The translations under genes were made by a program, and so were the position numbers. The notes beneath the pieces are model-generated. The model worked only from the letters and a program-made list of their open reading frames with translations. It searched no databases and was not told the origin of the DNA. Of a DNA stretch of 48,082 bases, positions 1 to 48,082 are shown one piece after another. Source of the stretch: an uncultured Paracoccaceae bacterium (GTDB lineage: Bacteria > Pseudomonadota > Alphaproteobacteria > Rhizobiales > Rhizobiaceae); assembly GCA_937873685.1 (NCBI GenBank), contig CALMYO010000201.1, positions 1-48,082 on the forward strand, given 5' to 3'. Within the stretch, counting starts at the first letter, position 1. Each line of letters starts with the position of its first letter.

Positions 1-318
1 TTTTCGTCCGTTGGCGCGGCGGCGCTCGGAGGTTCGGGCAGTGTTGCCGCCTTTGCCGATGGCGGCGTGGTCGCCGCGCCGACTTACTTCGCAACCAGGG
101 GCGGCCTTGGCCTGATGGGCGAAGCAGGAGCGGAAGCAATCCTGCCGCTGTCGCGCGGGCCGGACGGGCGGCTCGGCGGCGCCGCAAGCGGAGGCGGCGC
201 CGCGCCGACCCTCGTCTTCAACGTCTCGACCCCGGGCGCCGCCAGCTTCGCCAAATCCGAAGGGCAGATCCAGGCGATGCTGGCGCGCGCGGCGCGACGC
301 GGCCAGCGCATGTTCTGA
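1..318 (+). CDS. GTA/phage tail tape measure protein, C-terminal end (partial)
   Basis: The reading frame is open from base 1, so the gene starts before the window and only the last 105 codons are visible. The visible part is Gly/Ala rich and carries the stretch GLMGEAGAEAILPLSR followed by a basic C-terminus, which is typical of the end of phage tail tape measure proteins and of RcGTA g11. Tape measure proteins set tail length and occupy the tail lumen. The next genes are the GTA tail-tip genes in the standard order, which supports the call. The gene ends 11 bases before the next start, so it is probably part of one long GTA operon. Confidence 0.8.
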   Translation, partial: FSSVGAAALGGSGSVAAFADGGVVAAPTYFATRGGLGLMGEAGAEAILPLSRGPDGRLGGAASGGGAAPTLVFNVSTPGAASFAKSEGQIQAMLARAARRGQRMF

Positions 319-329
319 AAGGGAGCGAC

Positions 330-935
330 ATGGCTTTCCACGATGTGGTTTTTCCGGCGCGGCTCGCTTTCGGCGCGCGCGGGGGGCCGCAATGGCGCAC
401 CGACGTGGTGCGTCTCGCCGCCGGTCACGAGAAACGCAACGCCCGCTGGTCGCGCCCGCGCCGCGCCTACGACGTCGGCACCGGCGTCAAGTCGCTCGCC
501 GACCTTGCCGAGCTGGTCGCGTTCTTCGAGGCCCGCGGCGGGCGGTTGCATGCCTTTCGTTTTGCCGATCCGCTGGACAGTTCTTCGGCCGTGCCGGGCG
601 CCGAGCCGGCGCCGAACGACCAGCCCTTCGGTACTGGCGACGGCGCGACAACGGTGTTCCAGTTGCGCAAGGGCGCACGCGACATCACCAAGCCACGCAC
701 CGGCGCGGTGCGGGTGGCGGTGGACGGGGCCGAGGTCGCGCCATCCGCCTTCTCGGTCGATGCGCTGACCGGTCTGGTGACCTTCGCCGTTGCGCCCTCC
801 GACGGCGCGGCGCTTGCCGCAGGCTTCCGCTTCGACGTGCCTGTGCGCTTCGACACCGACACGCTGCAAGTTTCGCTGGAGAGTTTCCGCGCCGGGGAAG
901 TTCCGGCGATTGCGCTCGTCGAGGTGTTCGAATGA
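330..935 (+). CDS. GTA tail protein, DUF2460 / TIGR02217 family (RcGTA g12-like)
   Basis: A 201-residue protein opening MAFHDVVFPARLAFGARGGP, the usual start of the DUF2460 family found in gene transfer agents and related siphophage tails. A GGGAG ribosome site lies just upstream of the ATG. Family members are distal tail components placed between the tape measure gene and the DUF2163 gene, as here. The stop overlaps the next start (ATGA at 932-935), which suggests translational coupling. No catalytic motif is visible, as expected for a structural protein. The family assignment is firm; the exact position in the tail tip is inferred from RcGTA. Confidence 0.88.
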   Translation: MAFHDVVFPARLAFGARGGPQWRTDVVRLAAGHEKRNARWSRPRRAYDVGTGVKSLADLAELVAFFEARGGRLHAFRFADPLDSSSAVPGAEPAPNDQPFGTGDGATTVFQLRKGARDITKPRTGAVRVAVDGAEVAPSAFSVDALTGLVTFAVAPSDGAALAAGFRFDVPVRFDTDTLQVSLESFRAGEVPAIALVEVFE

Positions 936-1810
936 CCGGATTGCCGCAAGCGCTGGCTGATCATCTTGCTGCAAGCGCCACCACCACCTGCCATGCCTGG
1001 ATCGTCACGCGCCGCGACGGGGTGCGGCTCGGCTTCACCGATCACGACCGGACGCTCGCGATCGAGGGCGTGACGTGCGAACCGCAGTCCGGAATGGTTG
1101 CGGGGGAAACAGAGGCGTCGCTCGGGCTTTCGGCCGAGACGTCCGAGGTCGCGGGCGCTCTCACGTCGGAACGAATTTCCGCAGATGACATCGCCGCTGG
1201 CCGTTACGACGGCGCGACCGTCGATCACTATCTCGTCAACTGGGCGGCGGCGGACCAGCGCGCATTGCTGTCGCGGCGCATCGTCGGCGAGATTGTGCGC
1301 GCCGACGAGGCGTTCCGGGTCGAGTTGCGCGGCCTTGCGAGCCGGCTCGACCAGCCGAACGGTCGCCATTATCGCCGCCGCTGCGACGCCGATCTCGGCG
1401 ATGCGCGCTGCGGCGTCGATGTCGACGTACCTGCATACCGTCATCTGGGCGTGGTCGCCGAGGCGTCGCCTGGAGGGCGGCTTCGGGCCGAAGGGTTGGA
1501 CGGGTTCGAGACGAACTGGTTCTCCGATGGGCGGATCCGGTTGGACAGCGGCATGGCGTTAGGTCGCATTTTCGGTGTGCGCCTTCACGCCGGGCAATGG
1601 CTGCACCTCGAAACGCCTTGGCCTGAGGGCGTCGCCGCCGGAGACGCTTTCACCCTGTGGGCGGGATGCGACAAGCAGTTCGCCACCTGCAAGGCAAAGT
1701 TTGCCAACCAGCTGAATTTTCGCGGGTTTCCGCACATTCCCGGCAACGATGAAGCGCTGGCCTACGCCGCGCAGGGGGTGGAGCATGACGGCCGTCCGCT
1801 TGTGCCTTGA
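932..1810 (+). CDS. GTA tail protein, DUF2163 / phage BR0599 family (RcGTA g13-like)
   Basis: A 292-residue protein. The start at 932 overlaps the previous stop; a longer open frame runs upstream only as a shadow of the DUF2460 gene. The N-terminal half has the DUF2163 pattern (WIVTRRDGVRLGFTDHDR). The C-terminal part, around residues 150-285, has spaced cysteines and the FANQLNFRGFPHIPG segment of the phage BR0599 domain. In RcGTA the equivalent g13 product is part of the tail tip and carries an iron-sulfur cluster in the solved particle structure. The cysteines here, near RRRC, ARC and GCDKQFATC, fit that. The gene overlaps the peptidase gene downstream. Confidence 0.88.
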   Translation: MTGLPQALADHLAASATTTCHAWIVTRRDGVRLGFTDHDRTLAIEGVTCEPQSGMVAGETEASLGLSAETSEVAGALTSERISADDIAAGRYDGATVDHYLVNWAAADQRALLSRRIVGEIVRADEAFRVELRGLASRLDQPNGRHYRRRCDADLGDARCGVDVDVPAYRHLGVVAEASPGGRLRAEGLDGFETNWFSDGRIRLDSGMALGRIFGVRLHAGQWLHLETPWPEGVAAGDAFTLWAGCDKQFATCKAKFANQLNFRGFPHIPGNDEALAYAAQGVEHDGRPLVP

Positions 1811-2273
1811 CGACCAGGCTGTCACGCGATCGCGCGACCGCGTTCTTTCCACCGCGCGGGGATGGCTCGGCACGCCCTATCGTCACCAGCAATCGGTCAA
1901 GGGCGTAGCCTGCGATTGCCTTGGGCTGGTGCGCGGGGTGTGGCGCGAGGTCGTCGGCCCGGAACCGCAATCGATGCCGGCCTACAGCCGCGACTGGGCG
2001 GAGGCGTCCAACGCCGATCCGCTGCTGGATGCGGCGATACGATGGTTCGTTCCCGCCGCGGGAGAATTCGCGTCCGGCCAGTTGCTGCTGTTTCGCTGGC
2101 GACCCGGCATGGCGGCCAAGCATCTGGCGATCGTCTCCGGCGCGAACAGGATGATCCACGCCTATGAGCGCCACGCCGTGATGGAATCGCCGCTTTGTCC
2201 GCATTGGCGGCGTCGTATTGCCGGCGCGTTCGATTTTCCCCCGGCCGTGTCGGCCGGCAACCGCAATCAATGA
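1785..2273 (+). CDS. NlpC/P60-family GTA cell wall peptidase (RcGTA g14-like)
   Basis: A 162-residue cysteine peptidase of the tail tip. C45 in CDCLGLVR is the predicted nucleophile and H113 in AKHLAIV is the catalytic histidine, both in NlpC/P60 spacing. The substrate is expected to be peptidoglycan stem peptides, cut locally when the particle delivers DNA. The ATG at 1785 was chosen because the protein then starts close to the normal family N-terminus. An upstream ATG at 1749 in the same frame would add 12 residues lying entirely over the DUF2163 gene. The start overlaps the previous gene by 26 bases. Confidence 0.85.
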   Translation: MTAVRLCLDDQAVTRSRDRVLSTARGWLGTPYRHQQSVKGVACDCLGLVRGVWREVVGPEPQSMPAYSRDWAEASNADPLLDAAIRWFVPAAGEFASGQLLLFRWRPGMAAKHLAIVSGANRMIHAYERHAVMESPLCPHWRRRIAGAFDFPPAVSAGNRNQ

Positions 2274-2285
2274 GGCACAGACGCG

Positions 2286-5200
2286 ATGGCGACCTTGCTC
2301 CTGCAGGCGGCCGGCAGTTTTCTCGGCTCGACCTTCGGTCCTGTCGGCGCGGTGATCGGCCGCGCCGCCGGCGCGCTTGCCGGTAACGCAATCGACCGTG
2401 CCTTGTTTGCGCCGCGTCGCGAAATCGAGGGGGCGCGGCTTTCTGGCGGCCGGCCGGTCGTGGCCGAGGAGGGAACGGGCATCGCGCGCGTCTATGGCAC
2501 AGCCCGGCTTTCCGGCACGATCATCTGGGCGACGCGGTTCGAGGAAGTACAGAACCGCGAGCGCCAAGGCGGCAAGGGCGGCGGCGGAACCACCGTCACC
2601 ACCTACGGCTATTTTGCGAATTTCGCGGTCGGCCTGTGCGAAGGGCCGATCGCCGGGGTGCGGCGCATCTGGGCCGACGGGCGCGAACTCGATATGGACG
2701 GGCTCGACATCCGCATCCACACCGGGACGCAGGACCAGGCGCCCGACCCGCTGATCGAGGCGAAGCAGGGCGCCGGCAACGCTCCGGCCTATCGCGGCCT
2801 TGCCTATGCGGTGTTCGACCATTTCCCGCTTGAGGCCTTCGGCAACCGTATCCCGCAACTGCAATTCGAGGTGATGCGCCCGGTCGGCGATGTGGAAAAC
2901 GAGCTTAAAGCCATCTGTCTCATCCCCGGCGCAACCGAGCATGGCCTGTCGCCGACGCTCGTTACCGCAACGCCGCGCAAGGGCGAGACGCTGGCGCTGA
3001 ACCGCCATGTCGTCCATGCCACGACGGACTGGACGGCTGCGCTCGACGAGTTGACCGCGCTATGCCCGAACCTCGAACATGTCGCCCTGGTGGTCGCGTG
3101 GTACGGCAACGATCTGCGCGCAGGCCATTGCGTGGTTCGACCCGGCGTGACGACCCGCGACCTGGCCGGCGAGAGCGTGCCGTGGCTGGTCAGCGGCGCA
3201 ACGCGCGCCGACGGCCATCTCGTCAGCGCCATCGGCGACCGCGCCGCCTACGGCGGCACCCCAAGCGACGCCTCCGTGATTGCCGCCATCCGCGACCTCA
3301 AGGAGCGCGGGCTGAAGGTGACGCTCTATCCCTTTGTCCTGATGGACGTGCCGACAGGCAACGGCCTCCCCGATCCCTATGGCGCCGGCGAACAGGCGGC
3401 ATATCCCTGGCGCGGCCGCATTACCTGTCATCCTGCTGCGGGCCAACCTGGCGCCACCGATGCAACCGCATCCGCAGCCGCGCAGGTGGCTGCATTCTGC
3501 GGAAGCGCGACGCCGGGCGGTTTCTCGATTGCCGGCGAGATCGTCACTGCAACGGGCGCAGACTGGGGCTATCGCCGTTTCGTGCTGCATTGCGCGCAGC
3601 TCTGCGCGGTCGCCGGCGGCGTCGATGCCTTCCTGATCGGCAGTGAATTGCGAGGGCTGACCCGCATCCGCGACGGCGCGAACGGCTTTCCCTTCGTCAA
3701 TAAACTGCGCGCACTCGCCGCCGATGTGCGCACGATTCTTGGCGGGTCGTCCAGGCTGACCTACGGCGCCGACTGGAGCGAGTATTTCGGCTACCAGCCG
3801 GCGGATGGCAGCGGCAATGTCTGGTTCAACCTCGACCCGCTCTGGGCCGATGCGAATATCGACGCCGTCGGCATCGACAATTACCTGCCGCTCTCCGACT
3901 GGCGCGATGGCGACGAACTCGGCGCCAATCCGGATGGCCTGACCGCCCCGGCCGATCGCGCCGGGTTGGCGCAGGCGATCGAAGCCGGCGAGCAATACGA
4001 CTGGTACTATGCCAGCGACGGTGACCGCGTAAACCGGCTCCGGTCGCCGATTGCCGACGGCGCCTATGGCAAGCCCTGGGTGTTCCGCCCGAAGGATGTC
4101 GCGGGATGGTGGGGCAACGCGCACCACAAGCGCATCGGGGGGGTGGAATCCCCATCGCCGACCGCATGGTTGCCGGCTTCCAAGCCGGTCTGGTTCACCG
4201 AGCTCGGCTGCCCGGCGATCGATCGTGGCGCCAACCAGCCGAACGTCTTTGTCGATCCGAAATCTTCCGAAAACGCGTTTCCGCATTTCTCCAACGGGGC
4301 GCGAGACGACACGGTCCAGTGCGCCTATCTCGGCGCACATTTCGATCACTGGGCGGCGCACAACCCGGTCTCGCCGGTTTATGGCAAGCCGATGCTCGAG
4401 ACGGACCGCATCTATGCCTGGGCGTTCGATGCACGGCCGTTCCCGGCCTTTCCGTTGGCGCGTGACGTGTGGGGCGACGGCGACAACTGGCTGCGCGGCC
4501 ATTGGCTGAACGGCCGGCTCGGTGCGGCGTCGACCGGCGATCTGGCCCGCGCGATACTCTCCGATCATGGCATTGCCGATGTCGCCGTCGACGGTCTGGA
4601 TGGAGGCGTGCAAGGGCTGGTGATCGCCGAGCCGTCTTCGGCGCGTGCGGCGCTGGAGGCGCTGGTTGGCAGCCATGGCGTTCTGGTTTCGGAACAGGGT
4701 GCAACTTTGCGCCTGCAATCGGCCGCGCGGGTGCAGCCGGTGACCATCGCGCGCGGCGATCTGGTCGATGAGGAGGACGAACCGGTACTGAAATCGACGC
4801 TGGCGCAAGAGAGCGAACTGCCGGCCGAAATCGTGCTGCACTATCGCGATTGCATGCGCGACTATCAGGCCGCGAGCGCGCTTTCGCGCCGACGCGAAGC
4901 GGGCGGACGCCGGCAATGGACCGTCGATTCGCCCTTCGTGATGGACGAAGCGGCTGCGCTCGCAATGGCGAACCGCATGCTCGATGCAGCGTGGGGATCG
5001 CGTGAAAGCGTGTCATTTTCCCTTGCGCCCGACAAGGTGACGCTGACACCCGGAGCCGTGTTTCGCTTTGAGGACGGCGCGCCTGACGACCTGCATGTGG
5101 TGACCCGCATCGAGGCCGGCGCAACGCTTAGGCTGGAGGCGACGGCGCTGACTCGGCGAGTCACGGGCGGCGAGCAAGCCGGCTTGCCGCCGGCGGTTGG

Positions 5201-6170
5201 TGTTTCGGCAACGGGAGGCGCGTTCGCGGGGCCGCCGTGGTTTCGCCTGCTCGACCTGCCGCTGCTTCCCGGCGAAAGCGAACCAGATTGTTTTCGCGCC
5301 GCGCTCTGGGCGAAGCCCTGGACCGCGCAGGCGCTGCACGTGGCTCATGGCGACGACGGATTCGCGTTGCGCGCCACCGTTCCCGCCCGCGCCACGGCCG
5401 GCATTCTTGCAACCGCGTTACCGTCGGGCGTGGCCGGGGTTTTCGACGAGGCTGCGGCGTTCGAGGTCTCGCTGTTTTCCGGAGGACTGGAGAGCGTTTC
5501 GCAATCACGGTTGCTTGCTGGCGCCAATACGCTTGTGATTGCGACCGCCAATGGCGGTCATGAGGTGCTGCAGTTCCGCGATGCGGTGGAGATCGCGCCG
5601 GACCGGTGGCGGTTGTCGGGCCTGCTGCGCGGGCAACTCGGTACGGAAGACGCGATGAACGCCGGAGCCAGCGTCGGCGCGGATGTCGTCCTGCTCGACG
5701 CGTCCGTCGTTGCGGCCGGATTGAGGGACGATGAAGCCGGTCTGGCGCTGGATTGGCGCGCCGGACCGGCCGGTTATCCGTTCACGGACGACCGTTTCCG
5801 CACCATTACGGCCACCGGTGGCCTGCGCGCCTTCACACCGCTTTCGCCGGTGCACCTTGCGGCGATCCGCCAAGAAAACGGTGACATCGCCACATCGTGG
5901 ATTCGTCGCACCCGCACCGGAGGCGACAACTGGATGGCCGACGACGCGCCGCTCGGCGAAGCCTTCGAACGCTATCGCCTTCGCTTGCGCGACAATGTCG
6001 GCGGTCTCGTGCGCGAAGTCGAGACCGCAACGCCGGGATGGGTCTATCCCGCAACGCAGGTGACGGCCGATTTCGCCTCACCGCCGTCGCAACTCGACCT
6101 GGAGATCGTCCAGTTGAACGACCGGGTCGGGGAAGGCGTGCCCGCCCGCCGCACCATTCCGGTGAGCTGA
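2286..6170 (+). CDS. GTA host-specificity / tail fiber hub protein (RcGTA g15-like megatron)
   Basis: A 1294-residue protein, the usual size for the large GTA tail-tip protein. The N-terminal 230 residues look like a tail hub domain, with glycine-rich repeats of the type GSFLGSTFGPVGAVIGRAAG. The middle, roughly residues 400-740, fits the GTA TIM-barrel domain, with GSELRGLT and WFTELGCPAIDRG carrying the conserved acidic residues. The following 250 residues fit the phage tail 3 domain, and the C-terminus is a variable, probably receptor- or capsule-binding part. It is the last large gene of the cluster. Long open frames on the opposite strand here are GC-driven shadows. Confidence 0.9.
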   Translation: MATLLLQAAGSFLGSTFGPVGAVIGRAAGALAGNAIDRALFAPRREIEGARLSGGRPVVAEEGTGIARVYGTARLSGTIIWATRFEEVQNRERQGGKGGGGTTVTTYGYFANFAVGLCEGPIAGVRRIWADGRELDMDGLDIRIHTGTQDQAPDPLIEAKQGAGNAPAYRGLAYAVFDHFPLEAFGNRIPQLQFEVMRPVGDVENELKAICLIPGATEHGLSPTLVTATPRKGETLALNRHVVHATTDWTAALDELTALCPNLEHVALVVAWYGNDLRAGHCVVRPGVTTRDLAGESVPWLVSGATRADGHLVSAIGDRAAYGGTPSDASVIAAIRDLKERGLKVTLYPFVLMDVPTGNGLPDPYGAGEQAAYPWRGRITCHPAAGQPGATDATASAAAQVAAFCGSATPGGFSIAGEIVTATGADWGYRRFVLHCAQLCAVAGGVDAFLIGSELRGLTRIRDGANGFPFVNKLRALAADVRTILGGSSRLTYGADWSEYFGYQPADGSGNVWFNLDPLWADANIDAVGIDNYLPLSDWRDGDELGANPDGLTAPADRAGLAQAIEAGEQYDWYYASDGDRVNRLRSPIADGAYGKPWVFRPKDVAGWWGNAHHKRIGGVESPSPTAWLPASKPVWFTELGCPAIDRGANQPNVFVDPKSSENAFPHFSNGARDDTVQCAYLGAHFDHWAAHNPVSPVYGKPMLETDRIYAWAFDARPFPAFPLARDVWGDGDNWLRGHWLNGRLGAASTGDLARAILSDHGIADVAVDGLDGGVQGLVIAEPSSARAALEALVGSHGVLVSEQGATLRLQSAARVQPVTIARGDLVDEEDEPVLKSTLAQESELPAEIVLHYRDCMRDYQAASALSRRREAGGRRQWTVDSPFVMDEAAALAMANRMLDAAWGSRESVSFSLAPDKVTLTPGAVFRFEDGAPDDLHVVTRIEAGATLRLEATALTRRVTGGEQAGLPPAVGVSATGGAFAGPPWFRLLDLPLLPGESEPDCFRAALWAKPWTAQALHVAHGDDGFALRATVPARATAGILATALPSGVAGVFDEAAAFEVSLFSGGLESVSQSRLLAGANTLVIATANGGHEVLQFRDAVEIAPDRWRLSGLLRGQLGTEDAMNAGASVGADVVLLDASVVAAGLRDDEAGLALDWRAGPAGYPFTDDRFRTITATGGLRAFTPLSPVHLAAIRQENGDIATSWIRRTRTGGDNWMADDAPLGEAFERYRLRLRDNVGGLVREVETATPGWVYPATQVTADFASPPSQLDLEIVQLNDRVGEGVPARRTIPVS

Positions 6171-6235
6171 TGGTGCTTGCGCCGGCGTCTCGGCGAACCG
6201 CGCATTTCTGTCCCTAAACCAGCAAGGAGAATCCG

Positions 6236-6430
6236 ATGCCTGAAAAACCGTGGTATCTGTCCAGGGCCGTCTGGGGCGCGCTGGTCACGATTGGTGCCGC
6301 CATCGCCGGCCTGTTCGGCGTATCCTTCGACGAGGGGGCGGTGACCGAGGCTGCCCTCCAGGTCGTTGCGGCAATCGGCGGGCTGACCGCCTTGTGGGGC
6401 CGTATCGTCGCCAGTACGCGGCTGGTCTGA
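6236..6430 (+). CDS. Small holin-like membrane protein at the end of the GTA cluster
   Basis: A 64-residue protein with a strong AAGGAG ribosome site before the ATG. Two hydrophobic stretches, about residues 11-28 and 38-55, are separated by a short acidic turn (SFDEGAVTE), and the C-terminus is basic. The pattern PWYLSRAVWGALVTI is one I recognise from small phage-related membrane proteins in rhizobia. Size, topology and position after the tail genes suggest a holin-type pore for particle or endolysin release. That function is inferred; an unrelated small membrane protein remains possible. Confidence 0.65.
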   Translation: MPEKPWYLSRAVWGALVTIGAAIAGLFGVSFDEGAVTEAALQVVAAIGGLTALWGRIVASTRLV

Positions 6431-6511
6431 GACGAAAGTTTAATGCGAGGCGCGCGATCGGGCGGCAATTGGCCAGTCGCGCGCCTTGCGTCTGAACATT
6501 TGTTGGGCAAT

Positions 6512-6528
6512 GTTCATGCCGCGTTCAG
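6512..6528 (+). promoter_or_regulatory. PhoP-box-like direct repeat before the FeuN-like gene
   Basis: The sequence GTTCATGCCGCGTTCAG is a direct repeat of GTTCA with an 11-bp period, the geometry used by OmpR/PhoP-type response regulators. It ends 25 bases before the ATG at 6553 and sits where an activator would overlap the -35 region, with TGTATTT about 12 bases downstream as a possible -10. FeuP, encoded just downstream, is the obvious candidate regulator, which would be autoregulation; this is inferred. Confidence 0.45.
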
Positions 6529-6552
6529 ACAGGCATGTGTATTTCCGGCGCC

Positions 6553-6846
6553 ATGATGAAAAACCTGTCCATAGCCCTGCTTGCGCTGACGCCGTTTCTT
6601 GGCGTGCCCGGCGCTTTTGCCGGCCCGTTGTCGGCGGCCATGCCAGACCGGGCGCCGCTTGCGACGCCGGTTGCTGCAAACTGCTATTCTGTCGGGCAGC
6701 AGGTCGCCGCCGAGCGTGGCGCCGAACTGGCCCGCGCAGATTTGAAGACCCGCGGCGGCCAGCCGGTCTGCGTCGTCGTGCTCCTGGTTCCCGGCAAGGC
6801 CGGAGAACGCCCGAAGCGTCAGGAAGTCGTCGTTCCCGCCAACTGA
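6553..6846 (+). CDS. Small exported protein, possible FeuN-type regulator of FeuQ
   Basis: A 97-residue protein from the ATG at 6553; an upstream ATG at 6535 lacks a ribosome site. Residues 1-21 form a signal peptide with a likely AxA cleavage at AFA. The mature part is small, has two cysteines that could form a disulfide, and ends in a basic stretch. No domain is recognised. It lies 95 bases upstream of feuP. In Sinorhizobium meliloti a small periplasmic protein, FeuN, is encoded immediately upstream of feuP and restrains FeuQ signalling, so this is a positional candidate. The sequence match to FeuN could not be tested. Confidence 0.6.
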   Translation: MMKNLSIALLALTPFLGVPGAFAGPLSAAMPDRAPLATPVAANCYSVGQQVAAERGAELARADLKTRGGQPVCVVVLLVPGKAGERPKRQEVVVPAN

Positions 6847-6941
6847 AATCGCGCGCCATTTGGTGACAAACAGGACATTCGTGTTAAAGTTCCTGACCGC
6901 TGGCGTTCTGGGCCGGCGGCTTCGCGACGAGGACGGGCGAC

Positions 6942-7613
6942 ATGCGCATCTTGATCGTTGAGGACGACAAGGACCTGAACCGCCAGTTGGCGCAGGCCCT
7001 TGCCGACAGCGGCTACGTGACCGACACCGCCTTCGACGGCGAGGAGGGTCATTTCCTCGGCGACACCGAGCCTTATGACTGCGTCATCCTCGACATCGGC
7101 CTGCCGGTGATGGATGGCGTCAGCGTGCTGAAACAGTGGCGCGCCGACGGCCGCGTCATGCCAGTCCTCATCCTCACCGCCCGCGACCGCTGGAGCGACA
7201 AGGTTTCGGGCATCGACGCCGGGGCCGACGATTACGTAACGAAGCCTTTCCATATCGAGGAAGTGCTGGCGCGCGTGCGCGCCCTGATCCGCCGCGCCGC
7301 CGGCCACGCCTCCTCCGAAATCGGCTGCGGCCCGCTCACCATCGACACCAAGATGTCGCGCGCGCTGGTCAACGGCATGCCGGTCAAGCTGACCTCGCAC
7401 GAGTATCGGCTGCTTGCTTATCTCGGTCACCATATGGGCGAGGTGGTGTCGCGAACCGAATTGGTCGAGCACCTCTACGACCAGGATTTCGATCGCGATT
7501 CCAACACCATCGAGGTGTTTGTCGGGCGCTTGCGCAAGAAGCTCGGGCTTGATCTGATCGAGACGGTGCGCGGTCTTGGCTACCGCCTGCAAAAGCCGGC
7601 CGATGCGCCTTGA
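6942..7613 (+). CDS. feuP: OmpR/PhoP-family response regulator FeuP
   Basis: A 223-residue response regulator. The receiver domain covers residues 1-115, with acidic pocket D8/D9, phospho-acceptor D51 in LDIGLP and K101 in VTKPF. A winged-helix DNA-binding domain follows, ending with the usual GRLRKKLG and VRGLGYRLQ elements. The segment GHFLGDTEPYD is distinctive of rhizobial FeuP. In Rhizobium leguminosarum feuPQ was described beside cycHJKL and linked to iron uptake; in S. meliloti it controls ndvA and osmoadaptation. The same neighbourhood is present here, with cycHJKL (ccm) starting 2 kb downstream. The gene overlaps feuQ by 11 bases. Confidence 0.88.
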   Translation: MRILIVEDDKDLNRQLAQALADSGYVTDTAFDGEEGHFLGDTEPYDCVILDIGLPVMDGVSVLKQWRADGRVMPVLILTARDRWSDKVSGIDAGADDYVTKPFHIEEVLARVRALIRRAAGHASSEIGCGPLTIDTKMSRALVNGMPVKLTSHEYRLLAYLGHHMGEVVSRTELVEHLYDQDFDRDSNTIEVFVGRLRKKLGLDLIETVRGLGYRLQKPADAP

Positions 7614-8979
7614 TTCGCTTGCCGCCCGCACGCTGATCCTGTCGTCGCTCTGGGCGGTCATAGCCGTCCTGCTGATCGCCTATGTGATCATCGCGCTCTA
7701 TCGCAGCGAAGCCGAGAAGAGCTTCGACAACCTGCTTTCCGCCCACCTGTTCAACCTGATCAGCGCTGTCGGTGTTTCCGATTCCGGCGATCTGACCGGC
7801 GCGCCGGATCTCGGCGACCTGAGCTATACCCGCCCGCTTTCGGGCTGGTACTGGGCGGTGGAGCCGGTAACGCCGAACCTGAAGGGAGCGGTGCGATCGC
7901 CCTCGATGAACGGCCGGTCGGTTCCGTCGGTCTCCACGCAGGCCGTCTCTTTCGATAGCAATTTTCGCCGCGCCTACATGACCGAGGGCCTGGACGGCGA
8001 AATACTGAAGGCTGTCGAGGCCGAATACGTCATGGATTCGCAAGGCAACATCGCGCGGTTTCGCGTGATGGGCAACGCCAGCGAATTCGAAGCCGGCATC
8101 AATGCTTTCGCACGTCAACTGGCTGTCTATCTGGCGCTGTTCGGTCTCGGCAGCGTTGCAGTGAATGCGCTCGCCATCCTGTTTGGCCTGCGGCCGCTCG
8201 ACCATGTGCGCCAGGCGCTTTCAGCGATCCGCGCCGGCAACCGCGCCGCGCTGGAAGGCCGGTTTCCGCGCGAGATCGAACCGCTGGTCAAGGAAATGAA
8301 TGCGCTTATCGACAACAACCGCCGGATCGTCGAGCGTTCGCGCACCCAGGTCGGAAATCTTGCCCACTCGCTGAAGACGCCGCTCGCGGTGATCGTCAAC
8401 GAAGGGGCGGCTGTCGGCGGCGCGACTGGCGAGCGCATCGGCGCGCAGGCGCGCGCCATGGAGTACCAGATCCAGCACTATCTGCAGAAGGCGCGGGTAG
8501 TCGCCCAGCGCGACAGCGTCGTCTTTCGCACGCCGGTCGCGCCCCAGATTGAGACGCTCGTGCGCGTCATGAAGCGCATCAATCCCGGCAAGGAAATAGT
8601 TGCTCCCACGCCCGCCGGCGGGATCGTCTTTGCTGGCGAGAAGGAAGACCTCGACGAGATCGCCGGCAACCTGCTTGAAAACGCCGCGAAATGGAGCCGT
8701 TCCCGCATCGAGGTCGCCGCGGCGGCGCTGGCGCCGGAGGCGGACGGGCGGCGGTTCTTTACCCTGATTGTTGATGACGATGGCCCAGGGATCGCGGAAG
8801 CCGATCGGCAGAAGGCGCTCAAACGCGGTCAACGGCTTGACGAGAAGACGCCGGGCACCGGCCTCGGCCTCTCGATCGTCGTCGACACCGCGCGCGAATA
8901 CGGCGGCGATGTCGCCCTTTCGCGTTCGCCGCAGGGCGGTTTGCGCGTCGTGGTCACCTTGCCGATGGCGCCGGAGTAG
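7603..8979 (+). CDS. feuQ: Sensor histidine kinase FeuQ
   Basis: A 458-residue membrane kinase, partner of FeuP. The start at 7603 (MRLDSLAARTLI) gives a short cytoplasmic lead, TM1 at about residues 9-32, a periplasmic sensor loop to about residue 165, TM2 at about 168-190 and a HAMP-like linker. The phospho-acceptor is H255 in AHSLKTPL, a PhoQ/FeuQ-type H box. The ATPase domain shows N (LLENAAKW), G1 (DDDGPGI) and G2 (GTGLGLSI) boxes. An in-frame GTG upstream at 7576 would add nine residues inside feuP and is less likely. The periplasmic loop is where a FeuN-type partner would act. Confidence 0.87.
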   Translation: MRLDSLAARTLILSSLWAVIAVLLIAYVIIALYRSEAEKSFDNLLSAHLFNLISAVGVSDSGDLTGAPDLGDLSYTRPLSGWYWAVEPVTPNLKGAVRSPSMNGRSVPSVSTQAVSFDSNFRRAYMTEGLDGEILKAVEAEYVMDSQGNIARFRVMGNASEFEAGINAFARQLAVYLALFGLGSVAVNALAILFGLRPLDHVRQALSAIRAGNRAALEGRFPREIEPLVKEMNALIDNNRRIVERSRTQVGNLAHSLKTPLAVIVNEGAAVGGATGERIGAQARAMEYQIQHYLQKARVVAQRDSVVFRTPVAPQIETLVRVMKRINPGKEIVAPTPAGGIVFAGEKEDLDEIAGNLLENAAKWSRSRIEVAAAALAPEADGRRFFTLIVDDDGPGIAEADRQKALKRGQRLDEKTPGTGLGLSIVVDTAREYGGDVALSRSPQGGLRVVVTLPMAPE

Positions 8980-9059
8980 AGCCGATGAACTTGTCTTTGC
9001 GCGGCTTCCGGTTCATAGACGCTTTATCCGGTCTGGTCACACACGGGGAGCGGCGCGGG

Positions 9060-9524
9060 ATGAGCATGCGGATAACCAGCGCTGCGTTGCGTAGCCTTGC
9101 CATCGCCGCTTGCGGTCTCCTGCTCGCCGGCTGTCCGGGAACCGGGGTGACCGGGCGGGGTTTCTCCGGTCTTTCGGCTTCCGCGCCGTCGACAAGCGTT
9201 AAGCCACCAGTGGCTGTCGCGCTCGTACGCGCGCTCGGCTCCGGCCTTGCGCCCGAACCGGTGCTTGCGAAGCTGTCGGTGCGCGAACGCAATCTCGCTG
9301 TCCAGACCGAGTATCGTACGCTCGAGTATTCCGCCCCCGGCGAGCCCGAGCGTTGGGACGGCGACAAGCCTTCGACCTTCGGCGAGGTGACGGCTGCGCG
9401 GCCCTACCGCGTCGGGTCACAGGATTGCCGCCAGTACAAGCATGCCTTCAGCGTGGATGGCCGCAGGCTTGAAGCCCAGGGCACAGCCTGCCGCAACGAG
9501 GACGGAAGCTGGACGAGGGTGTGA
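9060..9524 (+). CDS. Lipoprotein of the 17-kDa / RT0821-Lpp0805 surface protein family
   Basis: A 154-residue protein with a basic start, a hydrophobic segment and the lipobox LLLAGC, so it should be lipidated and held in the outer membrane. The C-terminal half carries the pattern EYRTLEYSAPGEPERW, then RVGSQDCRQYKHAFSVDG and TACRNEDGSW, the signature of the 17-kDa surface antigen-like family (Brucella Omp/RT0821 type). The ATG at 9060 gives a normal signal peptide; the same frame is open from 8985 but would add 25 residues before it. It follows feuQ by 80 bases. Its molecular role is not known. Confidence 0.8.
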   Translation: MSMRITSAALRSLAIAACGLLLAGCPGTGVTGRGFSGLSASAPSTSVKPPVAVALVRALGSGLAPEPVLAKLSVRERNLAVQTEYRTLEYSAPGEPERWDGDKPSTFGEVTAARPYRVGSQDCRQYKHAFSVDGRRLEAQGTACRNEDGSWTRV

Positions 9525-9661
9525 TCCTTCTCCACTTTGGCGCCGAAAACCGGCGTTGGCTGGTCAGGCTTGGCGTGCAGCGGCGCATCACGCGCGGCGG
9601 ATTGCCTCGCAGGCGTTCCCACCCTTGGATTTGACGCAAACCGCGGCTAAAGCTGCCGTCC

Positions 9662-10819
9662 ATGTTGTTCTGGATCGTTGCCGCCGTCATCACCGTTGTG
9701 GCCCTGTTGCTTGCGCTTGCGCCTTTGCTTCGAGCGGCGGCTGGCGAGACGACCGACGATGCGCGCGATGTTGCCGTCTACCGCCAGCAGCTCGAAGAGA
9801 TCGACCGCGAGCGCGAGGCCGGACTGATCGGGCAGACGGAAGCGCAGACGGCGCGCGCCGAGATTGGTCGCCGCCTCATTGCAGCAGCGGACCGCGCCGA
9901 TGCGTTGCAGGCGGCTTCCGGATCCGGCGGCCGGCCGCGCGCCATCGCCCGCATGGCGTTGCTGGCGGGGATCGTGCTGGTTCCTGCCTTCACCCTTGGC
10001 AGCTATCTCGTCCTCGGCTCACCCGGTTTCGACGCCATGCCGCTTGCGGCGCGAAACGACCGTGAGGTCGCCAATCCGGAAATCGCAGAACTGATCGGCA
10101 AGGCCGAGCAGCATCTTGCCGAAAATCCCGAAGACGGCCGCGGATGGGATGTGCTCGCACCAATCTACCTGCGTCTTGGACGGTACGGTGATTCCGTCAT
10201 TGCATGGCGCAATGCGATCCGGCTGCTCGGCGAAAACGAGACCCGTCTTGCCGGCCTTGGCGAAGCAATCCTTGCCGCAGCTTCCGGCATCGTTACCGCC
10301 GAGGCCGAACAGGCGTTCGACAAGGCGTTGGCGCTGCGACCCGACCACCCGAAGGCGCTGTTCTTCCTCGGCCTGGCGCGCGCCCAGCAGAACGACGTTG
10401 CCGCCGCCCGGCAAATCTGGACGAAGGTTGCGGCAAGCGGCAAGGACTGGGCAGGCGCGGCCACCTCGGCGATCGCCGAACTCGACCAGCGCAATCCGCA
10501 GGTGGCGACCGGCGGCGCCGCGCCGAAGATCGATGACGAGACCATGGCCGCCGCCGCCGACATGGACAAGGACGCGCAGCGCCAGATGATCGACGGGATG
10601 ATTGCCCGCCTCGATGAGCGCTTGCGCGGTCAACCCGACGATTCCGAGGGCTGGAAACGGCTCATTCGCGCCTATGTTGTTCTGGGCGACAAGGCAAAGG
10701 CCGCCGACGCGCTGGCCCGCGCCGTTGGCGCATTCACCGTGACCGACGCACGGCGGGACGAAATCCTAGCTTTCGCCAGGGACCTCGGAGTGGAGACGCA
10801 GGAGACGACAACCCAATGA
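9662..10819 (+). CDS. ccmI: Cytochrome c maturation protein CcmI (CycH)
   Basis: A 385-residue inner membrane protein. TM1 is near residues 2-22 and TM2 near 98-118, with a cytoplasmic loop containing the conserved VYRQQLEEIDRE leucine-zipper-like stretch. The periplasmic part has TPR-like helices from about residue 135 (MPLAARND...AEQHLAENPEDGRGWDVLA pattern). CcmI binds the C-terminus of apocytochrome c and hands it to the CcmF-CcmH haem ligation complex. It starts the ccmI-ccmE-ccmF-ccmH operon (cycHJKL in rhizobia) and overlaps ccmE by four bases. Confidence 0.92.
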   Translation: MLFWIVAAVITVVALLLALAPLLRAAAGETTDDARDVAVYRQQLEEIDREREAGLIGQTEAQTARAEIGRRLIAAADRADALQAASGSGGRPRAIARMALLAGIVLVPAFTLGSYLVLGSPGFDAMPLAARNDREVANPEIAELIGKAEQHLAENPEDGRGWDVLAPIYLRLGRYGDSVIAWRNAIRLLGENETRLAGLGEAILAAASGIVTAEAEQAFDKALALRPDHPKALFFLGLARAQQNDVAAARQIWTKVAASGKDWAGAATSAIAELDQRNPQVATGGAAPKIDDETMAAAADMDKDAQRQMIDGMIARLDERLRGQPDDSEGWKRLIRAYVVLGDKAKAADALARAVGAFTVTDARRDEILAFARDLGVETQETTTQ

Positions 10820-11274
10820 CCCGCAAGCAGAAACGGCTTGCAATCATCTGCGCCGGCGCGGTGGTGCTCGGCCTGTCTGCCACTCTGGTGCTGACCGCGC
10901 TCCGCTCCGAGATCGTGTTCTTCCGCACTCCGACAGAAATCGTCAACGATCCGTCGATCGCCAACGGTCGCTTGCGCATCGGCGGGCTCGTCAACCAAGG
11001 ACCCGTGGTGCGTGGCGAGGGGGAGCGCGTGACCTTCGCCGTCCACGACACCGAACACGAACTCAAGGTGACCTATGTCGGCATCCTGCCGGACCTGTTC
11101 CGCGAGGGGCAGGGGATTGTCGCCGAAGGCACCGTGCAGCCGGACGGCACCTTTACCGCCGACACCGTGCTCGCCAAACACGACGAAACCTACATGCCGC
11201 GCGAAGTGGCCGATGCGCTGAAGGAAAAAGGCGTATGGCAGGGACAGGGTGAAACCACGGGGGCGACCCGATGA
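10816..11274 (+). CDS. ccmE: Haem chaperone CcmE (CycJ)
   Basis: A 152-residue protein with one N-terminal membrane anchor (about residues 8-28) and a periplasmic OB-fold. The haem-binding site is visible as H122 in LAKHDETYMP, with Y126 completing the HxxxY motif. CcmE receives haem from CcmC, binds it covalently through the histidine and passes it to CcmF. It overlaps ccmI upstream (ATGA) and ccmF downstream by four bases, so the three are translationally coupled. The length is normal for the family and nothing unusual is seen. Confidence 0.95.
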   Translation: MTRKQKRLAIICAGAVVLGLSATLVLTALRSEIVFFRTPTEIVNDPSIANGRLRIGGLVNQGPVVRGEGERVTFAVHDTEHELKVTYVGILPDLFREGQGIVAEGTVQPDGTFTADTVLAKHDETYMPREVADALKEKGVWQGQGETTGATR

Positions 11275-13253
11275 TCCCCGAACTCGGTCACTACGCCCTT
11301 GTGCTTGCTCTGGCGTTGTCGCTGGTGCAGGTCGTTTTCCCGCTCGTCGGCGCCCGCACCGGCGATGCCCGCCTTCTGGCCGTCGCGCCTGCAGCGGCGA
11401 TGTCCGTTTTCCTGTGTGTCGCGTTTTCCTTCTATGCCTTGACCGCGGGCTACGTGACTTCGGATTTCTCGATCCGCAACGTCTGGGAAAACTCCCATTC
11501 GCTCAAACCCATGCTCTACAAGATCACCGGCGTGTGGGGAAACCACGAAGGCTCCATGCTGCTTTGGGTGCTGATCCTGGTCTTCTTCGGCGCGTTGGTT
11601 GCCGCCTTCGGCGCAAACCTGCCATTGCGGCTGAAAGCCTTGGTCATCGCCGTGCAGGGCATGATCAGCATCGCATTTCTCCTGTTCATCCTGCTCACGT
11701 CGAACCCGTTTACGCGCCTCGATCCTGCGCCGTTCGAGGGTAACGATCTCAACCCGATCCTGCAGGATATCGGGCTCGCCATCCATCCGCCGCTGCTTTA
11801 TCTGGGGTACGTCGGCTTTTCGGTGTGTTTTTCCTTCGCCGCGCCCGCCGGGACGGACGGGGCAACCGGCGCGGCCGGGGCCCGCTGGGTCCGCCGGTGG
11901 ACACTGGCCGCCGGAATGTTCCTCACCGCCGGCATCGCGATGGGCTCTTACTGGGCCTATTATGAACTCGGCTGGGGCGGCTGGTGGTTCTGGGATCCGG
12001 TCGAGAACGCTTCGTTCATGCCCTGGCTTTCTGGCACGGCCTTGCTGCATTCGGCAATCGTGATGGAAAAGCGCTCGGCGCTGAAGGTCTGGACGATCCT
12101 GCTCGCCATCCTCACCTTCTCGCTGTCGCTGCTTGGCACCTTCCTCGTGCGTTCGGGCGTGCTCACCTCGGTACATTCCTTCGCGTCCGATCCGACGCGC
12201 GGCGTGTTCATCCTGATGATCCTGATCGCGTTCATCGGCGGTTCGCTGGTGCTGTTTGGCGTGCGCGCGCCCAACCTGAAGACCGGCGGCCTGTTTGCGC
12301 CGATCTCCCGCGAAGGCGCGCTGGTGCTCAACAACCTGTTCCTGACGGTAGCGACCGCGACCGTGCTGGTCGGCACATTGTATCCGCTGCTTTTGGAGGC
12401 GCTCACCGGCGAGAAGATTTCGGTCGGTCCGCCCTATTTCGACCTGACTTTCGGCCCGTTGATGGTGCCGTTGCTGATCGCAGTGCCTTTCGGAACCCTT
12501 CTGCCGTGGAAACGCGGCGACCTTTATGCCGCAGCCCAGCGCCTCTGGCTGGCGCTCGGCGTGGCGATCATCGCCGGTCTGGTCACGTTATGGATCGAAA
12601 CCGGTGCGCCGGTGCTCGCCGCCTTCGGCATTGCGCTCGGCGCCTGGCTGGTGGTGGGCGCATTTGCCGACCTGTGGCAGAAGGCGTCGTTCCGCCGCGT
12701 CGGTATCTCGACCGGCTTGTCGCGCCTCGTCGGTCTCCCCCGCTCGGTGTTCGGCTCGGCGATCGCCCATGCCGGCCTTGGCGTGTCGGTGCTCGGCATC
12801 GTCGCCGCCACTGCCTTCCAGACCGAAACGGTGAAAACCATGGCGCCGGGCGACGTCGTACCCGTCGCGGGATACGAACTGCGTTTCGAGGGGCTGCAGC
12901 CGCGCAAAGGACCGAACTATACCGAGGATGTCGGGCGATTTGCGCTGCTCGATCGCGGCGTGAAGGTCGCGGAGATGGAATCGGCCAAGCGCGTCTACAC
13001 CGCGAGGCGCATGCCGACGACCGAAGCCGGCATCGAGACCCGCTTCCTCAACCAGGTCTATGTCGCGCTTGGCGATCCCGTCGAAGGGCAGAACGCCATC
13101 GTGGTGCGGGTGTGGTGGAAGCCGCTGGTGACGCTTATCTGGTTCGGTTGCGTGGTGATGGTGATCGGCGGTATCGCCTCGCTCTCCGACCGCCGCCTGC
13201 GCATTGGCGCGCCGCAACCCTCCCGGCCACGCGGGGTGGCGCCGGCGGAATGA
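11271..13253 (+). CDS. ccmF: Haem lyase subunit CcmF (CycK)
   Basis: A 660-residue, many-times membrane-spanning protein. The WWD haem-handling domain is clear (GWGGWWFWDPVENASFMPWL near residues 233-252), and a C-terminal periplasmic domain precedes the last helix (WFGCVVMVIGGIASL). Together with CcmH and CcmI, CcmF attaches haem to apocytochrome CxxCH motifs. Start and stop overlap neighbours: ATGA with ccmE and AATGA with the hicA start at 13250. Normally ccmH would follow at once; here it is more than 3 kb away because of the hicAB pair and a transposon. Confidence 0.95.
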   Translation: MIPELGHYALVLALALSLVQVVFPLVGARTGDARLLAVAPAAAMSVFLCVAFSFYALTAGYVTSDFSIRNVWENSHSLKPMLYKITGVWGNHEGSMLLWVLILVFFGALVAAFGANLPLRLKALVIAVQGMISIAFLLFILLTSNPFTRLDPAPFEGNDLNPILQDIGLAIHPPLLYLGYVGFSVCFSFAAPAGTDGATGAAGARWVRRWTLAAGMFLTAGIAMGSYWAYYELGWGGWWFWDPVENASFMPWLSGTALLHSAIVMEKRSALKVWTILLAILTFSLSLLGTFLVRSGVLTSVHSFASDPTRGVFILMILIAFIGGSLVLFGVRAPNLKTGGLFAPISREGALVLNNLFLTVATATVLVGTLYPLLLEALTGEKISVGPPYFDLTFGPLMVPLLIAVPFGTLLPWKRGDLYAAAQRLWLALGVAIIAGLVTLWIETGAPVLAAFGIALGAWLVVGAFADLWQKASFRRVGISTGLSRLVGLPRSVFGSAIAHAGLGVSVLGIVAATAFQTETVKTMAPGDVVPVAGYELRFEGLQPRKGPNYTEDVGRFALLDRGVKVAEMESAKRVYTARRMPTTEAGIETRFLNQVYVALGDPVEGQNAIVVRVWWKPLVTLIWFGCVVMVIGGIASLSDRRLRIGAPQPSRPRGVAPAE

Positions 13254-13332
13254 ACTGGCAACGAGACAGCCGTAAACTCATTGCCATGCTTGAAAAGGAC
13301 GGTTGGGTGTTTTCTCAGGCAACAGGATCGCA
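13250..13332 (+). pseudogene. hicA: hicA toxin gene, 5' fragment (split by transposon)
   Basis: The first 28 codons of a HicA toxin (ending KDGWVFSQATGS). The fragment then reads into the left end of the transposon and stops at 13366 after 38 codons. HicA is a small double-stranded-RNA-binding-fold mRNA interferase. Joining this piece to 15993-16110 and counting the 8-bp duplication once restores one continuous frame of about 67 codons with the key histidine cluster GSHHHFAHP. The start overlaps the ccmF stop, so hicA was translationally coupled to the ccm operon. The toxin cannot be made in this state. Confidence 0.9.
13325..13332. repeat. Target site duplication, left copy
   Basis: The 8-bp sequence GGATCGCA lies directly before the left inverted repeat and again at 15985-15992 directly after the right one. 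An 8-bp duplication fits the 8-9 bp usually made by IS1-family elements. It shows insertion by transposition into hicA. Confidence 0.93.
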
Positions 13333-13354
13333 GGTAGTGTCTCAGTTTGAATTT
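13333..13354 (+). repeat. Left terminal inverted repeat of the transposon
   Basis: Twenty-two bases beginning GGTAGTGTCTCAGTTTGA are the exact reverse complement of 15963-15984. Identity stops immediately after base 22, which defines the element end. Confidence 0.95.
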
Positions 13355-13427
13355 AAGCCCGCTTGACACCCCTGTCGCATCCGGTCGCAAATTCCTGTAT
13401 GCTTTGCGGTGAGCATAGGAGGTTTTG

Positions 13428-13643
13428 ATGGGCTGGCGAGAGGATATGATAGAGCGGTATCGGTCCGATATTGCTCAAATGAGCGAGAGCATTGATATGA
13501 TGGAAGATGGGCTTGCCAAGATTGGCGAAGTGGCACCGTCTGGCAAAGTGACGGACATGAGCGCCGATTTAATAGCCCATTATCGGCGCACGATTAGCAT
13601 GCTGGAAGATGTAATCGCAAAGCTAGAATCCAAGGACTATTGA
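13428..13643 (+). CDS. Transposon passenger protein A, 71 residues, unknown
   Basis: A 71-residue acidic, probably all-helical protein (MGWREDMIERYRSD, then repeated I/L/M heptad-like spacing and a final MLEDVIAKLESKD). Helices seem to be separated by a short loop around VAPSGKVTD, suggesting a helical hairpin or coiled coil. An AGGAGG ribosome site stands before the ATG at 13428; an in-frame TTG just upstream is not needed. The stop overlaps the next start (tgATG), so the two small proteins are coupled. No family is recognised. Its place inside the transposon with coupled partners suggests an accessory role to the element or to the P63C protein. Confidence 0.75.
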   Translation: MGWREDMIERYRSDIAQMSESIDMMEDGLAKIGEVAPSGKVTDMSADLIAHYRRTISMLEDVIAKLESKDY

Positions 13644-13873
13644 TGCCAACTGGACCTAAAGGGCAGAAGCGCCCGGCCGATGTTATCGGCAATGCCGTCC
13701 GCGTCATGCGCATTGCGATAGGCGAGGAATCCGATGACGCACCGGACGACGGCAAAGACCCTGCCGCGAAGGCGCTCGGCGCGAAGGGCGGCAAGAAGCG
13801 TGCCGAAAACATGACGCCGGAGCGCCGTGCCGAGATTGCCAAATTGGCAGCGGAAAGCCGCTGGAAGAAGTAA
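13643..13873 (+). CDS. Transposon passenger protein B, 76 residues, basic C-terminal motif
   Basis: A 76-residue protein starting MPTGPKGQKRPADVIGNAV with an acidic middle and a very basic end. The C-terminus has the pattern GG-x2-RAE-x-M-TP-x2-R-A-x2-A-x2-AA-x2-RW, found in many small phage- and plasmid-linked proteins. The same pattern appears near the N-terminus of the P63C protein next door. It resembles KGG-type or nucleic-acid-binding tails, but binding is not shown by the sequence alone. The start overlaps the upstream stop by one base and the stop lies two bases from the convergent P63C stop. Confidence 0.78.
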   Translation: MPTGPKGQKRPADVIGNAVRVMRIAIGEESDDAPDDGKDPAAKALGAKGGKKRAENMTPERRAEIAKLAAESRWKK

Positions 13874-13875
13874 GC

Positions 13876-14946
13876 TTACTTGTGAGACGGTGAGTGGTAG
13901 GGCAACGGCAGCGAGAATTGAACCATTCGCCTCCCATAGTGTTGCGCGACTTTGTCGCGAAGTTCGCGCATGTTGACGCAAGTTTTCGACATGCCGATAA
14001 CCTCGTAACATCTGGACACGAGTGCCCGAACCCCGATATTTTCAGTCAGTTGCCGATGCCACCGAACGCCCGGAGGTGGCTTGTTGTTTTTCAGGTACTC
14101 GGCAACATCGTCGTCCAACGTGTCGTAGATCATTTCGATCACGAGTTTTCCCCACCACTTCGGACGGCTATGAAGTGAACCACTCCACCCTGTGAGCCTT
14201 CCGAATTCGGTCCATAATTCGTCCGGGAAGGTCTTTTCCCAAGCCCGCAGTTCATCGGCGATAAATGCCTTCAACTTCACTTGTAGGGCGTCTTCGGCGC
14301 GCTCGTACTGGTAGCCGGTTGCTTCATCGATTAGCGCCTCGAGACCGATCTTGGCGCATGCGGATAGAAACATGCTGGCTTTGATGGCCATTTCGCGCTG
14401 GCGATCTGTCATCTTGGGATAGGGCGAATTGGGGTCAAAGGAGGATTGAAGCGCCGCGACAAAGCCTTGGCACACTTCGATCATCAAATCAGCGGGGAGA
14501 CCCTTCACGGCCTTTTCCAACCCTTCAACCTCGAGCAATCTAAACGGCACCATTTTCTCGAGAACTAAGTCACTGTTAATAAATGGCTCTAGGGCTTTTA
14601 CTCCCAGATATTTCTCGAGCGCTCCGCCGCCCTTAATGCCTGTCAGAAGTTCGGTTGCCGAAGTTCGCCCGATGATCTTTTCGCCGGTATCGAGAACGTA
14701 GCAAGGCACCTCGAGGCCGACGATGTTCAAGGCACCACGCCACCGGGCGATTGGCATTGCTGGCTCTGGTGCGATCAGATCGTCTTCTGCTGGGGTAGCC
14801 TTTTCTGGCGCGTCGGCGCGCTTTGCCCACCGCGCCAGCGCAGCTTTTCGGGCGCTATCTGCCCTCTCTGCGGGCGTGAGCGCCTCCGCTCGCGCGAAGC
14901 CGCCCTTGGCTTTGGCTTCGTTTTTTTCGTCGTCATCGTTTGTCAT
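13876..14946 (-). CDS. P63C-domain protein (transposon passenger)
   Basis: A 356-residue protein. The start at 14946 is supported by AAGGAG ten bases upstream; the frame extends further to 15003 without a better site. Residues 15-40 hold the GG-x2-RAE-x-L-TP...AA-x2-RW motif shared with passenger B. The C-terminal 130 residues match the P63C domain: FPDELW near the middle, then a tryptophan-rich KWWGKLVIEMIYDTL, YLKNNKPPPGVRWHRQL and TENIGVRALVSRCYEVIGMS. P63C proteins are known from phages and mobile DNA with no established function. The middle part (RWRGALNIVGLEVPCYVLDTGEKIIGRT) looks like a small beta domain. It points towards the small passenger genes, away from the transposase. Confidence 0.85.
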   Translation of the reverse strand: MTNDDDEKNEAKAKGGFARAEALTPAERADSARKAALARWAKRADAPEKATPAEDDLIAPEPAMPIARWRGALNIVGLEVPCYVLDTGEKIIGRTSATELLTGIKGGGALEKYLGVKALEPFINSDLVLEKMVPFRLLEVEGLEKAVKGLPADLMIEVCQGFVAALQSSFDPNSPYPKMTDRQREMAIKASMFLSACAKIGLEALIDEATGYQYERAEDALQVKLKAFIADELRAWEKTFPDELWTEFGRLTGWSGSLHSRPKWWGKLVIEMIYDTLDDDVAEYLKNNKPPPGVRWHRQLTENIGVRALVSRCYEVIGMSKTCVNMRELRDKVAQHYGRRMVQFSLPLPYHSPSHK

Positions 14947-15084
14947 CCGAATCTCCTTGCGTGCATTATGCAGGCATATTACACTTTCGCAATGCACGCA
15001 CAAGCGAAATTATACGTGCATGAAGATGATTCTGGTGCACGCATAATGCTTGACACTAAGCATAAAAGTTCACATAATACGGGC
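14947..15084. promoter_or_regulatory. Divergent control region with repeated GCATAATGC/TGCGTGC motifs
   Basis: This 138-bp AT-richer region separates the P63C and transposase starts. Related motifs occur three times: TGCGTGCATTATGC at 14958-14971, GCAATGCACGCA at 14989-15000 and TGCACGCATAATGC at 15036-15049. The outer two share GCATAATGC and GCACGCA in opposite orientation. This arrangement is typical of operator sites that repress both directions. On the minus strand CTTGTG-N17-TAATAT and TTGCGA-N16-CATAAT are plausible promoters for the P63C gene. The binding protein is unknown; an element-encoded product is the simplest guess. Confidence 0.5.
15050..15078 (+). promoter_or_regulatory. Near-consensus sigma70 promoter of the transposase
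   Basis: TTGACA at 15050-15055 and CATAAT at 15073-15078 are separated by exactly 17 bases. The seventh base after the -10 box is the A of the transposase ATG (15085), so the predicted transcript would be leaderless. No Shine-Dalgarno sequence precedes that ATG, which agrees. The -35 box abuts the operator-like motif at 15036-15049, so a repressor there would block it. Confidence 0.65.
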
Positions 15085-15975
15085 ATGAACAAGCTGCCCG
15101 TCAAAACCCGTGCTCAAATCCTCAACATGCTCTGTGAGGGATCGTCCATGCGATCGATCTCCCGCATGACAGGCGTGTCGATCAACACTGTATTGAAGCT
15201 GCTGGTTGATGCTGGCGAGGCTTGCGCGGCTTTCCATGACGAGGCTGTGCGTGACGTGAAATCACAGCGGGTCCAGTGCGACGAAATCTGGTCTTTCACC
15301 TACGCCAAGCAAAAGAACGTCAAGACGGCGAAGTCTGCACCTGAACAGGCTGGCGACACTTGGACATGGACCGCTCTTGATGCCGACAGCAAGCTTATTG
15401 TCTCGTGGCTGGTTGGCGGTCGCGACAGCGAATATGCGATGGCCTTCATGGATGATGTAGCGTCTCGCCTTGCGAACCGCGTCCAGATGACGACTGACGG
15501 TCACCGGGCTTATCTGGAAGCCGTCGAAGGCGCTTTCGGTGCCGATGTGGACTATGCACAGTTGGTCAAGATTTACGGCTCTGCACCGGAAAGCGCGAAG
15601 GGTCGTTATTCACCCGCAGAATGCACCGGCATTCGCAAAACCCGCGTGGAAGGCGATCCCGATATCAAGCATGTCAGCACGTCATATGTAGAGCGCCAGA
15701 ACCTCACCATGCGGATGCACATGCGCCGGTTCACTCGATTGACGAACGCCTTTTCAAAGAAGTTTGAAAACCACGTTCACATGGTCGCGCTGTACACGGT
15801 GTTCTACAACTTCTGCCGCATTCACAAGAGCCTTCGGGTTACCCCGGCAATGGAAGCTGGCTTGTCGGAAACCGTTCGCGACTTCGATTGGATCGTTGAA
15901 CTGATGGATGCCCGCGCACCGAAGCCAGGCCCGCGCGGGCCTTTCAAAAAACGCAGCGAAGAAAATTCAAACTGA
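15085..15975 (+). CDS. IS1-family DDE transposase
   Basis: A 296-residue transposase in a single frame, unlike classical IS1, which needs a frameshift. An N-terminal helix-turn-helix (SMRSISRMTGVSINTVLKLL) is followed by the DDE catalytic core: D in QCDEIWSF, D in TTDGHRAYL and E in ERQNLTMRMHMRRFTR, with the IS1-type YNFCRIHKSLRVTPAMEAG end. The ATG at 15085 was chosen because it starts the conserved N-terminus and coincides with the predicted transcription start; upstream in-frame codons to 14968 lie in the control region. The stop codon falls inside the right inverted repeat. All catalytic residues are present, so the protein looks functional. Confidence 0.92.
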   Translation: MNKLPVKTRAQILNMLCEGSSMRSISRMTGVSINTVLKLLVDAGEACAAFHDEAVRDVKSQRVQCDEIWSFTYAKQKNVKTAKSAPEQAGDTWTWTALDADSKLIVSWLVGGRDSEYAMAFMDDVASRLANRVQMTTDGHRAYLEAVEGAFGADVDYAQLVKIYGSAPESAKGRYSPAECTGIRKTRVEGDPDIKHVSTSYVERQNLTMRMHMRRFTRLTNAFSKKFENHVHMVALYTVFYNFCRIHKSLRVTPAMEAGLSETVRDFDWIVELMDARAPKPGPRGPFKKRSEENSN

Positions 15976-15984
15976 GACACTACC
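15963..15984 (-). repeat. Right terminal inverted repeat of the transposon
   Basis: Exact reverse complement of 13333-13354. The transposase stop codon at 15973-15975 lies inside it, so its last bases are both coding and end sequence. Confidence 0.95.
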
Positions 15985-15992
15985 GGATCGCA
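15985..15992. repeat. Target site duplication, right copy
   Basis: GGATCGCA, identical to 13325-13332 on the other side of the transposon. Confidence 0.93.
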
Positions 15993-16110
15993 CCATCATT
16001 TTGCCCATCCCGACAAGTCTGGTAAGGTGACGGTGCCGCATCCTCGCAAGGACTTGCCAATCGGCACGCTCAAATCCATTTACCGGCAAGCAGGGTGGCC
16101 GACGCGATGA
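15993..16110 (+). pseudogene. hicA: hicA toxin gene, 3' fragment
   Basis: The remaining 39 codons of the split hicA, encoding HHHFAHPDKSGKVTVPHPRK and the family ending GTLKSIYRQAGW. This is the conserved C-terminal part of HicA, including the catalytic-type histidine. It has no start of its own. The stop TGA overlaps the hicB start (ATGA at 16107-16110), the usual hicA-hicB coupling. Confidence 0.9.
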
Positions 16111-16394
16111 CCACTACATTTCTGGCGCTGGTGCACAAGGAGCCCGGCAGTTGCTACGGCATCAGTTTTCCCGATGTACCGGGATGCGTTTCTGCCGGCG
16201 ATACGTTGGAAGAGGCGATGAACGCTGGGGCCGAAGCTTTGGAAGCGCATCTCGATTTCATGCGGCAAACGGGTGACCGGGTCCCGTCTCCACGAACGTT
16301 CGAAGAGCTGCGCACCGATCAGGAATTCATTGAGGATTCCGCCGACGCGATCGTGACCTCGATCGCATTGCCACAGAGGCTTGCCGCAGAGTGA
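16107..16394 (+). CDS. hicB: HicB antitoxin, probably truncated at the C-terminus
   Basis: A 95-residue protein with the HicB partial RNase-H-like fold: [20 protein letters not shown], then [20 protein letters not shown] and a helical end. Full-length HicB proteins of this type usually continue after the equivalent of IVTSIALP into a ribbon-helix-helix DNA-binding domain (VRVNI...). Here the protein stops after RLAAE, so that domain is missing. The stop overlaps the GTG start of ccmH (GTGA at 16391-16394), which suggests the operon junction formed by deletion into hicB. It might still bind HicA but would not be expected to autoregulate; short single-domain HicB forms also exist. Confidence 0.82.
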
Positions 16395-16852
16395 AACGGC
16401 TTCTTCTCGCCCTACCGGTTATCGTCGCCCTCGCCGCGCCGGCTTTCGCCGTCAATCCCGACGAAATCCTGCCCGATCCGGCGCTGGAGGCGCGCGCGCG
16501 TGATATCTCTGCCGAACTGCGCTGTCTGGTCTGCCAGAACCAGTCGATCGACGATTCCGACGCCGAACTGGCGCGCGACCTGCGCGTCATCGTGCGCGAA
16601 CGGCTGACAGCCGGCGATACGAACGAGCAGGTCTTCGATTACGTCGTCTCGCGTTATGGCGAATTCGTGTTGCTGAAGCCGCGCTTCAGCGCGCGCACCC
16701 TGCTGTTGTGGGGTTTTCCGGTGCTGGTTTTGCTCGCAGGGGCGGCGGTGGCGTTCCGCTACGCGGCATCGCGCGCGAAAGGTCGCGAGGCAGCGCTGAG
16801 CGCGGCTGAACAACAAAGATTGAACGAGATTTTGGGCGACCGCGAGACTTGA
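16391..16852 (+). CDS. ccmH: Cytochrome c maturation protein CcmH (CycL)
   Basis: A 153-residue protein starting at GTG 16391, which overlaps the hicB stop. The signal peptide covers about residues 1-20. The redox motif LRCLVCQNQ (C45, C48) reduces apocytochrome cysteines before haem attachment. A single membrane helix near 105-123 is followed by a basic cytoplasmic tail. CcmH works with CcmF and CcmI, but here is separated from ccmF by hicAB and the transposon, so its transcription must read through 3.1 kb or come from a promoter in the insertion. The protein itself is complete. Confidence 0.94.
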
Positions 16853-16915
16853 TGCGCGTATGCATGCGCCGTGATCGACGTCCGGTCCAGGACCGGAAAG
16901 AACCGGGAGCGCAGC

Positions 16916-18145
16916 ATGGAAAGCCGCAAGCTGGAATTCACCTCGCCGCAGGGCCACAAGCTTGCCGCACGGCTGGACCTGCCGCAGGGCCACATACGCG
17001 CTTACGCGATCTTCGCCCACTGTTTCACCTGCTCAAAAGATCTTTCCGCCGCCCGGCGAATTGCCGGTGAATTGTCGCGGCTCGGAATTGCCGTGTTGCG
17101 ATTCGATTTCACGGGACTTGGATCGAGCGAAGGCGAGTTCGCCAACACCGATTTCACCTCCAATGTCGGTGATCTGGTCGCCGCCGCCGGTTACCTGCGC
17201 GAAAACTTCGAGGCGCCGGCAATCCTGATCGGCCATTCGCTCGGTGGCGCGGCGGTATTGGCCGCGGCGCCGCAGATCGCGGAAGTCAAGGGCGTCGCCA
17301 CCATCGGCGCGCCGGCCGATGTCGCCCATGTGCTGCACAATTTCCACGCCGACATCGAAACGATAGATCGCGAAGGCGGGGCCGGGGTGAGCGGCGCCGG
17401 GCGCAGGTGCCGCACCGGCCGCTCCCTTGTGGAAGCCGCGCGAGAGGCGCGCGGTCTTTGAGGCCGGCGCCCGCTGCACAAGGCGCTGCTGGTCCTGCAC
17501 GCGCCGCTCGACCAGACGGTCGGCATCGACAACGCGGCGCAGATTTTCACCGCAGCGCGCCACCCGAAAAGCTTCGTCTCGCTTAACAAGGCCGACCACC
17601 TGCTGACCCGCGAGAGCGACGCAGCCTTCGCCGCGCAGATGATCGCTGCCTGGGCCGGGCAGTTCCTGCCCGCCGATGCGCCTCAGGGCGAACACGCAAC
17701 CGAAGCCGTCACCGTGTCGGAAACGGGCGAAGGACGGTTCCAGAACACGGTGCAAGCCGGCCGTCACCGCCTGTTTGCTGACGAACCGGTCGCCTATGGC
17801 GGCATGGACAGCGGCCCCTCGCCCTATGACTTCCTGTCTGCCGCGCTCGGCGCTTGCACATCCATGACGCTGCGCATGTATGCCGACCGCAAGAAGCTCG
17901 AACTTGGAACCGTGACGGTCACCGTGAGCCACGACAAGGTGCATCTGGCCGATTGCGCCGAATGCAGCGACGAGGAAAAGGCGCGGGGCGGCAAGATCGA
18001 CGTCTTCCAACGCGCGATTTCCGTCGATGGCCCGTTGCCGGACGAGGTGGCGGCGAAGCTGGAGGATATTGCCGGGAAATGCCCGGTGCATCGCACGCTG
18101 GAGCACGGTTCGAAGGTGCGCACGCGGCTGGTGCGCGCGCAATGA
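16916..18145 (+). pseudogene. Bifunctional alpha/beta hydrolase-OsmC protein, split by an in-frame stop
   Basis: One frame encodes a fused protein of about 409 codons, broken by TGA at 17459-17461. The first part has the hydrolase fold with [17 protein letters not shown], the nucleophile elbow GHSLGG and [10 protein letters not shown]. After the stop the same frame continues with KALLVLHAPLDQTVGIDNA and the catalytic KADHLL, then the OsmC domain with its two cysteines (GACTSM and GKCPVH). Residues just before the stop align poorly with the family although total spacing is conserved, so two compensating small indels are as likely as a point mutation. The OsmC half could be made alone from ATG 17639. 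The hydrolase is probably lost unless this is a sequencing error. Confidence 0.82.
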
Positions 18146-18188
18146 GACAGGCAATCCCAACCTTACGAAAGTTTCATGCGGCGGAAAG

Positions 18189-18216
18189 CTTGGCGTAAGC
18201 CGGCGCGACCTATCTA
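18189..18216 (+). promoter_or_regulatory. Candidate promoter of degP
   Basis: CTTGGC at 18189-18194 and TATCTA at 18211-18216 are 16 bases apart, close to the rhizobial CTTG-N17-CTATAT type. The degP ATG lies 43 bases downstream with AGAAAGGA as its ribosome site. TTACGAAAGTTTCATG just upstream could be a regulator site, not assigned. Confidence 0.4.
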
Positions 18217-18259
18217 GGCGTCATCGGTTTCGCGCATCCGCGCAGAAAGGACGCCAGAC

Positions 18260-19780
18260 ATGAAAACCAGCACTCCGAAAGCCTCCGTTCTCAAGACCCT
18301 CTCCTTCGCCCTTCTTGCCTCCGCCGTCGCCGGCGCAGGCTTTGCCGGCTTCACAGCAACCGGCGCAACGCCGGCGCTCGCCGAGGCCGTGCGCATCGAC
18401 ACGCCGGTCGTCGCGCCGGGCTTTGCCGACGTGGTCGAGAAGGTTTCGCCAGCCGTCGTTTCCGTGCGTGTGAAGAGCAAGGTCGCGCCGGTCAGCGATG
18501 ACGCCCGCGACGGCTTCTCCTTCGATTTCCGCGGCTTCGGTTTCGATGACCTGCCCGACGATCACCCGATGAAGCGGTTCTTCCGCGAATTCGGTCCGCG
18601 CGGCGACAACAATGCGCCGAGGGGCAATCGTCCGGGCCGGGCACGCCCGGTCTCGCAGGGCTCCGGCTTCTTCATTTCCGAAGATGGCTATCTCGTCACC
18701 AACAACCACGTCGTCGATGGCGGTTCGGAATTCACCGTCGTGATGGACAATGGCGATGAACTCGACGCACGCCTGATCGGCGCCGATTCGCGAACCGACC
18801 TCGCGCTGCTTAAGATCGATGCCGACCGCAAGTTCGTGTACGTTGCCTTTGCAGACGATACGAAGACACGCGTCGGCGATTGGGTCGTGGCCGTCGGCAA
18901 TCCGTTCGGCCTCGGGGGTTCGGTCACCGCAGGCATCGTCTCTGCACGCGGCCGCGATATCGGTTCGGGCCCCTACGACGATTTCATCCAGATCGACGCA
19001 GCGGTGAACCGCGGCAACTCCGGCGGTCCGACCTTCAACCTGCAAGGCGAGGTCGTTGGCATCAACACCGCCATCTTCTCGCCGTCTGGCGGCAATGTCG
19101 GCATCGCCTTTGCCGTGCCGGCCTCGCTCGCAAAGAACGTGATCGCCGACCTGAAGGATGACGGCACGATCGAGCGTGGCTGGCTCGGCGTGCAGATCCA
19201 GCCGGTGACGGACGACATCGCCGAATCGCTTGGCCTTGCCAAGGCCGAAGGCGCGATCGTCGCCGATCCGCAGGCCGATGGCCCGGCCCTTGCCGCCGGC
19301 ATCAAGGCCGGGGACGTGATCGTCTCGGTCAACGGCGAAACGGTGAAAGATCCGAAGGATCTGGCGCGCCGCATCGGCGGCATGGCGCCGAACGCCAAGG
19401 TCGAAGTCGGCCTGTGGCGCGGCGGCAAGGCTGAAACCGTGACCGTGACGCTCGGCACCTTGCCCGGTGCGGATCAGGCGAAGGCCGAGGTGCCGGCGCC
19501 GAAGCCCGCCGAGACGGCGCTCGACGATTTCGGCATCACTGTTTCGCCGACCGAAGACGGCAAGGGTGTGCTTATCACCAACGTCGTTTCCGGCAGCGAA
19601 GCGGCCGAGAAGGGCCTGAACGCCGGCGACATCATCGCCGACATCAATGGCGAGCCGGTGAAAACCGCCGCCGATGTCGAGAAGGCGCTGAACAAGGCGG
19701 TCGAAGCCGGACGCAAGGCGGCGCTGCTGCGCATCCAGACCGACGATCGCAGCCGCTTCGTGGCGCTGCCCGTCGGCTAG
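18260..19780 (+). CDS. degP: Periplasmic serine protease DegP/HtrA (Do family)
   Basis: A 506-residue protein with an N-terminal signal peptide (about residues 1-40, ending TPALAEA). The trypsin-like domain has the full triad: H150 in NNHVVDGG, D180 in SRTDLALL and S254 in RGNSGGP. Two PDZ domains follow, around residues 300-390 and 420-500. The proline- and glycine-rich stretch before the protease domain (RGDNNAPRGNRPGRARP) is a flexible loop. DegP degrades or refolds damaged envelope proteins. The regulator pair immediately downstream is commonly linked to it in rhizobia and may control it. Length and motifs are normal. Confidence 0.93.
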   Translation: MKTSTPKASVLKTLSFALLASAVAGAGFAGFTATGATPALAEAVRIDTPVVAPGFADVVEKVSPAVVSVRVKSKVAPVSDDARDGFSFDFRGFGFDDLPDDHPMKRFFREFGPRGDNNAPRGNRPGRARPVSQGSGFFISEDGYLVTNNHVVDGGSEFTVVMDNGDELDARLIGADSRTDLALLKIDADRKFVYVAFADDTKTRVGDWVVAVGNPFGLGGSVTAGIVSARGRDIGSGPYDDFIQIDAAVNRGNSGGPTFNLQGEVVGINTAIFSPSGGNVGIAFAVPASLAKNVIADLKDDGTIERGWLGVQIQPVTDDIAESLGLAKAEGAIVADPQADGPALAAGIKAGDVIVSVNGETVKDPKDLARRIGGMAPNAKVEVGLWRGGKAETVTVTLGTLPGADQAKAEVPAPKPAETALDDFGITVSPTEDGKGVLITNVVSGSEAAEKGLNAGDIIADINGEPVKTAADVEKALNKAVEAGRKAALLRIQTDDRSRFVALPVG

Positions 19781-19818
19781 GGCTGATCGAACTCCGTTCC
19801 GGCCCGGCATCAAGTCAC

Positions 19819-19837
19819 CCCCACCGGGCCGGTGGGG
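19819..19837 (+). terminator. Strong GC hairpin after degP
   Basis: CCCCACCGG and CCGGTGGGG form a nine-base perfect stem around a single G; in practice the loop will be larger. It lies 38 bases after the degP stop. No T-run follows, so it may act as an mRNA 3'-end stabiliser or a weak terminator. Confidence 0.55.
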
Positions 19838-19944
19838 CGCGGCGGCGGATCTTCCCATCAGTCCGCCGCCGTTTTTCCTTCGCCGCCCGTTCTCATTGAC
19901 AACGGTCTCTGGAAATCGGCGCGGTCGGGCAATACTGTGTTCCC

Positions 19945-20616
19945 ATGAAGATTCTTGTGATCGAGGATGACCGCGAGGCGGCCGGATACCTGAGGAAGGC
20001 ATTCGGCGAAGCGGGCCATGTGGTCGATCTTGCCCATGATGGCGAGGACGGCGCGGCGCTGGCCTTCGCCAACGGTTACGATGTACTGGTCGTCGACCGC
20101 ATGTTGCCGAAGCGCGACGGCCTGTCCATCGTCTCGGCGTTGCGTGCCGCAGGCCGCACCACGCCGGCGCTGATTCTCTCCGCCCTCGGGCAGGTCGATG
20201 ATCGCGTCACCGGCCTGCGCGCCGGCGGTGACGACTACCTCACCAAGCCTTACGCGTTCTCCGAGTTGCTCGCCCGCGTCGAGGTGCTGGCGCGGCGCGG
20301 CGGCGGCCGGGAGGTCGAGACGCTCTACCGCGTCGGCGATCTTGAACTCGACCGTTTGTCGCACTCGGTACGCCGCGCCGGCCAGGACATCCCGCTGCAG
20401 CCGCGCGAATTCAAGTTGCTGGAATACCTGATGCGTCATGCCGAGCAGGTGGTCACCCGCACCATGCTGCTGGAAAACGTCTGGGACTACCATTTCGACC
20501 CGCAGACCAACATCATCGATGTCCACGTGTCGCGCCTGCGCTCCAAGATCGAGAAGGGCTTCGACAAGCCGCTGCTCCACACCGTGCGCGGCGCCGGCTA
20601 CGTGATGCGCGACTGA
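19945..20616 (+). CDS. OmpR-family response regulator
   Basis: A 223-residue regulator. The receiver domain shows D8/D9, phospho-acceptor D51 in VVDRMLP and K101 in LTKPY. The winged-helix domain ends HVSRLRSKIEKGF and TVRGAGYVMRD. It is closest to the CusR/TctD-like branch by feel, but the signal is unknown. It starts 164 bases after degP and its kinase follows after 8 bases. The order degP, regulator, kinase, glnE matches what I know from rhizobia. Probable targets include degP or envelope stress genes, by position only. Confidence 0.88.
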   Translation: MKILVIEDDREAAGYLRKAFGEAGHVVDLAHDGEDGAALAFANGYDVLVVDRMLPKRDGLSIVSALRAAGRTTPALILSALGQVDDRVTGLRAGGDDYLTKPYAFSELLARVEVLARRGGGREVETLYRVGDLELDRLSHSVRRAGQDIPLQPREFKLLEYLMRHAEQVVTRTMLLENVWDYHFDPQTNIIDVHVSRLRSKIEKGFDKPLLHTVRGAGYVMRD

Positions 20617-20624
20617 CCGGACCG

Positions 20625-22282
20625 ATGCGCCTTCGCGCCATCATGCGGACCACGGCGGCGCGGCTCTCGGCGCTGTATCTCGTGCTGTTCGCGGTCTGCG
20701 CGGTTTTCCTCGTCTTCTACATGACCGCCCTATCGGTCGGCTTCCTGCTCAACGAGACGCGGGCGACCGTGGCGGCGGAAGTGGCCGAACTGGGCTCGGT
20801 CTACGGGCGTGGCGGCATCCGCGGGCTGGTGCGCGCCATCGACCGTCGCTCGCGCCAGCCGGGCGCCAACCTCTACCTCGTCGCCGATCCCACCGGCCGC
20901 ATCCTTGCCGGCAATGTCGAGGCGCTCGATCCCGGCATACTCGACAATGAGGGCTGGACAGCGGAACCTTTCCGGTACCAGAGATTTGGCGAGCAGGCGG
21001 CCGGGGATCGTCCGCGTGACTTCCAGGCCGTGGCGCAGGTCATCGGCCTGCCGAACGGCATGCGCATTCTCGTCGGGCGCGATCTTGGCGAACCGGCGCG
21101 CTTTCGCCTCGTCGTGCGTCGCGCCTTGATCGCCGCGCTCGGCGTGATGGGGCTTGGCGCGCTCGCTATCTGGTACTTTGTCGGCCGCAACGCGCTGAAG
21201 CGCATCGACAGCGTTTCCGACGCCAGCCGGCGCATCATGGGCGGCGATCTCGCCGGCCGCCTGCCGGTGACTGGTTCAGGCGACGAATTCGACCGCCTGT
21301 CGGAGAACCTCAACGCCATGCTCGGCCGCATCCAGACCCTGAACGAAGGGCTGAAGCAGGTCTCCGATTCGATTGCCCATGACCTCAAGACGCCGTTGAC
21401 GCGCCTGCGCAACCGGGCAGAACAGGCGCTGGCCGTCGGCGAGGGCGACGAGTGGCGCGGCGCGATGGAAAAGGTGGTCACAGAGGCAGACCAGCTGATC
21501 GCCGTCTTCAACGCCTTGCTGATGATCTCGCGCGTGGAGGCGGGCTATTCGGGCCAGGAACTGACACCGATCGACCTTGCCGCGATCGCGCGCGAAATCG
21601 GCGAACTGTACGAACCGGTTGCCGAGGAAGCGGGGATTGTCCTGCAAGTCGATGCGCCGGGCGCGGCGATGGTGCGCGGCAGCCGCGAGTTGGTCGGCCA
21701 GGCGCTGACGAACCTGATCGACAACGCGATCAAGTATGCAGGGCGGGCCCCGGAGTCCGAATGCAATCCGGGCTTCGCATCCGGTGAACAACCCCCACCC
21801 CTGACCCCTCCCCTCAAGGGGGAGGGGAATGACATCCTTACAGTCGCGGCGGAACTCGCTGACACCGTCAAGGTTGGCGAGTCGCAAGGCCCGGCGCTTG
21901 CAGTCCCCCTCCCCCTTGAGGGGGTCCGAAGGACGGGCGAGACCGTTGGCTCGCCCCAAGAGGGGTGGGGGTACCCTAACCGAACCGCGAGTCGGGAGAG
22001 CGGAGAGAAGGCCCGGATCTGCCTGACCGTGCGCCATGCGTCCGACGCTTGTGAAATTTCCGTCGAAGACAACGGCCCCGGCATCGCGGAGGCGGATCGC
22101 GAGCGCGTGCTGGAGCGTTTCGTGCGGTTGGACGAAAGCCGCAGCAAGCCCGGTTCCGGTCTTGGCCTCAGTCTCGTGCGCGCCGTCATGCGCCTGCATG
22201 GCGGCGCGATGCGGCTGGAGGATTCGACGCCCGGCCTGCGCGTGGTATTGCGTTTCCCCAAGGGAGTTGAGGGGGACAAGGC

Positions 22283-22286
<4 letters not shown>
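20625..22286 (+). CDS. Sensor histidine kinase with a palindromic repeat inserted in its ATPase domain
   Basis: A 553-residue membrane kinase, about 80 residues longer than usual. TM1 lies at about residues 15-45, the periplasmic part follows, TM2 lies near 165-188, then HAMP and H252 in AHDLKTPL. The ATPase domain begins normally with the N box (NLIDNAIKYAG near 362-373), but the G1 box (VEDNGPGIAEADR) comes only at about residue 480. The extra segment, rich in PPPLTPPLKGEG- and PLPLEG-like peptides, is encoded by a repeat at 21791-21972 that keeps the frame open. G2 (GSGLGLSL) is intact. The stop overlaps the glnE start (ATGA). Whether ATP binding survives is unknown; loops at this site can tolerate inserts. 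Confidence 0.88.
21791..21972. repeat. 182-bp palindromic repeat inside the kinase gene
   Basis: The outer ends ACCCCCACCCCT (21791-21802) and AGGGGTGGGGGT (21961-21972) are exact inverted repeats. Inside, two GC hairpins (around 21806-21830 and 21902-21923) contain the CCCTC..CAAGGGGGAGGG type core seen at other repeats in this window. This is the build of rhizobial intergenic mosaic or palindromic elements, but it sits within a coding sequence and adds about 60 codons plus flanks. Confidence 0.85.
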
Positions 22287-25210
<2,924 letters not shown>

Positions 25211-25288
25211 AAGGCGGAGTTGCGATGCCTGGGGAAGGGCAGGGCGGGGCCGCTTGAGCCACGGGGGTGGCGCAATGGAGTACACACC

Positions 25289-25819
25289 ATGAAAACCATG
25301 ACCAGAACTGCTCTTGCCTTCATCGCCCTTTCGGCAGCCATAGGCGGCTCCGCGATGGCGCAGGACAACGCCGCTCCGGCGCCGCAGGCGCAGGATGACA
25401 TGAAGCCCGGCCGCGGTGGCCCGGGTGCCCGCTTCGACCGCATGGATACCGACAGCAACGGCACGATTTCCTTTGAGGAATTCGCGGCGATGATGAACGG
25501 CCGCATTGGCGACGCCGACGCCAACAAGGATGGCGAGCTCACGGTGGAAGAAATCGCCACCGCAATCGAGAATCGTCGCGCCGAACGCATGGCGCAGCGC
25601 ATGATCGCCCGTTTCGACAATGACGGCGACGGCAAGCTGATGGTCTCCGAAATCGAGAACCGCCAGAAGAAGATGTTTGCGATGATGGATCGCAACGACG
25701 ACGGCCAGATCTCGAAGGAAGAGATGCCGCGCCGCATGGGCAAGGGCGGACACGGCGAACGCGGCGAGCATCGCGGCGGACACCGCTGGGGCCATCACGG
25801 CGGTGGCGATCGCTGGTGA
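25289..25819 (+). CDS. Exported EF-hand calcium-binding protein
   Basis: A 176-residue protein from ATG 25289; the frame is open further upstream but the signal peptide (MKTMTRTALAFIALSAAIGG, cleavage after AMA) fixes the start. Four EF-hand loops are visible: DTDSNGTISFEE, DANKDGELTVEE, DNDGDGKLMVSE and DRNDDGQISKEE, in two pairs. The C-terminal 30 residues are Gly/His/Arg rich (ending WGHHGGGDRW) and could bind metal such as nickel or copper. Proteins of this kind are periplasmic in rhizobia and their role is mostly unknown. It follows glnE by 78 bases. Confidence 0.85.
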   Translation: MKTMTRTALAFIALSAAIGGSAMAQDNAAPAPQAQDDMKPGRGGPGARFDRMDTDSNGTISFEEFAAMMNGRIGDADANKDGELTVEEIATAIENRRAERMAQRMIARFDNDGDGKLMVSEIENRQKKMFAMMDRNDDGQISKEEMPRRMGKGGHGERGEHRGGHRWGHHGGGDRW

Positions 25820-25915
25820 TGGCGTTTGGGCCGGTTCGTAGCGCCGACCCCTTCGGCTCAGGTGCATGAATTTTGGGAGTATCGGGCGCGATAGTCGAAC
25901 CAGTCAGGACAAATT

Positions 25916-25975
25916 CGCTGCAACACGGGGACTTTCCTCCCCACAAGGGGGAGGGAAAGTCCCCGTGTTGCAGCG
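25916..25975. repeat. Long near-perfect hairpin between convergent genes
   Basis: A stem of about 27 base pairs starting CGCTGCAACACGGGGACTTTCC folds onto its complement with one mismatch or bulge and a loop around CACA. The core CTCCCC-CAAGGGGGAGGG resembles the repeat inside the kinase gene and the one at 39154. It lies between the EF-hand gene and the convergent pleC and may act as a bidirectional terminator. The rest of 25820-26046 shows nothing else. Confidence 0.7.
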
Positions 25976-26046
25976 CTTCCCCTAATCGCTCGAGCCTTCT
26001 TGCCAGGCGCTCCAAGCTGGCGTTTGCAGGCGCAAACGCCGTTTTT

Positions 26047-28395
26047 CTATAATTCTTCGATATGTCCGTCATGAAGGAGTTCTGCGACCGGACTGCCGGC
26101 GTCGGGCTTCGCGCGCTTTTCGTCTGGTATGCGCACCGAGACGATCGTTCCCTTGCCCTCGCGGGAGCGGATTTTCAGCGCGCCGCCATGCATGCGCGCC
26201 AAGGACGTTGAGATCGCCAGCCCGAGGCCCGAGCCGGTGTGATTGCGGGTGAACTGGTTCTGCGCCTGCTCGAACGGGTTGCCGATGCGTTTCAACGCTT
26301 CCTTCGAGATGCCGCAGCCGGTGTCCTCGATCGTCAGCACCAGCGCCCCGGTCGCCTTGCGCGCCCTGACCGTGATCTTGCCGCCGTCGCCGGTGAACTT
26401 GACGGCGTTGGAGAGCAGGTTGATCAGGATTTGCTTCATGGCCCGCCGGTCGGCGAAAATCGTCATGTCCCGGTCGATGCGGGTCGCCACCTGCAGCTTC
26501 TTTTCCTGCGCCAGGATGGAAATCATCGAAACGGCTTCCTCGATCAGCGGACACAGATCCTCGCGCTTGCGTTCGATCGGAAAGCGGCCTGCCTCGATTC
26601 TCGACATGTCGAGAATGTCGTTGATGACGCCGAGCAGATAGCTGCCGCTCTGGTGGATGTCGCGGCAGTATTCGACATAGCGATCGGAGCCGAGCGGGCC
26701 GAACATGCCAGATTGCATGATGTCGGAGAAGCCGATGATTGCGTTCAGCGGCGTGCGCAATTCATGGCTCATGTTGGCGAGAAATTCGGACTTGGCGTGG
26801 TTGGCTTGCTCGGCCCGGGTTTTCTCGTCTGCGTATTTCCGGTTGAGTTCGATCAGCTCGTCCGTTTTCTGGGCCTCGGCTTTCTTGGCCAGCGTCAAGT
26901 CGTGGATAGTCGCCATAAGCCGCTGCTCGCTATGGGTCAGGCGCTCCTCATGCGTCTTCAGCGCCGTGATGTCGGCGCCCACCGACACGATGCCGCCGTC
27001 GCCGGTGCGCCGCTCGTTGATCTGCACCCAGCGCCCATCGGCAAGATGGCGTTCCAGCGTGCGCCCTTCTACGCTATGCTCGTTTGCAAGCCGTTGTTCG
27101 AACTGCGGTTTGCGGGAGAGCGCTTCGATCCTGTCGCGGTAAAGGCCGGACAGCTCGGCATCGGCGTCTATGCCGTTGTCCTGTAGGAATTTCAGATTGC
27201 ACATCGCAAGCTTGCCGTCGGCGTCCCACAGCACGAAGGATTCCGAAATGCTCTCGATTGCGTCGCGCAGAATGCGGTCGGTGCGCTGGCTGCGTGCGGC
27301 AAGCTTGTGGTTCTCGGTCACATCGACGGCAATGCCGACCAGATGGCGGCTGGCGCCTGGTTTCTCCACCACTTCGGCGCGCACGCGCATCCATAGCCAC
27401 GCGCCGCTGGCGTGGCGCATGCGGAACATGCGGTCGAATTTCAGGAATTCCTGCGCCGCCGCCTTGCGGGCGATGTCGTAGAGATCGGCATCTTCGGAAT
27501 GGACGAGTTCAGCGACGGTCGCAAAGGTCAGCAACCGGTCCTCGGCCTGGTAGCCTAGTATCTCGTACATCGATTTCGACCAGTACATGCGCCCGAGCGC
27601 CAGATCCCATTGCCAAAGGCCGCAGCCGCCGCGCGACAAGGCCAACTCCACCCGCAGATTGGCTTCGGTGTAGATGTCGTCGGCTTCGCGCGCCCGCGAG
27701 GCCTGGCTGAAATAGGCATAAAGCAAGATCACGAGGATCGTCGAGGTTGCCACATAAAGTGTGACATTGGTCGAAACGCTACGCCACCATGTCGACAGGA
27801 TTGCCTGTTCGGATTGGAAGGCGACCATATATCCGCCCCTGCCGGGCAGTCTTTCGGCGACTGCGAAGCCCGGTACATCCCCGAAGCGCACCTCCATCGC
27901 TCCGGTCTCGCCGGCATAGCGAAACAGCAACTCCGCGCCTTCCACATAGTCGAGAATGCTCTCGCCGAACAGGTCGAATGGCAGGTTGCGCCCTGCAAGA
28001 AGTCGGTGATCGGCGCCGATGACCGCAAGCTTGCGCCCATTCTGCGATGCGCCCTTGGGCAGGCGCTCGACAAGCACCCGCTCGATATCGCCCCGCTCCG
28101 CACCGACCCCGGCCGCCGACAACGCCCCCGCGGCGTTGGCGACTGTTAGCGAGAGCCCGTACTGCGCCTCTTCGAGCAGCCTGTCACGCTCCTCCAGCAG
28201 TACGGAGGCGCGAGAGGCAAAGATCACAATCAGAAAAATGAGGATGAGGATTGGAATGCTGCGACGCAGCACAGGTTCGGCTGCGAGAAGTCGGTGATAG
28301 GCAGGTTGAGCGATGATTCTCGCCTGCCCGACGATCCTTCTCTTTGAAGTGTTGATGACAAAATCGGTCAAAAACTCCCCCTCGCGCGCCGCCAC
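26047..28395 (-). CDS. pleC: PAS-domain sensor histidine kinase PleC
   Basis: A 782-residue kinase. A membrane helix at about 45-65, a periplasmic region and a second helix near 215-235 are followed by two PAS-like regions (about 250-375 and 385-505) and a coiled linker. The catalytic core has H544 in MSHELRTPLNAIIGFSDIMQ, N (LLSNAVKF), G1 (EDTGCGI) and G2 (GSGLGLAI). The GMFGPLG segment after the H box is typical of the PleC/DivJ/PdhS group that controls DivK and CtrA. The position beside glnE matches S. meliloti pleC as I remember it. The start is GTG; an in-frame TTG at 28371, just after GAGGGGGAG, is an equally good start. Confidence 0.82.
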   Translation of the reverse strand: MAAREGEFLTDFVINTSKRRIVGQARIIAQPAYHRLLAAEPVLRRSIPILILIFLIVIFASRASVLLEERDRLLEEAQYGLSLTVANAAGALSAAGVGAERGDIERVLVERLPKGASQNGRKLAVIGADHRLLAGRNLPFDLFGESILDYVEGAELLFRYAGETGAMEVRFGDVPGFAVAERLPGRGGYMVAFQSEQAILSTWWRSVSTNVTLYVATSTILVILLYAYFSQASRAREADDIYTEANLRVELALSRGGCGLWQWDLALGRMYWSKSMYEILGYQAEDRLLTFATVAELVHSEDADLYDIARKAAAQEFLKFDRMFRMRHASGAWLWMRVRAEVVEKPGASRHLVGIAVDVTENHKLAARSQRTDRILRDAIESISESFVLWDADGKLAMCNLKFLQDNGIDADAELSGLYRDRIEALSRKPQFEQRLANEHSVEGRTLERHLADGRWVQINERRTGDGGIVSVGADITALKTHEERLTHSEQRLMATIHDLTLAKKAEAQKTDELIELNRKYADEKTRAEQANHAKSEFLANMSHELRTPLNAIIGFSDIMQSGMFGPLGSDRYVEYCRDIHQSGSYLLGVINDILDMSRIEAGRFPIERKREDLCPLIEEAVSMISILAQEKKLQVATRIDRDMTIFADRRAMKQILINLLSNAVKFTGDGGKITVRARKATGALVLTIEDTGCGISKEALKRIGNPFEQAQNQFTRNHTGSGLGLAISTSLARMHGGALKIRSREGKGTIVSVRIPDEKRAKPDAGSPVAELLHDGHIEEL

Positions 28396-28578
28396 GCACG
28401 TTGGATTGGGCCGGATTGGCCGCGATCTGCTTTCCCCTGAAGCGATCCGGCACCCCGAACACCCGAATCACAGGTAAAGAATCATTCCGGATTCGCCGTG
28501 TCCAGACCCCGGCCTTCAAAAACGCTTCCGAGGCGATCACGTTTTTCGCCAGCTACGCACTTCAAGGCGTAGCAGCTG

Positions 28579-31227
28579 CTATCCCAGCGTGCGTTCCACG
28601 ATATCGCGCACATCGGCGGAAAGCTTGCGCATCGCGCTGATTTCCCCGAGCGCGCCGCGCGCCGCCTCGCGGCGCGTTGGCTCCAGCGAGCGCCAGGACC
28701 GCATGGCGGTCAGCAATCGTGCGGCCAGTTGCGGATTGGCGACGTCAAGTTCAATCACCTTGCGGCAGAAATAGCGATAGGCCTCGCCATCGGCGCGGTT
28801 GAACCCGGTCGGGTTGCCGGTGGCGAATGCGCCGAGCAGCGCCCGCACTCGGTTGGGGTTGTCCCAGTGGAAAGCTGCATCTTTGGAAAGTGCCTGCACG
28901 GTGTCGAGCGCGCCTGCGCCGGGCGCGGTGGCGCTTACCGTAAACCACTTGTCGAGCACGATCGGCTCATTTGCGAAGCGCTGGCGAAAACCGGTCAAGG
29001 CATCGCGCGCTTCGTCCGTTTCGGCGAAGCGATGCGCCAGCACGGTGAGTGCGGCCGCCATGTCGGTCATGTTGTCGGCGTTGTCGTACCGGCTGCGGGC
29101 GCGTCCGGGCGAGGCTTCAGCGACGGAAAGAAAGTCAAGCGCCGTGTTGGCGAGTGATCGCCTGCCGGCACTTGCAGCGTCCGGGCTGAACGGTCCGGTC
29201 TGCCCGGTATCGGCAAGAGTGGTTGAAAACGCATCCGCCCCGCGATGCGCAATGGCCGCGATCGCCACTTCGCGCGCGGAAAAGATGGCGTCAGGATCGA
29301 TGTTTTCGCCGAGTTCGCGGCCGATATCGGCTTCCGACGGCAATTGCAGGCTCATGGCGCGCAAGGCGGGCTCCAGCGACGTATCGCCGTATGCGCCAAG
29401 CGCCAGCGCGGCGAGATCCTCATCGAAGCGCGCCTCACCGCCTGCCTGCACGGCGCGTGCGCCGGATTTCAGCGCACGCAGGTAAAGCGTCTGCAGCGAT
29501 TGCCAGCGGGTGTAGGGATCGCTGTCGCGCTTGGCCAGCGCGGCCAGTTCCTCGTCGGGTTGTTCGGGGTGAATCGTCACCGGAGCGGAAAAACCGCGAA
29601 GCAGCGATAGCGCCGGTTTTTCGGCGACGCCTGCAAACACCGCGGTGTGTCGCCGCTTGGTCACGTGCATCACGCCGTCGCGCACGCGAATGCCCTTCAC
29701 CGATGCGGCTGCAATGTCGCCGCCATCGGCCCCGACCAGCCCGAACCGCACCGGGATATGCAGCGGTTTCTTGCGGCTCTGGCCCGGCGTCGGTTTCTGG
29801 CTCTGTTCGATCTCAACCGTCAGCGTTTTCGCCTGCGCATCGTGACGGGCGCTGATCGCAAGGTTCGGCGTTCCGGCCTGATGGTACCACAGCGAGAATT
29901 GCGACAGGTCTTCGCCGGAAGCGTCCTCGAACGCCGTGAGGAAATCCTCCACCGTCGCGGCCTCGCCGTCATGGCGGTTGAAATAAAGGTCGAGCCCGGC
30001 GCGGAAGCGGCTCTCGCCAAGAATGGTGGCGATCATGCGCACCAGTTCCGAACCTTTTTCATAGACGGTCGATGTGTAGAAGTTGTTGATCTCGCGATAC
30101 TCGCGCGGCCGCACCGGGTGCGCCAGAGGCCCGGCGTCCTCGGGAAACTGGTGCGCCTTCAACAGCCGCACCTCGGCGATGCGCTTGACCGTGCGCGAAC
30201 GCTGGTCGGCAGAAAATTCGTGGTCGCGATAGACCGTCAACCCTTCCTTCAGGCACAGCTGGAACCAGTCGCGGCAGGTGACGCGGTTGCCGGTCCAGTT
30301 GTGGAAATACTCGTGCGCGACGATCGCCTCGATATTGGCGTAGTCGGCGTCAGAGGCGGTCTGCGGATCGGCCAGCACGTACTTGTCGTTGAAGACGTTG
30401 AGACCCTTGTTCTCCATCGCGCCCATGTTGAAATCGGAGACGGCGACGATGGCGAACACGTCCAGATCGTATTCGCGCCCGAATCGCTCCTCGTCCCAGC
30501 GCATCGAGCGCTTCAGCGCATCCATGGCGTAGGTCGCGCGCGCTTCCTTGCCATGCTCCACGAAGATGGTCAGCGCCACATCGCGACCGGACTCGGTGAC
30601 GAAACTGTCGTCAAGCCGTCCGAGATCGCCGGCGACCAGCGCAAACAGGTAGGCCGGCTTCGGATGCGGATCGACCCAGACCGCGTAGTGCCGCCCGTCA
30701 CCGAGATCGCCGCTCCCGGCCGGGTTGCCGTTGGAAAGGAGCAATGGTGATGTTGCCTTGTCCGCTTCGATGCGCACGGTCCACCGCGCCAGCACATCCG
30801 GACGGTCAAGATAGTAGGTGATGCGGCGAAAGCCTTCCGCCTCGCACTGCGTGCAGTAGACTCCATTGGAACGGTATAGGCCCATCAGCTTGGTGTTCGC
30901 AGACGGGTTGATGGCGGTTTCGATGTCAAGCATGAATCGTTCCGCTGCCGGCGGGGGGTGCAAGGTCAGGCTCGCAGCCGTGGCTGTGTAAGCGCCCGCT
31001 TCCGCTTTCGCGCCGTCGATCGACAGCGAAATGAACTCCAGCTCATCGCCGTCGAGCACAAGCGGCGCGCCTTGCGGCGTTTCCGCAATGCGGCGCATGC
31101 CAAGTCTGGCGGATACGAGGGTCCGCTTCGCATCGAGCCGGAAAACAAGATCGACGGTATCGATTCCGTATTCCGGCGGCCTGTAATCCTCCAGCCGAAA
31201 TACCTGTCCGGTTTCAGTTCGCATCAT
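28579..31227 (-). CDS. pepN: Aminopeptidase N (M1 family)
   Basis: An 882-residue zinc aminopeptidase. The exopeptidase motif GAMENKG and the zinc site H305-E-x-x-H309 with E328 (HEYFHNWTGNR...LCLKEG) are both present, followed by the long helical C-terminal domain of the proteobacterial PepN type. It removes N-terminal residues from peptides in the cytosol; no signal peptide is seen. ATG 31227 was chosen over an upstream TTG at 31239 because AGGA lies at good spacing. It is divergent from the molybdenum enzyme gene with a 240-base spacer and is transcribed towards pleC. Confidence 0.95.
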   Translation of the reverse strand: MMRTETGQVFRLEDYRPPEYGIDTVDLVFRLDAKRTLVSARLGMRRIAETPQGAPLVLDGDELEFISLSIDGAKAEAGAYTATAASLTLHPPPAAERFMLDIETAINPSANTKLMGLYRSNGVYCTQCEAEGFRRITYYLDRPDVLARWTVRIEADKATSPLLLSNGNPAGSGDLGDGRHYAVWVDPHPKPAYLFALVAGDLGRLDDSFVTESGRDVALTIFVEHGKEARATYAMDALKRSMRWDEERFGREYDLDVFAIVAVSDFNMGAMENKGLNVFNDKYVLADPQTASDADYANIEAIVAHEYFHNWTGNRVTCRDWFQLCLKEGLTVYRDHEFSADQRSRTVKRIAEVRLLKAHQFPEDAGPLAHPVRPREYREINNFYTSTVYEKGSELVRMIATILGESRFRAGLDLYFNRHDGEAATVEDFLTAFEDASGEDLSQFSLWYHQAGTPNLAISARHDAQAKTLTVEIEQSQKPTPGQSRKKPLHIPVRFGLVGADGGDIAAASVKGIRVRDGVMHVTKRRHTAVFAGVAEKPALSLLRGFSAPVTIHPEQPDEELAALAKRDSDPYTRWQSLQTLYLRALKSGARAVQAGGEARFDEDLAALALGAYGDTSLEPALRAMSLQLPSEADIGRELGENIDPDAIFSAREVAIAAIAHRGADAFSTTLADTGQTGPFSPDAASAGRRSLANTALDFLSVAEASPGRARSRYDNADNMTDMAAALTVLAHRFAETDEARDALTGFRQRFANEPIVLDKWFTVSATAPGAGALDTVQALSKDAAFHWDNPNRVRALLGAFATGNPTGFNRADGEAYRYFCRKVIELDVANPQLAARLLTAMRSWRSLEPTRREAARGALGEISAMRKLSADVRDIVERTLG

Positions 31228-31467
31228 CCGGTCCTGCAATTGCCGTAAACAGCCGATCTATCCGCAGGTTCGGTTTCCGACAAGGAAAATCAGTCCGCAA
31301 AGAGCGGCCGGTAACCGCACGCGCGCCGTCTCAGCATTGAATCAGACAAATGGGAATGCAAAGCGCGACATCGGACGGCGATCTTCCGTCCGACGCTGGA
31401 CGAACGTCGCACATCGCCCTAAACTTGGGGCGTCCAATCTGAAACCTCTCTAGATCGCGAGCTAGAC

Positions 31468-33771
31468 ATGAACGCCATTGCCCCCAAATTCGGCGTCGGC
31501 GCCTCGGTGCTGCGCCGGGAAGACCCGAAATTCATCACCGGCAAGGGATGCTATACCGACGATATCAAGCAGGAGGGCATGCTGCACGGTTATGTGCTGC
31601 GTTCTCCGATCGCCAATGGCGGCTTCAAGATCGTGGATATCGAGGCGGCCAAAACGGCGCCCGGCGTTCACGTGGTGCTGACCGGCGCTGATGTCGCCCA
31701 TCTCGGCGACCTCACGAGTCCGATGATGGCGCCCGGTCCGGACGGTGTGAAGCCGCCGACGCGCGATGTGCCGATCCTGTGCAAGGACAGCGTCCATCAT
31801 GTCGGTGACGCGGTCGCCTTCATCGCCGCAGAGAGCCTCAACGAAGCGCGCGACGCTGCGGAATTGATCGAGGTCGAGTGGCAACCGCGCGACGCCGTTG
31901 CCGATACGCGCGAGGCGCTTGCCGAAGGCGCGCCGCTCGTCTGGCCGGAACTCGGCTCCAACGTCGCATTCATCCGCGATCTCGGTGACAAGGCCGAGGT
32001 CGACGCTGTTTTCGCCGGCGCGGCAAAGGTGACGCGGATCGAGTTCGTCAATAACCGTCTCGTTTGCAACTACATGGAGCCGCGCGCCGCAATCGGCGAA
32101 TGGATCGAATCGGAGAACCGCTTCCTGCTGACCTGCGGCTCGCAGGGCGTGCACAACATGCGCGATTTCCTTGAGGGCTGGGTCTATCGCGGCAAGGAAA
32201 AAGTCCACGTGGTCACGCCCGATGTTGGCGGCGGCTTTGGGCCGAAGACCTTCCCCTATCGCGAATACGCGCTGGTGCTGGAAGCTGCCCGCCATGCCGG
32301 CCGCCCGGTGAAATGGTACAGCGATCGCACCGAGCATTTCCTGTCGGATGCGCAAGGGCGCGACAACGCCGTTGCCGCCGAAATGGCGATGGACGAGAAC
32401 GGGCGGTTTCTGGCGCTCGGCATCGACATCAAGGCCAACATGGGCGGCTACATCCACGCCTTTGCGCCATTCATTCCCTGGCTGGGCGCAATCATGGCGA
32501 CCGGGGTCTACGATATCCAGAAGGTGTATCTTCGTATCACCGGCGTCTATTCCAACACGGTGCCGGTCGACGCCTATCGCGGCGCAGGCCGGCCGGAAGC
32601 TGCGTTCCTGATCGAGAAGCTGGTCGAAGCTTGCGCGCGCGATCTCGGCAAGTCCTCCGTCGAGCTTCGCCGCCTGAACTTCATCAAGCCCGAGCAGTTC
32701 CCTTATCGCACGCCCGGAGACCGGCTCTACGATGTCGGCGAGTACGACGGACATCTGACCGCTGCGCTCGCCAAGGCCGATTGGGACAGTTTCGAGACCC
32801 GCGCCGCCGAGGCGAAGGCGAACGGCCGCATCCGCGGCATTGGCCTGTCCACCTATGTAGAGGCCTGCGCCTTTGCCGGCTCGGAACCGGCGCTTGTGCG
32901 ACTGGAAGAGGATGGCACGGTGACGCTCGACATCGGCACCCAGTCCAACGGGCAAGGCCATGCGACGGCCTATGCGCAGTTCGTCGCTGAAAAGCTGAAC
33001 CTCGACATCGACAGCATCAACATGATCCAGGGTGACAGCGACCGGCTGGAAAAGGGCGGAGGCACGGGCGGCTCGCGCTCGATCCCGCTCGGCGGCGTTT
33101 CGGCCTCGCGCGCCGGCGAAGCGCTGGCGGAAAAAATCCGCAAGCTCGCCGCCGACGAGTTGGAGGCCGCTGCGGCCGACATCGAGCTTGAAACGGGCGA
33201 GGCGCGCGTGGTCGGCACCGACCGTCGCGTCAGCTTTGCCGAGATCGCCAAGAAAGCCGCCAGCAAGGACGACCTGAAGGCCTGGGGCGAGTTCGACCAG
33301 AACGAGGCGACTTACCCGAACGGCACCCACATCTGCGAAGTCGAGATCGACCCGGACACCGGCAAGACCCAGATCGTGCGTTACACCATCGTCGACGATT
33401 TCGGCGTGACGGTGAACCCGATCCTGCTTGCCGGACAGGTACATGGCGGCGTGGTGCAGGGCGCCGGCCAGGCGCTCACCGAGAACACGGTCTATGGCGA
33501 GGACGGCCAGTTGCTTACGGCAAGCTTCATGGATTACGGCATGCCGCGCGCCGACGATTTCCCGTCCTTCGATTTCTCAACCCGCAACGTGCCGTCCACC
33601 ACCAACGCGCTCGGCATCAAGGGCGCGGGCGAGGCCGGCACGATCGGTGCGACACCGGCGGTGCTCAACGCCGTGACCGATGCGCTGTGGCGCGAATACG
33701 GCATCGGCCACATCGAAATGCCGTGCACACCGCAGCGTGTGTGGGAAACCATCCAGTCCGCTGGCAAGTGA
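31468..33771 (+). CDS. Molybdenum-binding subunit, xanthine dehydrogenase/CO dehydrogenase-like family (form II)
   Basis: A 767-residue protein with the a/b hammerhead domain (residues 20-140) and the molybdopterin-binding domains of the aldehyde oxidase family (GGGFGPKTFPYREYALVLEA, GQGHATAYAQ, the catalytic-glutamate GAGEAGTIGATPAV). The active-site loop reads AYRGAGR. This is the form II signature and not the AYRCSFR of true CO dehydrogenase, so CO oxidation is not indicated; the substrate is probably an aldehyde or N-heterocycle. Partner FAD and iron-sulfur subunits, normally adjacent, are absent from both sides. A terminator follows the stop. Confidence 0.87.
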   Translation: MNAIAPKFGVGASVLRREDPKFITGKGCYTDDIKQEGMLHGYVLRSPIANGGFKIVDIEAAKTAPGVHVVLTGADVAHLGDLTSPMMAPGPDGVKPPTRDVPILCKDSVHHVGDAVAFIAAESLNEARDAAELIEVEWQPRDAVADTREALAEGAPLVWPELGSNVAFIRDLGDKAEVDAVFAGAAKVTRIEFVNNRLVCNYMEPRAAIGEWIESENRFLLTCGSQGVHNMRDFLEGWVYRGKEKVHVVTPDVGGGFGPKTFPYREYALVLEAARHAGRPVKWYSDRTEHFLSDAQGRDNAVAAEMAMDENGRFLALGIDIKANMGGYIHAFAPFIPWLGAIMATGVYDIQKVYLRITGVYSNTVPVDAYRGAGRPEAAFLIEKLVEACARDLGKSSVELRRLNFIKPEQFPYRTPGDRLYDVGEYDGHLTAALAKADWDSFETRAAEAKANGRIRGIGLSTYVEACAFAGSEPALVRLEEDGTVTLDIGTQSNGQGHATAYAQFVAEKLNLDIDSINMIQGDSDRLEKGGGTGGSRSIPLGGVSASRAGEALAEKIRKLAADELEAAAADIELETGEARVVGTDRRVSFAEIAKKAASKDDLKAWGEFDQNEATYPNGTHICEVEIDPDTGKTQIVRYTIVDDFGVTVNPILLAGQVHGGVVQGAGQALTENTVYGEDGQLLTASFMDYGMPRADDFPSFDFSTRNVPSTTNALGIKGAGEAGTIGATPAVLNAVTDALWREYGIGHIEMPCTPQRVWETIQSAGK

Positions 33772-33776
33772 CAATG

Positions 33777-33809
33777 AAGCGCCCGGTTCCCCACCGGGCG
33801 CTTTCGTTT
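33777..33809 (+). terminator. Rho-independent terminator after the molybdenum subunit gene
   Basis: AAGCGCCCGG at 33777-33786 pairs perfectly with CCGGGCGCTT at 33794-33803 around a seven-base loop, followed by TCGTTT. It lies five bases after the stop codon. Confidence 0.85.
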
Positions 33810-33907
33810 CCGGATAACCGCTGATAGACAACCGGCCGCGCTGGTTCAGCACGGTTCGCGACGGGCGCGCCAGTCAAACGGAATGAAGATCAATCAAGGT
33901 CATCGCA

Positions 33908-34858
33908 ATGGCGCGCCCACGGCCAGCGGAGGAACTGAACCCGACGCTCGGCATCGCCTTCAAGATTGGCTCCATCTTTGCCTTCATGGGCATGCTGATC
34001 GGCATCAAGATGGCGGGGCAGGTGCCCGCCGGGCAGATCGTTTTCTTCCGCTCGTTTTTTGCCACAGTTCCCATTCTCGTCTGGCTGGTTGCGGCGGGGC
34101 AACTCTCCGGCGCCTTCGCAACGAAACGGCCGGGAGGGCCCCTGATCCGCGGCCTGATCGGCGTCACCGCCATGGGCCTTGGCTTCTCGGCGCTCATCCG
34201 CCTGCCGTTGCCCGATGCGGTGGCGATCGGCTATGCCCAGCCGCCGCTTGTCGTCATGCTCGGCGCGCTGGTGCTGGGCGAAACCGTGCGCATCTATCGC
34301 TGGTCGGCGGTGGTGGTCGGCCTTGTCGGCGTCGCCATCATCTCCTGGCCGAAGCTCACGGTGCTGACCGGCGCAGCACCGCTTTCGGACGATCAGGCGC
34401 TCGGCGTGCTGTTCGGCCTTGCGGCGGCGACCTGTGGCGCCTTCGCCATGATCTTCACCCGCGGTCTGGTGACGACCGAGCGCACGGCGACCATCGTCAT
34501 CTTCTTTTCGCTCACCTGTTCGGCCGTGGCGTTGCTCACCATCCCCTTCGGCTGGGCGGCGCTCAGCCCGGCGCAGGCGGCCTGGCTGGTTTTTGCCGGC
34601 ATCATGGGTGGCATCGGCCAGGTCGGGCTGACGCAAAGTTATCGATACGCCGACACCTCCACCGTCGCGCCTTTCGAATACACTTCACTGATCCTTTCGG
34701 TGATCGTCGGCTACCTGCTGTTTGCCGAAACGCCGACTTCGGCCACGCTGATCGGCGGGGCGATCGTCATCGCCTCCGGCCTGTTCATCATCTACCGGGA
34801 ACGCCAGCTGGGGCTGGAGCGGCGCAAGGAGCGGCAGGTCGCCAAGCCGAAGTACTGA
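33908..34858 (+). CDS. EamA/DMT-family transporter
   Basis: A 316-residue protein with about ten hydrophobic helices in two EamA repeats (around residues 15-145 and 165-300). Each repeat ends with the usual late helix pattern (PLVVMLGALVLGETVR and YTSLILSVIVGYLLFAETPT). Members export or import small metabolites; the substrate cannot be read from the sequence. The C-terminus is basic and cytoplasmic. Its stop TGA and the reverse-strand stop of the MFS gene form the palindrome TGATCA at 34856-34861, so the two convergent genes touch with no spacer. Confidence 0.88.
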   Translation: MARPRPAEELNPTLGIAFKIGSIFAFMGMLIGIKMAGQVPAGQIVFFRSFFATVPILVWLVAAGQLSGAFATKRPGGPLIRGLIGVTAMGLGFSALIRLPLPDAVAIGYAQPPLVVMLGALVLGETVRIYRWSAVVVGLVGVAIISWPKLTVLTGAAPLSDDQALGVLFGLAAATCGAFAMIFTRGLVTTERTATIVIFFSLTCSAVALLTIPFGWAALSPAQAAWLVFAGIMGGIGQVGLTQSYRYADTSTVAPFEYTSLILSVIVGYLLFAETPTSATLIGGAIVIASGLFIIYRERQLGLERRKERQVAKPKY

Positions 34859-36118
34859 TCACCTTGTCCCGCTGTCGGGCGTCGTTTCGTCCGAGCGCGG
34901 ATCGAGCTGGTAGATTTCCGGCGTCTGCAAGGCGCCGGTCGGCAGCGCCTGGAAGTCGGTGCGTTCGTCAGCCGGCGGCGCGGCGCGGCGTTGGCTGCGC
35001 CATGCCGCGTAAAGACCGAAGGCGGCGAAGGTGATCGCCAGCGCCACGAACAGTCCCGATGGACCGATCGCCTCCATCAGCCGGCCGCCGAGTTGCGGCC
35101 CGGCCATGTTGCCGATGCCGTAGAGGATCAGCAGGCTGCCCGAAACCTGCACGAACTCGGACGGGTCGGCATGGTCGTTGGCATGGGCGACAGTGAGCGA
35201 ATAGATCGGAAACAGTACCGAACCGAGCAGGAAGGTGCCGGCGGCGATCAGCATCGGCTCCGGCGGCAGCACAAACGCGATTGCCGTCGAGATGCCGCAA
35301 CCAACAGCCCCGGCCAGCGCCATCACGAGCCGGCGATCAATGCGATCCGACAGCCGGCCGAGCGGCAGCTGGAACAGGATGCCGCCGAGCATCGCCGCCG
35401 CCAGCATGTTGGAAATCTCGACCGGCGCAAAACCGCTCCGCTGGCCGAAGATCGGCGCGAAGTAGACCCAGTTCGAAAACACGACCCCGGCCAGCAGCGA
35501 GCCGACCGCCGCCGAGGGCGCGCGGCGAAACAGGCCCGCGATGTCCACCCGCACGCCGGCGGGCGGTTGCGGCGAGGCTGCGGTCGTCATCGTCACCGGC
35601 AGCAACGCCGCCCCGAACAGCAGCGCGCCGATCATGTAGAAGGTCGCCGCAGCCGGATCGCCGAACGGCGCGGAGTACTGGCCGAGCGCCACGCCGGCCT
35701 GGCTGACGATCATGTAGAACGACAGCACGAAGCCGCGCGAGGCGTTGTCGGCGCGCTCGTTCAGCCAGCTTTCCAGCACCATGTAGCTTCCGGCCGTCGC
35801 GGCGCCGGCGAGCAGGCGAAACGCCGCCCAGGCCAGCGGATGCGGCGCCAGCGCATGCAGCAGCATCGAAGCCGCAAGCAAGGTCTGGATCACCGCGAAA
35901 ACCCGGATATGGCCGATGCGGCGCACCAGCGCCGGCACGATCACCGAACCGCCGGTAAACGCGACGGCGTAGGCCGTACCGATCCAGGCGAGCGTGACAG
36001 ACGACCAGCCATGCGCCGCCGCGCCGAGCGGAATCAGCACCGTGGAGATGCCGAGGCCGATCAGCATGAAGAAGGCGCTGAGCAGCAGCGGCGAGACCGG
36101 CAGGATTTGCGGCAGCAT
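34859..36118 (-). CDS. MFS transporter (YcaD-like)
   Basis: A 419-residue major facilitator protein with about 12 helices, the central loop near residues 185-200 and the MFS motif-like PLGRLSDRIDRRLVM in the second half. The pattern YMVLESWLNERADNASRGF in the fifth helix region is typical of the YcaD-like group of unknown substrate. The last 40 residues are a polar cytoplasmic tail. It converges with the EamA gene without a gap and is transcribed away from the glycosylase gene. Confidence 0.87.
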   Translation of the reverse strand: MLPQILPVSPLLLSAFFMLIGLGISTVLIPLGAAAHGWSSVTLAWIGTAYAVAFTGGSVIVPALVRRIGHIRVFAVIQTLLAASMLLHALAPHPLAWAAFRLLAGAATAGSYMVLESWLNERADNASRGFVLSFYMIVSQAGVALGQYSAPFGDPAAATFYMIGALLFGAALLPVTMTTAASPQPPAGVRVDIAGLFRRAPSAAVGSLLAGVVFSNWVYFAPIFGQRSGFAPVEISNMLAAAMLGGILFQLPLGRLSDRIDRRLVMALAGAVGCGISTAIAFVLPPEPMLIAAGTFLLGSVLFPIYSLTVAHANDHADPSEFVQVSGSLLILYGIGNMAGPQLGGRLMEAIGPSGLFVALAITFAAFGLYAAWRSQRRAAPPADERTDFQALPTGALQTPEIYQLDPRSDETTPDSGTR

Positions 36119-36242
36119 GGGCGGTTCGGTTGTTCGATGCGATTGCGCGAGATGATGGAGATGAGTTTGTCAGTACCGGACCGGGCAGGGCGCGGCGATA
36201 GCGACACGAAGCGCCGGAAATGGCCTGATTCTACGTGGCATC

Positions 36243-37121
36243 TCAGCCATCGCCGGGCGGTGCCGTCACCCTCCCCCGCACGCTGAGCAAGTCTCGCCAC
36301 GCATAGCGCTTCGCCGCCGGCTGGCGCAGCAGATAGGCGGGATGCAGCGTCGCCATCACGGGAATGGCGGTCGCTCCGAGCGGGTAGTCGCGCCACTGTC
36401 CGCGCAGGCGCAGGATCCCTTCGGTGGTGTCCATCAGCACCTTGGCGGATGCGCCGCCGAGACAGACCAGCAGTTTCGGATTGGCCAGTTCGATATGGCG
36501 TTCGATGAACGGACGGCAGATTTCGGTCTCGAACGGCGTCGGCGTACGGTTGCCCGGCGGCCGCCATGGCAGCACATTGGAGATGTAGACGCTCGTGCGG
36601 TCGAGCCCGATTGCCGCCAGCATCCGGTCGAGCAACTGGCCGGAACGGCCGACGAAGGGCAGGCCGACGAGATCCTCGTCGCGCCCCGGCGCTTCGCCCA
36701 CCAGCATCAGCGGCGCGGCGGGATTGCCATCGGCGAAAACGGTGGATTTCGCGGTGAATTTCAGGTTGCAGCCTTCGAACGCCTCCACGGCAGCCTTCAG
36801 CGCTTCAAGCGTTGGCGCAGAGCGGGCGGCTTCGCGCGCTGCCGCTACGGCCGCCTCGTCAGGCACGGCGAAACCGTTTGCGGGCGCAGCCGGCGCGGCA
36901 GCAACTCCGGGCTGGCCAGGCCGGCGGATATCCTGCGGCCGGGTCTGCGTGAACGGGGCGGTGCGATTTGGCGCTTCGCCCGGCGCGTCTGCCGGCAGGC
37001 CGGAAGCGGCGGCGCGCGCGGCGGCAAACCGGTCGACCGGCTCTTCCTCGATCGCCCAGTCCAGGCCGGCATCGGCCTGGAAGCGCAGGATGTCTTCAAG
37101 CTCGCGCATGGCGATGTTCAT
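36243..37121 (-). CDS. Family 4-type uracil-DNA glycosylase
   Basis: A DNA repair enzyme that removes uracil from DNA. The catalytic motif [20 protein letters not shown], the [13 protein letters not shown] stretch and the second motif [10 protein letters not shown] are present. Cysteines at GCNL, ICRPF and VCLGG are candidates for the iron-sulfur ligands, though the usual CxxC pair at the first site is not complete. A Pro/Ala-rich linker of about 80 residues precedes the domain. The start is uncertain: ATG 37121 fits the N-terminus [15 protein letters not shown] 37133 has AGGGG just upstream, and 37109 is also possible. The frame remains open to 37286. Confidence 0.88.
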
Positions 37122-37290
37122 TGCGCGAAACATCGCCCCTGTCGAGGCGGTGGAGCTTCGCGGCGAAAAAAACCGCGCCGGCCTTGTCCCGGCCGGTCGC
37201 GGTTTCGTCGTCGCCCCTCGTTCATCGCCGGCGCCCGTCCCGCGCCGGCAATCCCGTTGCAAGGCGGCGCGAGACTGCGCCGCCATCCTG

Positions 37291-37557
37291 TCAGTGCATG
37301 GTCATCCACTCGCGGGCTTCGCGCAGCGCGCGGGCGAGTTCCGCCTTGCTCATCGATTGCGCGATCTCTGCCCGCAGCGTCGCGGCGCGCGGCGCGCCCT
37401 TGATCGCGGCGATGTTGAACCATTTGTGCGCCGCCACCAGGTCGATCTCGCAATCGCGCCCGGTTGCATACATCATCCCCATTTCGAAAAGTATATCCGC
37501 GTTGTCCTGCCCGCCAAGACCGGCCATTTCCGCTGTGTTGAACTCAAGACGCGCCAT
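37291..37557 (-). CDS. Small Sel1-like repeat protein
   Basis: An 88-residue protein conserved, to my memory, across Rhizobiales. Residues 18-55 form one Sel1/TPR-like helical hairpin ([20 protein letters not shown] followed by [12 protein letters not shown]), and the end is helical ([14 protein letters not shown]). There is no signal peptide. Such short proteins probably mediate a protein contact, but no partner is known. A TTTTG-AAAA rich leader precedes it, and the next upstream gene on either strand is more than 400 bases away. Confidence 0.8.
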
Positions 37558-37995
37558 TTTGTTTTCCCCTTCACCCTGTTTGAACCCGAGAGCCGCGGTA
37601 TTTCTTTTGTGCCCCGCTCCGATGTTTTGGAGAATGGGGCATGCGCTTGAATCCGTCGTTAAACTGCTTGCTTAATTTCGGGCGAACAAAACTAAAATGA
37701 GAGGTAAACTTCAATCGGCGTTAAGCAGCCAAGCCATTGAAATGATTGGAGAACACGCGTTTTTTTGCAGCATTTTGAGACAGCCGTCTCAACCGCTTGT
37801 TCACCGTGCCGCAGAAACGCCATTGCTTTGCCAAGGTTTGAGTTGCCGCCGCGGCGGCGTCTTTCAACGATTTTTTCGCCGACCGGGTCCGCCCCCCTTC
37901 CACCGGAAGCAAATTTCATTTACGTTTACGTATTCGTAAGGGGCATGTCGTCGGCACAACACGCAATAACCGGCGACACAAACGGGAGAAACGCC
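37558..37995. other. Intergenic region of 438 bases with one small hairpin
   Basis: No gene is supported here; overlapping short frames on both strands lack ribosome sites and family features. At 37775-37792 TTGAGAC and GTCTCAA form a seven-base stem with an AGCC loop, a possible operator or small terminator. The last 60 bases before 37996 are AT-richer and include the repeated TTTACG TTTACG and GTATTCGTAAGG, a likely promoter zone for the DUF2147 gene. Confidence 0.6.
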
Positions 37996-38334
37996 ATGAC
38001 CAGAACCATTGCCGCCACCGCTGCAGCGCTCATGTTGATGACCGCCGGCGCGCTCGCCGATCCGATCGAGGGCAACTGGAAGACCGCCAGCGGCGAGACC
38101 GCCGGTATCGGCAAGTGCGGCGGTTCCTTCTGCATCACGCTGAAGACCGGAAAGTACAAGGGCAAGCAGATCGGCAAGGTGGCGCTGAAGGGCAAGAGCT
38201 ATGTCGGCACCGTCACCGACCCGGCCGACGACAAGACCTATTCCGGTTCGGCCACCGTCAATGGCGGATCGATGAAGTTGAAGGGCTGCGCGCTCAAGAT
38301 CTTCTGCAAGACGCAGAACTGGAGCAAGCTGTAA
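37996..38334 (+). CDS. Exported DUF2147 family protein
   Basis: A 112-residue protein with a signal peptide (MTRTIAATAAALMLMTAGALA). The mature part starts DPIEGNWKTASGETAGIGKC and ends with GCALKIFCKTQNW, the beta-barrel-like DUF2147 pattern. Two cysteine pairs (KCGGSFC and GCALKIFC) probably form disulfides in the periplasm. The start at 37996 is fixed by the signal peptide and by GGGAGAA upstream; the open frame continues further back without meaning. The function of the family is not known. Confidence 0.88.
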   Translation: MTRTIAATAAALMLMTAGALADPIEGNWKTASGETAGIGKCGGSFCITLKTGKYKGKQIGKVALKGKSYVGTVTDPADDKTYSGSATVNGGSMKLKGCALKIFCKTQNWSKL

Positions 38335-38353
38335 TCCGTCTGAGGCGCGCTCC

Positions 38354-39058
38354 TCACCGCGCCGTCTGGCCGAATAGCACCTTGCGCGCCGCTTCGTCGC
38401 CGGCGATGCCGGTGACGCGGTGGCGCTTGTCTTCCGCAACCGCCAGCCCTTTGGCCACGGCTGGGCGCGCCAGCAGCGTGTCGAACCAGCGCTTCACATT
38501 GGGGAAATCATTCAGGTCCTGCCCCTGGCGCTTGTGCGGCTTCACCCAGCCGATGCAGGCCATGTCGGCGATGGAATAGTCACCGGCGAGGAACGGCCGG
38601 TCGGCAAGGCGGCGGTTCATCACCCCGTAGAGACGGTTGCACTCGTTGGTGTAGCGATCGATCGCATAAGGGATCTGCTCCGGCGCATAGTGGCGGAAAT
38701 GGTGCGCCTGGCCGGCCATCGGCCCGAGCCCTCCCATCTGCCACATCAGCCACTGTTCCACCTCCACCCGGCCGCGCTCGTCGGCGGGCAGGAACCGGCC
38801 ATGCTTGCGGGCAAGGTAGAGCAGGATCGCGCCCGATTCGAACACCGAGATCGGCGCGCCGTCCGGCCCGTCGGGATCGACGATCGCCGGCATGCGGTTG
38901 TTGGGCGCTATTTTCAGGAATTCCGGATCGAACTGTTCGCCCTTGGCGATGTCGACCAGCTTCAGCGTGTAAGGAACGCCGAGCTCCTCCAGCATGATCG
39001 TGATCTTCCAGCCGTTCGGGGTAGGCCAGTAGTGGAGTTCGATCGGGGCAGGGGCCAT
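38354..39058 (-). CDS. Glutathione S-transferase family protein (YfcG/YghU-like)
   Basis: A 234-residue protein. The N-terminal thioredoxin-like domain carries IELHYWPTPNGWKITIMLEE, with N15 in the place used for glutathione activation in the Nu-class (YfcG) group, then NNRMPAIVDPDG and the ESGAI glutathione-binding motif. The helical C-terminal domain has WLMWQMGGLGPMAGQ and the YSIADMACIGW N-capping motif. YfcG-type proteins reduce disulfides with glutathione and have little transferase activity. It is convergent with the DUF2147 gene, 19 bases apart. Confidence 0.9.
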   Translation of the reverse strand: MAPAPIELHYWPTPNGWKITIMLEELGVPYTLKLVDIAKGEQFDPEFLKIAPNNRMPAIVDPDGPDGAPISVFESGAILLYLARKHGRFLPADERGRVEVEQWLMWQMGGLGPMAGQAHHFRHYAPEQIPYAIDRYTNECNRLYGVMNRRLADRPFLAGDYSIADMACIGWVKPHKRQGQDLNDFPNVKRWFDTLLARPAVAKGLAVAEDKRHRVTGIAGDEAARKVLFGQTAR

Positions 39059-39153
39059 GGCGCGTCATCCTTGGTTGTCGCTGCAAGGGTAAGCGGTTTG
39101 TGCAGCCGCGCAAGGCTGTGATTTCGATGCATCTGCGCGGAGTGCGTCGTCTA

Positions 39154-39336
39154 ACCCCCCTCTGTCACCTTCGGTGACATCTCCCCCGCAAGGGGGGAGA
39201 ATGGCCCTGTCGCGAACGTCTTCGTCCGCATTGCGACGGTTGCGCCAAGCGCAAACGGTTCGAAGTGAGGCGCAGAGGCACCCGCGATCCATTCTCCCCC
39301 CTTGCGGGGGAGATGTCCGGCAGGACAGAGGGGGGT
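39154..39336. repeat. 183-bp palindromic repeat element (intergenic)
   Basis: The left arm (39154-39204, starting ACCCCCCTCTGTC) and right arm (39289-39336) are inverted copies of about 48 bases sharing ACATCTCCCCCGCAAGGGGG-AGAATGG with only a few differences, around an 84-bp middle. This is the layout of the common rhizobial intergenic palindromes. It lies between the GST gene and the small membrane protein gene, in a 472-base region (39059-39530) that has no other gene. Confidence 0.85.
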
Positions 39337-39448
39337 ATAGAAACGGAATGTGTGAATATCGTAGCTCTTGCGGGGAGGGGCCGGGGGTGGGGTAATCCTT
39401 GAAGAAGAAAGAGCCTGCGGCCCTCCCCACTGCCACCCGTTAACCACC

Positions 39449-39487
39449 CTGAACGCCGGCTGAACGGGCCTCTCAGCTTCGGTTCAG
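39449..39487. promoter_or_regulatory. PhoP-box-like repeat before the small membrane protein gene
   Basis: CTGAACGCCGGCTGAAC at 39449-39465 is a direct repeat with an 11-bp period. Its reverse complement matches the repeat at 6512-6528 in 14 of 17 positions. A further GTTCAG lies at 39482-39487. The pattern suggests an OmpR-type response regulator; FeuP is the candidate because the similar site precedes its own gene cluster. Confidence 0.42.
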
Positions 39488-39530
39488 CGCCGCCCTGCCA
39501 TTCTTCGTGGCATCAACGGGGGCTGAAACC

Positions 39531-39707
39531 ATGATGACCGTGCTTGCGCGCCGCTTTTCCATTGTCTGCCTGATCGCCGCCGGCTTCGGCATTGCGGTTG
39601 CCGGGCTGGTGCAGGAAACGACCCGCCCCGCCCATTCGGTCGGCGTGGAGCGCTCGCTGCCCTGCGTGTTCGAGTTGAATGGCCACTGCGGCTATGCCCG
39701 CCGCTGA
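39531..39707 (+). CDS. Small single-pass membrane or exported protein
   Basis: A 58-residue protein. A basic start (MMTVLARRFS) is followed by one hydrophobic segment (IVCLIAAGFGIAVAGLV) and a short exterior part with two cysteines (PCVFELNGHCGY). It lies behind a candidate regulator site and with a GGGGG-containing leader. No family is recognised, although similar short proteins occur in Mesorhizobium as far as I remember. The frame is open from 39507, but the second or third ATG (39531 or 39534) is preferred for the membrane topology. Confidence 0.62.
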   Translation: MMTVLARRFSIVCLIAAGFGIAVAGLVQETTRPAHSVGVERSLPCVFELNGHCGYARR

Positions 39708-39764
39708 GGCGGCAAATCTGCGCGCCGTCGCTTGCCTGTCACGGCGCGCTGAATATAGTGCGCC

Positions 39765-41267
39765 ATGCAAAAACGAATCGAAAAACCTGCCCCCTCCGCC
39801 ATTCTTTCTCCCGAACGATCCGAGCCGCGCGTATTCGCCGATTCCGCCGCTGCCGTCGCGCACATGCGCGCGCTGTACGACCGCAACACCGGTTTTCTGC
39901 GCGCCGCCTTCGAGCAACTCGCCCATGGCACGCCCCCGGCCGGTCGCGTGCGCGCCTGCTATCCGCAGGTTTCGCTGTCGACCGATTCCTACGCCCTGAT
40001 CGACTCGCGCCTTGCTTACGGCCATGTCGCCGCACCCGGCGACTATACCACGACGATCACCCGGCCGGACCTGTTCAACGATTACCTCGTCACCCAGATC
40101 GGCCTCTTGATCCGCAACCATGGCGTCGAGGTCACTGTGTCGGAATCCGATACGCCGATCCCGCTGCATTTCGCCTTCCGCGAGGGCGCGCATGTCGATG
40201 GCGCGGTGGCCGACGCCTTTGCCCGCCCGCTGCGCGACTATTTCGATGTGCCGGCGCTCGACATCACCAATGACGACATCGCCAATGGCGATTACGAGCC
40301 GGCGCGGGGCGAGCCGCAGCCGCTTGCGCCGTTCACCGCCCAGCGCATCGATTATTCGCTGCATCGCCTCGCCCACTACACGGCGACCAGCCCGAGCCAT
40401 TTCCAGAACTTCGTGCTGTTCACCAACTACCAGTTCTACATCGACGAGTTCTGCGCCCATGCGCGCCGCCTGATGGCTGAAGGCGGCGGCGGCTACGACG
40501 CTTTCGTCGAGCCGGGCAACCTGATCACCCGCGCCGGCGACGATGCGCCGACCGAGGGGCTGGCCTCGCCGCGCCTGCCGCAGATGCCGGCCTATCACAT
40601 GACGCGCAAGGGCCATGGCGGCATCACCATGGTCAATATCGGCGTCGGCCCGTCGAACGCCAAGACCATCACAGACCACATCGCCGTGCTGCGCCCGCAT
40701 GCCTGGCTGATGCTCGGCCATTGCGCCGGCTTGCGCAATTCACAGGCGCTCGGCGATTACGTGCTGGCGCATGCCTATGTGCGCGAGGATCACGTCTTGG
40801 ACGAGGATCTGCCGCTTTCCGTGCCCGTGCCGCCTCTGGCCGAGGTGCAGGTGGCGCTGGAGGAGGCGGTGGCCGAGGTGACCGGCCTTTCCGGCTACGA
40901 CCTGAAGCGGATCATGCGCACCGGCACCGTCGCCACCATCGACAACCGCAACTGGGAACTGCGCGACATGCGCGGGCCGGTGAAGCGGCTCTCCCAGTCG
41001 CGTGCGATCGGCCTCGACATGGAATCGGCCACCATCGCCGCCAACGGCTTCCGCTTCCGCGTGCCCTACGGCACGCTGCTCTGCGTTTCCGACAAGCCGC
41101 TGCACGGCGAACTGAAATTGCCCGGCATGGCGACGGAATTCTACAAGCGCCAGGTCGCCCAGCATCTCGACATCGGCATCCGCGCCATGGAAAAGCTGGC
41201 CGGAATGCCGCCGGAACGGCTGCATTCGCGCAAGCTGAGGAGCTTTTTCGAGACCGCGTTCCAGTGA
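39765..41267 (+). CDS. amn: AMP nucleosidase
   Basis: A 500-residue enzyme that splits AMP into adenine and ribose 5-phosphate. The N-terminal regulatory domain (about 1-180) includes the RPDLFNDYLVTQIG segment. The C-terminal nucleoside-phosphorylase-type domain has NIGVGPSNAKTITDHIAVLR, MLGHCAGLRNSQALGDYVLA and the purine-site DMESATIAANGFRFRVPYGT. The length is right for the proteobacterial Amn family. It converges with the vsr gene, six bases away, which marks the right border of the restriction-modification cassette. Confidence 0.95.
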   Translation: MQKRIEKPAPSAILSPERSEPRVFADSAAAVAHMRALYDRNTGFLRAAFEQLAHGTPPAGRVRACYPQVSLSTDSYALIDSRLAYGHVAAPGDYTTTITRPDLFNDYLVTQIGLLIRNHGVEVTVSESDTPIPLHFAFREGAHVDGAVADAFARPLRDYFDVPALDITNDDIANGDYEPARGEPQPLAPFTAQRIDYSLHRLAHYTATSPSHFQNFVLFTNYQFYIDEFCAHARRLMAEGGGGYDAFVEPGNLITRAGDDAPTEGLASPRLPQMPAYHMTRKGHGGITMVNIGVGPSNAKTITDHIAVLRPHAWLMLGHCAGLRNSQALGDYVLAHAYVREDHVLDEDLPLSVPVPPLAEVQVALEEAVAEVTGLSGYDLKRIMRTGTVATIDNRNWELRDMRGPVKRLSQSRAIGLDMESATIAANGFRFRVPYGTLLCVSDKPLHGELKLPGMATEFYKRQVAQHLDIGIRAMEKLAGMPPERLHSRKLRSFFETAFQ

Positions 41268-41273
41268 GGGGGA

Positions 41274-41726
41274 TCAGGTGAGGAATGCGCGAAGGCGTGC
41301 TTCGACTTCTTGCGTGTCGCGTAGTTCGCATTCCCAGATAGTGAGGACTCGCCAGCCAGCGGCTTCCAAGTGAAGGCGATTTTTGACATCCCGGGCCTTG
41401 TTTCTGGCAATCTTGCCGACCCAGTAGTCCCGGTTTTCTTTCGGGATGCGGGCACCGCGCCGGCATTCGTGACCGTGCCAGAAGCACCCGTGAACGAAAA
41501 TGGCGCGCTTGGCCCCGATCCATGCGAGGTCCGGTTTGCCGGGTAAGTCGGCGCGGTTGAGGCGATAGCCGGACGAGATCGTGCGGGCGATTTTTCGCAC
41601 CGCCAATTCGGGTGTCGTGTTGCGGGACTTGACCGCCCGCATGACGGCGGAGCGGTCAGGTTTCTTCGCCGACTTCCGAATCTTCGCTCTCTCCCGGCCG
41701 TTTCTTTGGCACAGCGGCCTCGCCAC
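41274..41726 (-). CDS. vsr: Very short patch repair endonuclease Vsr
   Basis: A 150-residue nuclease from GTG 41726; a TTG at 41738 in the same frame is also possible. The family signature is clear: DRSAVMRAVKSRNTTPELAVRK, YRLNRADLPGKPDLAW (active-site D), AIFVHGCFWHGHEC with zinc ligands and NRDYWVGKIARNKARDV. Vsr nicks next to the T of a T:G mismatch formed when 5-methylcytosine deaminates. It therefore accompanies the C5 methyltransferase of the cassette, which is encoded on the same strand 0.7 kb upstream. Its 5' end overlaps the GIY-YIG gene by about 70 bases. Confidence 0.9.
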   Translation of the reverse strand: MARPLCQRNGRERAKIRKSAKKPDRSAVMRAVKSRNTTPELAVRKIARTISSGYRLNRADLPGKPDLAWIGAKRAIFVHGCFWHGHECRRGARIPKENRDYWVGKIARNKARDVKNRLHLEAAGWRVLTIWECELRDTQEVEARLRAFLT

Positions 41727-42405
41727 CCCAGGCTTCAAACTGCTTTACAGCCAGGCTTTCGAGCCGTCGCGCCTGCGTGACCAGGGTCTTTCGCAAACCG
41801 ATGTTAACCTCCCGCTCGGAAATAACCTGTGCGAGGCGCGCAATAGTCTGGGCGCGGCGAGCGATTCGCACGTCCGGATGGCCGCGAATCGCATGCACCT
41901 CGGAACTGACGATGGTCATGCGCACTGGGTCGGGAATCGCCAAGTTAGTCGGGCTTGCACCGGGTTCCTTCTCGTTCAAAACAGCGCCGAACCGGCTCTG
42001 CTTCACGCAACGCCAGAAAACATGTGCCTCCAACGCATTGAGTGCGGATTTCGCTTTCGAAAATTCCGGGTGCTTTTTCCCAACACCGTCGAACTCGCAA
42101 AGGGGAAACAGTTCAATCGAGTGGACTTCGAAAGGATCGAGCACCGACATCGCAACTGCATCAGTGCGCTGGTTGGTCAGATGTCGGCCGACCCTGCTGC
42201 TGAGGCCTTCGAAGGTCTGGCCAACATAAATCGGTTCGCCATCATAGTCGAAGAACGCATAGACACCGCATGAATACGAACCCACCGTCCGGTTCGTTCC
42301 CGGGTAAATCGTCCTTAATGCCGCATGCAGACCGCTCCGCAGCGATTTGGTTTCGATGCTGAGAGCGGGTTTCTTTCTCCGCTTCAATTTATTCGGCGGC
42401 GACAA
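41656..42405 (-). CDS. GIY-YIG nuclease, likely restriction enzyme of the cassette
   Basis: A 249-residue protein with a GIY-YIG domain at about residues 40-135: GVYAFFDYDGEPIYVGQT supplies the GVY and YVG tyrosines, then RVGRHL and NQRTDA, and the catalytic glutamate in NALEAHVF. The RxxxH arrangement recalls Eco29kI-type restriction enzymes (known to cut CCGCGG), but specificity cannot be read off. The C-terminal part is helical and basic and may contact DNA. It begins with TTG overlapping the methyltransferase stop, and it overlaps vsr, so all three genes form one operon. A homing-type role is less likely in this setting. Confidence 0.82.
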   Translation of the reverse strand: MSPPNKLKRRKKPALSIETKSLRSGLHAALRTIYPGTNRTVGSYSCGVYAFFDYDGEPIYVGQTFEGLSSRVGRHLTNQRTDAVAMSVLDPFEVHSIELFPLCEFDGVGKKHPEFSKAKSALNALEAHVFWRCVKQSRFGAVLNEKEPGASPTNLAIPDPVRMTIVSSEVHAIRGHPDVRIARRAQTIARLAQVISEREVNIGLRKTLVTQARRLESLAVKQFEAWGGEAAVPKKRPGESEDSEVGEET

Positions 42406-43573
42406 GAAGCGGTTCCTTTATGTGGACCAATCGCGAAAGGAATTCCCCCAAATGGCGTACCACCGGCACGGCCAAGCCGTCTCCAACCAGATGATAAGCA
42501 TCGTTGTAGTTCGCCGGCAGCACATAGCTGTCCGGCAGCCCCATCAGTCGCGCCGCTTCGCGCGCCGAAATCAGGCGGGAACGCAGTTTTTCACCGTCGA
42601 TGAACAGCAGGAATTGCCGGCTGGAACCGCCGCCCGGCGTGCGCAGGCATCCGGCGACGCCATCGGTGCGCAGTTCGGCGCGCTGCACCTTGGCGCCATT
42701 CTCGTCAAATCTCGTGCGGCGATACATCGTCCCGACGACGCGCCTGCCTGACCGTTTCGCTTCTTCCAGCTTGCGCAGATTTGCTGGCGACATTCGCGAA
42801 ACAAACTGCTGCGTCTCCTCACGCGTGTGCCACTTTACGCCCAAGGGTTCGTCTTCGACAATCGCCGCGAGATCGATGTTCCTGATCGGAGGAGCAGGCA
42901 ACCGCCACCACTTCCAATGCGCCCTCAAGTCCGGCGGCAGGTCGGCGTGCGCGGCGCGCAGGGCTGGTGAAGTCCAGACCGGGTCCGGCTCGCGATCAGA
43001 AAACGGGGTATCGTGGCGAGCGCCGCGTCGCGCCGCTAGTATGAAAAGTCGCGGCCGCGATTGTGGCACGAAATGCACGGCATCCATCACCAACGCGCCA
43101 AAGTCGTAGCCGAGCAAGTCGATGGCGCGACAGACATGGGCGAAATCCATGCCGCGGTTCGACGTCAGCATGCCAGCGACGTTTTCCAAAACCAGCAAGT
43201 CTGGCGCGCGTCCATCGGCCTTTAACAGCCGCAGGGCGCGTTCAAAGCCCCAGAACGCGCCGGAACGCGCCCCGGCCAACCCGGCCCCGTTCCCGGCAAG
43301 ACTCAAATCCTGGCATGGAAACGATGCCCATGCGAGATCGGGCGCACCCGGCATCTCTTTGGTTTCGAGTTCATGCACGTCTTTGTGCAGGATTTCGCGC
43401 GTTCCCCAGTTCGCTGAGTATGCCGCGACTTTTTTCGCATCGAAATCGTTGGCGAACAGGCATTGCCATTGCTCGCCCAGTCCCGCGCGCGCCATGCCGC
43501 CGCCGGAAAAAAACTCATAGAAGGTCGGTTTCACCACGGCTCGCATATCCCAACTCAAAGTGGGAAAGAACAT
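42389..43573 (-). CDS. DNA (cytosine-5) methyltransferase
   Basis: A 394-residue enzyme. Motif I FYEFFSGGGMARAGLG binds AdoMet, motif IV SFPCQDLSLAG holds the catalytic C87, motif VI is VLENV, motif VIII QSRPRLFI, and motifs IX-X are at the end (RLMGLPDSY; LVGDGLAVPVVRHLGEFL). The target-recognition region lies around residues 220-310. It protects host DNA against the adjacent GIY-YIG nuclease. An ATG at 43546 (M10) is an alternative start. The 140 bases upstream are AT-richer and end with a CACACGA/TCGTGTG hairpin at 43666-43681. Confidence 0.92.
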   Translation of the reverse strand: MFFPTLSWDMRAVVKPTFYEFFSGGGMARAGLGEQWQCLFANDFDAKKVAAYSANWGTREILHKDVHELETKEMPGAPDLAWASFPCQDLSLAGNGAGLAGARSGAFWGFERALRLLKADGRAPDLLVLENVAGMLTSNRGMDFAHVCRAIDLLGYDFGALVMDAVHFVPQSRPRLFILAARRGARHDTPFSDREPDPVWTSPALRAAHADLPPDLRAHWKWWRLPAPPIRNIDLAAIVEDEPLGVKWHTREETQQFVSRMSPANLRKLEEAKRSGRRVVGTMYRRTRFDENGAKVQRAELRTDGVAGCLRTPGGGSSRQFLLFIDGEKLRSRLISAREAARLMGLPDSYVLPANYNDAYHLVGDGLAVPVVRHLGEFLSRLVHIKEPLLVAAE

Positions 43574-43717
43574 ATCGTTCTTTATTTGTTCTGTCCAGTA
43601 CTGCCTTCAATGTCTCCGATTCGTATCCATCGCGCCACCAGCCCATTCCACACAGCTGCCTTTCCCACACGAAATCGTGTGTGGCGCGTCATCGCGCCCG
43701 GCGGTTAGCGTCTTCCC

Positions 43718-44650
43718 ATGCACCGACGCGCCTTTCTCGCCCGCTCCGCCGCCGCGCTTGGCCTCGCCGCACCCGCGCTTGCGTCTCCCGCTCGCGCGCA
43801 GGCATTGCCGGCCTTCACGCTTCAAGTCGGGGGAAATCGCCCGGCCACCATTGAGGTGTTGACCGAACCGGCGCTGGAGGCCGGTCAACTGGCGCTGGTG
43901 CGCCGATGGGTCGAGATGTCGGCCGAGGCGCTGCGGCTTTATTACGGAAGGTTTCCGGTTCCCGCCTGCCGCATCGTCATCGACGTTGGAACATACCGCT
44001 CGATTGGCGGTGCGGCCTATTCCGGCGACATTCCGCAACTGGAAATCCGCATGCCGGCTTCGGCCAGTGAACAGCTGCTGCTGCGCGACGACTGGGTGAT
44101 GACGCACGAGATGACGCATCTCGCCTTTCCCTGGATGCGGCGTCGCCACAACTGGCTGGCCGAGGGGCTGGCGGTCTGGGTCGGCTCGGTGGTGCGTGTC
44201 GCCGCCGGCCACTGGCCGGCCGAGGCGATGTTTGCCGAATGCGTGGCAATGATGCCGCGCGGCCAGCCCGAACCGGGCGAGGGCGGGTTCGAGCAAACGC
44301 GAAGCTGGGGCCGCACCTATTGGGGCGGCGCGATCTTCTGCCTGCAGGCCGAAATGCGCATCCGCGCGGCGACAGACGCCAAACAGGGTTTGCGCGAGGC
44401 CGTGGTGGCGATCAATCTTGAGCGCGATTTCCGCAAGCTCTGGGATATCGAATCCTCGCTGGCGCTCGGTGATGCGGCTTTGGGTAAGCCGATACTGACG
44501 GACCTGTACCGGGAGATGGGGTTCTCCGCCGTCACCGTCGATCTCGACGCGCTGTGGCGCGACCTCGGCGTGGTGGCGACGGGCAAGACGGTGGCCTTCG
44601 ACGACACCGCACCGAAGGCGGCATGGCGCAGGGGGATGGTGGAAGTGTAG
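43718..44650 (+). CDS. Exported gluzincin-type metallopeptidase, probably Tat-dependent
   Basis: A 310-residue protein. The N-terminus MHRRAFLARSAAALGLAAPA with cleavage near ARA is a Tat-like signal. The zinc site is H130-E-M-T-H134 with E149 in NWLAEGLAVW, the spacing of gluzincin peptidases, and the Trp-Leu-x-Glu-Gly pattern supports it. Residues 75-125 hold a beta-rich edge (CRIVIDVGTYRSIGGAAYSG). The substrate is unknown. It is on the opposite strand to the restriction cassette and starts 145 bases from the methyltransferase, so it is not part of it. Confidence 0.78.
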   Translation: MHRRAFLARSAAALGLAAPALASPARAQALPAFTLQVGGNRPATIEVLTEPALEAGQLALVRRWVEMSAEALRLYYGRFPVPACRIVIDVGTYRSIGGAAYSGDIPQLEIRMPASASEQLLLRDDWVMTHEMTHLAFPWMRRRHNWLAEGLAVWVGSVVRVAAGHWPAEAMFAECVAMMPRGQPEPGEGGFEQTRSWGRTYWGGAIFCLQAEMRIRAATDAKQGLREAVVAINLERDFRKLWDIESSLALGDAALGKPILTDLYREMGFSAVTVDLDALWRDLGVVATGKTVAFDDTAPKAAWRRGMVEV

Positions 44651-44653
44651 GGA

Positions 44654-44778
44654 GTCGGTCGTGGTTCGTCGGTCGTCGGTCGAAGAATAAGGCTCAGTGG
44701 TGCGCACTCGACAAAGCCCACGCCTTCTTCAGCGCAGGTGACTGATAGCATCTTCACGACCGACGAACCACGACCGAC
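44654..44778. repeat. Inverted repeat pair of GTCGGTCG type
   Basis: The 23 bases at 44654-44676 (GTCGGTCGTGGTTCGTCGGT...) are perfectly inverted at 44756-44778, enclosing 79 bases. Additional CGGTCG units extend each arm. The pair fills the convergent space between the metallopeptidase and the next gene and could fold into a long hairpin. It looks like a small non-coding repeat element; no flanking duplication is obvious. Confidence 0.78.
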
Positions 44779-44791
44779 GACCGACGCCACT

Positions 44792-45400
44792 TCACCCCGT
44801 CGGCACCCGCGGGTCCTGCACCAGGTAAAACTCCACCACTGGCGTGAAATCGGTGATCAGGAAGCCGAAGCGGCCGGTGCGTTCCGGGTCGATGACGCCC
44901 TCATAAAAGCGCAGCCGGTCGAACGGCTCGAAGCTGTCGCGAAATCGCGCATAGGCGTCGGCGAACACCGTCTCGCTGTCCTGCCGGCGCTGGTCGAAGG
45001 AAAGCCCGTCGCCATAGACAGAAGGCGTGCCGCGTTTTTCCTGCAATTCGAATTCGAACTCCACCCAGGGCAGGCCGGAATCGTTGCGCGTCACCAGCCG
45101 CAGATGCAGGAAGCCGTTGGCGTCATCGCCGATCGACGAGAAAGGCCGGATTGGCGCGTGGATGCGGATCACGAGCGTCACCGGTCCGGCGCCGGCGATC
45201 GCCTGGCTGATTACGACCGGATCGTCGCGCTTGCCGGTGCCCGATACGCCAAGAATGCGGAACCCGCCTGTTTCGTCGGAGAAACTGTAGACGCCCGCCC
45301 GCCACGCGCCGTCATCCGTGCGCAGTTCCTGCGTTCGCGCCTCGCTGCACAAGACGAGTTGCGCGAGGAGGAGAAAGCCAAGGCCATTCGCGCCACGCAT
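44792..45400 (-). CDS. Exported protein of unknown function
   Basis: A 202-residue protein with an N-terminal signal peptide (about residues 1-23, MRGANGLGFLLLAQLVLCSE) and a beta-rich mature part. Recognisable stretches are WRAGVYSFSDETGGFRILGVSG, LVIRIHAPIRPFSSIGDDANGF and LRFYEGVIDPERTGRFGFLI. I cannot assign a family; the pattern suggests a periplasmic beta-sandwich. It converges with the metallopeptidase gene across the inverted repeat and is divergent from the RTX gene. The start at 45400 is an ATG preceded by purine-rich sequence. Confidence 0.72.
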   Translation of the reverse strand: MRGANGLGFLLLAQLVLCSEARTQELRTDDGAWRAGVYSFSDETGGFRILGVSGTGKRDDPVVISQAIAGAGPVTLVIRIHAPIRPFSSIGDDANGFLHLRLVTRNDSGLPWVEFEFELQEKRGTPSVYGDGLSFDQRRQDSETVFADAYARFRDSFEPFDRLRFYEGVIDPERTGRFGFLITDFTPVVEFYLVQDPRVPTG

Positions 45401-45704
45401 ACGCCATCATAGGCGCGCGCCGAGCAGCCGCAAGCGCCGCCGAACCGTTCGGCCGTCACATCGGCGTGAAAACATGCCGTTCACGGGCATACCCGTTTGA
45501 ACTTCGTCGAGCCGGATCAGATCATCCGTTTGGTCCGAAAATTCCTGGCCGTAAATCGCGGAAAAACGGAGGAAAATCGCCGAATATCGTGCGGAGCAGA
45601 ATGGTTGTCATTTGACCGATTTGCCACCTTCGGGTTCAGGATTCGGGCGAATGACCGGTCGTTGAACCGCAATATCATGGCCCTGCGGCGATGATCTCAC
45701 GCCA

Positions 45705-45722
45705 ATACCCCATTTGGGGTAT
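45705..45722. promoter_or_regulatory. 18-bp perfect dyad before the RTX gene
   Basis: ATACCCCATTTGGGGTAT is a perfect palindrome (eight-base arms, TT centre), the size of LuxR-type or other dimeric activator sites. It is ten bases upstream of a CtrA box and about 180 bases before the RTX start. The binding protein is not identified. Confidence 0.55.
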
Positions 45723-45731
45723 GCGCATTGA

Positions 45732-45747
45732 TTAAAATCTGTTTAAC
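45732..45747 (+). promoter_or_regulatory. CtrA box, full consensus TTAA-N7-TTAAC
   Basis: TTAA at 45732-45735 and TTAAC at 45743-45747 are separated by exactly seven bases. This is the complete alphaproteobacterial CtrA site. It suggests cell-cycle or motility-linked control of the RTX gene. The rest of 45401-45904 (504 bases) has no supported gene. Confidence 0.65.
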
Positions 45748-45829
45748 TTCCCAAGCCGATGCACCGGATTCTGGCCAGCCAGCCAAATCTCAGGTGTGCG
45801 CGGGCTTATTGGGGCAAGCCCTTGGAACC

Positions 45830-45848
45830 GCCCGGCGGAGCGCCGGGC
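45830..45848 (+). other. GC-rich hairpin in the RTX gene leader
   Basis: GCCCGGCG and CGCCGGGC form a perfect eight-base stem around GAG, ending 56 bases before the RTX start. It is probably in the 5' untranslated leader and may influence translation or transcript stability. Confidence 0.5.
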
Positions 45849-45904
45849 ACAAACGAACAACGGCGCGAAACAGGAAAAAGCGCCGCCAATCGGGAGCTTG
45901 AACC

Positions 45905-48082
45905 ATGGCAAACTTCGTCATTACAGGAACCGCGTCTTCGAACGCGGTCAACACGCCCGCCTTCGATTTTTCCGGCCCCGCGGTCGCCGGCGACCAGGTC
46001 TGGGTCGATGAATCCGGCGATGTCTACGCACTCGGTACCGGAACGGGATCCTACGGCATCGACGGCGACAACACCGGCAACCACTATGTCGAGGTGCACG
46101 GCCAGGTGATCTCGTTCCATTCCGACGGCATCTATCTCGGCCAGTCGATTGCCGGCGGCGGCAACAACGAGGTGATCGTCGGCAAGACCGGTTCGGTCTC
46201 GTCTGCCGCGCAGGACGCCATTCGCATGAACGGCGAGAACAATTACACCTTCGTTGCCGGCACTGTGTTCGGCTACAACAACGCCTATCAGGCGACCTGG
46301 ACCAACCAGCGCGTCGTCGTCACCGCGGACGGGTCGATGACCTCGCGCTCCGGAACGGCGGTCTATGCCACCGGCTCCGGCAGTCACAACCTGCAGAATG
46401 CGGGCGAGATCTACAGCGCCGATCTCGGCGGCGTCTATTTCACCGGCGGCGATTCCACCGTCGACAACAAGGGGTCGATCGGCGGCGAGCAGAACGGCGT
46501 CGAGATGCTGAACGGTAACAACCACGTCACCAACTCGGGCAATATTTCCGGCGGCGACGAGGCGGTATTCTTCGGCAGCGGCCTGAACGGTGGCGCCAGC
46601 ACGCTGCTCAACACCGGCACCATCACCGCGCATGACTTTACAGACACGCCGCAGGTTTCCTATGGCGTGCTCGCCGAGGACGGCCACAACACCATCACCA
46701 ACACCGGCGACATCGTCGCCACCCATTTCGGCGTCTATTTCGATGTCGATGTGACCGCCAACAACCAGAACTACGACGTGCTGACCAACACCGGCACGAT
46801 CCAGGGCGACTCGGCGGCAGTTTGGGCGGAAACCTCCAATGTCAACATCGTCAACGATGGCGCCATCTCCGGTCGCGCAGATGGCATTGTCGTCACCGGC
46901 AGCGCCGCCCGCATCACCAACAACGTCAAGATCAACGCCGGGCTGAACGGCATCGAGACCGGAACGGCGCTTGCCCCGACAGTCGACAACGTGATCGAGA
47001 ACGACGGCTCGATCACCGCCGGCGGCGACGGCATCCGCGATTGGTCCGGCGGATCGCTGATCACCAATGACGGCTCGATCTCGGCCGCCTTCAACGGCAT
47101 CTATTCCACTGGCGCCACGGTGATGGCGGTCAACAACGGCTCGATCTCTGTCGAAGCCAACTGGGGCATTCGCCTGGAAGGCGATGGTGGCTACATCGCC
47201 AACAACGGCGACATCGCCACCAGCGACCAGGACGGCGTGTGGGCGCAGGGCGACAATATACAAGTCTCCAACACCGGCACGATCGAAAGCGCAGATGACG
47301 GAATCTATCACGAGGGCGACGGCGGCAATGTCATCAACGCCAGTTCCGGCGTGATCAATGCCGAGCAGGTCGGCGTCAGGATGGTCAACAACGCGACCGG
47401 CGGCAATATGATCGTCAACGAAGGACTGATCACATCCCGCGACAATGACGGCGTATTGATCACCTCCCAGAACAACGAAACCTTCGTCAATCGCGGCCAG
47501 GTTTCGGCGCAGGACTTCTCCAATACGGACAACGCGCTTCATGTCTCCAGTGACACGGGAGAAACGGCGCTGATTGTCAATGAAGGGACGCTGAGCGCCT
47601 GGTCCAAGGCCGTCGATCTTGGCAGCGGCGATGAATACGTCATCAACACCGGCTTCATCTACGGGGACGTCGAACTCGGCGCCGGTAACGACACCTTCGA
47701 CGGCCGCGGCGGCTATGTCGGTTCGGAAGTGCGCGGCGAATCCGGCGACGATACCTACATCGTCGATCTGACCAGCCAGTTCTCCTTCTCGGAAGCCTCG
47801 GGCGAGGGCAATGACACCGTGCGCGCCGACATGGACTACGTGCTCGGCGACAATCTGGAAAACCTCACCCTGATCGGCGTCGACTCCTGGTCCGGCACGG
47901 GTAATGCCGAGGCCAACCTCATCACCGGCAACAGCGCCGACAACACGCTGTCCGGCCGCGAGGGCGCCGACACCTTGCTTGGCGGCAATGGCGACGACCT
48001 GCTGGAAGGCGGCGCCGGTGGCGATTCCATCGACGGCGGCGCGGGTGTCGACACCGCCAGCTACGCCAACGCCGCCGGGCCG
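45905..48082 (+). CDS. Large repeat and RTX (haemolysin-type calcium-binding) surface protein, N-terminal part
   Basis: The frame opens at ATG 45905 (GGGAG upstream) and is still open at the window end, giving 726 visible residues. From about residue 35 to 590 the protein repeats short units of the kind NTGTI, NDGSI and NNGDI followed by a GV-Y or DGI turn, every 20-45 residues, which predicts a right-handed beta-solenoid. Residues 595-665 are a linker with aspartate-rich strands (GDVELGAGNDTFDGRGG). From about 680 RTX nonapeptides appear (GNGDDLLEGGAGGDSIDGG). No N-terminal signal peptide is present, so type I secretion through a C-terminal signal is expected. It is likely an adhesin or matrix protein. 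Confidence 0.85.
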   Translation, partial: MANFVITGTASSNAVNTPAFDFSGPAVAGDQVWVDESGDVYALGTGTGSYGIDGDNTGNHYVEVHGQVISFHSDGIYLGQSIAGGGNNEVIVGKTGSVSSAAQDAIRMNGENNYTFVAGTVFGYNNAYQATWTNQRVVVTADGSMTSRSGTAVYATGSGSHNLQNAGEIYSADLGGVYFTGGDSTVDNKGSIGGEQNGVEMLNGNNHVTNSGNISGGDEAVFFGSGLNGGASTLLNTGTITAHDFTDTPQVSYGVLAEDGHNTITNTGDIVATHFGVYFDVDVTANNQNYDVLTNTGTIQGDSAAVWAETSNVNIVNDGAISGRADGIVVTGSAARITNNVKINAGLNGIETGTALAPTVDNVIENDGSITAGGDGIRDWSGGSLITNDGSISAAFNGIYSTGATVMAVNNGSISVEANWGIRLEGDGGYIANNGDIATSDQDGVWAQGDNIQVSNTGTIESADDGIYHEGDGGNVINASSGVINAEQVGVRMVNNATGGNMIVNEGLITSRDNDGVLITSQNNETFVNRGQVSAQDFSNTDNALHVSSDTGETALIVNEGTLSAWSKAVDLGSGDEYVINTGFIYGDVELGAGNDTFDGRGGYVGSEVRGESGDDTYIVDLTSQFSFSEASGEGNDTVRADMDYVLGDNLENLTLIGVDSWSGTGNAEANLITGNSADNTLSGREGADTLLGGNGDDLLEGGAGGDSIDGGAGVDTASYANAAGP

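Follow-up and report, generated by a model that had tools for sequence, protein, structure and literature searches.

A palindromic repeat family with copies in frame within protein genes of a rhizobium-like bacterium, one of them in the ATP-binding domain of a sensor histidine kinase

Results

The window, that is, the whole stretch of 48,082 nucleotides that was analysed, carries a sensor histidine kinase gene that adjoins the gene of its OmpR-type response regulator and whose stop is overlapped by glnE (Table 1). The order DegP-like protease, response regulator, kinase and glnE was kept in 37-38 of the 38 loci examined. The HAMP, HisKA and HATPase_c domains were recognised by Pfam and the H, N, G1, F and G2 boxes are all intact, with HATPase_c interrupted between the N box and the G1 box. 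As a reading of the sequence alone had proposed, the frame stays open from end to end of the gene (553 aa), insert included, and the coding parts before and after it keep their codon bias.

The same sequence-only reading had considered the segment between the N box and the G1 box overlong, which agrees with the orthologue alignment: the kinase has 110 residues there, whereas 24 orthologue sequences, a few of them from one genome obtained by two routes, have 23-27 (median 26). The difference amounts to 84 extra codons (252 bp), and none of the orthologues, the nearest of which is about 66% identical, has the additional segment. Since the length of this loop varies among orthologues, the edges of the insert are uncertain by a few codons. 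The solved structure of CpxA has about 10 residues where the kinase has about 100. As RNA, the kinase segment had a folding energy of -151.7 kcal/mol (z = -5.6 against dinucleotide shuffles), and none of the 200 shuffles was as stable.

Table 1. Features of the kinase locus and of the inserted DNA (positions in the window)
Feature	Position	Strand	Basis or remark
OmpR-type response regulator, partner of the kinase, adjoining and conserved	19945..20616	+	ORF list, synteny
Sensor histidine kinase gene (HAMP, HisKA, HATPase_c), bearing the insert	20625..22286	+	553 codons; ORF, Pfam, nearest structures CpxA
Extra DNA, ~252 bp (84 codons)	21741..22000	+	Absent from orthologues; orthologue alignment
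Left flank of element, extra relative to orthologues	21748..21790	.	No further copy in the loci searched
5' arm, perfect match to the family arm ACCCCCACCCCTGACCCCTCCCCTCAAGGGGGAGGGG	21791..21827	+	Genome arm search
Hairpin within 5' arm, 9-bp stem, 5-nt loop	21805-21813/21819-21827		Inverted-repeat search
Core (spacer)	21828..21905	.	Matches no other site in this genome
3' arm, inner part, pairing perfectly with 21810-21827	21906..21923	-	Inverted-repeat search
Second repeat type, 37 bp (GTCCGAAGGACGGGCGAGACC...GGCTCGCCCCAAG), splitting the 3' arm	21924..21960	.	Related copies elsewhere
3' arm, outer 12 bp	21961..21972	-	Inverted-repeat search
Right flank of element, extra relative to orthologues	21973..22000	.	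No further copy in the loci searched
glnE, overlapping the kinase stop	22283..25210	+	ORF list; synteny conserved

The copy in the kinase is a composite, with a perfect 5' arm and a 3' arm interrupted by a second repeat type. The 12-bp inverted ends recognised earlier from the sequence (21791-21802 and 21961-21972) are exact and form the outermost portion of the arms, but the extra DNA extends beyond both of them; nested within these ends lies an inverted pair of 18 bp that is 100% complementary. Likewise, the 182-bp repeat proposed in that reading does belong to a palindromic family, but the 182-bp string is not its unit, as ordinary copies measure about 150 bp and this one is longer because 37 bp split its 3' arm. 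Relatives of this 37-bp segment were found on three other contigs of the genome (C179, C206 and C83) and on Rhizobium and Phyllobacterium plasmids. The core matches nothing else in the genome, and its capture from another site there was rejected. The predicted peptides encoded by the insert include GEGNDILTVAAELADTVK.

In the AlphaFold model of the kinase, built from only 10 sequences, the ATP-binding domain keeps the usual order of its elements, with residue 372 as the last of the N-box helix and 463 as the first of the strand that follows, and residues 374-460 have a pLDDT below 50. Averaged over ten residues, pLDDT was about 22-43 in the insert and about 70-89 in the domain core. Foldseek matched the model to CpxA and other kinases, which together with the preserved order suggests that the insert is most likely a floppy, disordered loop on a folded kinase whose fold is predicted to be intact.

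A genome-wide search with the 37-bp arm (ACCCCCACCCCTGACCCCTCCCCTCAAGGGGGAGGGG) returned 47 matches per strand with at most 3 mismatches, and none with the reversed control, in a draft of 298 contigs, 4.1 Mb and 92% completeness. The arms, each of which is itself a hairpin, occur in facing pairs, and most of the 46 copies span 146-153 bp end to end. The repeat recurs in other genes and in intergenic regions. The arm ends in GGGGGTA followed by variable bases. A T precedes the arm in 31 of 46 copies and an A follows it in 36, far above the expectation from composition; the window copy itself has an A on either side, and the bias is weaker in the relative G103. Comparisons with Rfam gave chance matches only, all under the gathering score.

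The arm was present in 32 of the 151 family genomes. Among these, G103 has copies with these arms whose cores are well conserved and fall into at least two sorts (loci L212-L251), in what appears to be a recent expansion. Core similarity exceeded the 99.9% shuffle level in 174 of 253 pairs in G103 and in 56 of 861 pairs in the genome studied here. In G103 the resemblance of the cores from copy to copy is recognisable, so copying involved the whole unit there; the copies in our genome either are older or have cores that change faster than the arms. Within a pair, the two arms differed by 1.17 mismatches in this genome, compared with 1.72 between pairs, a closeness reached in none of 10,000 shuffles, and the closer matching within copies was not significant in G103 (p = 0.24). 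A RAYT transposase was considered as the mobiliser and rejected: no Y1_Tnp match was found in this genome (at its 92% completeness) or in 11 of 12 arm-bearing relatives, and the twelfth, G080, has a Y1_Tnp gene yet no arm near it.

About 11 of the 46 copies, roughly a quarter, lie in frame within recognisable genes, a count that leaves out elements that precede a probable start codon (C144 and C277). Besides the kinase, at least nine further genes are hosts: putA, the cisplatin-response DNA ligase gene, ygfZ, cobN (with two copies), cobH/cobL, and genes for a CocE-type hydrolase, a PRK04334 protein, a dual ABC ATPase and a MoeA/MocA-type protein. The insert is absent from orthologues in all four genes aligned (kinase, putA, DNA ligase and ygfZ), and HMM matches flank it in cobN, the CocE/NonD hydrolase and the PRK04334-type gene. 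One copy sits between both ATPases of the dual ABC protein, another in the reading frame joining cobH to cobL, and one additional cobN copy at a contig edge; the MoeA/MocA-type host was assigned by inspecting its upstream part. All 10 copies with two coding flanks are read through in one frame. A randomly chosen frame passes an element without a stop in about 37% of cases, so the in-frame set represents survivors of selection and is no proof of design. The typical insert of the family encodes about 50 residues, against 84 in the kinase. None of the 28 copies in G103 was in frame within a gene with long coding flanks, so the intragenic habit is not general to the family. In ygfZ (L169:1036-2199), the gene's frame runs through the element in the arm frame that a TGA usually closes; this copy has CCCCCTGCCCC instead, and the stop is gone.

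A second palindromic family, CGTC-tagged (CGTCATCCCGGGGCTTGTCCCCGGGATC), was also observed, with 34 + 33 copies in this genome (for example L170:10683-10766 and 11004-11087). Several of the host genes named above also contain it in frame, where it encodes SSRGLSPG...GPGDKPRDDG peptides. Contig C107 (locus L170), 14 kb with cobalamin genes, has four arm-type elements, which amounts to strong clustering (Poisson P of about 2e-5), and four CGTC-type dimers; its cobN gene contains two arm-type elements and one CGTC dimer in frame. On the same contig, cobH and cobL form one frame of 812 residues (L170:9920-12355), in which two CGTC dimers and one arm-type element make the join; this reflects either a fusion made by the repeats or a lost stop.

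Discussion

Among palindromes within protein genes, those of the small Rickettsia and Wolbachia genomes are the most familiar; elsewhere, scattered REP cases are known. The sequence-only reading had likened the kinase segment to the in-gene palindromes of Rickettsia, in a rhizobial-type genome, and this likeness is supported as one of behaviour by orthologues without the segment, other copies within genes and conserved synteny. RPE-1 and its relatives are palindromes of 105-146 bp with inverted ends, some with terminal TA, that occur between genes and in frame in conserved genes (Ogata 2000, 2002; PMC2229807). The first report covered 19 genes, and one product, guanylate kinase, was active with altered affinity, as a passage of PMC2229807 relates citing Abergel 2006; R. 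conorii also has RPEs ending in CGTC (PMC3733652). Compared by form only, our family shares with RPEs a multi-copy palindrome of 100-150 bp with inverted ends and in-frame insertion in conserved protein genes, but the host belongs to a different order, the CGTC tag of the R. conorii elements is lacking, and the copy in the window exceeds RPEs in length and is composite.

Other repeats resemble the family in part. GTAG/CGTC REPs and their dimers are known from within genes, one of them for a DNA ligase, in several bacteria, with inserts mostly of 20-30 residues and up to 82 (Di Nocera 2013, PMC3733652). They have head-to-head hairpins as in our family, and the 9-bp stem and 5-nt loop found here fit the CGTC REP range (8-9 bp and 4-5 nt), whereas our arms measure 37 bp, carry no GTAG or CGTC tag and give inserts of about 50 residues. 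REPINs have two conserved inverted ends and a less conserved spacer, fold into a single hairpin and replicate as a unit (Bertels and Rainey 2011, PMC3116915); paired inverted arms around a less conserved spacer are common to both, although REPINs are extragenic and associated with a RAYT transposase, in contrast to the substantial intragenic share and the lack of RAYT matches in our case. Bacterial MITEs (Correia/NEMIS, ERIC, RUP) of 100-200 bp have inverted ends and terminal TA, and some are fused in frame to genes (PMC2229807); the T-before and A-after bias is shared with these TA-ended elements. The encoded peptides and the arm sequence were absent from the literature searched, in which no coding palindromes in alphaproteobacteria were found either. 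We class the family as a new member among the palindromic repeats that occur within protein genes, and file it neither as an RPE nor as a REP.

We hold with good confidence that a small non-autonomous palindromic element was inserted in frame into the kinase gene, that the resulting loop is tolerated and that the kinase probably works. An element of about 150 bp, made of two inverted 37-bp hairpin arms and a fast-changing core, would have entered the ATP-binding domain at the point where the N-box helix gives way to the following beta strand, moved by a transposase acting in trans; a second repeat type would later have split its 3' arm, and flanking DNA would have been gained. As two of the three frames of each arm lack stop codons, some insertions leave the gene open. 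The insert would be translated, its in-frame position within a loop would make it tolerable, and its effect on activity would be near neutral; we propose that it has persisted because it is barely harmful. Most likely the gene encodes a functional kinase to which a disordered loop of about 84 residues has been added, and that the protein works is what we infer from these observations.

The position of the insert in a catalytic domain, with a frame that remained open despite a second insertion, could also indicate that the loop was co-opted and now adjusts ATP binding, the choice of partner or how stable the kinase is. We find this unlikely, considering that the same family sits in unrelated enzymes, that cores are mostly unrelated between genes and that the segment is predicted to be disordered; moreover, the RPE-bearing guanylate kinase of Rickettsia is read in the cited passage as neutral to slightly harmful (PMC2229807). 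Inactivation seems quite unlikely as well: for a young pseudogene whose frame is open by luck, the conserved boxes are still intact along 553 clean codons, codon usage is kept on either side, the gene remains embedded with its regulator and glnE, and at least nine other genes have the same in-frame pattern, even if the insert is large, lies within the ATP-binding domain and would pass in a given frame in about 37% of cases. That a repeat was misjoined into the kinase during assembly would be conceivable in a draft of 298 contigs, given that repeats break assemblies, but it is very unlikely here, since both halves of the kinase and the neighbouring genes continue correctly and in frame, and the core and flanks were unique in what was searched, which a repeat misjoin would not readily yield.

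A broader proposal, which we regard as doubtful, is that, in this lineage, a palindrome family new to the literature and independent of RAYT has remodelled conserved proteins again and again by adding disordered loops of about 50-85 residues, and that the two arms of each copy are kept matching, while the core turns over, through a process acting on the folded hairpin, such as conversion or template switching between arms, and not through selection on the sequence.

Overall, the family places about a quarter of its copies in frame in a rhizobium-like genome of 4.1 Mb, a catalytic domain included. Intragenic copies in such a bacterium make the effects of these inserts on enzymes testable without an obligate intracellular host, and the family invites the question of how hairpin repeats manage to spread in the absence of a RAYT transposase.
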